A stretch of 64,000 nucleotides of DNA. It comes from Ophioderma brevispina (lineage: Eukaryota; Echinodermata; Ophiuroidea; Amphilepidida; Ophiodermatidae). A program made the position numbers and the translations under genes. Under the pieces are notes generated by a model. The model ran no database searches. It was not told the origin of the DNA and saw only the letters and a program-made list of their open reading frames with translations. Where the stretch lies: assembly GCA_023653785.1 (NCBI GenBank), contig JAMKCH010012649.1, positions 1 through 64,000 on the forward strand, written 5' to 3'. Within the stretch, counting starts at the first letter, position 1; every line of letters begins with the position of its first letter. Positions 1 to 64,000 of the stretch are shown here, piece after piece.

Positions 1-960
1 TGAACCGCTTTATCAACAAAATGTTGTGCGGATTTATGCATATCTTTTTTCAATAAAGATATTAATTTAATTAAGAAATTTAGATGACGTCATCAGTGAA
101 CATTTTTTTCAATAATTAAATTTCGACACTAGAATCAACTTTTGACACATGAATTTGTTTTAATGGAGTTTTGTCATCAGTTCTGAAATATGTTATCCTT
201 TTCCTCATCTCAAAACTGAGATTCCCGAGAGGATTTCTTAAAAATGCTTTTGCATTTCTTTATAGTCTTGTACGTATAGTACACGTACGCTATCGGCTGC
301 ACGCGAGACAAGAAAAATACTTTTGAGCAATTAACAAATGATATTTTAGTATTTTGGTGGCCATTTTGGATTTTTTGCGTTTCTTTGAAAATGCTCAATG
401 TTTTTTCATTGGCATCCATCGTATTCCAGAAATCAGTATGAAACTGGTCTAGAAACTGTTGAAAAAATTCTATAATAATCGAACAAGGTCATAGCCTGGA
501 CTACAAGGGCCATGAGCGTAGGGGCATATACACAGGAGTTTTACACAAGTATTTTAACAGGTATCCTTATTCTTTCAGGAAACATACGCTCTGTGCCTCT
601 ACTTCCAAATGGGATCTTGTCATGTAGTTTCCTGACTGCAAAGACAATGACATGAGCTTGTACTTCCTCCACCTTTTCCCCCATGCCAGTAGTAAGTGTA
701 GCTAGACTGCTTTAGCATCCAGCCTGCCAGCGCGTTTATGCAAGCAATGCAAATCTGCAGCGCGCAGCTCTGTTTGTGACGCAATTGTTCGAGCCAGTCA
801 ACAACTGTTAGGACGTTCCAACATCTACCGAAAAGTGGAATATCTTGTTTTAAATTCTTTTTCTGCGGTTGTACTGGTGCATAAGTTTGCTGACCACTTG
901 TCAAAAGACTAGCCCACGAACCCAATGAGGCAGGTAGCCGTTGCAGGACGACAACCCATG
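1..960. other. Unannotated AT-rich DNA
   Basis: I see no gene, repeat family or RNA gene here. Open frames on the minus strand near 620-925 show no family motifs and no codon-like composition. Confidence 0.5.
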
Positions 961-1340
961 GGTGTAACAGACGTGAGGCTCGGGGGCGGGGTGGGGGGGG
1001 GGTGGTGAGGGCAAGAACTCAAAAGTTCCACTTTTTTCAGAGACAATTTTTTCCGGCTCGCTGCGCTCGCCGGTAGACCAGATTTGAAGGAGGGGGGGGG
1101 GGGGGCAGCCGGGACAACCTCTTACTTCTCTTTCGCTTCCTCTTTCCTATTCTTTCCCCCTTTCATCTTCCTCTTTCCCTCTTTGACTTTTTCCTTTGCA
1201 AGACCTTTTTTTCTTCTTTGGCCCTCTATTTTTTCCGCGTTTTTCTTCCTTCTCCCTTTTTCCTTCCCATTTATGGCTCCCTTCCCGATTGTTTTTGTGT
1301 CGGGGGGGGGGGGAGGGGGCACTCCCCCCCCCATTGGTTA
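960..1340. repeat. G-runs and a 170-base polypyrimidine tract
   Basis: G-runs of 7 to 13 bases lie near 985-1000, 1090-1105 and 1301-1318. Between them, 1120-1290 is almost pure C/T on the plus strand. A short dyad built on GCTCGCTGCGCTCGC sits at about 1057-1077. The same GC-rich word and a long pyrimidine tract occur together at 55860-56110, so both may be pieces of one transposon family. Open frames on both strands here are low-complexity and not coding. Confidence 0.6.
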
Positions 1341-2277
1341 CGTCACTGGCAACACCTTATTGAATTGAGGGCTGCCAGTATTTGAAGCAGGCGGTAGCGG
1401 TCCAGTGAATTTAAAATACCTCTCAGACTCCGAATCTCGTTCGCAACCGATGGCGCCAGTCATACGCCAATTAGGCCTTATCTTATAAACCTGTTGGGTT
1501 GTGTTTTTATTTGCTCCCGTTGTTGTCTCTACGCAAAAACGAAGCTACAATCCTAATTTGTCTGCACTCCATTGGTATAAGGAGAGGGGGGGGGGGTTCT
1601 TTGACGCCCCACCCCCTTAAAACAAAATTCCGGTCTTGACGAAGTACACATCAATATTACCACATACATGGAAAACTGAAAATGGTTTGTGCGAATAAAA
1701 ATGGCGGTCGCTTAACCTTTTGAGTAGCGGCACTTCTAATAGGAGATGAAGTTCATTTCATTGCAAAAATAAAAAAAAGTTACTCAAGTACAATATAAAG
1801 GGCAAAGCATTTGAATAGCGACCCCTACATGCTTATTTATGGTAATAGCATAAAGCCGGCCGATTTTTAAATATTTCTGGATTTTAATATTTTCAGGTAA
1901 TTAGATCAAATCTTGGGCAAACATAATTTTAGCGTTAAAACAAGACGCTCGAAAAAAAAATATGGGGGGGGGGTGGATCCATATTGACCCCCCCCCCGGT
2001 CATAGCGCATTGAATAAGTTTTTATGAATCCAAGCCGGTGGTGAATCGCAGATACCTAATGAATCACTGTTTGAATTCATACAGGTTGACAGACTTTGTG
2101 GATACAAAGAAACAGGGCTAATTTTGTTGTGGCCATGATTTGGGCTTTCAAAAGTAGTATTTCGATTATAATAAAGGCGTTTAAACTTTAATTGGATTGT
2201 AATTTGTTTAATATCTAGTAAAGTAGAAGAGAACTTTTAAACAATGGAGATATTTTTGTGATCATAAATTGCCATGT
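1341..2277. other. Unannotated DNA with scattered G/C runs
   Basis: Homopolymer G or C runs occur near 1587-1597, 1964-1972 and 1988-1998. I recognise nothing else. Confidence 0.4.
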
Positions 2278-3440
2278 AAGTGTTTCAAAGGATCTTCTGA
2301 TCCCTTCGAGTATTTTAAAACTCAGGCAAGACCATGGTTCCAAAACTTTACTTCAATTCCAATGCAAGTCTTGTTGATTGGTATGATATAGCAGAAACGA
2401 TCTCAAAGATACTAGTTCTTAATTTTAGTGGCACTTATACCAGTTTCAAATAAATGTCTGTACATAACTGTACAATTCATTGAATCGGACCAACTCGATT
2501 CCGGTAAGGGATTCACAAGTGTCAAAACTTGAACCAAAAATCCAAATTACACCACACAAAAATCTTATTGAATATGAGAGTATGGGTCATTCAATCTGTA
2601 TAAAAATAGACCAATAATTGCATAATTTGCTCGGGAGAAAATTTCGCTTTAAATCCTGTGATTTTATTGACACACGCTGTCTAAATACGCTTTCAAAATA
2701 AAAGAACCTCTAAATAACCTCATCAAATCTAACTGAATTTAGTCATTTGGAGATATAGACGTTTTAAGGTACAAAACACAAACAACAAAATAAAGCAGAA
2801 GAATTTGGGGCGAATTGGGACCTTAAAAAAAAATGTCATTTAAAAACCTAAACAAATATCATTTTAAAGCTTAACAGGTGTAAATTTCAACATATATTAA
2901 CTCACACAACCCAGTGTAACTTGGGTTGAAGTTAATTTGTTGATATCTTAAAGTGGATAGAACGTTAAAGAACAAAACGATGGTTATGAATTTTTGTCAC
3001 CATACATTTCTTAAGTGTTTCAAAGGATCTTCTGATCAATTCTAAGGTATTTAAAACTCAAGGTACCAATACCATTTCCAAACTTTACTTCAATTCCCAT
3101 TCAGTCTTGTTCATTTGATATGATAGCAGAAAGCGATTTCCAAGATACTAGCTATTAAATTTAAGTGAATACTTTATCATCAGTTTCAAACAAGTATTGG
3201 TTTTGGTTTAATTGTTCTTCAATGCATACCTGAATTGTACATAACGAACTGGCCGTTGTGTTACGATCATTGATTCGGACCAACCTGACTCAGAAGGAAT
3301 TCTCAAAACTTGTCATAACTTCCCGGGCATAACTTTTGAACCAAAAATACAAATTACAGCAAACAAAAATCTTATCAAATATGAGAATATTTCCGTACAA
3401 AAATAGACATAATAGTTGCATAATATGCTCGGAGAACAAT
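2278..3440 (+). repeat. Degenerate direct duplication, about 0.74 kb period
   Basis: The segment from about 2278 to 2645 is repeated with many substitutions and indels from about 3014 to 3440. Shared blocks include GTGTTTCAAAGGATCTTCTG near the start of each copy, then ACTTTACTTCAATTCC, then an AACCAAAAAT block before ATGCTCGG. No coding potential is seen. This is an old tandem duplication or two members of an unknown repeat family. Confidence 0.7.
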
Positions 3441-3470
3441 CGCTTTGTACCAACATACCTAGTATTAAAC

Positions 3471-3836
3471 GGACAAGTTAGCTCAATCGGTTAAACGCTC
3501 GACTCCAGTGTATTGTGTTCATCCATGAGTATAGGCATGCGTTCGAGGCATGTGAGATTCGCCTATGTTGTAATTTCCCTGGACAAGAAATTAACCGCTT
3601 GGTTGTCCCTATTTACCCATGCGATATTTGGGAAGCTGGTCCTGGTTGTGATGGTTATCTCGATGTATGTTTGCTGATTATGGAAACCGCTGATCCTGAT
3701 CTGCTGCATCCCTAGAAATGATGCTAAATGGTTTATGGTATGGTTGGGCCACAGTGATCAGCGGCCATTTGTAAAACCGCTTAGAGGCCAAATAGCATAA
3801 GGCGCTATATAAATCTTTGCTATTATTATTATTATT
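3471..3836 (+). mobile_element. tRNA-derived SINE
   Basis: The left end looks like a tRNA gene with an RNA polymerase III internal promoter. An A-box match (TAGCTCAATCGG) lies at 3479-3490 and a degenerate B-box (GTTCGAGGC) at 3541-3549. A body of about 250 bases follows, then a tail GGCGCTATATAAAT and ATT trinucleotides at 3821-3836. Similar tails occur near 10878 and 48610, which fits SINE or LINE 3' ends shared across invertebrate repeats. I found no target duplication. The 66-codon open frame inside is accidental. The anticodon region is not that of a working tRNA, so I do not call a tRNA gene. Confidence 0.65.
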
Positions 3837-4812
3837 GTGTCAAATTTATGTCATAAATTTTGGCGAGTTGGCTAAATCGTCAATTTCCACAGATGCACAT
3901 TGCATAAAAGGCAAAAATCCAATTTTATACCACAAAAGGTAGTAATATCGGTTTTGAAGCAGTTAATTTGTGAGTGGTTTGCATGTTTGATAACCTATTT
4001 TAAAGAGCTATATTTGAGAACAGAAATGGTCATACAGCATGGTTGTATCCGTAAAAAAATAATACGGAATAAACAGCGATGAGGTTATGGGTATGAGGTA
4101 TATTAATCTCCACCAGGGTTCAAAGTTCGGTTGCGCACTTCAGTCCACATAGAAATTGCATTGAAAATACAATAACGTTGTATCGACTATTTCTTCTTCC
4201 ATGGCGATTTTATACGTTACATTGGTCTTTCGTAGTTCTTCTACGATGTCAAATCTAAAGTGGTTAGCGGCCAATGCGATCATTTGTGCACTTTTCCCGC
4301 CAACCAAGCCCTGAATTTCGCCCAAGGGCTAGATGTCGCTGCTATTTTGACCATCGCCGTTAGCGTTTATTTCAAGTGTAGAGATACGGAGTAGAGGAAA
4401 AATTTACCATTCTTTTCTGGCCACCACGCTCTTGAACTTCTTAGTATATATAAATATTAAAAACATGGGGTTGTTTAAAGTCATTGCTTCTATTAGAAAA
4501 TTTAAATATTTTTATATTCATCATTCAATATTGCAAAATTTAATTCAACTATATATATAATGGCCTTAAATTTGACATTTGAGCATTTGATGAAAATATA
4601 TAAAATATAAGAACTGAAGGTGTAAGAGTCGTCAGAGAAAGTACTATTACGACCTGAAATTCAAAACAGTTACTAATCGTGCCTTCATTTCATTGTTTTA
4701 GATTGAAATGTTCATTTTCGCATTCATTATGCTATGATGAAGTTAACACGCTCTAACCTAATAAATTTCGAATTTGAGAGTGCTCGCAAAAGAGAGTGAC
4801 CGTGTTTTGGAA
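3837..4812. other. Unannotated AT-rich DNA
   Basis: Nothing recognisable on either strand. Confidence 0.4.
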
Positions 4813-5750
4813 TGGGTTTTTCGAAACACGAGACCTCGAAACAACAGACCTCAGACCTCGAAACATCAGACCCGGAAGTCAATTCACTTCCGCGTCTGTT
4901 GTTTCGAGGTCTGATGTTTCGAAACAACAGACGTCAGACTTCGAAACAACACCCGGGGGATGTTTCGAAACACCAGACTTCGAAACAACAGACCTCAGAC
5001 CCGGACGTGAACTTACTCGGCGGATAACACCTTTTAAACACGTCAACGTGTTCAATTTGATATTTTTTCTTGTAAAAGTATACGAGTATATAGGAGTTGT
5101 TGCACACGATTTACACTAAAACATGTTAAAAACAATATTAAAGTCATGACCTAATAAGCCCTGTCCCCAGAACACCACATTTAACCGGAAGTGGTCAATA
5201 TTTTGAAATCTAAAGAAAACTACCATTTTCTCATTTACCCTGTGAAATCTTATAGGGAGGTATTTGGTTTGGATGTTATGACCGTTTTGGTCGACCAATA
5301 ATAATTTTACACAGTGCTCTATGGGGTTTACAAAATCAAATCAAAACGGATTGGAATATCGACGAGTAACTTTACGAAACACCCGGGGAGATGTCTCGAA
5401 ACATCAGACCTCGAAACAATTGTTACAGACGTCAGACCTCGAAACATTAGACCCGGAAGTCAATTCACTTCCGGGTCTGAGGTATGTTGTTTCGAGGTAC
5501 CCGGGGGATATCTCGAAATATTAGACCTCGAAACAACAGACCTCAGACCCGGAAGTGAAATTACTTCCGGGTATGATATTTCGAGGTCTGAGGTCTGTTG
5601 TTTCGAGATCTGATGTTTCGAGACACCCCCGGGTGTTTCGAAATTTCAGACCTCGAAACAACAGACCCGGAAGTGAATTAACTTCCGGATCTGATGTTTC
5701 GAGGTCTGAGGTCTGTTGTTTCGAGGTCTGCTCTTTCGAAACATCCGTTT
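4813..5750. repeat. Clustered hairpin repeats (GACCTCGAAACA family)
   Basis: Two blocks, about 4813-5022 and 5376-5750, consist of short units such as GACCTCGAAACAACAGACC and their reverse complements. They are arranged around dyads with a CCGGAAGT...ACTTCCGG core, seen near 4870-4897, 5450-5478, 5549-5573 and 5665-5690. Each block can fold into long stems. The 5030-5370 gap is ordinary AT-rich DNA. Open frames across the blocks, some about 100 codons long, come from the repeat itself. The family is unknown to me. Confidence 0.85.
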
Positions 5751-8700
5751 TGGAATATCAGTCATCTTTGAGGTAGAAATGATGAAAGAACTATGCATCC
5801 ATCCGCAATCTGCACCTGGATCACATTCTAAATGCCCGGGTGAGTGTATTGTTTGAGTTGCTATTTTGAAATACAGACATTGACTTTTGCCATCTTGCGT
5901 GCAGTACTCTTCGGTTATTTACATGTACATCGAAGGATGGTAAAATAGGACATGTAGTTTAGGGAGGGGTCTGTATTTACGCCAGAGGAGAATAGGATTT
6001 GAGGCGGAGTCAACGACAGTTTATGACCGAGAAGGGGGAACATGGACATTTTTATTAAAGAGAGAGGGGGGACCTGAACTTGTAAATGGAGAAATTTTAT
6101 TAAAAGAGGAAGATTTGCGAAGTTTTGAACGGAGGCAAGGGCCGCATGTAAGGAACCACTGGATTAAAGTACTCAATGAACACAACACCTCAATCCAGAA
6201 AAAATCTATATGCATTGAAGAATGAGCCCAGTGCACTATATGATCTTAATTTTGATGTTTGTATATAACACAAATTGTATCATATGCCCCACCATTAAAA
6301 TCGATACAATGATAATACTTCTTTCAATGTTTTCTGTGTGCAACAGAAATTGTCACATTAAAGGGATAAGCAGTGATTTGCTTATCCGGAATATCGAAAA
6401 AAATCACAAAATATTCATGTATTGTTATATTTGTTATCTACATAGACGGGCAGCTAACATAACCTACAAGTGCTTCTTACTTCTGACAGTATTAATTATC
6501 ATTATAGTACAGATTTGGAGAATATTAATTTGTATTAATACAAATTTGTATTATTATTGGTAATTTTGGATGGGCTTGATGGTCGTGAACTAATTTTTGT
6601 ACATATATAGCAATGCATGATATTTTGCTCTAATAACGGATCTGCTTGAAACGCAGATCGTTTTATTTAAAACAAAAATACCTATTTAGAGAGTATTTTT
6701 CTAAGGGCCGTTACGCCAAGGCGGTGTCTCAATCTAACTATAAAAATTGCTGTTTGCGAACGTATAGCGAACAAGAAAAACATTTTATGTCGAAAAAATG
6801 ATCAAAATGATTGTAAAAGGTCCACTTTTATCAGGTTCGCCCCTGGCAAAAGCTCGTCATTTCGAGGCTAAGATCACTTTTGCGATTTTGACATTGTCTT
6901 CTCTCAACAAATCCTGGCTATGGACCTGGTGTTTACTTAAAAATAATGAGAACCGGAAATGAAAATTATCTGTCGTTAAAACATAAACAATTACTTTAAG
7001 GGCTGAACATTGAAAAAAAAATCTTGCTTTTTCCACTTGGCAAACGTTGCGCCAAATTTTCGGAGGCTTTGCGCTAAAAATGCTCACCATACGCCCTCAT
7101 TAAACAAAACAATAAACAACAAGGAAACAACAACAAAAACAACAACAAACAAACAAACACAACATAAACATTACAAAAATAAAACAACTGTCTTATCGAT
7201 GGGGGAAAATATAACGTATGAAATGAAAATACAGAAATAGATAAAAATTTGTAAGATGTCTATTTTGACATTAGAAGTTGTTTTTGAACCTCAACAGCTG
7301 ATTACTTAGTCCGTCCACGTATTTGAGCTCTTACACACTGCATGGTGTTGCAATCTGGGGAAAGGTTGTTGAATTTTACACGTTTCTTTTTGGATAAAGA
7401 TTAGTGTCGAAAATGCTATATTTTTAAATGGCGAATACTATTTTTCTGCTTCACTGCGCTTGTTTCTATATCTTTCATAAATCTACGAAGCTGAATAGAG
7501 ATAAAAACTAACTGAGTTTGTTTATCAATTAATTCTTAACAGGCAATGTAACTGGGATTTTTCCAAAATCTACGTTATTTAAGAATCAGTTTACACAAAT
7601 ATTCTTCAATTTCATATAATAGGGTTATGAATCAGAATCCCATTCTTACGGTTTGGGTAAGAAGGTTTGAAGATGTTTTTATACAGCCTGTCTCAACAAA
7701 ATTGTACACTTCAGAAAAAAAAATTGGTTAAATCTGAAATTTTCAAAATAGTCGTTTTAACTTGGCATAAAGTCAATTAAAGAACAAAGAACAGGCTTTC
7801 CAATGGTTTTTGTTCTCTTATTGCTTTTGTTTTTTTGTCAATCACGAGAATCTAATCAATTTAATGCGATACAAAACCAATTCGATTTTGTGCCACTTTT
7901 ATGCATGGGCAGAGTTGCTTCGCCCAGTTTTGCCATGCTGTCTTAAACCCCAAAACAAAGATGCACTTGGACAAGAGAACCAAACTATATTAAAGTAAAC
8001 AAAAGAAGTCTAGGTTTAATCGACACCAGTTTTTTTAATAGTCACATAAGCATTCAATATAATATCATTTTTCATAAATAATAAACAATACAAATATTTT
8101 TGAATTTTTTAGGTTTTTTCTTTTTTTAATTTTCAAAATTTGTATCTGTTAAAACCATGCCAGAAGGAATTGCATTGCAACCAAAATAAACACTCCAAAT
8201 CCAAAGACAATGGTTTAAGAATATGCACTACTTGTGCATTTTACTAATTATTGAAGTCCCCCCCCAATCAAATTTGAATTGGAAGCAAAGTATCAAATGT
8301 TGGTAGGAATTTGCGTTTCAGATACTTTCAAGACCATAAAACTCCCCACAGTTGTTGTACGCCGTCTGTACGCTCATGGTTCTCTTTTAAGTTCTAACAA
8401 ACAACGTAGTATGTCGAATGTTATCACTTTAAATCTTAAAGCCAGAACTTACTGATCATAAACTTCCACCATTAAGTAACTTTTAAGAGTTTCTTTATTA
8501 AGTTAATAATAATCCCTTTTTAAGATGTTTCATAAGATCTGCTCAAGTGTGGAATACCTTATGTTTTAACAATTCATCACCGTTTTTCACTCAACCAGAA
8601 GTTGGCACAAACCTCGATTTTTTGTGTTCCTCGTAAACTGGAGTTATTTCCCGTTGCAAACAAGCAATGAGATGAACAAAAAATCCTGGCAAGCCTTGTA

Positions 8701-8920
8701 TTTCTCTTTAATGTGATGTACAAACGACTTAATTTATATTGAATATAATATTGAACAAGAATAGTCTTTACAAAAATACCAAATCATCAGCTTGTGGCGT
8801 TTATGGGTTGAAGACGAGGTACATAAGAAGTACACAGTTGACCATAACTACTGTGCAAAAGTTATTGAGAGTGGTACCAAAATAAAATGAGTTGACATTT
8901 TAAGCTGTGGGGTTTGACTG
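5751..8920. other. Unannotated AT-rich DNA with small hairpins
   Basis: No gene found. Minor structures are a 9-bp-stem hairpin (GGATAAGCA/TGCTTATCC) at about 6363-6387, a GATCTGC/GCAGATC hairpin near 6640-6660, and an A-rich AAC/AAAC tract at 7110-7170. Confidence 0.45.
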
Positions 8921-8923
8921 ACA

Positions 8924-9272
8924 TTAAAGGTGCTTTGTTCCGATCGTTTTTGGACCCCCCTGATTTACACGGAATAAGTATCAATTTTGATGTCCAGCTG
9001 AAATCCCGTAGTTTCTCATTTCGTCCTGAAATTTTAGCCTTCCAAATCATTTCTTTCTCAAGAGACAGATAAAAAATAGCGTTCTCCAGTGGTTAAACCA
9101 CTAATAATATTGGCACAGTAGTGAATATGCCCTTGCACTAGCATAATCGCGTCTAGCATCAAAACCCAAGTTATTTTCCCAACGGTACTTGATGGTGCCT
9201 TGTTACAGGTGTCAGTCTCTCCATATCAAGTAGAGAACACTGATAGACAAAAATCGGAACAAGCACCTTTAA
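8924..9272. mobile_element. TTAA-flanked MITE
   Basis: The element is bounded by TTAA on both sides (8924-8927 and 9269-9272). Its ends are imperfect inverted repeats: AGGTGCTTTGTTCCGATC on the left and GATTTTTG-type reverse complement with CGGAACAAGCACCT on the right. TTAA target duplications are known for the piggyBac and Kolobok superfamilies. The interior of about 340 bases has no transposase frame, so this is non-autonomous. Assignment between the two superfamilies is open. Confidence 0.65.
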
Positions 9273-10325
9273 GAAAATATAGAATTATGGTTTTACATAT
9301 AGGAAGATGTTGTCAATATTGTGGTGAAAGATGTCCCTTTTTGGACGGAGGTGTACGTTTTAGCATGTTTGAATTGATTTTTCATGCCATTGTGCGCTAT
9401 TAGTGGTAGCATAAGGGGAAATTGGTTTTTTACACTTTCCTTGTCTTAGTTGGTATCAGCCAGAAGGAAAATTACATTTGGCTGAAATCGTGATTTTAAA
9501 GTTAAAACTAGAATTTCGCGGTCTCGGCTTTCTAGGTTTCAGGTTTTCCTGGTTATTTGGGACTGGTTAGGAGGGGCGGGGGAGGCTGTAATTGTGGGTG
9601 CCAGTGGGTTTCATGTTTGCGGTGGTTGTGATGCTTCGGTTCAAACCTTATCGGTCGCTCTGAGCCATTTGTTGTTAACCGAGGTTGGCTGAATTTGTAT
9701 GTTGAATTGAAGCCGACGTTTCCTGCAGTTGTTTATATTGTTTGAATTGATGTCACATATGAATTGTAATTCCGTGGCTGCATATTCAGGCGACTTGCAA
9801 GTTTTTTAGGTTGACTGATTTTGTTTGACTGCATCTAAGCTTATCTATCTCCAATCATTACATCCACTCAGAGTAGAGATTGTTGTTCGAGGGCGCAAAA
9901 TGGTGCTTGGTCACAGGAAACCAGAGGGATCAACAAAGTGTGCAGGAAAGAAAAGACGAGAAACGACTGGTGCACGTAAAAAGAAGGTCTGGGGGCAGCT
10001 AGTGGTCTTGAGTGGAGTGGCTTCAGGCGACTCCGGAAATCTCCGTGGACTGAGCTGAACCCCGTAGGTAAAGATGGGTAGGGGGTGTTCCAGATGCAGA
10101 TGTCACTTGGAAAAAAATCTGTGATGGTAAGAGGAATTTTCTACAGTGGTGCTGTTGTAGTGTTGGTGGTATAGACTCTAGTTTGGTCTGATTATACACA
10201 CATGCCAAAGTTTGTAAGGTGAAAGGATGTCCAGAATGAAGCTGTAAGTTTTCTGTGACAATTGCTTGGAATATGGCGCCACGGGTTTTACATAATGCAA
10301 CTTCATTCGCGAACAATTCCTTCGT
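9273..10325. other. Unannotated DNA, somewhat G-rich
   Basis: A 77-codon plus-strand frame near 9825-10058 is rich in K, R and G but shows no motif I can place. Nothing else recognised. Confidence 0.35.
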
Positions 10326-11160
10326 GTGTTTGTTTATTTTGATTTTATAATTTATAATGTTATATTTGATTCATAGTGTTATTTTGATTTTTATGTAATT
10401 GTAATGTGTTATTTCTTATTAGGTTATTTAGTTTTTTTCTACCTATTGTTCATCTTTAATTTGTTATTCAATTTTTTATTTGTAACGATTTACTTTATTT
10501 AATAAATTTAGTGTGATTTTATTTTCTATTTATTTTTCATTTCGATAGGATTTATCATAATTTTGGTGTTGTTAATGTATTTGGGTTATTGTTTTTGTTA
10601 TTACTTATTTAGTCATCTCTTTATTTTGTTATTAGTGTTACATGATTTAGTTATTTCATTTAACGATTTATTATTATTAATATTGTTGTGTATACGGCTT
10701 TTGATTTTATGAATTTTTTTAAAATATTTTTATTATCCCCCGTTTATTTTATTTTCTTACCATTTTGGCTTTTATTTTTTTAGTATTTTGTCGTTCTTTA
10801 TCATTTATTTGTACTGATTTTTAAAAAATTTATTTGGTTCCATTTTTATTCATTTTATATTTTATTCCTTTTGGGGGAGGAAGGCGCTCGCTATATAAAT
10901 GTCTGTTTGATATGTTTATGCATTTATTTCTTTTATATTTAACATTTAGTTTAATGATATTCTCAGACTAGTTACACGGATGTTTATTTGGTTTATTTTT
11001 AAATTATTGTATTATATTCTCATCTGTTTATATATTTTTAGGGTTTGTTTTTTTTATTTTTTAATTTGTATGATTTTTCTTTATTTTATTTCCATTTGCT
11101 ATTTTATCATTTTATTTGTTGTAATTTTCTTTTGTATGCTTTAGGCCTATATGTATCGAC
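10326..11160 (+). repeat. Strongly T-skewed low-complexity tract
   Basis: For about 830 bases the plus strand is dominated by T with TTTATT/TTTTAT words and few C residues. A GGCGCTCGCTATATAAAT segment at about 10883, like the tail of the SINE at 3471-3836, is embedded in it, which suggests a SINE or LINE 3' end inside the tract. No coding potential. Confidence 0.6.
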
Positions 11161-11284
11161 TTTTGTGATGGTCATATGCGAAAAAAAAAAAACATCTTGT
11201 TACACCCAAACAATAATATAAAAATTCTAAAAATAACAAGAAGCCAATATGCTGCCATCCAAAAGCTTCTAAATCCTTTGGGGG

Positions 11285-11790
11285 TGTTTTTCAATCCAGA
11301 GAAGAAACTTCCATCATGCATCTTTTAATATCAAAGAAAGGCTCTTCCATACTCTTCTTAGACCCCATCCGAATATGAATAGCGGCCGGGATCCACCTTA
11401 CCAAGCAAGAACATATGAAAATATCCTTGAAAAAGTCCAACGGAGAGCAGCCCGATTCACTATTGGGAATTTCACCCGTGAAGATAGTGTTACCGAAATG
11501 CTATCCACCTCGCGGCTAAAGCTACAAGGAACGCCAGAAAAAATTCAACGTTGTCTCTCTTAAAATTAAACATGATGAATGACATCTCCAAGAACTACAT
11601 TCCACCCAAGGCCGACAGGGCAAGAGAGACATAACCAGCAACTCAAATCTACACCACCAATCTTGCATCACTCGCCAACTCATTTTCCCACGAACTAAAA
11701 GACGGAAAATGTTAACTCACAAAAATTGATCAACAAACAAGAACCGCATTTAAGTACAGCATTATCCCAAGTAAATTTCTGTGACCACCC
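11285..11790 (+). pseudogene. LINE reverse transcriptase C-terminal remnant
   Basis: A frame at 11375-11563 reads ENILEKVQRRAARFTIGNFT and then a DSVTEML motif. This is the classic post-RT region of non-LTR retrotransposons, where an LEkVQRRAARF helix follows the RT fingers and thumb. Upstream, around 11330-11375, KERLFHTLLRPHP-like residues match the usual 'lv.slvRP.leY' segment in the same area. Downstream (about 11580-11700) shifted frames give NYIPPKADRAR, matching the usual 'ipP..R.R' end. Frameshifts and stops show it is dead. I place it in the CR1/Jockey-like group only tentatively. Confidence 0.75.
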
Positions 11791-12872
11791 ACCTCCAGTC
11801 AAAATTCCCTTATGGAGGTCTAGGAGTCCTTGGAGGTTTTTACTACCAAGTCCCAAGTATCATTGGTTAATTTCGTCAAGAAGCTCTTCCAGGTAAAACC
11901 CCCGTATTTAGTCGAAGGCATAGCCAGGGACACGACCACAACCCAATTTGGAGTGTCTAGTCAGAGCACCTGGGACTACCCGCTATTATAAACCGTGTCC
12001 TGACCCACTACCCTGCGTTTTAAAAATCGCCCGAGGGGAAACAACCATCACAATTTCCTTTTTTTGGCAAAACATTTATTTCCGACAGGATACGTGATTT
12101 TAAACAAAATCCGCCACTTCTAGAAAGCCAATTTCAAGATACTCTTTTAAAGCCGGATAGTGATGCGTACTACTTCAAAATCAAGTTAAACAAACCCAAC
12201 TTTCAATGTTAAATAAAAGAAAACAAATTTGACAAAAAAACACCGTGTTTTTACCCAAAAAAACGTCAAGAGACTCTAAAGAATTATACCGACAATTTCT
12301 AGGGGACAACACACCAGCACGACAGGAATTTGCACGTACACATTTTCACCGGCCGAAATCGGCCGACATTTACGGACATACGACGAACAAAAAACAGCCC
12401 CAAAGTGGCCCGAGTAAAAGTAATATACTGTCGCCACGGACGCCGATAATTATTTTAAATAAAAGGAGCTGTAAAATTAATGAGATAAAAAATGGAGCAA
12501 TTAAGCTTTGGTAGAACAGATTTTAGAAGAGCCTGAATGTTTTTATAAGCCAGGTGTTGGTTATTTACCAAGTTAAGGCAGGATGAGTAATTGACTAAGA
12601 TATCATTGAGGAATTAATATGAATACTGTTAGGTCTTTTGGGAATGTATAGGTGAAATACATAGTCTAATATAAATTATCTAACATATACAATACATGAA
12701 CATTTCGTATGTAACATATTTGTAACCATCTAAAAACACTACTGTAACTAATCTTCTACATGGGCAGCATGATTTTATAAAGAAATGAAATGTGGTTAAA
12801 CATTAAACAAAGGTGTTGGTTTGCATCTTTGGGTTTAATAGCAGTTGTATCCTCTGGTTGTGATGCATGATA
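11791..12872. other. Unannotated DNA
   Basis: An 89-codon open frame at 12245-12514 lacks recognisable motifs. Nothing else supported. Confidence 0.35.
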
Positions 12873-13219
12873 TTAAAGGGCATTTCGTGAGCCACAGTCT
12901 CAATTCCTTTCGAACGTGCCACAAAAGTTGAGAATTTAATTCATTGAATTGGTTTTGTGGAGTAAGTATAGCATGTGGCCTAATTTACGGTAAATGCGAT
13001 TTTTAAAAAAAAAGATATTTGTAACTTGTATTTTGCGTTTTTAAAGCGGAGGAAAATAACAAGGGAAAGTTCACAATGAGCAGTCGTGATGCAACATTTG
13101 TATAACATTAAAACGCACCGTCAGAATCAACTGAAATTGGAACTAAGTTTTTCCAGGGATTATCTAGTGAAACAAAAAACAAAATGAAGTTGCCAGGGAT
13201 CACGAAAATGCACCTTGAA
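12873..13219. mobile_element. Probable TTAA MITE (AGGGCATTTCGTGA ends)
   Basis: The left end is TTAAAGGGCATTTCGTGAGCC at about 12873. An imperfect inverted partner, GGATCACGAAAATGCACCTT, ends near 13215 and is followed by TGAA, a decayed TTAA. The length is about 347 bases with no coding frame. The structure fits a piggyBac/Kolobok-type non-autonomous element, but the right end is degraded. Confidence 0.5.
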
Positions 13220-15062
13220 TATTTTCTGATGATTTTGGTTAAGTGCGACATTTGGGACTATAAAGGAGTATACAATTAAACTTGGAGACATTGGATTAAA
13301 AGGTAGGAAGCGTGTTTTGTGTTAAATTAATTGGACAGGTAAAGTAGCTGCGCACTGCTTGCAAGGTTTTTTTTAGTTCTCTTACATTATGAAATTTTTC
13401 AATATTTGTCTTAGATGGTGTGATGGATAACTTCAGGGAATGCAGTTATGGTTCAACCATAATTAATTGTATACTCTTAAAGTACATAAGGCATATGCCC
13501 AATATAATGCACCCAGTTTTTATTAGATTAGCTTGTAACATGACGCATTATGAAATATATAAAATAGCTAATAATAGGTAACTAAAAGTTATTACTTGCA
13601 CGGTTGAACCCAGGCATATAGTACATTCAAACCCTCGTGTCACCTTTGGTACTTTTTGAAGGTATTGGCATTGAATGAGGGGAGTGCAATGGATGGAAAT
13701 TACATTCCACGCTATTTATTGAAAAACAATGTGGTCCGATAGCAAATTTATATAAAAATTAATTGGGGTAATAAAATCATTTAAGACAAACCCGCAGTAA
13801 ATGCATTTATAGCTGCATTAGTTCAAACCATTCTGTTAAGCTTCACTATTGCAGTTGGGCTTCAATGGTATACTGACTTTTGAGCGCCTGTGTTTTGGGA
13901 TATAGGAACACAAAAGGCTTTGCACTCTCATTGTAAACTTGAAAGGCTAGATTTTAGTTCATTCCTGAAAAGTAAATTGGGCCAATGCTTTTTTTTCCAA
14001 CAATGACGCAGTATTAAAACTTTCTCCGGTGTGACACGATGGGTTGAAATCTATATAAAGAACATAACTGAAGATAACATAAGTGTAAACAAATCCTTTG
14101 TACTTGGAGTCATTCGATATTCATATCATATTATTTAGAAATTGACACGACCCAAATCCTTCTAAGTAAGAAATTAGGTCCTCTTTTTCCCACACATTTA
14201 TACTCAATATTCATTCAATCACTTCCCAGATCACTTTATACCTCACATTTACTTCTATACTAGTAAATAGCGAGTATTTGGGTCTCAAAAGAAATAAAAA
14301 ATAACTTGATCTATCTAATATAACACACAAGTTTCCTTAGTGCAAGAAAACCAAAATACGCCGAATCACTACACATCAATTAGGCTCCGCGAAACATGAC
14401 GCAAAATTTTGTGTTTTCAGCAGTATTTCATATAAATATAAAACGACCGGGGACACAACCCTTCATTTTTCTACCAATCGTTGTGCAAAACAAAATAAAT
14501 CCACTATTACATTATTAATTACATTGTCTTTGCACAATGGTTTTCATATGCGATATAATTTCACAATTGTAATTTTTCGTGTTATACATGATGTCATCAT
14601 AAGTATATACCACTGCCTAACATGCAAAACGTCAATTATTGCCGCAAAACAACATTCATGTATACGGGCATGTATAAACCAAATCACATCCTCTCACGCC
14701 TTATCAAGTACATGTACACACATAGTCATAACAAATCCAATAAACAATAACAAGACAATCACAGGTGGATCACAAATCCCTATTACATGCGGCTACTTCA
14801 TTACTCTGTTTGTGGAGGGACTGATTACATAAGTATACAAACACGCGGTGTACCCTTACTAACGGAAAATAAAGGCACAACGAGAGATCGGGTCTCGCCC
14901 TGGGAGCATATTTCGTCCAACGATCGTATGCACCCTACAGGCAGAATTATCACACACTGACAGTGGTGGCGTTACAGTACGTAGGAGGCTGTACCCAAAA
15001 CGAAAAATAAACATCTGCGATGAAAAAAATCGGTTTTGATGTACCATTTTTATAGACAGGCG
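13220..15062. other. Unannotated AT-rich DNA
   Basis: A 102-codon open frame at 14524-14832 has no motif and lies in low-complexity AT DNA. Nothing else seen. Confidence 0.35.
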
Positions 15063-15963
15063 TATAGTTTGAGGGTGTTGAATCAAATTTTTGGTCCAAC
15101 CTCGGGGAAAATGTGGGGGAACTTGTAAAATAAGGGGGTAAATTATACAAGGGGTAAATTTGTATCAAGGTGAAAATGTGTTTCAATGCACACCAATGTA
15201 TTTGTCTCATTATAAGGATTCACAAAGTGTCTAGTCGGACCTTTACTTAAATGGTACAGCCCAATAAGGTCAAGGTCATCTGGGGATAAGCGTACCCAGT
15301 GCTCCAATGTTGTTGAAACCGGTTGGAGAAGTAATTATTATCCGGTGTACTCATAGTGCCGGAACCATGATGGAAACACATAGGGCAATCGATTCAGTGA
15401 CTCTCACGCAGCATTAGTTTCCCCGCTTATCCGTTATCGTCTATTGGAGCCCGGAGTTGGCTCCCGCAGGGGATATAATGTTTCACATCGTTGTTGTACT
15501 TCAAATTGATTTGTCTTAGCCTTTTTTACAAGTTTGCCATTTGGTTGTATAATTAGTGAGAAATTAATTAAGGTCTACTAGTTATAGGGCGTCACCAAAA
15601 ATTGATCTCAAATTGTATACAGAGCTGTCACCCAATGTTTGTTTGTTTGTGTTTTTTGATTCAGTATGACTAGGGCAATAATTGACACCGGTTTCAACCA
15701 AATTGACATTGGATTTTTTTTGCCCGGAATGACCTTGAACATTATCAGGGCTGTAGCCATGTAACTAAAGGTCGCAACCTTTATATAAACTACTTTTTTA
15801 ATCCTTTAATGAGGCAAATAATAGGTGTACATTTAAACACAATTTGACCTCATTTCAAAATTTCAAATTCCCCCATGTATCCCCTTATTTTACAATAAAG
15901 TTCCCCACAATTTCCCAGAGGTTGGGGACCAAAAAATTGAATTCAGCACCACTTCAAACTATA
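15063..15963. repeat. 0.9 kb inverted repeat (foldback)
   Basis: The arm starting TATAGTTTGA at 15063 is mirrored by TCAAACTATA ending at 15963. Homology between the arms, with indels, can be followed through TTTTTGGTCC, AAAATAAGGG, ACAGCCC, TCAAGGTCAT and GTTGAAACCGGT. Each arm is therefore about 280-300 bases, around a loop of about 300 bases. No coding frame lies inside. This is a foldback element or an inverted duplication. Confidence 0.75.
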
Positions 15964-17688
15964 GTAAAAACTCCTTAAATCATTCTTCCCAAACTTTATG
16001 AATAGGATTCTCGTTGATACCCTACTAGAGGTTGTGTTGATAATTGGTCCGTTACATTCAAAAGTGAGCCAAAAAGTTCTCTTAGAATTGCAGTGATTCA
16101 ATAGTACGATAATTTTTGAGATACAAAATTTCAGTTAGTACAAATACGGAGGTTTATCCGAGTTGTACGCCGATGAGAACAGTTTCATGCAAAATATTAT
16201 CACGATGCAATAGCGAACAAATTTGAATAACCTTTTGTCTAATTTCACACACATATATATAAAGTGACATGCTATTTCACCTGCATCGGGATGCGTATAC
16301 AAAGTGTTCAATTCGCCATCAACTATATACCGCCTAAAACTAAATGGGCGGTCTCAAGGCTGGATCATAACAATATGGATATGGATGTCTATGAATATTT
16401 CATGACTGTATCCTACTTACACATACCCGGTGCGTTTCATAAGTATATTACTAAAGCAATCGGCGTCATCAACATCACATGTATTGAAGTAGTTGAATGA
16501 ATTGACGAACGTCTCTCTCTTAGCACTTAGCATTCTTTGAGATTGAGTGGTTATAAAGAGGTTTTTCGAAATAAAAAACCTAATAATAATAATCAATCAT
16601 CATATGATAAATTACGAACATCGCTGTGGGTGAGAAACATAGTATTTTAAAACGTAACAATATTTTTGTTCACTTTTCCATCCGTTCTGTCTTTTCATAT
16701 GGTTTTAGGGCGCCCTCTAACTTTGTGTGTTTTATGGCATCCCTTTAATTAGTGCTATGTCACTATTGAGGTTTGTCCTGGCTATATAGCAAATGGTTAT
16801 AAATAATCAATAGTTAAATTACTTATGAAATAAAATATGTAAGAATTTCACTTGTGTTTTACTGTTATAGAAAACACTCTTAAAATCTATTATGTATTAC
16901 TTTTCAAGGTATTCCTGTGGGCTTTATGATGAAGTGAAATTATGACATAAATATTACCGGTCAGATAAACAGCCCTCCAAAACACAAATGCGATTGTAAA
17001 GATACAAAACTTAATTATTGCACAAAATAAAGTACACAACAAAACGCAAGTAGACTACAGCTACTCCCCTGGAAGTGACATTTTCATGAGGGTACTTATA
17101 AGTTTATCAATGATAATAATAATAACATTGATGACAGCGATGTCACGATGATTTCAAACGTACCATTTACTTAAAAATATTTACAAAATCATGAATCGGG
17201 GGGGGGGGGGGGGGGTTTTAGTATTTATTCTTTGGAACAGTCGTGAAGACGATATTGTACAGGCGAAAAAAATAATCCCCTGAAACGAAGGAAAAACTGT
17301 GTGCTGTATGACGTAAACTAATTATTTTTACTATAAAGTAATGTAGAAACATTAGCTTTCAAATGACACTCAATGGAATTCGTTGCAAATCGTGAACAAG
17401 TCCCAAAATCTCGTGTCTCTCTGACAGCGAACCAAAAGTTTTGCCTGTTGAATGATCATCATCGTGTTGAAGGTGATGGCGAATGCGCATTTCTTATGGA
17501 ATGGAAGTTCAAGTTACTTTTTGTTATCCGTTGAAGGATGAACGGGAGGGTCCAAGTAAATTTCTTCTTGCAGTGGTTCCCCTTGGATGTTCTTGTAATG
17601 AACTCCACAATTCTCTCTTTGCTAACGGTCACTTTTAAGGACAAAAATAGCATTTAGATCTCAAAGACAAACAGAACACAATTACTTA
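15964..17688. other. Unannotated DNA with an 18-G run
   Basis: A G homopolymer lies at about 17199-17216. Nothing else is recognisable in this stretch. Confidence 0.4.
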
Positions 17689-17832
17689 CCATGGGTAGAG
17701 AGGAAATAGGGCACACTATTTTCCGAGTACGGGCTACGGGCCTATCACCCCGAACCGAAGGGTGAGGGGTGGTGAATAGGCCCGTAGCCAGTACCAAGGG
17801 AAAATGTGCCCTATTTCCCGATATAAACCATG
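17689..17832. mobile_element. Hairpin MITE (GGAAATAGGGCAC)
   Basis: Two arms of about 55-65 bases form an imperfect palindrome. GGAAATAGGGCACA is followed by GGGCTACGGGCCTATCACC, and the mirror is GGTGAATAGGCCCGTAGCC followed by TGTGCCCTATTTCC. A loop of about 12 bases separates them. Flanking CATGG/CCATG extends the match. A related small dyad (CTATTTCCCTAGGGAAAATAG-like, about 17903) lies just downstream. Confidence 0.7.
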
Positions 17833-18235
17833 TAGTATTTGTTTATTACACCTCACTGGATCTGGGGGGACGAGGTTGTAGGGAAACAGTCAATCTATTT
17901 CCCTAGGGAAAATAGCATGCGTAATAGGAATCAGCCAATGAAATAGGCATGATTTTTTTATTGAATATTCTTGATGTGTAATTAATATGTGGCTATTACA
18001 TGTGCCATATAAAATCCAAACAGCCTTTGCTTCAGCGCTTTATCAATTAAGTTACAGTCCAAGCGCTTTAAAAACAACACAAAAATACTATTTAGCCTAA
18101 AACATATGATAAATTTAAAGTAATGGCCCGTTAGATAAACACTTAATATCTAAATTAATAGTATAAAAACGGCAGCACAATCAAATAAGAAACTTCATTT
18201 TCGATAATATTCAAATTTACGGGCATGCTCAACTC

Positions 18236-18740
18236 TTAAGAAATAGGTGATTTCTTAAAGCTTTCGTTAAAGTAACAATAGACCTGGAGTGGCGAAAAGA
18301 GATGCATGGGTAAAGAATTCCATAGGGTAGGGGCCGGATTGCTGATAGCTGATAGCTGGAGACTTTCTAAATCTAAGAACGACATGCATGTTGGATATGT
18401 ATGCGTAAAAGCATGGTCACACTTTGAATAGCACAAGTACTTTGAGGTCGGGTATTAATTTGATCTGAATGACGAATACTACGGGGAGTAACACCTTTTG
18501 TTATATGTTATGCATGAGTGAGGTGTCCTCTATCGGACAGTGAGGAGCGTATTATCATCTTCAGACCGCAAACCTGGCCTGCCAGGAATATACAAAGAGA
18601 AGTATTCGAACAGGTTTGATGACAATTGTCAAGAAATAACCTTGTATGTAAGAAGAATATAATGTTGAAGATATAAGTGGTGTTGTGCCAGAACCATAGA
18701 GAATAAGTAAAACAGTGGAACCACGAGTACCACGACAATA
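18236..18740 (-). pseudogene. LINE 3' end, minus strand, with interrupted ORF
   Basis: On the minus strand, 18720-18530 reads a degraded YILLTYKV segment and then PGRPGLRSEDDNTLLTV. Near 18330-18240 it reads NPAPTLWNSLP. Both are hallmarks of the C-terminus of CR1/L2-like LINE ORF2 ('ILLTYKaL... RsLRS...LL.VPr... AaPtLWNsLP'). About 170 bases separate the two hallmarks where a living element would have about 50, so something is inserted or duplicated at 18350-18525. That middle segment recurs at 54510-54680. Stops show the copy is dead. Confidence 0.65.
18350..18530 (-). repeat. Dispersed 180-base repeat, copy 1
   Basis: This segment is about 85-90% identical by eye to 54510-54680 (shared GGAGACTTTCTAAATCTAA, GACATGCATGTTGGATATG, AGCACAAGTACTTTGAGG, GACGAATACTACGGG). 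It interrupts the LINE frame here. At 54.5 kb it lies between short inverted ends (GAGGTCTTTCACCT/AGGTGAAAGACCTC). It could be a small MITE or part of another LINE. Confidence 0.65.
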
Positions 18741-19835
18741 TGCTATTATAAATACCAGGTCCTTGATAACCCAGGGAATGCCGTCTATCCTTTCGATGGA
18801 TTTTATTTCAAAGACGGTTTGAAGTTGTACCTGATATCCAGCTTTCTTTATAAGGTATTTTTGCTGCAGCCAAATTTCATCTCAAAATATCTATGTATTA
18901 TTATATTCTAGTTGCAGACAGTAATAGTTGCAGAAAATTCTAGTTGCAGACAATAATAATAAAATAATAATAATAATAATAATAGCTTACAAATTTGTAA
19001 AGTAATAACAAAATACGTGAACATCGTGTGGAACAAAACCGCTTTATTGATATCGTGAAGCGTGTTTCCATTTTGGGAGAATTAATTTTAGTTTCAAAGG
19101 CCAAGGGTTTTACGCAAGTAATAGTTTCCTATCCAAAGTATTATACGGTGTGCATTGTTTATTGATCATTGTTGAGTGTTCCTATTTTAGGATGCATAAT
19201 GCGGGAAAATGATAGAGTTGTTAAGGTTTATTTTTATATATTATTTTACCTTTCTATATCGGTGCTTACAGGAAACTTTTTATTTTTTTATTATTAATAT
19301 TATTATAAATTTATAGCTGAAACGGGTGTCGATGTAAATGGATGTTTGATGTTTTTGCGTGATTGTAGATTGCAATCAAATTCTAATGGACTACGATATC
19401 ATTAAAATGCTTATTTTTATTTTATTGAAAAAGTACACTAGACTTTCCAAAAATACGCGAATTAACTTTTCTCGTTGATCTTTACAGAATATGGATCTAT
19501 TATTTTCCTTGTTTCCCTTCCATTTGAAAGGAAATGCATTTGTACTCTAAAGTTACTTCTATCTTTGAACCACGATTGATGTATTAAACGTTTCGGCGTT
19601 TGGTCAAAATCGATACCCATTTTTGCTCAAATTTAATGAGTTCACATGCGTTTGTACTGTTTTGTTTTTATACAGAAATATTCACCTGAAGATGATGAAG
19701 TATACGGTGTATCTTGCAGTTGTTTCCAAGAGTTTGTAATTACTTTGAAAAACCACGATACGTAATGAAAGCACAGATACTGTGGAATAATTAGCAGGGG
19801 ACTGTAGTGAAATAGTGTACACTTTAAAAAAAAAA
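18741..19835. other. Unannotated AT-rich DNA
   Basis: A TAA/AAT microsatellite is seen at about 18955-18985. No gene found. Confidence 0.4.
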
Positions 19836-20347
19836 TGAATTTTTACACACAAGTACTTCAGACATAGGTAATCCATAAAATTGATGCAGGCACTTGCCAA
19901 CCACCCCCTTAATTGACCCCAGCTTGGGTTATACAGGGGTAAAAAAATTAAAATGCTCCAATCATGTTGAAAGCATGACACCCTTTCTTAGATTACAAGG
20001 ATTCTAAAAAGGTATGGGTTACGCTATCTATAGAACACTAGCACAAAAGCACACTATGATCTTTGTCTTATCACAAGGATTCAAAAATGTATTGTTTATG
20101 CTACGTTTGGCTTATAGGTTTTGAATTATGGGGTAAAACTGTAAAAATGGTGAAAAAAGTCAATTTCGGTGCGTATATGGGTCAACAGTTAAATGTTGAT
20201 TTGATTCAGGTAATATGTGGTTCAAATTTTTTCCGTATAGCTTAAAGGATTAAAATGAGGAATAGTTTGCCTTATCTGTTATGTTTAGTTTTCACGTTAG
20301 CCAACAAAATAGGTCACAGGTCAATAGAATCCAATAGATGGCAATAA

Positions 20348-20380
<33 letters not shown>

Positions 20381-21207
20381 AATTTTTACACACAAGTACT
20401 TCAGACATAGGTAATCCATAAAATTGATGCAGGCACTTGCCAACCACCCCCTTAATGGACCCCAGCTTGGGTTATACAGGGGTAAAAAAATTAAAATGCT
20501 CCAATCATGTTGAAAGCATGACACCCTTTCTTAGATTACAAGGATTCTAAAAAGGTATGGGTTACGCTATCTATAGATTAAAGTTTCAGAGTTATGGGGT
20601 AAAACTGTAAAAATGGTGAAAAAAGTCAATTTCGGTGCGTATATGGGTCAACAGTTAAATGTTGATTTGATTCAGGTAATATGTGGTTCAAATTTTTTCC
20701 GTATAGCTTAAAGGATTAAAATGAGGAATAGTTTGCCTTATCTGTTATGTTTAGTTTTCACGTTAGCCAACAAAATAGGTCACAGGTCAATAGAATCCAA
20801 TAGATGGCAATAACTGTTGGCTTAATTCGCCATTTTCGTTTACAACCAAATACGTACGATACTAAAAACTGTTCGTATATTTCATTCTATGAGCTGAACC
20901 AACAATTTGAACCACGATTTACAAAAATGGAGCAACCTTTAATGTTTTACCCCTGTACAAACAAAATTGACTTTTTCACCATTTTTAAAGTTTTTACCCC
21001 ATAATTCAAAAACTATAAGCCAAACGTAGCAATAAACAATACATTTTTGAATCCTTGTGATAAGACAAAGATCATAGTGTGCTTTTCAACACAATCGGAA
21101 CATTTTAAAATGTTTACCCCTGTAATACAAGCTGGGGACAATGAAAAGGGTGTGGCAAGTGTTTCCATCAATTATTTGATTATCAATGCATAAAGTACTT
21201 GTATGCC
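19836..21207. mobile_element. Foldback element, copy A (duplicated left arm)
   Basis: The left arm begins near ACACAAGTACTTCAGACATA. The right arm is its diverged inverse, ending ATGCATAAAGTACTTGTA near 21207. The left part occurs twice, at 19836-20348 and 20379-20814. The two copies look nearly identical, except that the second lacks about 100 bases of the first, replaced by a short unrelated stretch. They are separated by a 30-base A-run. The same family occurs at 27655-28626. I found no transposase frame. The long arms and lack of coding sequence fit a non-autonomous foldback transposon. Confidence 0.75.
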
Positions 21208-22801
21208 AAAACTCACATGAGATCAGTCCCCACTAAATGTATAATATAGCAAAGCCCATCTTCAGAAGAATAGTCTTACAAAGTTAAAACCTTCTTTACA
21301 GACCACGATTTAAAGAAGCGCTTTGTTCTTGGTTTTAATGGTAGAATTATTATTTCTGTAGCAGACTTCTTAATTTACAAATCCCACTCTTTGATGTCCG
21401 GCCAAGCTCAAACCACATCCCTATAGAATTGATCTTTTAAAATATGAAATGGACACTCTTTTGCGCAAATGCACGGATCTCGTATAAATTGTTAATCCCG
21501 CCAGGTAGACTGATATATCATAGAATTTAGCGACTTTTTGAGCTGTGTAGAAGTCGTTGACCTATAAACATTTTAAACCTTTTGAATACTGTGAAGCATT
21601 TATCTTGCGCATGTGGTTATCTCCTTTTCCATTCAAAGAAAATGATAAATAACTATGTTCATATTTTGAATAAAATCTTTATATAGATTAGGTTAAACAG
21701 ATTCAAGTAAATATCAATCATGTAATTATATTCTATGATATCGGATACCTTTTTTGAATTTGAAAATTGTTACTTAATTCCTCCTCCTTTCTTATCAAGG
21801 AAAACATGCGTGATATAATTTTATAATTTATATTTTGAAAAGGCAATAATTATATACCTGTACCCATTTTCTACAAAAATGTATATATAAATCAAAAGTT
21901 ACTTTTACACAAGTGAACAACTCCTGTGCTATTGCATCTTATTATTTAAAAGGAGCAAAACAAAATAATCATATTCTTTGAAGAATGGCCCTCGGAAGGA
22001 TATCTTTAGTCAACAGAAGTTTTATTCAATTTCATTCAAATTAGATTATTATCATTATCATTCAGCCAATGCATTACATAATGATACAGTTATCTACAGA
22101 TACTATAGGAATAAATATTGACATATTTTAAAGGAAAAATGAAACTAAATGAACATTTTCTTTGTTCACACTTTCATTGGAATCCGGCATGCCATTTCAA
22201 TGCGAATGACGTGTGTGTTGTAATATCATTGATAACTGTTAGCTGTTATTATTCCACGTTTTAGTTTCAAACATCATAATATAAAAGAAGTCAACCCAAA
22301 ATATTTTGCAGATGATATGAGAAAAAATACAAGGTTTCTAATGATATCAAAATCTCATGTTTGACTGGGCGAGTAGTGTGGTGGAGCGGCAATTGTAAGG
22401 AACGGCAATTGTAAGTTCCGCCAGATCTGTGTGTACCATGACAATGTGCTGCACCTCAGCGCAAAACATTCTCATTACAATTTACACGATTAACGTACAA
22501 ATCTATTGCCATGCGGCCCGTAAAATAGTATACCGGATAGTTATAACAATAACTATGTTTGTTTGTGGCAGAAAAGGCGCGCACGTATGTAATACTGTTT
22601 CTTAAAGATATATCACCCGTACTGTTGCACATAACGGGGTCACTCATACCAGACAGACCGTTGTAAAGACAAGATTTAATACCAGAGAGCTTACCCAGGA
22701 GCATGCAAGACTCCCAGCGGCATTAACACTATACCTGCTTCAATTTCAATATCATCCGCAAGGAATACGCATTGCGGATTAAAGATTATAGAGACCTACC
22801 A
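21208..22801. other. Unannotated AT-rich DNA
   Basis: No gene seen. A small tandem GGCAATTGTAAG pair lies near 22390-22412. Confidence 0.4.
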
Positions 22802-23808
22802 TTAACATCACGGATAAACTACTTCTTCCATCAGTCGCATATAGTAGAAAATAGTAGGTGTCTGTTTGTTTGAAGCCTCCTAATTCAATAGTAATAGAGC
22901 AATATGGACGCCTAAAACATGTGGACGATCATATTGTCGCGATAATAGAATTTGCGAAACGTTATAACTGTGTAACTAGGTATTATCAATGTAAACAGGA
23001 AATGCGAAAAAAATAAAATAATAAAAACAAAACAACAATGTATGCGGAATGGTATACCCGCTGCAGAGGACCTAAATCAAAGTGGAAAACACCCCTGCCC
23101 ATCTTTTTGCGAAATTTTAAGAACCACAAGGAAAATTGTTGATAACATTTTCCCGCAATTTTCTTTCGTACTTCTGGACAATTGCAGACCACTACACACG
23201 AGTTGACGCTGGGAGGAAGATAGTCTCGGCAGTAGATTAAGAAAAAAAAAAAAAAAAAAAATCATTTGCAGGGTATGTTAGGATACCTGTACTTGTTACG
23301 TACATGCTAAAATCTGATTTTTGATGATTTTTTCGATTTGCTGATTAGCAAATCACTGATAGTGTCTTTAACATCACGGATAAACTACTTCTTCCATCAG
23401 TCGCATACGGTAGAAAATAGAAGGTGTCTGTTTGTTTGAAGCCTCCTAATTCAATAGTAATAGAGCAATATGGACGCCTAAAACATGTGGACGATCATAT
23501 TGTCGCGATAATAGAATTTGCGAAACGTTATAACTGTGTAACTAGGTATTATCAATGTAAACAGGAAATGCGAAAAAAATAAAATAATAAAAACAAAACA
23601 ACAATGTATGCGGAATGGTATACCCGCTGCAGAGGACCTAAATCAAAGTGGAAAACACCCCTGCCCATCTTTTTGCGAAATTTTAAGAACCACAAGGAAA
23701 ATTGTTGATAACATTTTCCCGCAATTTTCTTTCGTACTTCTGGACAATTGCAGACCACTACACACGAGTTGACGCTGGGAGGAAGATAGTCTCGGCAGTA
23801 GATTAAGA
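22802..23808 (+). repeat. 441-base near-identical direct duplication
   Basis: 22802-23242 and 23368-23808 are nearly identical over 441 bases. Between them lie a 20-base A-run (23242-23261) and about 105 bases of other sequence. Minus-strand open frames that repeat in both copies come from the duplication. Near-identity means either a recent event or an assembly duplication; compare the similar joins at 20349-20378 and 30945-30964. Confidence 0.9.
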
Positions 23809-24329
23809 CAAGAAGGCGGCGGGACAGGTCAAAAACAAAGATAGCACTTGATGTGCTAGAAAGAAAGTTTGATCGCCATATTTCAATTTTCCTTCTATAT
23901 ATACTTCTACACAAACATATTTTTTATTTTTCCTGGGAACACCTATGACGTTACTGAGTACTATTTAAATATAGTCCACACCCATTTTATCATGCTTTTA
24001 TTTTACCAAACTGATAGGAGCTTTTGTCTTTGGGTGAACTATTTTAGGGACAGTTCAAACCACCTTATATCCCTAAAATCCCTAAATACCATTTCTTGCA
24101 ACTTTTCAAAAATTATGGAACGGACCCCCTGCCTTGATTTTGCGGTAAAAGTGCTCATATAGCAACATAAATACCGCTAACTCTCTTTGTTTGCGATGAT
24201 CGTCAGCATTGTCCTTTAGGGACATAAGGGATATCGAAATGTTACCTGGACAACACTTTCTGTGATATACATCGATACCATTTAACATCTTTCTTTGACC
24301 GTTTTAAACAATGATGTCATCACATTTAC
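23809..24329. other. Unannotated DNA
   Basis: No gene or clear repeat seen. Confidence 0.35.
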
Positions 24330-24842
24330 TTGTTTTCAGAGGACACCAACGGTCAGCTCGCATTTCTCAATGCATTGGTTAAGAGAAAGTCCGACCTTGC
24401 CATTCACACTACTGTTTATCTCAAGAATATCCACACCAACCAATATCTGAATTTTCACTCTCAGCATCCAGCCAAATGCTCCATGCTTCGATCACTGTTT
24501 CAAAAACTGACAATATTAATCCGTCGAACACTAAGAAAAAGAATGGGGAAGATTTAAAGCTGAACAACTACCCTTCGAAGTTTGCCTATTAATTAATCTC
24601 GTGAGGTGCTAGTACTGTCTCTACTCCAACACTACAGTTATTCTGCCCTACAGATTGGCTCCCATTGGAGCTGTACGCAAAGTTCAAAAGAAGAACATCA
24701 AGAACCTACGGGTGTACTTCGAGACAACCAATACCCTACGACAACAACTATTACGCCCTAAGGAACACAAACCTGGAGTTATCGAATCTATTCCTCGTGG
24801 ATCATGTGACAAAGTGTGAAAACACATTGGTTAAACCAAATT
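24330..24842 (+). pseudogene. Penelope-like element remnant
   Basis: The frame at 24330-24557 reads NGQLAFLNALVKRKSD, then TTVYLKNIHTNQYLNFHSQHP. This matches the Penelope-like RT thumb region ('LPFLDvLv.R..dg.l.TsVYRKpTHTd.YLnf.SHHP'). From about 24637, in another frame, it reads LPYRLAPIGAVRKVQKKN, then TLRQQLLRPKEHKPG and SCDKV followed by a stop. These match the linker just before the GIY-YIG endonuclease of this family. The endonuclease itself is absent. Frameshift, stops and missing 5' RT motifs show a dead fragment. Penelope elements are retrotransposons that use an RT plus a GIY-YIG nuclease. Confidence 0.85.
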
Positions 24843-26077
24843 AACTAATGAAAAGTGACTCAGACTGTTAACACGCAAAAATTCGGCAAAACTCACCGAA
24901 GCTTTTGCACGTGGAAGATATACCCCAAACAACTTTTGAAAAGGGATAAATGCTATTCCCCCTTATATTTATTTATAGACAGGAATTCTTTTCTTTTCTT
25001 CAGAAGATGCTTTTTAAGGGTAATTTTAAGAGCGGCAACATTTTTGGGAAAAATGGCTGACCAACGATTCCTGCAGTGTGTATACATTAAAATAATTTAC
25101 AGTTCATTTCCTCAAATACGTCACAGAGTGACGTATTTGACACAACTTTTACTGTAAAATCTTAGTCAGTCTTTGGGTAAAATATATCCAGCTTTGTGTA
25201 AAAGTTTACTCAACTTTGACTAAGATTTTACTCAACATAAAGGGTTGTGACCTTTTTTACTCAACATTTTAGAGTGCGGGACCCTAAACTAGCATATTAA
25301 GCAACATTTATTAAAAAAAAAAACACCAAGATGTTTAAGCCCACTTCACCAGCTAAAAATTAGATTTCATTTAGTCGTGGATGAAAGTTCTATCTGTAAT
25401 AAAATCGTATTGGTGGTTTTTTCCATACGACATTGGTGGCCATTTTCAAATATACATGACAGGCTAACGTGCAGCTTTTCGGTGCAGAAACATACCTAAA
25501 CGGGGGTTTGTGGTTGTTGTGTGTGTAACGAACCGAAAATGCAACTCATGGTTTCGATCGATGGCTTGAAGGTTTCATTTTTTACTTTTATCATTCCAAT
25601 AATATGTTTCTATAATATATTCTATTTTTATATAAATACAGTATGTTCGCATTTGTTCTGCTTAATAATTACCAATGGGCATATAGATTTCATAACCAGG
25701 TCGTTTGTCTCGATCGTAGATTGATTGTAGGTAACGGATAGGGCAGAGGCCTTATTCCTATTGGAATAGACAAAATTGAAGTGGGTGTTTATGTATGTGT
25801 ATAAATAGATCGTCATATGAGTGCAATAAAGGAGTAACTGACATTTTTTGCGAGATTAATTTTTTTTTATATATTATGAAAAGCTAGGTCATCACGCATA
25901 ATTTGATTATGTTGAGTGTAACAATTTACGATTTAACGACTTTGTGCAACGAAGTCGCAACTGATAGTAACGACTTTGTTGCTCTCAATGGGGTAATCAT
26001 GTGTGTGGTTACACCAACTTAATTGTCTGATTACTTGTTAATTAGTCACATAAGTGGGAAATAAAAAAATCATTACA
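24843..26077. other. Unannotated DNA with one perfect dyad
   Basis: A perfect 13-bp-stem dyad (TCAAATACGTCAC, 3-base spacer, inverse) lies at 25112-25140. A 15-base inverted pair built on GTAAAATCTTAGTCA follows at about 25154-25240. No gene found. Confidence 0.45.
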
Positions 26078-26453
26078 TATCGTCGCTGGGGTGGAAAAAC
26101 CTCATATGTGCATTTGACCTTTAAAAGTAAAACCCCACATGTAGTAAAAACGGTCACATGACAAAACCTCATATGTAACATTTTCGAGAGACACCAAAAA
26201 CTGAATAATTTGCTGTAATACCATGCACTAGAAAGGTTTTCCTTCTAAATATATTTAGGTAATTATTTACTCCACATTCTGAAATAAAGTGCTATAGGAT
26301 TTACTATCATATTTGTTATGAAATTCAAGCTAGAACCCGATGTGACCAAAATGCACATATGAGGTTTTAGCACTGGGGCCCACATTTTACATATGAGGTT
26401 TTGCATTTGACCTCTGGAGTTACATATGAGATTTTTCCCGCCCAGCGACGATA
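26078..26453. mobile_element. MITE with CATATG-centred subrepeats
   Basis: The ends TATCGTCGCTGGG and CCCAGCGACGATA are exact inverted repeats, and homology continues inward for about 100 bases. The motif ACCTCATATGT or its inverse occurs about six times inside, at roughly 26100, 26134, 26167, 26352, 26391 and 26422. There is no coding capacity. The target duplication is unclear. Confidence 0.75.
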
Positions 26454-27464
26454 TTTAAAAAAAAAATTATCGTGTGTAATAATATTTTTCATTCTAAAAA
26501 TGAAACACAAAAAATGCTTTTCCTGTAAAATCACGAAATGTAGATACGATTTTGTTGCACGAGATAGATTTCGCTTGCTTTGGTTTGGTATGAAGTGATT
26601 TGCTTTGAAATGCTTTGGTTTGCTTTGGTATTCTTTGCGTTAGCTGAATAAATTTTGCTTTGTTTGTCTTAACCGGATTGAATACAATCATGAATGTACG
26701 AAGTTTTATGTATTTAATTCTTTGTATCTTCACTTGACCAGCTCCGTATACACATTTCGATTGTTTACTTGTAGTCAATAGATCGACAACGTCAACTTAC
26801 ACAATCACGTTCACCAATCGACCACTCCTATGTGGAAGCATCAGTTTTCTATTATAACCGACAACTCCATGTGAGTAATTGAGTCTACAGAGTTTATTCC
26901 TGATTCAACAGTCTTTATCGTTCCATCAAAATTTATGTGCTCGTGAATGCACAAGTTTGCCATCGCCTTTTGAGCGATTATTTTAAGATACCGTAACCAC
27001 CAAATGCGGATTCAGTATGTAATTTCGCTCGTATGTGTTGGCATTGACCCTAAAGTTGTACATGTTGAATATTCATAGTCATACCTTCGTTTGGGATTTT
27101 TTTTGTCTTTCTTTCTTCTTTTTTCACAAATGTACCATAGAATAGATGGGGAAAATCTATAATGATATTAGTGTCCAATGTAAAGGTTTCGATTTACACA
27201 CTTACGTGAACGATATCTGAGCGTAGTCAGTAACCATATACCAACAAGGATGCTGTACGATGTAACTGTAATACATGGTGAATTCACGTTATTTGTCTGG
27301 TAACCATGACCTAAAATCATTTGGAAATCACCTATTTCAATTTGAATGTTATTCAAGGTTCGCATAGAATTAGAATTCAACTTGCATCTTAGATATGCAG
27401 GAGGAAAGATTTTTTTTTTCAATAAGTAGGCAAATTTGATAAGCTAATAAAATGTATATTAGTG
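26454..27464. other. Unannotated DNA with a TTTGCT-rich stretch
   Basis: 26570-26665 holds irregular TGCTTTGGTTTGC-type repeats. Nothing coding is seen. Confidence 0.4.
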
Positions 27465-27515
27465 GTTATAGTGGTAGAAGTAGTAGTAGGAGTAGTAGTA
27501 GTAGTAGTAGGACAC
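27465..27515 (+). repeat. TAG microsatellite
   Basis: An imperfect (TAG)n tract with GTAGTAGTAGTAGTAG runs. Confidence 0.85.
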
Positions 27516-27654
27516 TATGTACGCTAGGGAGAAATATAAGAAATATATAGAATAAAAAATAGTCTGGATGCATCCCCCTTTATGTACCAACGGTATAATC
27601 GATGATATTTTCTGAATATATGACCTTTGACATTTAGTGTTTACCAATGCGTGT

Positions 27655-28626
27655 TTAGGCATTGATAATCCATAAAATTGAAGGAAGCACTTGCCAAACC
27701 CCCCTTAATGGACCCCAGCTTGAGTTCAAGGTTATGCAGGGGTCAAAATTTTAAAATGTTCCGAATATGTTTAAAAGCACACCATGATGTTTGTCTGGTT
27801 ACAAGGATTTCAAAAAGGTATAGTTTACACTATCTATGGCGTATAGTTCCGGTGTTATGGGGTGAAAACTGTAAAAATGGTGAAAAGGTCAATTTGGTGT
27901 GTACATGGGTCAAAAGTTAAAAGTTGCTTTGATTCAGGTAATATGTGGTGCAAATTGTTTCCCTAACAAAAAGGTATAGTTTACACTATCTATGGCGTAT
28001 AGTTCCGGAGTTATGGGGTGAAAACTGTAAAAATGGTGAAAAGGTCAATTTGGTGTGTACATGGGTCAAAAGTTAAAAGTTTCTTTGATTCAGGTAATAT
28101 GTGGTGCAAATTGTTCCCTAACTTAAATGCTTGAAATAAGGAATAGTTTAGCCTTATCTGTTATGCTTAGTTTTTTAGTTATTCAACAAAATAGGTCACA
28201 GGACAATAGAATCCAATAGCTGCCAATAGCTGAGAACTTTATTCGCCATTTTGGGTAATAACCAAACACGTAAGATAGTCAAAACTATTCCTATATTTCA
28301 TTCTATGAGCTGAGCCAACAACTTGAACCAAGTTCTACAAAAATTGGAGCAAATTTTAATTTTTGACCCCTGTACAAACCAAAATTGACTTTTTCACCAT
28401 TTTTGCACTTTTTACCCCCTAATTCTCAAACTTAAGGCGTATAAACTATACCTTTTTGGAATCCTTGTAACCAGACAAACATCATGGTTTGTTTTTCAAC
28501 ACAATCGGAACATTTTAAAACTTTGACCCCTGTGTAACCTTGAAATCCAAGCTGGGGGCCATGAAAGGGGTGTGGCAAGTTCTTCCATCATATTTTTTAT
28601 TATCAATGCATAAAATACTTGTGTAC
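27655..28626. mobile_element. Foldback element, copy B
   Basis: It belongs to the same family as 19836-21207. The left arm starts near CATTGATAATCCATAAAATTG and the right arm ends TTATTATCAATGCATAAAATAC. A subsegment of about 137 bases (27830-27966) is repeated directly at 27970-28120. Central blocks such as ACAAAATAGGTCACAGG are shared with copy A. No coding frame. Confidence 0.75.
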
Positions 28627-29368
28627 CCAAATTCATAATTTTATCCATATTTGCACACTCACATAAGATCTGTGCACTACAGTCCCCCATTATTACAACT
28701 ATGGCGTTTGTTTCTGTCGTATATTGGTTGTAACTGAGAGAGTCGAAAAAAGAGAAAATGAAAATCCATGCTCGTATTTCAGAAATCATGTCTTTTTTAT
28801 TCCCTGAATTGACTTCTCACTGAATTATGATTTCTCATTTGTAGTTTCCCCATTAATAATTTACTTATTTGTATCATACCATTGTCTCCCAGGTTTAATT
28901 CGATTTACATCATTGAGTAGGCAATTTCCCCGAAGGATGCCTTTAACATATCCTCACAATGCCTTGTGATCTAGCGAAGCCGTGTGATCTCATGCATTAA
29001 CTGCTATGCACCGATACAATGTTTATATTCTATATTTGTATTAAAAATGCCAGTACGTAGGTATTTGTTTGGGTGATTCCCGATGATTGAGTTGTTATTT
29101 GAATACCAACAGGCTTACAAGATATAACTTCGCAGATGTACAGTGCAATATAGTATAGGAAAGGTTAAAATCACAATCTGGCAAAAGCCCATGACTGGTG
29201 GCCATTTGTGGCCGTTTTTCTTTAACATCTCACATTGTTTCTTTATCTTATGATATAGAATGGAGATTTGTTTCCTGAGCAATTACATCAATGCAATTTG
29301 CCGGATTTGGCTTCAAGCCAGGGAATTTCCAGGGTAGAAGTCACAATCCTTGCATTTCAAACTCAAAC
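28627..29368. other. Unannotated DNA
   Basis: No gene or repeat recognised. Confidence 0.35.
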
Positions 29369-29523
29369 CAGGGGCGGATCCAGGATTTGAAAAACGTCAA
29401 AATTACCGGGGGGCTGAAAGGCTAAACTTGTCCAAAAAAGGTCCAAAATGGGCTGATTTTGCAAGATTTTGCAGAATTACCGGGGGCGCGCGCCCACTCC
29501 GCCCCTCCCTGGATCCGCGCCTG
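29369..29523 (+). mobile_element. CAGGGGCGGATCCAG MITE, copy 1
   Basis: A 155-base element with terminal inverted repeats CAGGGGCGGATCCAGG and CCTGGATCCGCGCCTG. Flanking CAAAC on both sides (29364-29368 and 29524-29528) is a 5-base target duplication. A second copy in the opposite orientation is at 62188-62334, with its own 5-base duplication. The ends resemble hAT-type termini, and some hAT groups make 5-base duplications; the superfamily call is an inference. Confidence 0.85.
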
Positions 29524-29664
29524 CAAACGGTCAACTATAAAACTATATATTCAAAGAAAGGTGAGTTAGATGTTAGATAAATAGAAAAAAAAATCTTACT
29601 TATTGCTCCATACCTACATTCCATGGTGTCATGTTTACATAAAATGGCCCCACAGGCCACAACT

Positions 29665-29686
29665 TATCCGTGTGTGTGTGTGTGTA
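29665..29686 (+). repeat. TG microsatellite
   Basis: A (TG)n tract of about ten units. Confidence 0.8.
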
Positions 29687-29687
29687 T

Positions 29688-30119
29688 GAACTTACAAGAG
29701 ATACATTCTGGGAGTATTTTTAAGTATAAAGAGACATTCTGAGAGTATTTTTACATTGTGGGAGTTACATTTTGGGAGTATTTGTACTAGAGTTACTATG
29801 TTACGAATTGTCCTATAACGGAATAAACCGTAATCTAGCATTGAGGCTTATTCCGTAAAAGAGTAGAAAAGAGGATTTTTCTAGTTTAGTAACTTTATAG
29901 GCCTGCGGCGTAATCCTCTTGGCTAAGAAAAAAAAATTAAAAAAATGAAAAATCTTTTAAAAATGTCTAAAAAAGTGTCTTTTTAAGAGAAAAATCTCAA
30001 AACTATATAGGTTTGAAATTCGTTCCTATATAGTTTTGAAAAAGTGTATTTTTCTTTAAAAATGTCTTAAAAAGAGATTTTTAAGTAAAACTCCCACAAT
30101 GTAGCTCTTGCAAGTTTGA
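29688..30119. mobile_element. Probable MITE with ACTTACAAGAG ends
   Basis: ACTTACAAGAGATACATTCT with GGGAGT on the left is mirrored by ACTCCCACAATGTAGCTCTT with GCAAGTTT on the right. Internal GGGAGTATTTT units and an inner dyad (AAAACTATATAGG/CCTATATAGTTTT, about 30000-30035) add further folding. The boundaries are approximate. Confidence 0.5.
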
Positions 30120-30432
30120 GTGTGTGTGCGTTTGACAGACTCCTGAATATTATTGTTGTATTAATTACACACACTGGCCAAAAGTATTGCAACATCCAGA
30201 AAAGGAAATTCATAATCACCAATTAATTTCAAATTATACCGTGGATTCTTGACCACACAATACGTATTAAATTCTAAAGCTGTGGTTTTCATACAGATGC
30301 TATTCCCCAGAATCCAAGATGGTGAACAAACTTTTAATTTGATTGTTATGTTCCCTAAATATGGCGGATTAAAGGAACAGCGAACGATAACTTGCTGATT
30401 CCACTCCAGAAGGAATACAGACACAGAAACAA

Positions 30433-32126
30433 CCATAGGAATGGCGAAAAAGGGGTGTGCTTACAAATTTGGTCATATCTGGCTTATTATTTAATCAATT
30501 TCTTTCATTTTTTCAACATTTGGAAGTATATTAGACGTGTTTTGTAAAAACAACACTAAATCTATGATATAGTGATTGCATTAAGGTCAAAATCATCTTT
30601 AATCCTTGCACAATCTTTTTTGATTCGCGTAGTATTTACGTCACTAGAGGAAAATGACTACCAACCTGACGATCACCGCAAAAAAGGAGGTAGCAGTATT
30701 TGCAAAATACACATTTCGAGAAAAACGGCTTTGAAGATTTTGCGATTTTAATTTGCTCCATACTGTTAATTAAACATATAGTTCAATTAAAACCTAGTGG
30801 AAATTCGTCAAAATAAGTTACATTTCAAATATATTTATCTAATCAACTTCCAATTTATTTAGATATGCGAACAAAATAAAGTTAAATAAAATACGTCACT
30901 ATGTGAAAACGACTAAATAGCAATTTCAACGTATAAATAACAAATTTTTTTTTTTTTTTTTTTTAACGGTTGCAGATGACCTTGACCTTGATAAGGTCAC
31001 TGAATCATAGATTTGTTGTTGTTTTAATAAAGCAAATCTAATATACTTCCAAATGTTGAAAAAATGAAAGAAAACGATTAAAAAAAAAGCCAGATATGAC
31101 CGATTTTGTAAGCACACCCCTTTTTCCTCCATTCCAATGGGATTTACACAGTTAAGCAAGAATGCGTCAATGTACGATATACGGGGCATATCATTATGAA
31201 AGTAATGATGACCCATGCTATTTTGTTTAATTGATCTATGAATAGCCATTATCTCCTTCATTGATCTTCAAAAAGAATTTAATGTTCACACAAAATCTCA
31301 CCCAATTAATCCTGATGTGTAAATGAAAACACTAATACTTTCAACACTACAACTGTAACCCAGGTATAGATACAAGTTATGCCAATTAAAGGGACTAAAC
31401 TCTTTGCAATATCCTAAATGGGAAGATCTTGTTTTCTTGCTCTGCAACAGGTGAATTGGTGTTTGGATTCGTCATATCAGTTGGCACATTGGTATAAATA
31501 AATTCATTGATTAATCTGTAGTTGAAATAATCAAGAAAATGTAGCATTAAGTTGACAAAGGCATGATATTCATATTGTACATTCTCACAAACACAAGCTT
31601 AATGTGTGTAAATCCCATAGGAATGGCGAAAAAGGGGTGTGCTTACAAATTTGGTCATATCTGGCTAATTATTTAATCAATTTCTTTCATTTTTTCAACA
31701 TTTGGAAGTATATTAGACGTGTTTTGTAAAAACAACACTAAATCTATGATATAGTGATTGCATTAATGTCAAAATCATCTTTATTCCTTGCACAATCTTT
31801 TTTGATTCGCGTAGTATTTACGTCACTAGAGGAAAATGACTACCAACCTGACGATCACCGCAAAAAAGGAGGTAGCAGTATTTGCAAAATACACATTTCG
31901 AGAAAAACGGCTTTGAAGATTTTGCGATTTTAATTTGCTCCATACTGTTAATTAAACATATAGTTCAATTAAAACCTAGTGGAAATTCGTCAAAATAAGT
32001 TACATTTCAAATATATTTATCTAATCAACTTCCAATTTATTTAGATATGCGAACAAAATAAAGTTAAATAAAATACGTCACTATGTGAAAACGACTAAAT
32101 AGCAATTTCAACGTATAAATAACAAA
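30433..32126 (+). repeat. 512-base duplication within a foldback element
   Basis: 30433-30944 and 31615-32126 are nearly identical direct copies. Copy 1 is followed by a 20-base T-run (30945-30964) and, at about 31015-31142, by an inverted copy of its own first 110 bases. So 30433-31142 looks like a foldback element with CCATAGGAATGG ends. Copy 2 continues instead into the TACGTC motif region. The frame at 30926-31261 (minus) is not coding. Confidence 0.85.
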
Positions 32127-32570
32127 AAAGTCGGGCAAATACGTCGTTATGTGACGCGTGTAAGCAAATACGTCACTATGTGAAAACGACAAAATAGCAA
32201 CTCTGCCGTGAACTGAAAAATACGTCGCACAAATACGTCGCTATGTGAAATGGCGAATACTTCAAAATGCAGATACGATGCTATGGGCCAGCGCGGAATA
32301 AATTTTCGACCAATACGTCGTTATGTGGTGCGGACAATTTAATGGTTTGCAAATACGTCATAATTTATATTTTACTAATTAAGCTACTTTGAGGTTTGAA
32401 ATTTGGTGAATTTTCTAGAGTAGTACAAAACAAACGTATATACCAAATTTCTCCAATTTGTCTTGTTAGATCTAGAGGCAATTTCCCCTAAATACAAGGC
32501 AGGAGTCCGCTCCGTGATTTTTAAAAGTGGCAAAAAATGGTATTTAGGGATTCATGGGATATAAAACTAC
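31840..32570 (+). repeat. Repeat with TACGTC motifs
   Basis: AAATACGTCACTATGTG or close variants recur at about 32080, 32139, 32165, 32228, 32309 and 32350, and in the duplicate at 30891. Both outer parts of this segment (ACCTGACGATCACC near 31848 and GGAGTCCGCTCCGTGATTTT near 32503) are found joined in a shorter form at 47700-47866. That defines a repeat family with a long and a short version. No coding frame. Confidence 0.65.
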
Positions 32571-32679
32571 TCATTTTCCATCATGTAAAGCCAAAAAGCC
32601 CACGACAATCGAATATTCCTAACTTTTGTTGGTGAAAAATGATCCCACTATATCGTATGTCAATGGAAATTGACAGTTT

Positions 32680-32990
32680 TGAACTTTATGACGTCATTCT
32701 GACGTGAGGCTAGGCATGGTAGTAGTCATTTCGGTATCAATAGAAAGCGAAAGACCCTATCCAATAGTATCAAAATCAAGTGTCTGTAAAATTCCTATCT
32801 CGTGCTAGACGTGTTGATAATTGTCTCTCGAAGGGGGTGTTTGCCACCCCCATCCATCACTTTGAGATCACCCTTTATCTTAGCCATACCCCGGTTGGTG
32901 TTTGTTTTTGCATGAAAATGAGCGTAAAATGTCAATTGACATTAAATATCATTTGGCACCAGAAAAGTTGGACGCAAAAGGGGGACGGGT
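32680..32990 (-). mobile_element. piggyBac-like element fragment, inverted copy
   Basis: In reverse orientation this matches 41190-41420 and 41770-42050 (shared TGTCAATTGACATT, CAGGGTGATC-like, GACACTTGATTTTG and TGACGTCATAAAG). It is a partial member of the family described at 41695-42535. The open frame at 32780-33211 on the plus strand overlaps it by chance. Confidence 0.65.
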
Positions 32991-34860
32991 TCTTAGGGAC
33001 CCGTAAATTAAATTTGGCCAGTTTACGACTGACTGACGATATAATTTCTCCCGACTCATATTTTTTGTATCTTTTGGATACGCATCTTTTCATGATAAAT
33101 ATTAAAACCCATCTCCCAGTTTATCAGATGACTAGTACGGGTCCCTATAGCACCCCGTGCACGAACGGGAGAGTCAGTAAGAAAAAAATAATTAAAACCA
33201 GTAATCATTAATATTTCCTGTTTAATTATTTATAAATTCATGTTATTAAACAATAAATGATAATATAAAATTCAGCTAACCCTCTATGTGCGACCACTTT
33301 GCTTTTGCCACATCTGCATCCCGCCACTGTACAAATCAACGGGAAGGTTAAACGGCAGACAATGCCACCTACCAAAAATGTGAAATATTGAAATGACATT
33401 ATCTGTGATCAATATAGGTAGATTGGACCACTTATTTTAGAACACATATTATGAACTTTTTCATTCCAAATATATATTGTGGAAACGAGGCAGTGTTAGT
33501 TTGTACTAATGCTTGGATCCTAATTTAAAATAGATTTCTTTGTGGGATTATAATTTTATTGCTTAATTGTCATTGTCTTTTCCTGCAAAAATGCCTTCGG
33601 AGAAAGTGGTTTCCTTAGGGGGTTCCATGCCCCCCTCTTGTCCACAAACGGGTGTAGAGAGACCCTGTCTACTAAAGTGTTAGCAATTGCTCAATACTTT
33701 CTAAAACAGCGCACAATATATTCCGTATGAAATCCGCCATTAAGTAATAATGATACGCAACCGTTGAGTGATTGTTATTGCTATTCTTGAGATTAATATA
33801 AATTGGCCAAAATTGATGTTGAAAACATGATTCTCAAATGTGTTGGACATTTTACGACACATTTGAAAAGCGTTAAGGAAAATGTTGAGTAAATTTTCCC
33901 TTTAAATTACATGATGTTTTCCTGGCATTTCCTATTTCGCACACAACAAAACAATTACTAAATTTAGCTCAAATGTTTTTCGAATGATGTTTAAAAATAC
34001 TCCCGCGTTAATTTCTTCTCAACAATAGTGTTATTTTGACATTTTATAGCTTGAATGACACCTGTACGTGATATTATTACCAAGTGATAACTTCAATGAT
34101 CACTTGACACAATCACTTCTTACCTCTTGTTTGTTATTAAGGATGTTCTTAAAATGATAGTGCTGGGAAGAAATGCCTCGTTATATAGGTCAACTGCAGA
34201 CCGCGCTGATTGATATTTAAAACAGGCTTAAAATAAGTAAAATGTAAAAGAAATAACGATATAAAGAGGCCCTGCTGTATATGAAAGGGATACAATGGCA
34301 TAGCAAATTATTCAGACATAATGACATGGACACTTAATGAAATCGTTTCCACAAATTTGAAAACAATTTGGTTGTTTACAACTGTAAAACTATATTAAAA
34401 AGGGCCAGCAAGTAAAACGTTCGGTAAAACTATAAAAACAGCAAGAGTTAGAGGCAATTCCTGCCACGGAAATTCAAGGCGTTGACATCCTTGCCAGATT
34501 TTTTTTTTGTTTTTAGTTGCGTATTGAAACAATTAAACAAACATATAGACATTGTATTTCAGGCTTATAGTCAGATATTGATCTGACATTTGCTGGGATT
34601 AGCACATAATATACAATAGCAATGCTCTTTGAGCTGATATGACTGCATACTTTTCAAGTTTGACAAAATGCTGCATGGCACTAATGTCAGCATCCTTAGG
34701 CTACAATATTAGGTGTCTGTGGCAGAGAAGTGACGCCTACGAGGGAAAATATTGTTACTCCTTCTTTGTTTACAAAGTGTAAACACCATAAGTGTTTTCG
34801 AATTTGTGGAAGTGATTTCAGTAAGGGCCCATTTCATTATGTCTAAATATTTTCCATTAC
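32991..34860. other. Unannotated AT-rich DNA with a weak dispersed repeat
   Basis: 33295-33400 shares CCCGCCACTGTACAAA and nearby ACCAAAAATG-type blocks with 35838-35920, marking an old dispersed repeat. No gene seen. Confidence 0.4.
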
Positions 34861-34870
34861 ATTGTGTTTC

Positions 34871-34880
34871 TATATAAGAC
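34871..34880 (+). promoter_or_regulatory. TATA-like box
   Basis: CTATATAAGA lies about 80 bases before the start codon of the 172-codon ORF at 34956. A box of this kind would place transcription start near 34900, giving a short leader with one upstream ATG at 34899. The match alone is weak evidence in AT-rich DNA. Related repeat segments at 35690 and 40190 also carry TATATAAG. Confidence 0.25.
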
Positions 34881-34955
34881 GCGTATCGAATCTAATCATG
34901 GCGCGCAATAGTAGAATAGTAGAACTTCAACTTGTTTTCTTGGTAAACTTAAAAA

Positions 34956-35474
34956 ATGCCTTTATCGGAACAAATCGATAAATCATGGCTCGACCTCCAT
35001 TATTTTGACTTCTACCCTGTTAAGTTTCTAGTTTCAAACAAAATCCAGCGAATTACATTGATACATTTACTCAGGAAACAAATCCACCCTATATCATTTG
35101 ACGCAGAACAAGAAGAGAAGTTACAGAAAAGAAAGAGCCACATTAAATGGGCATCAATCATGAGCTTTTGCCAGAGTGTGATTTCAAGCAGTACATACTA
35201 CACTGTGCTGTATCTGTACCACACTGTCTTACAGCACTGTCAGTTCTCAAAGAACAACACAATCATCGAGGAAGCACCCAAAAAACTCACTAAAATGTTC
35301 ATGGCGTTAAATGCGTACTTTGCGAACACATTGTTTCGGTTACAAGAATACCTATACATTGTGGTTTTTCAAATACATCCTCGGGGCAATTGCCTTGTAA
35401 ATAATGGAAAACGAATTGAACATGAGAGACAATGGAAGGCTAGAAAGAAGTTAATTATTCAGTGCCTTTTGTAA
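34956..35474 (+). CDS. Hypothetical ORF, 172 codons
   Basis: This is the longest open frame in the window without a transposon match. The protein is basic and rich in aromatic residues, with predicted helical stretches (about residues 50-70 EQEEKLQKRKSH and 150-168 ERQWKARKKLI). I recognise no domain, signal peptide or clear membrane segment. A TATA-like box lies upstream and an ATTAAA hexamer right after the stop. GTAAGA overlaps the stop and could be a splice donor, though the bases before it are poor. In AT-rich DNA a frame of this length could still be chance. Confidence 0.3.
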   Translation: MPLSEQIDKSWLDLHYFDFYPVKFLVSNKIQRITLIHLLRKQIHPISFDAEQEEKLQKRKSHIKWASIMSFCQSVISSSTYYTVLYLYHTVLQHCQFSKNNTIIEEAPKKLTKMFMALNAYFANTLFRLQEYLYIVVFQIHPRGNCLVNNGKRIEHERQWKARKKLIIQCLL

Positions 35475-36854
35475 GAATTAAAAGACACGATTTCTGAAAT
35501 ATGAACATATTTTTTCTCTTGATTTCAACTTCTCTTAGAACGTCATTGCATGTCTTTCCAATAAGTTAGTTTTTCGCTTGAGGGTCAATACGCCTGCTAT
35601 TCACCTGACCTTGAACTATGTAGATGTAGCATTTCGCATATACAATTTAAGTACATTTCCTGTTTACAATGACAATACATACACCCATATATAAGTTAGG
35701 ACGTATTACAAACTCTATTGGTTTTTAAACATCGATATTTCCATTATTATTAAATTAGAAGGGTTCAAACAAACATATCCCCACGTACTTCTTTCACCGG
35801 GACTGATAGAGAAAGCCGCTATTCCCGATGTTTGCTTTCCCCATGTCGCCACCCGCCACTGTACAAACATAGGAAGTTAGAAGGTAGATAATACAATTTA
35901 CCAGAAATGGGATCGTGTCCATCTGTGTTATTATTTGTTATTTAATCACTAATAAGATATATCGACTGGTAATTCCGAAGATTTCAGATCATAAAAAAAT
36001 TAAATGATTTCGAATCACCAGCATTGCAGCATACTATTCTTTTTAAATTTCTCACATTGCTTTGGCGTGCGTCTTCACTGTTTGTAGTATGTTCCTTTGT
36101 ATTTGTACAACTTCTCTGTGACTCTTTCTAGCCACTAGGCATTTTTGCATATTTATGCTTTCTAGTGAATGCAATTTGCACTTTGTTTCATGGATGTAAA
36201 AAAAAATCTGACTAAATAAATCAGCCATCGTTTGTTTTTATTATTACAAGAATAACTTAAGACGAGGTTATTCAATTTCCTGAGCGAGAGTATAGACCGA
36301 GCGGTTATCTGGCATATAATACTTTGTGTAATGAATGCAGCGCCCCCTAATAACTCTATTTCAAAAAGCCAACATTTCGAGTTACATAGTTCTGCCATAT
36401 GAAGGCCGTGGTGATTTTTTTTTTAAATATTGAATAACACCTCATTGAGTCATACAATAATATATATAAAAAAAAATCTGACAAAAGTAGTGCATATCAG
36501 TTTGGATAGTCTAATATTCATGATCCTGCTTTCTTTAGAAAGCCTACAGCATGTCAAAGTTGACATTTAAAACAATGCAACTGCATATGATTATCTATTG
36601 TGGTAAAATAAATTATTTTGTGTACTAACAACTTTAGAACAGTATGCAATTCATCAGAATACAAAACTACTTTCCTGCAAAATTTTACATTTACTCTAAT
36701 AATTTAGATATACAATAATACAATATTACAATAATAAAAAAATGCAATATCAGAACTTACGCGCCATATTTTGGATTTAAAAACGTAGTGCATTTTGCAT
36801 GTTCCCTATTAATATTAATAAGGTATTGTATGGTTGGCCTAATGTCCAATTAAT
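35475..36854. other. Unannotated DNA with dispersed repeat 35640-35930
   Basis: 35640-35830 shares CATTTCCTGTTTACA, CACCCATATATAAGTTA and ACTGATAGAGAAAGC-like blocks with 40140-40340. The rest of the stretch shows nothing recognisable. Confidence 0.45.
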
Positions 36855-37680
36855 CGAAAATCTTGGATTTTCGACCAACATCTTGGAGTATCGGTCGAAA
36901 ATTCAAGATTTTCAATTGATAATCCAAGATTATCAAGAATAACTTAGACTTTCAATTGATAATCCAAGATGTTCGATATGTGAATGAAAAACCTGGATTA
37001 TCACTTGATAATCCAAAACTATCGACTCGAAAATCCAAGTTTTTCTAATTATTGGACATTGATTCTGAAAATCTTGGATTTTCAGTCGATAATCCAAGAT
37101 TTTCGACTTCTCTGTACAATAAGTCGAAAAACCTGGATTATCAAAGTGAAAATCCAAGTTTTTCGATTTGATAGTCCAAGTTATTGACATCAAGTTAAAA
37201 CTCTTGGATTATCGACCGAAAATCTTGGATTTTCGACGCTAAATGTACAATAAATCGAACATCTTGGATTATCAAGGTGAAAATCCAAGTTTTTCGACTT
37301 GATAAGCCAATTTATTGAAATCAAGTTGATAAACTTGGATTATCGACCAAAAATCTTGGATTTTCGACGCTAAATGTACAATAAATCGAAAATCTTGGAC
37401 TATCAAGGTGAAAATCCAAGTTTTTCGACTTGATAAGCCAAGTTATTGAAATCAAGTTGATAAACTTGGATTATCGAACGAAAATCTTGGATTTTCGACG
37501 CCAGATGCCCCTTAACTTGAAAATCCAAGCTGTTGGTCAGTTGATAATCCACTTGTACGTTTATCGATAATTCCAAGATTTTCGATTTTCCTGTACAATA
37601 AGTCGAAAAACTTGGTTATGAAGTGAACATCCAAGTTTTTCGATTGATCGTCCAGTTATCAAAATCAAGGGCAATATAGG
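36855..37680. repeat. Palindromic satellite (AATCTTGGATTTTCGA), block 1
   Basis: About 40 copies of a 15-20 base word alternate with their reverse complements: CGAAAATCTTGGATT, AATCCAAGATTTTCGA and TTGATAATCCAAG. A higher-order unit of roughly 120-130 bases (AAATGTACAATAAATCGAAA to GGATTTTCGACGCT) repeats near 37230, 37370 and 37500. The same satellite resumes at 38030-38640 and 39640-39790. Open frames on both strands are repeat products. Confidence 0.9.
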
Positions 37681-37689
37681 CACTTAACA

Positions 37690-38029
37690 TGCTAAAACCC
37701 GATAGTTCCCCCCCCCCCCCCAACACCAGGGGCAAGTATAGTTCATTTGCTTCATGATAATGAGCTTAAAGGAGAGCTCTCAAACATGCTCAAACTCACA
37801 GCTTCCGTGGGCAGTATAGTTCATCTGCTCAAGATAATGAGATCCTAGAGCTCTCCGAGACCACTCAACATAGCTAAACCCAGAAGCTCCAGGGGCTCCG
37901 CCCCCTGGACCCCCTAAGGGGCTTTGCCTCAGGACCACATTAGGGGTCCTAAAGCGAGTCCCCTAGATCCCCGTAACCTCTTGCTCCCGGGCGCCACTCC
38001 ACTATCTACGCCACGAAAGGTATAGGTGT
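37690..38029 (+). mobile_element. hAT-like element fragment in satellite
   Basis: It contains CATGCTAAAACCCGA, GGCTCCGCCCCCTGGACCCC and a right end CTACGCCACGAAAGGTATAG. The right end and the inner modules match the larger element at 38638-39629. The left terminus is missing. Confidence 0.6.
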
Positions 38030-38637
38030 CCAATAAATCGAAAATCTTGGTTTATCAAAGTGATAATCCTAGTTTATCGACTTGATAATCCCAGATTATC
38101 AAATCAAGTTTATTGAAATCAAGTTGATAAACTGGATTTATCGACCAAAGATCTTGATTTTCGAATCTAAATGTACAATAATCGAAAATCTTGGACTATC
38201 AAGGGGGGGGTGAAATCCAAGTTTTTTCGACTTGATAAGCCAAATTATTGAAATCAAGTTGATAAACTTGGATTATCGAACGAAAATTTGGGTTTTTCGA
38301 CGCCAGATGCCCCTTAACTTGAAAATCCAAGTTGTCAAGTGAAACAGGGGGGGGATTATCAAGTGTAGTAACGATTTAACGATAATCCAAGATTTTCGAT
38401 TTTCCTTGTACAATAAGTCGAAAAACTTGGATTATCAAAGTCAATCCAAGTTTTTTCGTTTGATAGTCCAAGTTATCAAAATCAAGTTGATAAACTGATT
38501 ACGACCAAAAATCTTGGACTTTCGACGCTAACTGCACAATATTGAAAATCTTGATTTTTAAATTGATAATCCAATATTCTCAAATGGAGTGAAAAACTTG
38601 GATATCAAAATGAAAATCCAAGATTTTCAAGGTACAC
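38030..38637. repeat. Palindromic satellite, block 2
   Basis: Continuation of the AATCCAAGATTTTCGA/CGAAAATCTTGGATT array, more degraded, with a few G-runs (38202-38209 and 38346-38353). Confidence 0.85.
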
Positions 38638-39629
38638 ATGGCGTAGCTGAGGGGGCAATGGGGGGGGGGCCCGGTGGCCCCGGGCGCCACCACTCATGGG
38701 GGCGCTGAAATGACGTTGGGGAAAAATTAAAATTGACACTGTCACACGCAGTATAGGCCATATAGTTCATACTGAGAGCCTTTGAAGGCACTAACATTCT
38801 TTAACAAGTCGAGAGCCTCCGGAGGCTCCGCCCCCTGGACCCCCCAAGAACATTATAGTTCATATGCTTCATTAAAACTACTAGCTCTCCGAGGCACTCA
38901 ACACATGCTAAACCAAGCTTTCTCCGTGGCACCGCCACCTGGACCCCACCAAGGCAGTCAAAGGCACTTAAACATGCTAAAGCAATTAAAGCGGCACTAG
39001 CACATCTTCACAAAATACAAAATTGACACTGTCACAGCACTATAGGCCTATATAGTTCATAACGGAGAGCCCTTTAGGCACTCACACATGCTTAAAGGTC
39101 GAGAGCCTCCGAGGCTCCGCCCCCTGGACCCCACCAGAGGCAATATAGTCATATGCTTCATTTAAACTAATAGCTCTTCCGAAGGCCCCCCCCCCCCCAT
39201 CAAACATGCTTAAATAATAAACCAAGCTTCCGGGGCAACCGCCACCTTGGACCCCACAGGGCAGTCATAGGCACTTAAACATGCTAAAACCCGAGACTTC
39301 TGGGGCTTCGCCCCCCGTACCCCCCCCCCCCCCCCCAACACCAGGGGCAAGTATTCATGATAATGAGATAAAGATAGCTCTCAACATGCTAAAACCTCAA
39401 AACCTCACCGCTTCGGGGCATATAGTTCATCTGCTTCAAGAAAATGTATACCTGAGAGCTCTCGGTCGAAGACACTCAACATGCTAAAACCGAGAGCTTC
39501 CAGGGCTCCGCCCCCTGGACCCCCTAAGGGGCTTTGCCTCCGGACCCCATTAGGGTCCTAAGGCGAGCCCCTTTAAAGGATCCCCGTTAACAGCTTGCTC
39601 CGGGCGCCACATCACTAGCTACGCCACTG
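38638..39629 (+). mobile_element. hAT-like non-autonomous element
   Basis: The ends are inverted repeats, CATGGCGTAGCTGAGG on the left and CTAGCTACGCCACTG on the right. Both flanks share AAGGTA, a possible decayed target duplication. Inside are tandem modules of about 200-300 bases with CACATGCTTAAA, GAGAGCCTCCGAGGCTCCG and CCCCCTGGACCCC, seen near 38820, 39110 and 39490. There is no transposase. GGCGTAGC-type termini are typical of hAT elements in invertebrates; that placement is an inference. Confidence 0.65.
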
Positions 39630-39795
39630 AAAGGTATAGTGTCCAATAAATCGAAAATCTTGGTTTATCAAGTGATAATCCAAGTTTATTCCAATTGATA
39701 ATCCAAGATTATCAAAAATCAAGTTGAAAAACTGGAATTATCGATTGAAAATCGAAGATTTCGACGCCAAATGATCAATAATTCGAAAAACTATA
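39630..39795. repeat. Palindromic satellite, block 3
   Basis: The last block of the 36.9-39.8 kb satellite, starting GTGTCCAATAAATCGAAAA, the same phrase that follows the element end at 38029. Confidence 0.85.
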
Positions 39796-41041
39796 TATAC
39801 TAGTTATAGTATAAATATACTATTCCAACGTTCAATTTTTATCGTCCTCTGCACTGCAAGCAAATCACTCAAATTTTTGGGTAAAAAAAAAACAGGGGAA
39901 AAGCGTTCTCAGAATACTAGTGAACCATAAATAAGCAGAAAAATGCTAGAATCAAAACTTTGACATCTTTAGGGAAAACGCATCAATACTCTTTGCATTA
40001 AAGTGGCTACCCACGTTCAAGATATCTCACCAGTTAGAAAGTCATGCATATAGTTGGGAAGCGCACTTTTATATGAGTTTAATTTTTCCGCTGCTATGTT
40101 ATGTGACCAGTTGATGTCGATGTAATATTTTCCATATCAATTTACGGTCCATTTCCTGTTTACATGACAATACCACTACACCCATATATAAGTTATGGTC
40201 TCCAAATTTCTATTAGCGCTGGCGTTTTTTTTTTTGTTTTTAACGATTTTTCTGTTATTATTATTAACAATAAATGGTTCCAGCAAAAATCCCTCCCTAC
40301 TATCTACTTCCTACCATATAGGATTGATACAGAAAGCTCCGTACTCACTGATGTTAATTGTATCCATCTAAAACCCTTTAAAAATCTCTCGCTTTTTCCT
40401 TTCGGATGCTATTAAATAGAAGAAGTATACTGTTACTGCCGAAGGGAGTCAGACTGCCCCTTTGGTAAGCCTCTCTGGTTTCAAATTTCGTCTTTATAAC
40501 GTCCAGTTTAGATTAGTGACCCCCATTATTGGCTAGAAGTAGGTGTGAACTTTTTTTTTTTTTTCGTTTAGTAAATACGTGCACGCATTCTCTTACCACA
40601 TTATTTTAAAAAAAAAAAAAAAAAAACAATTAACCATAACTACCCATAAACGAACTCCAATACAGACGGTAAACAATCTAGATTGCGATAACAACGACAA
40701 GAAAAAAAAATGCCTTCAAACTGCACCACCAAATTTGGCAGATATCTACATCAAGATTTCAAAAGCATTGCACATTTTTGAAAGCGCCTCATTGTAACAG
40801 TTTTGATATTTTTGCACAGTTCTATGGTAAATGGCAATGAGCTATACCTGTGAATTGTGAAGCTCAATTGCTCTATATGTCACAAAGAGGGGATTTTGTA
40901 ATTAGAATAATTAGAAGACGGGCCACTGAAAGATCTACGACTTGAAGAGCACGTATATCTAATATCTTTCATGCATATCCAGATTGAACACCACAGTGTT
41001 AGAAATCAAAAACTTGATTTATATACCTTTATTGTGTTAAG
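39796..41041. other. Unannotated DNA with two dispersed repeat pieces
   Basis: 40140-40520 resembles 35640-35830 at its start and 56930-57045 at its end (ATTAGTGACCCC, GTATA.TGT.A.TGCCG). 40790-40915 matches in reverse the inner part of the TTAA element at 54688-55246 (TATACCTGTGAA, TGTCACAAA, TTTTGTAATTAGAATAATTA). A 22-base A-run lies near 40606-40625. Confidence 0.55.
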
Positions 41042-41560
41042 TTTACCCTCGTCCTCCCGAAGGGGTGGGGGGGGTGGTTACCACCCCCCTTCAGATTTTC
41101 CCCGGCTTGCTAAAACCCCCCTTTTTTGGGTCAAAATTATTTACTTTAATTGTCAATTGACATTTTTTCCCGCTATGCCTTTTCAAAATCCCAACACAAA
41201 TGTCCACGCGGGTATAGGTATGATACAGGGTGATCCCCCCCCCAAAAATGATGGATGGTGCAACCACCCCACCCCATATCGGACAGAAGTCCCATATGCT
41301 AGCACAAACACAGGAATATCACAGACACTTGATTTTGGTATCAAGAGCTAAGGTTCTTTTCTTTCCACTGACACCAAAGTCCAACACGCCTGCATCACGT
41401 CACAATGACGTCATAAAGCTTCGCCACGCTAGCAAAATTTGGCAAGTTCCATAGACACCCATATTGTATAATAAGTAAAAATCAAGTGTTTGGTGCGCCA
41501 AAAAAGTATGATGCCAATTTTCATGCGGTTCTTTTGGGCTATACATACATCAACATAAGG
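41042..41560 (+). mobile_element. piggyBac-like element, left portion
   Basis: It starts TTTA-CCCTCGTC and then GGGGTGGTTACCACCCCCC, and runs parallel to the complete copy at 41695-42535 through TGTCAATTGACATT, ACAGGGTGATC, AACACAGGAATATCACAG and GACGTCATAAAG. Its right end is not found. Confidence 0.65.
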
Positions 41561-41694
41561 CTTTTCTAAGGCGCCATTTCAAATAGATCACAGCGCCGAG
41601 ATGGAATTCAAAAATATTTCAATTGAAAGCAAACAATCAAACTAAAAACAGCAAAACTGAAACAAGCAGTCAGATTTTTTGGAAACAGTAGTAT

Positions 41695-42535
41695 TTAACC
41701 CCTCGTCTACCGAAGGGGGGTGGTTACCACCCCCCTTCAGGTTTTTTTTCCCCGGCATGCTAAAACCCCCTTTTTTGGTGCCAAATTTTTAATGTGATTG
41801 CCAATTGACATGTTCCCCTCCTTTAATCGAAAAACAACCATCCACCAGGGTATATGTAAATACAGGGTGATCCCAAAGTGGATCGATAGGGGGGGTGCAG
41901 ACCCCCCCCCCCATCGAGAGAGAAGTACCAACATGCTAACACAAGCACAGGAACATCACAGCCCCTTGATTTTTGGTACCATATATAGGCTCTGGTCCTC
42001 CTCTTTCCTTGATACCAAAATGAGTACCAACATCCTAGCATTACGTCACAAGACGTCAAAAGTTCGCATGGCCGCAAACTGCCACATTTCCTCCATAGAC
42101 AACACACAGTGAAAAATTCAATTTTTCGCCAAAAAGCTAGAAAACTCAGATTTTTCCATTTTTCAATGCGGTTTTGACTCTACTTGTGGGACAATTCTAG
42201 TTTTTTATATCATGAATCATTTTAGAGCTATAATAGGGTGTTTGAGTCCGCGAAATTGCGAAATATCATTTGCCACCCTATATTCATATTTTCGTACTTT
42301 CCTCACATATGACATCATGGTGACGTCATAATGAGGTGGATTAGTACTTATTTTGGTATCCCCCCACAACCCCAAAATCGCAATGGAACGATGAAACTCT
42401 AAGCTATCCTGTGGTACCAATTTAACAAGGAATCGGGTTTTCAGTAACGAAAATCACAGGGGGGGGTGGTAACCACCCCCCCCCCCCTTCGAGAGTTTTG
42501 TTACAAAAAATGGCTCAGGTAATACGAGGGTTTAA
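41695..42535 (+). mobile_element. piggyBac-like non-autonomous element, complete
   Basis: Bounded by TTAA (41695-41698 and 42532-42535), with ends CCCTCGTCTACC and inverse GGTAATACGAGGG. A GGGGGGTGGTTACCACCCCCC dyad sits just inside the left end, with a related dyad at the right end. TTAA followed by CCC is the usual start of piggyBac-type termini. There is no transposase frame in about 840 bases. It is inserted in the tail of the minus-strand LINE at 42531-42671, whose TTAA at the site served as the target. Confidence 0.7.
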
Positions 42536-42671
42536 GTCCTTTCTTGAAGGTAAGCAGTGATATAGCAGAACGGAGTTCAGATGGTAGTGAGTTCCACAGT
42601 GTGGGAGCGGTGAGAGAAAAACTGCAGTTGAAAGCAGATTTCAGACCTTTTTGATTTAAACTTTGGAACAG
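42531..42671 (-). pseudogene. LINE ORF2 C-terminus (downstream half of split LINE)
   Basis: On the minus strand this reads FQSLNQKGLKSAFN, then LTAPTLWNSLPSELRSAISL and FKKGLK. This is the typical end of CR1/L2-like LINE proteins ('...SvaAPtLWNsLP..lRsa.sl..FKk.LK'). The upstream half lies at 53360-53550, beyond the 10.7 kb insertion. The 3' end is cut by the piggyBac-like element. The reading frame matches that of the distant half. Confidence 0.85.
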
Positions 42672-42672
42672 T

Positions 42673-42960
42673 GTTGGCACGCACTTCATAACAAAAACGC
42701 ACTTTGTAACAAAATTGTTACGAACTGCGTTAATCTCTCTTGTGATAGAACAAAAAAGGGACAACTTCAACGCACTTCATAACAAAATTAAAAAAGTGAT
42801 GAAATTTTCAAAGATTTTCCATTTAAGAACGTTACTCCACACGAAGTTGTTACGAACTGCGTTAAGCTCTTTTGACAAAACAAAATAGGGACAGCTTCGA
42901 CGCACTTTGTAACAAATCTATTTTGACGAAATCTTGAAAGATGTCCATTAAAGAACACTA
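42673..42960 (+). repeat. Left terminal inverted repeat of the giant element
   Basis: About 290 bases pair with 53068-53358 in reverse. They are themselves built from two tandem versions of a block containing CGCACTTTGTAACAAA, GTTACGAACTGCGTTA and AAAGGGACAACTTC. The block ends at AAAGAACACTAACTCG in both arms. Confidence 0.85.
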
Positions 42961-43490
42961 ACTCGCCCCGCATCGACTCGCCCAATACCAACTCGTCCAT
43001 AGCAAATCGCCCCATACTAATTCGTTCCAGTATTGTCTCATCTCATATCAACTCGCTCCATACCAACTCCTCCCATTAACAAACTCGCCTCAATATTAAG
43101 TCACCCCATATCGACTCGCCCCATATCAACTCGCCCTAATTATTAATTCGCCTATATCAACTCTCCCAATATCAACTAGCCCGATACCAAATATGCCAAA
43201 TATTACTTCGCACATTACGAAATGGCCTCGTATGAAATCGTCCAATGGTCATTTTACTCGCCCTATTATTAACTCGCCCAGATCAAATCGCCACGATTTA
43301 ACTCTCCCCATTTCAACTCGGCCCATATCAATCGCCGATACCAACTCGTCCAATTATTAACACGCCCAAATCGAATCACCTCTTACCAATTCGCCTTATT
43401 AACAACGTTCCCATAATCAACTCGCTCATTATTAACTTCCCACATGGCACCTCACCCCAGACCATTTGACCCCAATATCACTTCGCCACC
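42955..43490 (+). repeat. Minisatellite arm, ACTCGCCCCATATCA units
   Basis: Some 25-30 degenerate units of about 17-20 bases with consensus near ACTCGCCCCATATCA. The reverse-complement array is at 52815-53085, and stray units occur near 45500, 46465, 49200-49270, 51200, 51400 and 52610. No coding sense. Confidence 0.85.
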
Positions 43491-44489
43491 TTCATTCAGC
43501 CCACTTTATAATTCAAATATCTTTCCAAGACGATATAACTTCAGCAACCCACTTTGTTACGAAATAGTTACAAAGTTTATTAAGGTACTACTGCGGTAGT
43601 ACATGACAACACAACAAATCGAGAGAAGTATAAAAATATATTGAATCTTGATAAAACGTACTCTCTTAAAATGAAAGAGTGAAAAATCACTCTGAATTTC
43701 GAGTAATTTTAAATTAACTCTAATCGAGTGGCTTTTAGCTCTAAAAGAGCGAGAAAATGCAACCTGACACCTTAACTCGCGGCTAACCGAGCTCACTCTG
43801 TTACCGAGTGGCTCAAAATGCCACTCTTTTCGGAGTGAAGCCCCTCTGATCTCTTAATCGACCGGATTTTTTAGCTCTAAAAGAGTTAGAAAATGCTCAC
43901 TCTTTTTTCGGACGAGTTAAGTGAGAGCGTCCAGCAAACAGTTGAACGAAGTTGAAATTAGTGAAGAATCATAGATATCTTCACTGGTGACAGTATATTA
44001 TATTGTATGTGTCTGTCACAGTTCATAGCATTTACAGACAAAGTGTGGAGGAGCATTAATGTTCTTACTGTATTATTCACTCGTACTACGGTAGTCTCGC
44101 CAGCTAGGCTTACACATATACAAACGCACAATCATGCTGTCACGGGCAGGCATGTATATACACGTCATGCATTGCCACAATCATGCATGTCTCACTGAAT
44201 CATGCCAATGATGCGCCACAATATTCATTCATGTCACGATGCTATGAATTATGACCTACACATACAATATACTCACCAAACAAACAAAATTCACAAAGAA
44301 TCACAACTCTATAAGAGTGACTAGTTCACTCTAAAAAGGAGTTATCAGTTCACTCTTTCCTTAGAGTTATTTTGTTCACTCTTTATTTTGAGTGGATCTC
44401 ACTCTAAAAGATGCTTTTTTTTTTTTTTTTTTTTTTTTAGCTCTAAAAGAGTGAGAAAATGCTCACTCTTTTTCGGAGTGAACTAATAG

Positions 44490-44494
44490 CCAAT
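44490..44494 (+). promoter_or_regulatory. CCAAT box ahead of candidate first exon
   Basis: AGCCAATCAG lies 38 bases before the ATG at 44533. The surrounding CGCCGCAAATCGCG is GC-rich against an AT-rich background, as expected for a short promoter. This is suggestive only. Confidence 0.35.
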
Positions 44495-44532
44495 CAGAAA
44501 CGCCGCAAATCGCGTGATTATTTTCGAACAAC

Positions 44533-44614
44533 ATGGCGGACGAGTTAAGTGAGACCGTCAACAAACAGTTGAACGAAGTTGAAATTAGTGAAGAAATCAT
44601 AGATATCTTCACGG
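44533..44614 (+). CDS. Candidate first coding exon inside a transposon
   Basis: AACATGGCGG gives a good initiation context. The frame begins MADELSETVNKQ, continues with an acidic stretch (EVEISEEIIDIFT) for 27 codons plus one base, and meets a consensus splice donor G|GTGAGT. The piece looks like a real 5' exon ending in phase 1, perhaps of a transposase. A second copy at about 43908-43980 has lost the ATG and carries indels, so it is dead. I found no following exon in the window, and the function is unknown. Confidence 0.45.
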
Positions 44615-45009
44615 GTGAGTATATTATATGTGTCGGTCACAGTTCATGCCACAATCATGCATGTCTCACTGAATCATGCCAATGATGCGCCACAATATTC
44701 ATTCATGTCACGATGCTATGAATTATGACCTACACATACAATATACTCACCAAACAAACAAAATTCACAAAGAATCACAACTCTATAAGAGTGACTAGTT
44801 CACTCTAAAAAGGAGTTATCAGTTCACTCTTTCCTTAGAGTTATTTTGTTCACTCTTTATTTTGAGTGGATCTCACTCTAAAAGATGCGTCACTCAGCTG
44901 GCTCTTTTTTGGAGTGAGATTTCACTCTTTTAGAGTGGTTTTTCACTCTTTCGTTTTAAGAGAGTATGATTTAGAACTATGTTCGTCCTACCTTAATTCA
45001 GCCCACTTA

Positions 45010-46164
45010 AATTATCTTTTATTATTCAAGAAAGTTGGACTTAAGGGGAATTTTCGTATCCCTTAAGGAATCTTTTGTTAGCGGTTTATTCCATCAAAAG
45101 ATATGAATAGTAATTTATGAAAATGAGGTGGAATAACAAAGGATATGAATATTAATAAATTTAAATAACAAAAAGAGCTCATTATAAGCTAATGAATGAT
45201 TAATACTGTTAGTATGATGATGATGATTTTTTTTTTTTTTTTTTTTTCGTTTTAAGAGAGTATGATTTAGAACTATGTTCGTCCTACCTTAATTCAGCAC
45301 ACTTAACTTACAAATACTTTAAATATCTACCCATTACCATATACTAGAGTAACACGCTTTGTAACAAAAATGTTACATGGTTCATTAATTCCTTTTTAAA
45401 AGGGGCAACGTCAACGTACTATGTAACACAATTGTTACAAAGCGTTTTAATTAAACTGCTGATGCTGCTGCTCTATATGGCAGTATGAGAATGATAACTC
45501 ACCCCATTTCAACTTGCCCCCATATCAAATCACCCAGACATATTTCGGCGCACTTTACTAACTACAAAAGGCAAAATAACTTCCCGTAACGATAAACCTT
45601 TAGCAACTCACTTTGTAACAAAATTTTAACAAAGTGCGCTAAAAGTTTTAAAAGAGAGAATTTTTACAAAGTGCATTAAGCTGCTGCTGCTCTATATGGC
45701 AGTAAGCGATAACTTCACACTAACACAGATGAAAAGTTAAAAAAATCTTGTCATTTAATATTTGTAGGATTATTAGCTAACATGTAAGTCAACATATGTT
45801 TCTACAATGAACTCCGATATGATGAATATAAAATATTATGGCACCAATGGGTTACTATACTTTCCAAATTTATGTCACTAGGTATAATGCATTATGAAAA
45901 TTATTATTATTATTATTATTATATGACTAATGGTGGATTGAGGGGGAAATTATCTTTTATTATTCAAGAAAGTTGGACTTAAGGGGAATTTTCGTATCCC
46001 TTAAGGAATCTTTTGTTAGCGGTTTATTCCATCAAAAGATATGAATAGTAATTTATGAAAATGAGGTGGAATAACAAAGGATATGAATATTAATAAATTT
46101 AAATAACAAAAAGAGCTCATTATAAGCTAATGAATGATTAATACTGTTAGTATGATGATGATGA
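45010..46164 (+). repeat. Direct duplication around a 21-base T-run
   Basis: The segment AATTATCTTTTATTATTCAA to GATGATGAT occurs at 45010-45226 and 45948-46164. The preceding transposon end (CGTTTTAAGAGAGTATG and about 50 more bases) is repeated on either side of the T-run (44952 and 45248). So one version lacks about 650 bases that the other has, as two alleles placed in series would. (ATT)n and (AT)n tracts lie at 45899-45922 and 46164-46180. Confidence 0.75.
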
Positions 46165-47699
46165 TATATATATATATATATTGCACCGTTTAAAATAAAA
46201 CTCGGACGGAAAAAGTTAAAATGACCCCCTTTGTAACAAAAATGTTACAAAGTGCGTTAGAACTTGTAAAAAGGGACAACTTCAACCCACTTTGTAACAA
46301 AATTGTTACAAAGTGCGTTAAGCTGCTGCCGCTTCTTTATTTGGCAGTAAGAGATAATATCAACACACTAACACAATAGAAAAGTGTTTTAAAAATCTTG
46401 AATCTTGAAACATCTTGCGATTTTAATAGGAAATTATTCGTCAGACTTGCTTTAACTAAACCCATACCAACTCGTCCACTTTAACACTTAACTGCATAAG
46501 GGGTTTTCACTTCCGTTAGTGCATAAGACTTGTCCTAGAGGCCCATGCATTATAAAACCCAAATGATTTTTAGATGAAATCCACCACAAGGTAGAAGGCT
46601 TCAAAGACATCAACAATAAGGAAATACAAAGTGAACAAATTGGTTCAGTAAGAAAGCTAGGGGCAAACTATTAATTTCAACATGCGTCGAAATTGGCGAA
46701 AGACTTTAATTAGTTTCTGCATATTCTACGGCGTTGATTCACCTAGACTTGTGTTGATTATTTTAGTTGGTAAAGAATGAACTATATTTATCATATTAGG
46801 CAAATATAAACATCTCATGCAATTTCATATTTTTAGGGATACTTGTTTGTTAACATGTATTTTACAATAAGTTTCTACAGTGAACCGCGATATGATGAAT
46901 ATAAAATATTATGGCAGCAATCGCTTTCTCTACTTTCCAAGAATTTGGAATGTTTATTACTTTGTTTATGTCGCATTATGAAAATTAGAATAACAGTTAT
47001 TCTATTAATTTGTTTTGGTTTGTTTTGGATTTTTTTCTGTATTTTTTTGTCTATTTTTTGTTTCATTTGTGTCATGGACAATTCTGTTGATGCATAATGG
47101 GAGCTCCAAGGGTCCCATGTTTATTAAAGCAAAAACGACACGATGGATTTGTATTTCTGGCCTCAATTCAAGCACAACTAAAAGAGAGACAAATACAAAA
47201 CAATATTCAAAATAGATGAGTTGACATGTGACGTCAACGCCGGGCAACGAACAAAGCACTGCCCGGCAGTATGCGTGAGCATCTGCAGGGCTTGTGCTTT
47301 TAAAATTCGCGCTCAATCAGGCGTAATAAGGCTATTGAATGCTGTAACTGTATGGACATATTCTTCGCACCGCTAACATGTCAGTAGACCAGGTGCTAAC
47401 TTTGTGTTTGTAAACATTGATGTCACCTCATCTATATTGCAGGGTTTAAATACGACGACCGAAAAGAAGAAGATATGGCCCCTAGCAGGCCCCCTCATGC
47501 AGTAAAGTGTTAACTCAGCCCACTTTACAACTTAAAAATACTTCAAATATCTTCCCATGGCGATATACCTCAACAACCCACTTTGTAACAAAATTGTTAC
47601 AAAGTGCGTTAAGTTGCTGCTGCTCTATATGGCAGTAATATATAACTTTCTTACAGTAAGTAACATTATGGAGAAGTATATCCCTTTACATAAAGGAAA

Positions 47700-47866
47700 A
47701 TGACTAGCAACCTGACGATCACCCCAAAAGGGGAGGTAGCGGTATTTGTGGTGTTAGATCTAGGAGTACTAATCTTCCCCTGTAAACCCAATGCAGGAGT
47801 CCGCTCCGTGATTTTGAAAAGTGGCAAAAAATGGCATTTGGGGTTTTAAGGGATATGGCGGTAAAT
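47700..47866 (+). repeat. Short version of the TACGTC repeat
   Basis: AATGACTAGCAACCTGACGA through GAGGTAGCGGTATTTG matches 31840-31890. It is then joined directly to a match of 32465-32565 (GTTAGATCTAG, GGAGTCCGCTCCGTGATTTT). About 600 bases of the long version are missing. Confidence 0.75.
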
Positions 47867-48571
47867 GATAACTTCAACACACTAACAAATTTAACGCACT
47901 TTGTACGATTTTGTTACAAAGTGGGTTGAAGTTGTCCCTTTTAAAAAAATAACGCACTTTGTAACAATGTTGTTACAATGTGGGTTGCTGAGGTATATCG
48001 TCATGGGGAGATATTAAAAGTATTTTAAAGTTGTAAAGTGGGTAGAGTTAACACTTAACTGAGTAAGGGACCTGCAAGAGGCCCATCTTTGGCTTTTCGG
48101 TTCGCGTATTTTAACGCTGTAATACAGTTAGTTTAAGTTCTTTGTATTTGTCTATCTTTTAGTTGCTTTGCATTGCCGCAAAAATAATCAAATCCATAGC
48201 GTCGTTTTTGCGTTAATTAGCATGGGTCCCTAGAAGCCACCCGAAAGTGCCATTGACAAAAATGAAAAAAAAAAAAAAACATTAAGTTATTGTGATTCTG
48301 ATTTTCATAATGCATACACCTAGTGACATAAACAAGTAAATGAGCAATAGCAAAATTCTTGCAAAATATTTTATAATTATTCATCATATCGCAGTTCACA
48401 GTGAAAAACCTATGATAAATTACATGTTACCAAACAAGTAACCCTAAAAAGAAATATGAAATGGCAAGTTTTTAAATACTTTTCTATTTTGTTAGTGTGT
48501 TCAAGTTATCCCTTACTGCCATATAGCACAGCAGCAGCTTAACGCACTTTGTAGACTTTTTGTTACATTCT

Positions 48572-48645
48572 GCGCCTTGAGCGCCATTTTTGGTGGATTT
48601 GTGCGCAATATAAATCCGCATTATTATTATTATTGTTATAGTGGG
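48572..48645 (+). mobile_element. LINE/SINE 3' tail fragment
   Basis: TTGAGCGCCATTTTTGGTGG is followed by GTGCGCAATATAAATCCG and (ATT)n. This is the usual 3' end of many invertebrate LINEs and SINEs. It interrupts one dyad of the core array. Confidence 0.6.
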
Positions 48646-50219
48646 TTAAAGCTGTCCCTTTTAAAAAATAACAATTTTGCTTCAAATTGGGTCGCTGAGG
48701 TACATCGGCATGTGAAGATATTTAAAGTATTTTTAAGTTGTAAATTGGGTTGAATTAACACTTAACTGCATAAGGTCCTGCTAGCATGGGTCTAGGAGCC
48801 CCCCCCCCCGGAAATGTCAATGCTAAAAATGAAAACACAAACAAACGAACTTATAGAGTTACTCTGATTCTGATGTTTATAATGCATACACCAAGTTACA
48901 TAAACGAAGTAAATAAAAAAATCTTGGAAAGTATGGCATTATATTTTATATTCATCATTTCGCAGTTCACTGTAGACACATATGGTAAATATTTTTTTTT
49001 ATTTTTATCATATTCAATTAAACACTTTTTTTTATTTTGTTAGCTTGTTGAAGTTATCCCTTACTGCCATGTAGAGCAGCAGCAGCTTAATGCACTCTGT
49101 AACAATTTTGCTACATAGTGGATTGCTAAAGTTATATCGTAATGGACATATATTTTAAGTATTTTTAATTTGTAAAGTGGTCTGAAATAATGTAGGGGGG
49201 TTTGATATGAGGTATGTTGAAACGGGGCTCGCTAAGAATGGGGCGAGTTGGTAATGGAGCGAATTTGTTAGTGTGTATGAGTTCTCCCCTACTGCCGTAT
49301 TGAGCAGCAATATGAGCTCAACCATTTTATAACAATTTTATTACAAAGTGGGTTGCTGAAATCATGTTGTCATTGGAGGTTATTTAAAAAATTTTAATTT
49401 ATAAAGATTTTTATATAATTCTGTATCGTGTTACTTAGTGTAGTGAAGTTATAATTTACTGCCATAAAGAGCAGCAGCAGCCTAACGCACTTTGTAACAA
49501 TTAACATTTGGTTACAATGTTGGTTGAAGTTGTCCCATTTAAAATTTTGTAACGCACTTTGTAACAATTTTTTACAAAGTGGCTTGGTGAAGAATATCGT
49601 CATGAGAAGATATTTAATGTATTTTAACTTGTAAAGTGTGCTGAGTTAACAATTAACTGCATGAGGGAGCATCCTAAGGGCCCATTTTTGTGTTTCGGGC
49701 CGCGTATTTTAACGCTGCAATATATTTCGATTGTATTGTTTTGTATATGTCTATATTAGTTGCGCTTGCATTGAGACAAACATTCAAATCCATCGCGTCG
49801 TTTTTGCGCTAATTACCGTGGATCCCTAGGAGCCCCCCTTATGCACGTGTCCATGACAAAAATAAAAAAGAGAGTTACTGTGATTCTGATTTTCAGAATA
49901 TATTGCAGCGTTAAAATACACGGACCGAGAGCAAAAAAATGGGCCCCTTATGCAGGTAAGTGTTAACTCAACCCAATTTACAACTTCAAAATACTTTAAA
50001 TATCTTCCCATGGCAATGTACCTCAGCAACCCAACTTGAAAGAAAATTGTTACAAATTGCGTTATTTTTTTTAAAAGGGACATCTTTATTCCACTATGTA
50101 ACAAAATTGTTACAAAGTGCGTTAAGCTGCTGTTGTTCTGTATGACAGTAAGGGATAACTTGAACACACTAGAAACAAAATAGAAAAGTATTTTAAAATT
50201 CTTGCCATTTCATATTTTT

Positions 50220-50521
50220 TTAAAGGTCCCAGGAAATGCAAATAGAATTAATGTGGTTTGCGTCAAGTCTAAAAGGAGGAGCTTGAAAGCATTCAATATT
50301 TGGGTTGGTGATGACATCATTAGCTAAATTATTGATTTTTCAGAGAGTAATAGAAAATTCCAGGTGACTGGTGTGAATCTATTCATGACACTGACTGAAA
50401 ATCAATAGTTTCACTAATGATGTCACTGGTAGTGTATTCTTTTTTTCTAGCCCTGTTTTATTGGAATGGATGTCCCGGTAAATATTTGGAGGTGGTTATC
50501 ATCTCATTCTGGGACCTTTAA
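50220..50521 (+). mobile_element. TTAA MITE (AGGTCCCAGGAAATG), copy 1
   Basis: 302 bases between TTAA sites, with inverted ends AGGTCCCAGGAAATG and CATTCTGGGACCT. A second copy in the opposite orientation is at 53781-54084. The two share CCCAAATATTGAATGC-type and AATGATGTCA blocks. There is no coding frame. It disrupts a unit of the core array. Confidence 0.85.
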
Positions 50522-51960
50522 GGTTACATGTTTTGTCAGATTACCATAGATTTCTACATGAGCTGCGATATGATGAATATAAAATCTAATGCTATATTTC
50601 TCAGATTTTTTTGTTTTGGTATTATGTTATGGACTAAGTGTATTCCTTATGAAAATCAGAATCCGGTACTCTATATTTTTTGTTGATTTTGTCACGGGCA
50701 CTTCCGGTGGGCTCCTAGACCCATGCTAATTAAACACAAAAAATACTCTATGATTTTTTTTTTTTTTCTTTTTGGCTGCACTTCAAGCGCAACTAAAACA
50801 TATACACATACAATAAAAAAATTAACAAAATATATCGCAGCGGTAAAATACACGGACCGAAAGCAAAAATGGGCCCCAGCAGTAACCCTTCCTACAGTTA
50901 TTGTTAACTTCAACCCAATTACAACTTAAAATACTTTAAATATATTCACATGACGATGTAGCCTCAGCAACCCACCACTTTGTAACAAAATTGTTTCAAA
51001 GTGCATTTATTTTTTAAAAGGGACAGCTTCAACCCACTTTGTAACAAAATTGTTACAAGTGCGTTGACTGCTGCTGCTCTATATGGCAAGTAAATAACTC
51101 AACTACTCTGAGTAATACAATAGAAAAGTATATAAAAATCTTGAATTTTTCAAACCTTTATGTTTTAGGACAATTCTCGTCAGATTGCTTCAACTCAACC
51201 TATACCAACTCGCCTCGCTTTAATTCAGCCCCTTTATAATTAAAAAAATGTTTTAAATAACTTTCCATGACAATATAATAGATCAACCCACCTTGTAATA
51301 AAATTTACTATAAGAGGTTAAGCTCATACATACTGCTGCTCTATACTTCAGTAAGAGAGACCTCCAACACACCAGAAAAAATTCGCCACCTTCCCAACTC
51401 GCCCATTAAATTGCGGATCCCCATTTCAACCCACCCATATCAAATCGCTCTACCCCCTATTCAAACCTCTTACAAATTAAAAATACACAACAATCTGCCA
51501 TATGATCACTTTAGCAACCCAGTTCAACCCACTCTGTACCAAAATTGTTTAGGAAGCTGCTCAATATCCCTTAAGTAACTACATGTAAAAACAATCATAT
51601 GATACCGCACACAGGAATAGCGGTATTGTGTTGTTAAATCTACTAGCACTTTCCCAATACCACAAGGTATGGGTGAAAAGTCCCAAAATTGGCCATGTAA
51701 GATTGATACGGATATAGAGCACAGCATCTTACACTCTTTGGTAAATAATTTATTACATATAGTGCATTTGCCTCTTTTTTAAAGTTGAACCTCCCTTATA
51801 AACAACTTTACAAGTGGGTTGCCAAAGTTATATCGATATGGCAAATGTTAGTTTTTTATTTGTAAAGTGGTATTAAATAGCTAGGGTAGGGCGATTGATA
51901 TGAGGTGAGTTAAATGGGGCTCACTAATACTGGGTCTAGTATACAAATATTGACTGCTAT

Positions 51961-52080
51961 GAGGGGCACGGTAAAATTATAGGCCCAAGGTGATGTCCAA
52001 AACCAGACAATGCCCGAAGCGAAGCGAGGGCATAGATGGTTTTGACATCACCTTGGGCCTATAAATTTAACCGTGCCCTC
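51961..52080. mobile_element. Hairpin MITE (GAGGGGCACGG)
   Basis: Arms of about 43 bases: GAGGGGCACGGTAAAATTAT, then AGGCCCAAGGTGATGTC, and the mirror GACATCACCTTGGGCCT with CCGTGCCCTC. The loop contains CCCGAAGCGAAGCGAGGGC. Related GGGCACAGT words follow at 52313 and 52335. Confidence 0.75.
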
Positions 52081-52814
52081 GTTGTGACAGAAAGGCGACC
52101 CGGTGGGTAAAGGATAACCAGTAGCAAAGACTCCTCTTCCTCAATCATTTTTGTTTTATATACCGGTATATATATAGATTCTTCTCATCTGATTGGTTAA
52201 AAGATTTCCCGAACTGACAAATATGCCTACAAGCTATTTGCAACGATTATCGTACAGGGGACACGCACGCGCGCGATCTATGAACACGGTGTTGAGACTG
52301 TCCTATTTCCGGGCACAGTCGATTGCCATGCCCCGGGCACAGTTCATCGTGACGTCATCTTGATAGAAAAAAGGGGTCCAGCTATTTTAATGACTCTACT
52401 TTTAACCAGAAGAGAGGAATCTATATATGAGGTATATAATGGTAATAGAGCGATTTTGTTAGTGTGTTGGAGTTCTTTCTTTCTGTCGTATAGAGCAGCT
52501 GTATGAGCTCAACCACTTTTTATTTATAATAAAGTGGTTTGCTGAAGTTATATTGTCATGGAAAAATATTTAAACTATTTTTAATTTATAACGTGGGCTG
52601 AATTAAGGTGGGGCTAGTTGGTATGGATTGAGTTGAAGCAAGCCTGACGAGCAATGTGTTAAATGGTAAAGTTTTTCAAAATTGAAGATTTTTATATACT
52701 TCTCTATTGTATTGTGTTACTTAGTGTAGTGAAGATATATATATTTTACTGCCATATAGAGCAGCAGAAGGTTAAAGGAAAACCCGTACAACGAAAAATA
52801 TTATACAATAAGCG

Positions 52815-53085
52815 ATTGAAGTGAGCATTGATACGAGGCGAGTTGGTAATGGGCGAGGTAATACTTGGCATAGTTGTTATCGGGCTAGATTATATTGGAA
52901 GAGTTGACATGGGAAAATTAATACTGGGGCGAGTTGGTATGGGTGAGTTATTATGGAGCGAGTTGATGGGCAAGTCAAAATGGGGCAAGTTAATAATACT
53001 GGGACGAATTAATATGGGGTGATTTGCTATGGATGAGTTGGTATTGGGCTAGTTGATATGGGTCGAGTTAGTGTTCTTTAATGTA
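52815..53085 (-). repeat. Minisatellite arm, inverted copy
   Basis: About a dozen units with consensus near TGATATGGGGCGAGT, the reverse complement of the array at 42955-43490. It ends at CGAGTTAGTGTTCTTTAATG, the mirror of the left arm junction. Confidence 0.85.
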
Positions 53086-53358
53086 GAGCTTTGAAGATTT
53101 CATCAAATTTGATTTTGTTACAAAGTGCGTCGAAGTTGTCCCTTTTTGCTCTGTCACAAGAGCGCTTAACGCCGTTCGTAACATTTTTACGTGCGGAGTA
53201 ATGTTCTTACTAGGAAGATCTCTGGAAAGTTCATCACTTTTAATTTTGTTACAAAGTGCGTCGAAGTTGTCCCTTTTTTGTTATGTCACAAGATGGCTTA
53301 ACGCAGTTCATAACAATTGTGTTACAAAGTGCGTTTTTGTTATGAAGTGCGTGCCAAC
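53068..53358 (-). repeat. Right terminal inverted repeat of the giant element
   Basis: Pairs with 42673-42960 along its whole length, ending GAAGTGCGTGCCAAC. Confidence 0.85.
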
Positions 53359-53359
53359 A

Positions 53360-53550
53360 GACGTGTGGTATCCATTGCAGAGCGCAAGCTGTAGTGACTT
53401 TGTTTATACAGTAAAAATTATGAGGCAAGGTAGTTTGGTCCATATCCATTTAAGCATTTGAAGACATAAAGAAATACTTTGTACAAAATCCTCTTGTTCA
53501 CAGGGAGCCAGTGAAGTTCTTTTAAGTACTGGCTATACTTGATGGGAAAT
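53360..53550 (-). pseudogene. LINE ORF2 segment (upstream half of split LINE)
   Basis: The minus strand reads YLKELHWLPVNKRILYKVFL, then LNGYGPNYLA, and later SLRSAMDTTRL. These match the conserved 'LhWLPV..RI.YK.ll...LnG.aP.YL...SLRS' stretch of CR1/L2-like LINEs. One in-frame stop follows YLAS. The frame continues directly into the half at 42531-42671 once the insertion and one AACAG are set aside. Confidence 0.85.
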
Positions 53551-53589
53551 AACTAGCGCATATAATGAGAACACTGTAGTGCTATAATA

Positions 53590-53784
53590 ATATTTTTGTG
53601 TCGCTAAAATTGCGAAATATGAATTTTACACCATATATTCAGTATTTTCATACTTTCCTCAACATATGACGTCATAGTACCAAATTTATAGGAATCAGAT
53701 GTTCAGTAACGAAAATCACAAACCACCCCCCTTCCCCCTTCGGGAGTTTTGTTACAAAAAATTGTTCAGGTAGACGAGGGTTAA
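53590..53784 (+). mobile_element. piggyBac-like element, right end
   Basis: Matches the last 290 bases of 41695-42535 with gaps (ATTGCGAAATAT, CTTTCCTCA.CATATGACGTCA, CAGTAACGAAAATCACA, TTTTGTTACAAAAAAT, GTAGACGAGGGTTAA). The terminal TTAA also serves as the insertion site of the next MITE. Confidence 0.7.
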
Positions 53785-54084
53785 AGGTCCCAGGAAATGA
53801 AATGATAAACCTACTCCAAATCTTTGTTGGGACATTCCATTGCAATACACAGGGCCAGAAAAAAGAATACACTACCAATTGACATCATTTGTGAAACTAT
53901 TGATTATAAGTCAGTGTCATGAATAAATTCACACCAGTCACCTGGCATTTTCTATTACTCTCTGAAAATCAATGGCACCCCAAATGATGTCATCACCAAC
54001 CCAAATATTGAATGCTTTCTCGTCCCTCATTGTAGACTTGACACAAATCACATCAATTCTATTTGCATTTCCTGGGACCTTTAA
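53781..54084 (-). mobile_element. TTAA MITE (AGGTCCCAGGAAATG), copy 2
   Basis: 304 bases between TTAA sites, with good inverted ends AGGTCCCAGGAAATG and CATTTCCTGGGACCT. Inverted relative to 50220-50521. The open frame at 53972-54352 runs out of it and is accidental. Confidence 0.85.
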
Positions 54085-54465
54085 AGCCACGATTAGTCAA
54101 TCTATCCGATTCAAAATGCCCATTTTGTCTCTAAATTGCTCGAAATCAACACCATATATTACTGTTCTAAAGACACTAAAGCATTTTAAAGCGGTCTTGA
54201 ATATGCCATTTACGACTGTTTCTATACCCGACTTTTATTATAGTAATCAATGCATAAAATTGCAATTTCTTGAAATATTGGGCATTTACAGTGGTCTTTA
54301 CTACAACAATTTCCAATACAACAGTGCAAAAATGGACTTTGATGGTAAATAGTGGGCCCGATTTGTTTATATTTTGAAGAGATAGCTGATAGTGGCTTTA
54401 AATCGTAATTTAAAAATCGATCTTTACGAATGTTTTTATTCTTAGGATGTCAACGAAGGTTAATG

Positions 54466-54687
54466 GAGGTCTTTCACCTTTCGGATTAGCGGCCATCATT
54501 CCAAATTTCTGGAGACTTTCTAAATCTAAATGATGACATGCATGTTGGATATGTATGCATAAAAATATGGGTCACACTTTGGATAGCACAAGTACTTTGA
54601 GGTTGGGTATTATATTGATCTGAATGACGAATACTACGGGAACTAACACCTTGTTATAGGTTATGCATGAGTGAGGTGAAAGACCTC
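54466..54687. repeat. Dispersed 180-base repeat, copy 2, with short inverted ends
   Basis: See 18350-18530 for the shared body. Here the body lies between GAGGTCTTTCACCT and AGGTGAAAGACCTC, a 14-base exact inverted pair. The minus strand also has faint LINE-like words (IRHSDQ, IWN), so a LINE origin is possible. Confidence 0.55.
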
Positions 54688-55246
54688 TTAAAGCAATAAT
54701 GGCACATTTTTTGAAGAGCGCCCCAATTTTCAAAATTTGATATTTTGGCACAGGTACGTTGGTAATTGTCTAGGAAACTATGCCTGCGAACGAGAATGCT
54801 AAAAATGCGTATTTATCATAAAATAAGCGATTTTGTAATTAGAATTGGGAACCCAGATTGGACTTAACGGCACAGGCGGAAATGCTACGTTATGCAGTCC
54901 ATGATGAAAAATAGTGCCAGCCTCCAGAGAAGCAGATAACCTCTAACTTGACTTGCCTTAACCCAAATAAAACAAATAAGGATGAGGTAGCTACGTACCG
55001 GTGCGCGTATTCCCGGTATTTCAGATTGGAAGGCCGTTTCCAGCAGCCGTTGAATTATTATCGGGATCCCCGATAATAATTATTCTAATTACAAAATTCT
55101 TTCGTTTGTGACACACAGACATTTTCGAGCTTAACCGTTCACAGGTATAGTTAACTAGCCAGTTACCAATGCAACCGTGTAAAAATTTCAATTTTTTTGA
55201 AAAATTGGGGCGCTCTTCAAAAAAAATGTGCTAATATTGCTTTAAG
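54688..55246. mobile_element. 559-base TTAA element (AGCAATAATGGCACA)
   Basis: Flanked by TTAA at 54688-54691 and 55243-55246. The inverted ends extend about 45 bases (AGCAATAATGGCACATTTTT, then GAAGAGCGCCCCAATTTT, mirrored by AAAATTGGGGCGCTCTTC). An inner inverted pair (TTTTGTAATTAGAAT/ATTCTAATTACAAAA) adds folding. A related piece is at 40790-40915. No coding frame. Confidence 0.85.
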
Positions 55247-55400
55247 CGTGTGTTATCTAAACTCATTTGATGAAGCGTGTGCTTTACATTCGTGTAATAT
55301 ATTAAAAGCGACAACAATGAATGGGAAATAGAACTGTAAATACGAATTCTTATTGAAAAGCATCGTTAAGAAGGAATAAAATGTTTTAGGTAACAGAGAA

Positions 55401-55410
55401 ACACTAATAC
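55401..55410 (+). promoter_or_regulatory. Putative branch point and acceptor tract
   Basis: ACACTAATAC provides a good branch-point match 31 bases before the acceptor AG at 55437-55438. Between them is a T-rich tract. Confidence 0.4.
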
Positions 55411-55438
55411 TTTATCATTTTTTTTTTTATTTCAATAG

Positions 55439-55531
55439 GAAGAAACCCTTAGACTTCTCAGTCACCTATACAATCAATGCAACGACCTGGATGTAAAATC
55501 AATATACCCATTGGTGTGTTCGTTAAGCAGA
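55439..55531 (+). CDS. Candidate internal exon of a host gene
   Basis: A branch-point-like CTAAT, a polypyrimidine tract and CAATAG|G precede 93 bases, followed by AGA|GTAAGTG, a near-perfect donor. Read in phase 0 the piece is open for exactly 31 codons, beginning EETLRLLSHLYNQ and ending LVCSLSR. The other two frames are not needed, and the length is a multiple of three, so it could be included or skipped without shifting frame. It matches no repeat in the window. I do not recognise the protein. Chance occurrence remains possible; no partner exons were found. Confidence 0.45.
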
Positions 55532-55859
55532 GTAAGTGCGAACGCAGCTATAGGCATAAAATTCGATGACAGAACATGTTTTGGAAGATACAAAAGTGAA
55601 ATACAATGAACTCGTCATTCTGTTCTCTACCTTAAATACATCATTTGTGTATTTGTACTTCAAAACGGAATTAAATTATCTGCCAATCTTAGATTTTAGC
55701 TTTCGTGTATGAACCAAGTCACATGGCTTTGTATCGACATTCATGGTAGGGGCGAAGAGAGTGCTGCTATTTTTAGACTTTTACAGGTTTGAATTAAACT
55801 CGGATTGATTGTTTATGGGTGCTTTTCCAGGTTTAATTAAATGTAATTTTAGTAATTGA

Positions 55860-56115
55860 AAAATTGCTCTTGCAATCTTTCTCATTTTCTCTCTGTCTCA
55901 TGTTTTCACTGTCTCTCTGTTCTGGTTTCCAGTCTTTCATTTTCTCCATTTTCATCTTTCCCTCGCCTCCTCTTTTTTATTTAATTGCGCTCTGCGCTCG
56001 CCTGCTCATTTGTTTCTAAATTCCATTTTCACCTTTCCCTTTCTCTTTAGTTTCTCATTTCTCGTTTGTCTTTACTTTTTTCTTTGACTTCATTCTTCCT
56101 CCTCTCCAGGCCAGC
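55860..56115 (+). repeat. Polypyrimidine tract with GCTCTGCGCTCGC word
   Basis: About 250 bases of mostly C/T, resembling 1120-1290, with GCGCTCTGCGCTCGCC near 55988. Confidence 0.6.
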
Positions 56116-56178
56116 TTTTAAGACATGTATTTTGTCAGACCAGACTGTCACACACCTAGATGTTACAGTTTTGTACGA

Positions 56179-56340
56179 ATGAGAAAAAAATATGTGTTAG
56201 ATCTGATTTGGAAGAGGAATAGCATGCATGTTCTTATAATATACAAAAATTAAACTTTTTTGACTAATGAGAAAAAAATATGTGTTAAGATCTGATTTGA
56301 AGAGAATAGCATGCAGTTCTTATAATATACAAAAAATCAG
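56179..56340 (+). repeat. Tandem duplication of about 85 bases
   Basis: GAGAAAAAAATATGTGTTAG through TTCTTATAATATACAAAAA is repeated once, with several single-base length differences between copies. Confidence 0.85.
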
Positions 56341-56452
56341 AGCCTTATTGTCTATATAAATGTTTTTATTCCATCATAAACATAACCTTATCCTGCAAAT
56401 TTCCGGATACAATAGTAAGCCTTTCAACTTTGAAGATAAAAAAGAAGCTTTT

Positions 56453-56565
56453 ACGACATAGTATTTATTTAAAATTCGTTTGTTTCCTCTTCGACATAGT
56501 ATTTATTTAAAATTCCGTTTGTTTCCTTTTTCGACATATATTTATGTAAAAATTCGCTTGTTTTC
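56453..56565 (+). repeat. Three tandem units of about 38 bases
   Basis: CGACATAGTATTTATTTAAA followed by ATTCGTTTGTTTCC occurs three times with small indels. Confidence 0.85.
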
Positions 56566-57600
56566 ACTTAAGAGTACCTAACTCGCGTTCACAAAAATTT
56601 ACTGTATATTTTTCATTTTAAGTAAAGTAATGATTTTCTTTTAAAAGCGTTACTTTCTGTATTATGAATTCATTTTACTTCTGCAATGTATCATAGAATT
56701 TAAAATTATGAACGTAATCTAAATTCTATTAGTGTAACAGACGATCGTCGCAGTGTTTTTTACATCTATGTATAATATCATTATTACTGAATTAAAGTGT
56801 TAAAGCAAATCCTCCTGCTAGTTTCTACGCATGGGACATGAAGAATGTTGTTTATTCATAGTGTTCGGAAAGCCATTCCATGATCATTATCCACAATTGG
56901 TATTCCTTTACGGATTATATCGAATTGAAGGAGTATAGTGTAAATGCCGCTGGGAATCTTGACTGTTCTTAGGTAAAGCTTTCGGTATTACCATTTCGTC
57001 TTTTCAGCGGGCTGACTGGTATTAGTGACCCCATTAATGTGGAACAGTACGGTAATTTTTTTCTTTTTGTCTGAAAAACATATAACCCTACGTGCCGGCT
57101 ACACCCGTCAACTACAAACTTGTTATGTTATACTACGAAGTTACATCAAATATGGGAATAGATTTGGTATTATTTTGTATCATGAAAGAGAATATTTTTC
57201 CGCAAGGATGTCGCATATTGTCATGATTTAGCAAACCTGAAGATACATACTTACATTTGCCGATCCTCGGCCCTCGACCCCGCCACTCGCATCATCAAAC
57301 CTGAGATTTTGGTATCAAAAGAGACTTTGTAATTTCCACTTCTCATATGCAAAATATCATCGTTTTATTATCTCATCTGCTTTCCTTTCTCACGGCATGC
57401 ACCTTGTTTAATAGGTCTGTAACCTTCGTGGTTTTAATATCATTGAGTACTAGTCTATAATAGTCGTGTAATAGACACATTTGTTTTGGGGTATGTTATT
57501 TTTATGGGTAATATATATATATCTATTCTTCCAATGGCATAGACTATCATTTGTGAGCAAATTGAAGAAATTTCATATTTTCTGAAAATGTGCCAGTGCC
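56566..57600. other. Unannotated DNA with dispersed repeat at 56930-57045
   Basis: 56930-57045 resembles 40420-40530. Nothing else recognised; the 68-codon frame at 57025 has no motif. Confidence 0.4.
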
Positions 57601-57604
57601 GCTT

Positions 57605-58015
57605 TAAATAACGCAAGAATAGCATTTACAAAATAAAGTGTGGAATTTAAAGCGGCTTTGCAGAAGAATAAAAATCCAAATTTACTACCCTATTGTCAAA
57701 TTACTGCTATTTTATGGCTGCAGAACACAGAAAATAATCAACAGCGATGAAAGAAGTCTTGAATCATGTCAATTTGATTTTATTAAGAGAAACATGAGAA
57801 CTCTTTTTGGCAAATACAATTTCCGTTGGCTCAAATCTACAAGTCAAATATAGAAGGTGAAACTGCATAGGGCATATCTTGAGAAAACAGAATAATCACA
57901 ATTGGAGATTGGCAACAAGGCATGGAAAAGTCGGTTTGTCCAAAACAACTTTCAGAAAGTTCAGAGAGAAAGAATTGATGGAGGATGAAGAATAAAGACA
58001 GAGTCAAGAACCAAT
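57605..58015 (+). pseudogene. LINE reverse transcriptase C-terminus, second type
   Basis: The frame at 57638-57853 reads CRRIKIQIYYPIVKLLLFYG, then CRTQKIINSDERSLES and RNMRTLFG. This matches the 'K..lY...v.sillYGCETW.....de..Le.f...cLR.ilgi.W' post-RT region of several LINE clades. Beyond the stop, shifted frames give IGHILRKQNN and GKVGLSKTTFRKF, matching 'iGHvLR...' and 'GkR.rGRPk.tWrr'. Stops and frameshifts mark it as dead. It differs from the CR1/L2-like LINE at 42.6/53.4 kb. The clade is not decided. Confidence 0.8.
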
Positions 58016-58035
58016 GGAAGATGAGCATGGATCGG

Positions 58036-58500
58036 AGGGGGGGGGGGCACTTGTATTCAAAGGTGGATATGATGTGTGAACAAGAAAACGCGTAAAAAGG
58101 GCCTCTTTTTCCAACAGGCGATGTACGCACGTACATTGATTAGGGTGTCAAAAACAGGAAATGTGAAAACAGGGGATGGTTTTTCTTAACCCTGAAATTG
58201 TGATTAGGGTATGTAATATTCAAATTAAGCAGATATCAAATCGATCAAAAATATTGTAAAGCAAAGCAAGAAAATGAATGGTACATTAACGAACGACACA
58301 ATGCATTGCTTACGGTAGCAAAAACCCCCCTTGAACAAAAAAAACCCCCCAAAACAGTCCTTCTTTTAGTGTATACCAAAAAAGACCAAAATACTTGTTT
58401 AGGATATGTTTTTAGTCAGTGGAAATACTTGTTTAGGGTGCATTTTTGTAATTTCCATGTCACGCATCATATCTACCTTTGAATACAAGTAGTAGCCCCC
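58036..58500. mobile_element. MITE with GGGGGCACTTGTATTC ends
   Basis: The left end CACTTGTATTCAAAGGTGGA with TATGATG is mirrored by CATCATATCTACC and TTTGAATACAAGTAGTAGCC on the right. It is about 465 bases, non-coding, and lies at the tail of the LINE at 57605-58015. No target duplication was resolved. Confidence 0.65.
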
Positions 58501-59351
58501 GGGGCATGGATGTCCTATGTACCTCAGGGCACGAAAGAGGATAGGAAGGTTGGTAAAGAAAAAATCTTGGCTTCGCATGGATAGACATCGCCACATTTGT
58601 CATATTTCACAGTAAGGGACTATCATGGGGGTGGGAGGGGGGGGAATTGATCCACCCTGTCGAAAATAAGACCAAATTGTTCATCCGGTCATAAGGTATC
58701 CAGATACATTTTGGTTGTTGTTGTTGTACATGTATATCGGTGTAAAAGAATATTTTATATTTAATCATCTTGAGAGATCATTCTGGAATCCCGAGGAGAA
58801 TTGGAGGACGTGGGTACTGTTCAAATAGTAACCCACGCCTTCCAGTTTACCGAGGGGACAAATAGATTCCACAAGAATCCGAATAAGATCGTCAAATAAT
58901 TGTTTTATATCATTCGTTCTTCATTGATTACGTAACAGTGAAGCTGAGGCTTACTAAACAAAAATAGGCGTATGCTTCACCGCTTCACATTTTTCCATTT
59001 GCTTTTTTTTACTATTCTCACTTTCCGCGCTACTATCGATGAATTTATTAGTTGGTCTTTGTTGATCTGAGTTGCAGTGTTATTTTCAGTGAGTGCATCC
59101 ACGTTGTTGTAACGGTGTCGTCTGCAAACGATGGTCAAAAAGTGAAATTAGCCTCAATTCAATTACAGCGTCAAGTTAAATCTAGAGCAATAACTAATGC
59201 GCACGTACATATACGTTGAGATATGTAAGTAGGAGTCTAATATTTATAAATAATATCAATAAGATAAATATACAAATAAAATGGTTATAGTTGTCCACAC
59301 TTCCCAACACAGATTGTACTGACCGCCGTGCCGGGCATATCCACTGACCTC
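58501..59351. other. Unannotated DNA
   Basis: No gene or clear repeat seen. Confidence 0.35.
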
Positions 59352-59546
59352 TACACATGGATAGCGGGCTGCCGCACTGCAGTTGAATGCTCGCCGAGTG
59401 TCACAACAGGAATTGTTTTTTTTACCTTGACAATATGGCAGGAAACAATGCATACGCCTGCTGGTGCACATATTCCACACAGATGTTCTATTGTTATACA
59501 AAATTCCTGTTGTGACACTCGGCGACCCAGACCCGCTATCCATGTG
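59352..59546. mobile_element. MITE with CACATGGATAGCGGG ends
   Basis: CACATGGATAGCGGGCT and, further in, CGCCGAGTGTCACAACAGGA are mirrored by TCCTGTTGTGACACTCGGCG and CCCGCTATCCATGTG. The left arm carries about 18 extra bases. Open frames on both strands come from the palindrome. Confidence 0.75.
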
Positions 59547-59864
59547 TGGGTCATTGGGCCTATCAAAGTAGGTCTAGTATATTGAAGCAATCAAGCGTCA
59601 ATTTAACTTCAAGTGACTATTCATTGAGTCCCGTCCTTAGATATCATTTCTTATTTGCTACTTGTTTTCTATATGCATTCATGTGAGGGATAACACCCTG
59701 GAAAATTCTGACCATGATTGGGTGTAATGAACTTTAATTTCAATAAAGGGGTTTCTATTTGATTTTACTAAAATACTCATAACATTACCTTGAAACAATC
59801 ATGCACATGCAGTTAAGGGCACCTTCACACCACGTAAAGGGGTCTTTTACAGCCTAATGGTATC

Positions 59865-60006
59865 ATGGTGAACAAACTAATTTAGGGGTTTGGCCATTTT
59901 GTTACCCACTGTGACACAGTGACATACTGACCTAGTGCCCTAATCAAGACGTCTTGTGACCTAATCGAGACGTTCAGCATCACTGACCTCTATATAGAGG
60001 TCAGTG
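59865..60006 (-). repeat. Dispersed repeat with a 26-base palindrome
   Basis: 59865-59932 matches 63269-63335 in reverse (TCAGTATGTCACT, AACAAAATGGCCA/ACAAAATGGCCAC, CCCCTAA). A perfect palindrome, CACTGACCTCTAT and its complement, lies at 59981-60006. Confidence 0.75.
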
Positions 60007-60033
60007 TTCAGTATGCGCAAAGCTAATGGAAGT

Positions 60034-60120
60034 CTCATTCTCAGACGGTCTATCGCTGCTCTGCTAAAGCTTCGATTACGCAAATTTGTGTATCCATGAC
60101 CGTCTGATGAATGAGAGTCA
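60034..60120. repeat. Short inverted repeat (CTCATTCTCAGACGGTC)
   Basis: CTCATTCTCAGACGGTC is mirrored by GACCGTCTGATGAATGAG, with a loop of about 50 bases. Confidence 0.7.
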
Positions 60121-60204
60121 GACTATACGCTAACGGGTGTATGTCCATTCGGACAAAGTCGCGCATAATTGTTTTTCCCGCGAAAGTGTTTGCGGTAGTA
60201 GTCT

Positions 60205-60546
60205 TTAACATTTCCCAACCTGGGGATCGCGACCCCAAAAAGGGGTCGTGGGCAAATGAGAAAGGTGCCGTGAAGCTACTTTTAAGTTTTATTTTTAAAA
60301 AGGGAAAGACTTCAGAAAATTAAATGTGCTTCTCCTCCCGGTCAATTTACGAATGTCGTTTAAATTAAACCCCGGTTTAAACCATCATATTTTCAAGATG
60401 TGAGGAACATTGGCCTGCAGACTTGGCGCAATGCCGAGTAACAAGCGGGGGGGGGGGGGGGTGGGGGTATAAAGGTCGGGGGGGGGGCGCCCCGTGATAT
60501 AATCATTTAAAATGAGGGTCATGGGAATAAAGTTGGAAACCCTGCG
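60205..60546. mobile_element. Possible hAT-like element
   Basis: TTTCCCAACCTGGGGATCGC with GACCCC on the left and GGGTCATGGGAATAAAG with TTGGAAACCC on the right form a loose inverted pair. GGTTCCCAACC...GGGTCGCGACC termini are familiar from hAT elements in animals. Two long G-runs lie at 60447-60461 and 60478-60487. Confidence 0.4.
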
Positions 60547-61535
60547 TTAGGACCGGCAGAATTAGCTCAACTGTATTAGGCCTACTAGTCGCTATCTCAA
60601 TTCATAAGTTTCTGAAATAGGCGTCTACGGTCTACATGTGCGCGGGGGAGTTGCTGCGTATTTATAACTCGCAGGCTATGCATTTCCTTTACGCGTTGTC
60701 ATGGTTCAGTCTGATGAGCTTGTCTGGCGGGAATATCCTGGCGTAGGCTTGACGCAAAGAAAAGGAATTGGAAGTGGAAGTCCAATACTTTCAAAACGTT
60801 AGGTGTTAACTTTTCCCTTAATGTCAATTCCCTTTATGAACTTAATTTTACCCCTAAACTTGGTCAGATTGAGCAAACCCTGAACTGTTGGAAACATATA
60901 GCGGAGCGGCCGAGCCTTGAAAAGTCCTCTAGTTTTCGAGTTACCCCTCCCCACCGTACAACAAAACACAACCACCTTTATTTGAAGGATAAATATATAA
61001 GATTGAAGAAAATGATGATTGTGGTTGAAATATTTGGTGGCAGGGATGATTTCTATGCCGAAAAATGAAATTTGGGCTGCAAGTTAAGCGAAATTATTAT
61101 TTTTTATATTTTTTAAGGTAAAATATTACAATCTTATTTTTATAGTATCCTTTTTGTTATTGATATAGGCTTTATACATTGCATAAAGGCTTCAGGTAAT
61201 ACTCGTTGTGGTGACATGTGATAAAAAAGGATGCTTTTTTTAGGAAAAAAGGTGATTTTAGGGCTAAAATTCTATACCCTTTATATATTGAATAAAACAG
61301 AAATCTATAATATAAATGTCAGAGATTGATAGTATTGCATGATGATTAAAATTTGTTTTGCTAAGAAATTAATAAATCTTGATACTCTTAAGTTTTTAGC
61401 CCAAAAACGTGATTTTTTTACCCAAAAAACACCCCTGCCACAAAATTTTTGACCACAACCATCATTTTTTAAAATTATTTATTACTATCTTTCGAATAGA
61501 AGTGGTTGCGTTTTGTTGTACCGAGGGGAAGGGTT
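60547..61535. other. Unannotated DNA
   Basis: No recognisable gene upstream of the LINE; AT-rich from about 61080. Confidence 0.35.
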
Positions 61536-62027
61536 GTCGACAATTTTGCAGTCCAAACCGCTCCACTAATAGGAATTTATCCATTTTGGGTAAAGTTACT
61601 GTTATCAAATCCCTATTGTTACCCCAGCTTCTGTATCTTTTTTCAGTGCTTTGCTTTAATATCCCTAAAATATTTTTTAGGAGATTGAATCATCTCCTTT
61701 ATAAATTCATTTGGAATGGGGGAAATAATCGAGTCAAAAGGGATATTTTATGTAATGATTATGATAATAGTGGGCTGCGGATGATTGATCCTCTTTTGTT
61801 TTCTCAGGCTCAAAAATCTATATGGGTGAAGCAGTTGCTTGACCCTGAATACTCCAGCTTTTGGGGAAAAAAATGGAAATTTCTGTTTTGGAAAATTTCC
61901 ACTCTGACTGGACAATCTTGTTGAGGTCTGATGCTCGGATAATGTTGATCAACTCTCTAACTGTCAGCAGCTCATTGAAAGTATTAAATTATGGTACTTA
62001 TACAAAAACAAATCTCAAGAGAATTTA

Positions 62028-62178
62028 GGTAGACGTTTCATATAGAAGTCCCATTGATGCAAATGAGGTATTACCATTCATTCCGTCAAGCACTACTGCA
62101 CAACGTCATACAGCGCATGACGGAATCAATTGTAATACTTCATTTGCATCAATGGGACTTCTATATGAAACGTCTACC
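62028..62178. mobile_element. 151-base palindromic MITE
   Basis: Terminal inverted repeats of about 60 bases start GGTAGACGTTTCATATAGAA and differ at only three or so positions. Flanking AGAATTTA (62020-62027 and 62179-62186) is an 8-base target duplication, as made by hAT-type transposases. No coding capacity. Confidence 0.9.
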
Positions 62179-62187
62179 AGAATTTAG

Positions 62188-62334
62188 CAGTCGCGGATCC
62201 AGGAAGGGGGTGGAGGGGGCGCGCGCATCTCGGTAATTCTGCAAATTCTTGCAAAATCAGCCCATTTTGGACAAGTTACAGCCTTTCAGCCCCCCGGTAA
62301 TTTTGACGTTTTTCAAATCCTGGATCCGCCCCTG
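62188..62334 (-). mobile_element. CAGGGGCGGATCCAG MITE, copy 2
   Basis: A 147-base element with ends CAGTCGCGGATCCAGG and CCTGGATCCGCCCCTG, inverted relative to 29369-29523. Flanking TTTAG (62183-62187 and 62335-62339) is a 5-base target duplication. The left duplication overlaps the 8-base duplication of the MITE just upstream. Confidence 0.9.
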
Positions 62335-63130
62335 TTTAGGATGGTCAGATTTTCATCTTCAAGACCCAATTTGGTGGAATAAAAATGTTCGCTTGAAATC
62401 CAAAAAGTTCTTTTTTTACCCTGTTTGGGATGAAAAAGGAATTCGTCATATTTCGGATCTTTTCCTAGGTCATAATTTTGTTAAGACCTTTGAAGATTTG
62501 GTCGTTGAATTTGACATTCCCATTAGTGACAAAAGGAAGTATAATTTTTTAATGAATGGAATTTATTTGGATTGGTTTCAGAACCCCAAGAATATTCAAG
62601 AAAATGTTTTTGAAAAAATATCGACCTCTCTTATGAGGGAAAATAAAGTTACGAAATATGTCTACTCCATTTTAAGGGACCAGGCTCCTGTTGAGGTTGA
62701 AAAGAAATGGATTGATTGTTTGGATGTCCCAGAAGAATTGGAATGGAATTATATTCACAATGTTAATTTCAAGTGCACCATTGAAACACAATTACGGTCT
62801 TTTTATTTTAAACGTTTTCATAGAGCAATTTGCACCAATCAGTTTCTTCATAAAATTCACAGAGTTGACTCACCAAATTGTTCTTTCTGTGAAAAATTTC
62901 CTGAAACCATTTTGCACTTATTTTGTGAATGTGAAAAGGTTTCCCACTTGTGGGATGATTTATGTTTTTTGATTAATAGTGTTTCTGGGGAAAATTTTAT
63001 TTTTTCAAATTTTGAAAAAATGTTTGGGGTTACAGATTCCTCAGAACATGATGATTGTAGCGAATTCAACAACCTTGTACTATGTTTTCTATTACGGTAC
63101 CCGATGAATCTGCAATTGAACATAACATGA

Positions 63131-64000
63131 TATTGACTGCTGAACACAATCCTGTTTATGTGCAACAAAGGGGTTTTGTGCCAGAAAGGTTCGAAGTACT
63201 TTGTTTATGAGACGGCAACACTACACAGCGTAATTATCCCGATTAGATATAATCATCCCGATTGGAGTGGGTCAGTATGTCACTATGTCACACGAAGTAG
63301 GTCACAAAATGGCCACACCCCTAATTTAGTTCTGTTACCTTATACTTACCATAGTCAAACAACTAAAATGTTTTCATTGTATAATGGTACTCTGCCCCGC
63401 ATAATTACGGAGGTTACACGAGCGAACAACAATCGCTCGCTAAAGTCGATGTCAAACTTGCATTCACGATCACATGAATGCTGAGGTGACAATAGCGACT
63501 GTTGAATCCAGAACAGACAATGTAGACTAAATTACACACCTGAAGTTGTCCGTTATAATAGAACATTGGTGTTTCCACACATGGGTGTTAATTGGTGAAC
63601 GTGACCGTGTTGGTTGATGTTGTCTATTTGTAAGCAAGAAGTAAACACTTTGAAATCTGCATACAAAGCCTGTCGGGTGAAGACCCAAACATGTATAGCG
63701 TAAAAGCTTATCAATACTTGACCATATTCAATTCAGTAGAGGCAAACTCAACCAAACAAAATTCGAATAGGTAAAGTAAAATAAAACAAACCAAACCAAA
63801 ATCAAATCAAACCAATCTTGGAAAACAACGCGACTACAAAGGGCAACAGTTTTTAGGCGATACATTACTCTTATTTTATCCACAAAGTTCACCGAATGTA
63901 TAAGAAGGAAGAATAAACGCTTCAGCCACTCTAAACGTAATGATATTCTGTTCAATCTAACTGAAATAAGTGATAAATACAATGCATTTTATAAATTTAT
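63131..64000. other. LINE 3' flank, dispersed repeat and unannotated DNA
   Basis: 63269-63335 is the inverted partner of 59865-59932. An A-rich AAACCAAACC tract is at 63770-63815. No gene found. Confidence 0.45.

Follow-up and report, generated by a model that had tools for sequence, protein, structure and literature searches.

A probable foldback-type transposon family in the brittle star Ophioderma brevispina, with one copy interrupting a LINE fragment

The element and its host site

The window—a stretch of 64,000 nucleotides of Ophioderma brevispina DNA (contig JAMKCH010012649.1 of assembly GCA_023653785.1)—contains an old LINE fragment that is interrupted by a 10.7-kb element. With the canonical ends TGTTGGCACGCACTT...AAGTGCGTGCCAACA, whose outer boundary is identical in other copies, this element spans positions 42672..53359. 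At its left lies an inverted arm of ~0.9 kb (42672..43566, plus strand) bearing two subrepeats of ~120 bp, a minisatellite, and an inner block; at its right lies the opposing arm (52521..53359, minus strand). Alignment of the left arm to 53359–52521 gives 70% identity over 902 columns, and the outer 122 nt of the two arms are 92% alike. Tandem Repeats Finder detects a 15-bp minisatellite with the consensus AACTCGCCCAATATC in the left arm (42960..43369, plus strand, 62% matches) and one of opposite orientation in the right arm (52828..53069, minus strand, 61% matches). The inverted repeats followed by inverted minisatellites that a preliminary description of this DNA had noted are thereby confirmed—long terminal inverted repeats with tandem repeats inside, by which foldback elements are recognized. 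The same description had placed the element at 42672–53355. Its left end stands, whereas the right end moves to 53359: the other paired copies examined finish in CCAACA, so that AACA on the right has to be counted as part of the element.

Both LINE halves lie on the minus strand. The upstream half (53358..53534, 80% identical to P0092) stops at the Leu of DTTRL, a codon that shares two bases with the element end, and the downstream half (42531..42672, seen as tblastn pieces) restarts at the Thr of TVPKFKSK, the first base of which is the element's end base. TVPKFKSK is identical to P0092 and is read in a frame other than the joined one; after it, the downstream half shifts frame to GLKSAFNCSF.... 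That the LINE residues stop at the right edge and restart at the left edge, as had been proposed, is borne out by this protein comparison.

Interior modules, nested insertions, and coding content

Between the arms, repeat modules occur in both orientations, all with approximate edges: forward at 45285..47682 (plus strand, with the palindrome CACTTTGTAACAAAATTGTTACAAAGTGCG and the CTGCTGCTCTATATGGCAGTAA block), reversed at 47882..49899 (minus strand), and forward again at 49900..51550 (plus strand), with a module inversion junction close to 49900. Motif scans delineate all three, joined by self-comparison for the first two and by blocks common to the family copy L010 for the first and the third. 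The + − + − module order might recall a chimera of two fused foldbacks, a reading that was rejected since L010 has the same order in collinear blocks; hence, this order is older than the 10.7-kb insertion into the LINE.

Three secondary units are nested in the element. A TA-flanked MITE-like insertion (43662..44975) is absent from the family copies L009, L010, and L018; an insertion at 51932..52436 (edges approximate), which carries a 115-nt palindrome at 51964–52078, is absent from L010; and a MITE-like unit with TTAA at each end (50219..50521) has an 87% identical inverted copy outside the element (53781–54085), and L010 shows no clean empty site for it. Judged by the sequences of related copies, where they have no counterpart, at least 43662–44975 and about 51932–52436 are later insertions.

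The longest stop-to-stop ORF comprises 127 aa in the window element and 178 aa across the set of 12 element records to which it belongs, and the 8.6 kb examined of the interior of C20497 hold no ORF above 128 aa. A variable, mostly noncoding middle—again as in foldback elements—characterizes these 12 records and 8.6 kb. No relative turned up when an arm ORF was searched at the protein level, and there was no match in viral contigs (scanned exactly, twice), in phages (queried with 2,329 bases), or in Rfam at gathering scores.

A family across the genome

Searched genome-wide with up to two mismatches, the terminal 21-mer yields 236 termini (127 forward and 109 reverse) against 0 for the same pattern read backwards, which excludes a chance origin of the ends. 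An arm query gave at least 44 matches from the best 40 scored of 574 candidates; the scores of the genome searches cover the best candidates only. Paired ends with the same outer boundaries, TGTTGG...CCAACA, are thus found elsewhere, by the kind of terminal search that the preliminary description had suggested. The shortest paired copy has 263 bp and the longest 12.9 kb. L010 (8,484 bp) corresponds to the window element from end to end in twelve collinear blocks, 5,958 bases in total, and in C20497—with 12,874 bp the longest listed pair—32% of the 8.6 kb examined of the interior is alike to the window element. The first aligned arm block in the 12 records extends from 34 bp (L018, where it is broken by a gap of ~50 bp) to about 1.4 kb (L017); L016 shows an arm block of 1.9 kb, in a pair that may be wrongly matched.

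Since paired ends, the same boundaries, 5–6-bp duplications, and, in several cases, collinear interiors recur in other copies, the element is very probably a foldback-type DNA transposon and a member of a family with many genomic copies. Of the "single giant foldback-type transposon" described earlier, the foldback transposon remains; "single giant" does not describe a family of 263 bp to 12.9 kb with later insertions.

Target duplications and target preference

Among 21 other paired copies, 12 carry an exact duplication of 5–6 bp abutting both ends, two carry one with an extra base, one is ambiguous within a G run, and six have no abutting duplication (L016, L022, C6259, C20926, C60803, and C14758). 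Some of these six may be mispaired or have altered ends; C20926 has TCACTC at an inward offset of two bases and C60803 a match of four bases at an inward offset of one. In a control of mismatched flanks, built from 10 of the 21 pairs plus the window, 2 of 110 pairs reached 5 with one extra base allowed.

CG lies within the 5 nt adjoining the end in 18 of 33 flanks against a background of 0.109 (p about 1e-9, a value that is too small, as both flanks of a copy enter the count although they depend on each other). A larger set of 52 flanks, in which the target sites are GC-rich, has CG in 24/52 next to the end against 6/52 five bases further out; the 5-mers ten bases out contain it in 11/52. The short, near-constant duplication length of foldback elements is hence a property of 12 of the 21 other pairs—here, the expected flanking 5-base duplications of further copies materialize as 5–6 bp—and not of the window copy, which with canonical ends has no duplication and whose flanks share a single base.

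The LINE junction and the duplicated bases

AACAG is present at 42667–42671 and 53356–53360 and had been taken for a 5-base target duplication. This is contradicted by LINE copies from the same genome, which supply the uninterrupted site as paralogs: AGT(G/A)A(G/C)ACGTGTGG stands at the site in 17/17 and the joined form, AACAGACGTG, in 0/17, so that four bases (usually TGAG) kept in every copy are missing from a join that counts AACAG once. Both LINE halves are matched by 16 of these copies, and one half only by L050. The joined halves do form an open frame, as claimed, but not the LINE's own—the five best relatives by BLASTP have 8 residues where the join has 7. A few codons further downstream, the sequence has a frameshift of one base, which makes this frame look continuous. 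Against this, at the protein level, any gap lies more than three columns from the join in 59 of the 83 BLASTP homologues of the joined peptide, and across all 83 the spacer length is 8 in six, 7 in one, and at most 6 in the rest. At the level of sequence, it is the DNA copies of the LINE and not the variable protein spacers that decide the junction.

Our preferred reading, which we hold to be fairly probable, is a duplication of GACGT, of which the right copy would survive at 53360..53364, the left copy having been lost with three LINE bases in an 8-base deletion. The LINE copies carry GACGT or a near variant at the site, and in the target matrix of 52 flanks GACGT scores 3.5 bits and AACAG −2.6, a lead of 6.1 bits that is no proof because a genuine duplication, CGATA, scores below AACAG. 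The empty site expected under the GACGT account would read GGAACAGTGAGACGTG. By the same matrix (−2.6 versus 3.5 bits), the target preference speaks against an AACAG duplication around canonical ends whose right copy was deleted along with LINE bases (AACAGTGA, 8 nt) after insertion; this course of events is unlikely, even if it needs as many events as the GACGT reading and agrees with the 5–6-bp duplications of the family. We give a similarly low probability to an entry without duplication, be it by recombination or repair or by transposition with a small TGA target deletion. The single flank base shared at canonical ends, LINE bases that tile across the join with 0–3 missing, and the lack of an abutting duplication in 6/21 other pairs would agree with it, yet 12/21 have a clean one. 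Zero duplication as a family property, an idea taken from the proteins of LINE relatives, was dropped as other copies show 5–6-bp duplications.

The original proposal—AACAG duplicated by an element of 42672–53355, with the LINE rejoined in frame—appears very improbable; an empty allele under it would read GGAACAGACGTG. AACAG at both ends, the open joined frame, the 5–6-bp duplications of the family, and the gapless alignment of 59/83 LINE homologues near the join are set against the bases present in 17/17 LINE copies with the joined form in 0/17, a right end that would have to fall 4 nt short of the one seen in the other paired copies examined, and a frame at odds with the five best LINE relatives. 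Least credible of all is an assembly artifact behind the long inverted structure: direct repeats of 242 bp and 219 bp at 100% near poly-T runs and a 5-kb tandem copy within L018 are suspicious, but other contigs hold copies with their own duplications, and the arms differ by 8–30% and hence are not one sequence read twice. More generally, a short apparent duplication and an open frame can mislead, and same-genome copies of the interrupted repeat settle such a junction.

Proposed mechanism and comparison with known systems

A nonautonomous foldback-type DNA transposon would have inserted into the LINE fragment, moved by a transposase that is supplied in trans and recognizes the conserved TGTTGGCACGCACTTCATAAC ends, presumably by cut-and-paste. 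Joining of the element to a staggered cut of ~5 bp in GC-rich DNA would then leave the 5–6-bp duplications; the ends, the duplications, and the target preference are the observed parts of this scheme. Minisatellites, together with repeat modules that face either way, make up the arms and interior, in which no coding sequence was found; to judge from size variation and nested units, these parts probably gained length through duplication and unequal exchange as well as through later insertions. Mobilization in trans is what we infer because no transposase-bearing copy—the autonomous copy that had been thought worth seeking—was found among the copies examined, in genome searches that scored the best candidates.

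A full-text literature search found no description of the present family. The "undescribed system" of the preliminary description nevertheless overstates the case: this is not a new kind of system, and the plan is that of an ordinary foldback. What is unusual is how its ends and its target sites are combined. The family is well delimited, with ends, duplications, target preference, and uninterrupted target sites all defined.

Tetris of Drosophila virilis also has long arms, which reach 1,735 bp, together with tandem repeats inside and a variable middle without apparent coding capacity, and no autonomous copy of it was found; its duplications have 8–10 bp, in contrast to the 5–6 bp and TG...CA ends here, and its authors proposed a Mutator origin (PMC4079207). 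Tm1, a Mutator/Foldback element of root-knot nematodes, shares composite arms in which 13–15-bp tandem repeats vary in number, a nested insertion, paralogous empty sites, and one copy without duplications (with a truncated arm), whereas its duplications are mostly 9 bp (8–10 bp in 45/53) without clear target preference, its terminal motifs are others, and some copies hold a putative transposase (PMC3169594). The 5–6 bp here lie outside the 8–10 bp of Tetris and Tm1 and inside the 4–10 bp quoted for IS256 and MuDR together (PMC10045372, PMC4079207, PMC3169594); a Mutator helper is thus also conceivable. Galileo of the P superfamily also changes its arm length, through tandem repeats inside the arms as well as other insertions, and includes a 9-kb copy without transposase segment, but it makes 7–8-bp duplications with the consensus GTATTAC instead of GC-rich ones of 5–6 bp (PMC4168063). 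With duplications shorter than the 7–10 bp reported for Tetris, Tm1, and Galileo, the helper enzyme becomes a testable question.

Ginger1 has TGTNR ends (TGTTG here) and GC-rich targets, yet 4-bp CCGG/CCGT duplications—motifs that only some duplications here contain—and arms of about 40–270 bp; TDD-4/5 of the Ginger2/TDD group share 5-bp duplications, whereas that group duplicates 4–5 bp at AT-rich RTATAY (PMC2836005, PMC10045372). The TGTNR ends and GC-rich 5–6-bp duplications may point to a Ginger/integrase-type helper; in the copies examined, no large ORF and no integrase-like gene was found. A foldback family based on an integrase-like (Ginger/Gypsy-type) transposase, not Mutator or P, is a tentative and rather doubtful possibility, drawn from the TG...CA ends, the GC-rich 5–6-bp duplications, and arms that would grow by a 15-bp minisatellite. 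If true, foldback architecture would arise on retroviral-type integration machinery too. The TU elements of sea urchin, compared by description only, resemble the present family in their long arms with 15-bp tandem repeats and differ from its 5–6 bp in their 8-bp duplications.

Architecture of the element

The insertion at 42672–53359, which splits a minus-strand LINE, is of the foldback type by its structure. The window that holds it covers the first 64,000 of the contig's 77,771 bases, in an assembly of 2.51 Gb and 65,844 contigs. In line with the preliminary description, long inverted repeats and inverted minisatellites form its ends: the two outermost 122-nt stretches are 92% alike, the arms align in inverted orientation at 70% over ~0.9 kb, and a 15-bp minisatellite lies in both arms in opposite orientations. 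Repeat modules of alternating orientation (forward, reverse, forward, reverse) make up the interior, with inverted self-matches covering 62% of the element and direct self-matches 67%, as compared with 5–19% and 1–35% in five 10.6-kb control stretches of the same window. Four internal palindromes CACTTTGTAACAAAATTGTTACAAAGTGCG are perfect or carry at most one difference, and the longest stop-to-stop ORF spans 127 aa.

Most other repeats inside the element are only 70–90% alike, and two direct repeats near poly-T are 100% identical—242 bp (44173–44414/44647–44888) and 219 bp (45009–45227/45947–46165)—which points either to duplication in the very recent past or to an error of assembly. One copy of a TTAA-ended, MITE-like unit lies inside the element (50219–50521), and a second, inverted and 87% alike, just outside it (53781–54085).

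A dispersed family with conserved ends

A genome-wide search with terminal sequence, of the kind that had been proposed, used the terminal 21-mer: it gave 236 occurrences at ≤2 mismatches, and the backwards-read control gave 0. An arm query gave 44 matches (from 40 scored among 574 candidates). Family copies start with TGTTGGCACGC and finish with GCGTGCCAACA, with small changes in some. The 8,484-bp copy L010 corresponds to the window copy end to end in twelve collinear blocks covering 5,958 bases, with ~1.7 kb of L010 unmatched in this chain. L014 and L018 are collinear but shorter, as is L009 in the reverse orientation, and L013 and L017 correspond more loosely. The stretch from ~43660 to ~45260–45285 is absent from L009, L010, and L018—within it, 43662–44975 looks like a TA-flanked MITE—and ~51932–52436 is also absent from L010. 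The first arm block of L018, at 34 bp, marks a gap in one arm and not a short arm.

In 12 element records and 8.6 kb of contig C20497, we found no ORF above 178 aa and no autonomous, transposase-bearing copy. MITE-sized copies do exist, as L055 (C19365:23529–23871) is a 263-bp member that has both ends and is flanked by a duplication, AGGGC, read by eye. At L018 (contig C3341), the 3.3-kb copy and its flanks occur twice in tandem, ~5.08 kb apart, the second likely being an assembly duplication. At L022, the left end adjoins a decayed reversed end, GGTGCCAAAACA, immediately left of position 158, which suggests two elements end to end.

Target-site duplications and target preference

Leaving out the window, we tested 21 paired copies: ten, and eleven further pairs among the first 100 of the 236 termini, recognised from these termini alone or together with arm-query matches. 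An exact duplication abuts both canonical ends in 12 of the 21. Seven are of 5 bp (ACCGG in L009, GCCCC in L010, CGATA in L018, its tandem copy counted once, CGCCG in L024, ACGTA in C35773, TGGGG in C58281, and that of L055) and five of 6 bp (ATCGTC in L011, CGCGGC in L014, GACGAC in C19911, AAGGAC in C20497, CACGTA in C62090). L013 and L017 show a duplication with one extra base at the right, that of C6545 is ambiguous within a G run, and L016, L022, C6259, C20926, C60803, and C14758 have none abutting. The expectation of paired ends with 5-base duplications elsewhere holds for the pairing, with the length widened to 5 or 6 bp and six pairs lacking an abutting one.

GC-rich sequence adjoins the ends: C or G occupies position −4, and likewise −3, in 44/52 flanks. 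CG falls within the last 5 nt of 24/52 flanks, as against 6/52 five bases and 11/52 ten bases farther out; in an earlier flank set it lay next to the ends in 18/33 (p ~1e-9 if the flanks were independent).

Relation to known systems and probable mechanism

The family may resemble TU elements. Its 5–6 bp duplications differ from those of Tetris (8–10 bp; PMC4079207), Tm1 (mostly 9 bp, with 13–15-bp tandem repeats in its arms; PMC3169594), and Galileo (7–8 bp; PMC4168063). For IS256 and MuDR, a wider range of 4–10 bp is reported (PMC10045372), and Mutator therefore stays a candidate. Ginger elements likewise have TGTNR ends, and some of them GC-rich targets or 5-bp duplications, but all features of the present family come together in neither of the two Ginger groups (PMC2836005, PMC10045372).

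The ends and the duplications are observed features, from which an enzyme is inferred: a transposase made elsewhere probably binds the conserved ends, and insertion proceeds through a staggered cut in GC-rich DNA. The internal palindromes may serve as additional binding sites, or they may just form hairpins promoting rearrangement. Copy sizes and arm alignments differ from record to record, a variation consistent with copies lengthening and shortening through slippage and exchange, as described for Galileo (PMC4168063).

The LINE junction

Counting AACAG once as the target duplication had made the two LINE halves appear continuous (...DTTRL-FQSLNQKGLKS...). The five best of 83 protein homologues (P0092–P0095, P0101) carry one residue more than this join, and in another frame the right half reads TVPKFKSK, identical to P0092. 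However, over all 83 the spacer varies (8 in six, 7 in one, ≤6 in the remainder), and 59/83 align gap-free close to the join, so that proteins alone are indecisive. The same-genome LINE copies contradict the AACAG join: the check for an intact site found it uninterrupted in 17/17. L035 reads GGAACAGTGAGACGTG, the other copies read variants of it, and none has AACAGACGTG. These copies come from 20 loci fetched among 47 matches (40 scored of 2,751 candidates), the others being the window itself (L033) and a different repeat (L045, L047); 16 match both halves and L050 one half only.

Set against these 17 copies, the window copy, bounded by its canonical ends, therefore lacks TGA between the flanks and lacks a duplication. 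The most parsimonious history has the element inserting normally, with a 5-bp duplication, and 8 bases being deleted afterwards at one of the junctions. As the original duplication, GACGT (3.5 bits) is favored over AACAG (−2.6 bits) by target preference, a preference and not proof, since the genuine duplication CGATA scores −4.4.

A direct repeat of 75–78% lies on each side of the LINE fragment (42175–42536 and 53530–53786), so the ~310-bp LINE piece is enclosed by a pair of copies of a different repeat, which is found elsewhere in the genome too. Remains of another LINE occupy 61400–63130 and include the ORF at 62237–63130; the relatives of this ORF reach 82% identity across 88% of its length, and many of them carry PF13966.
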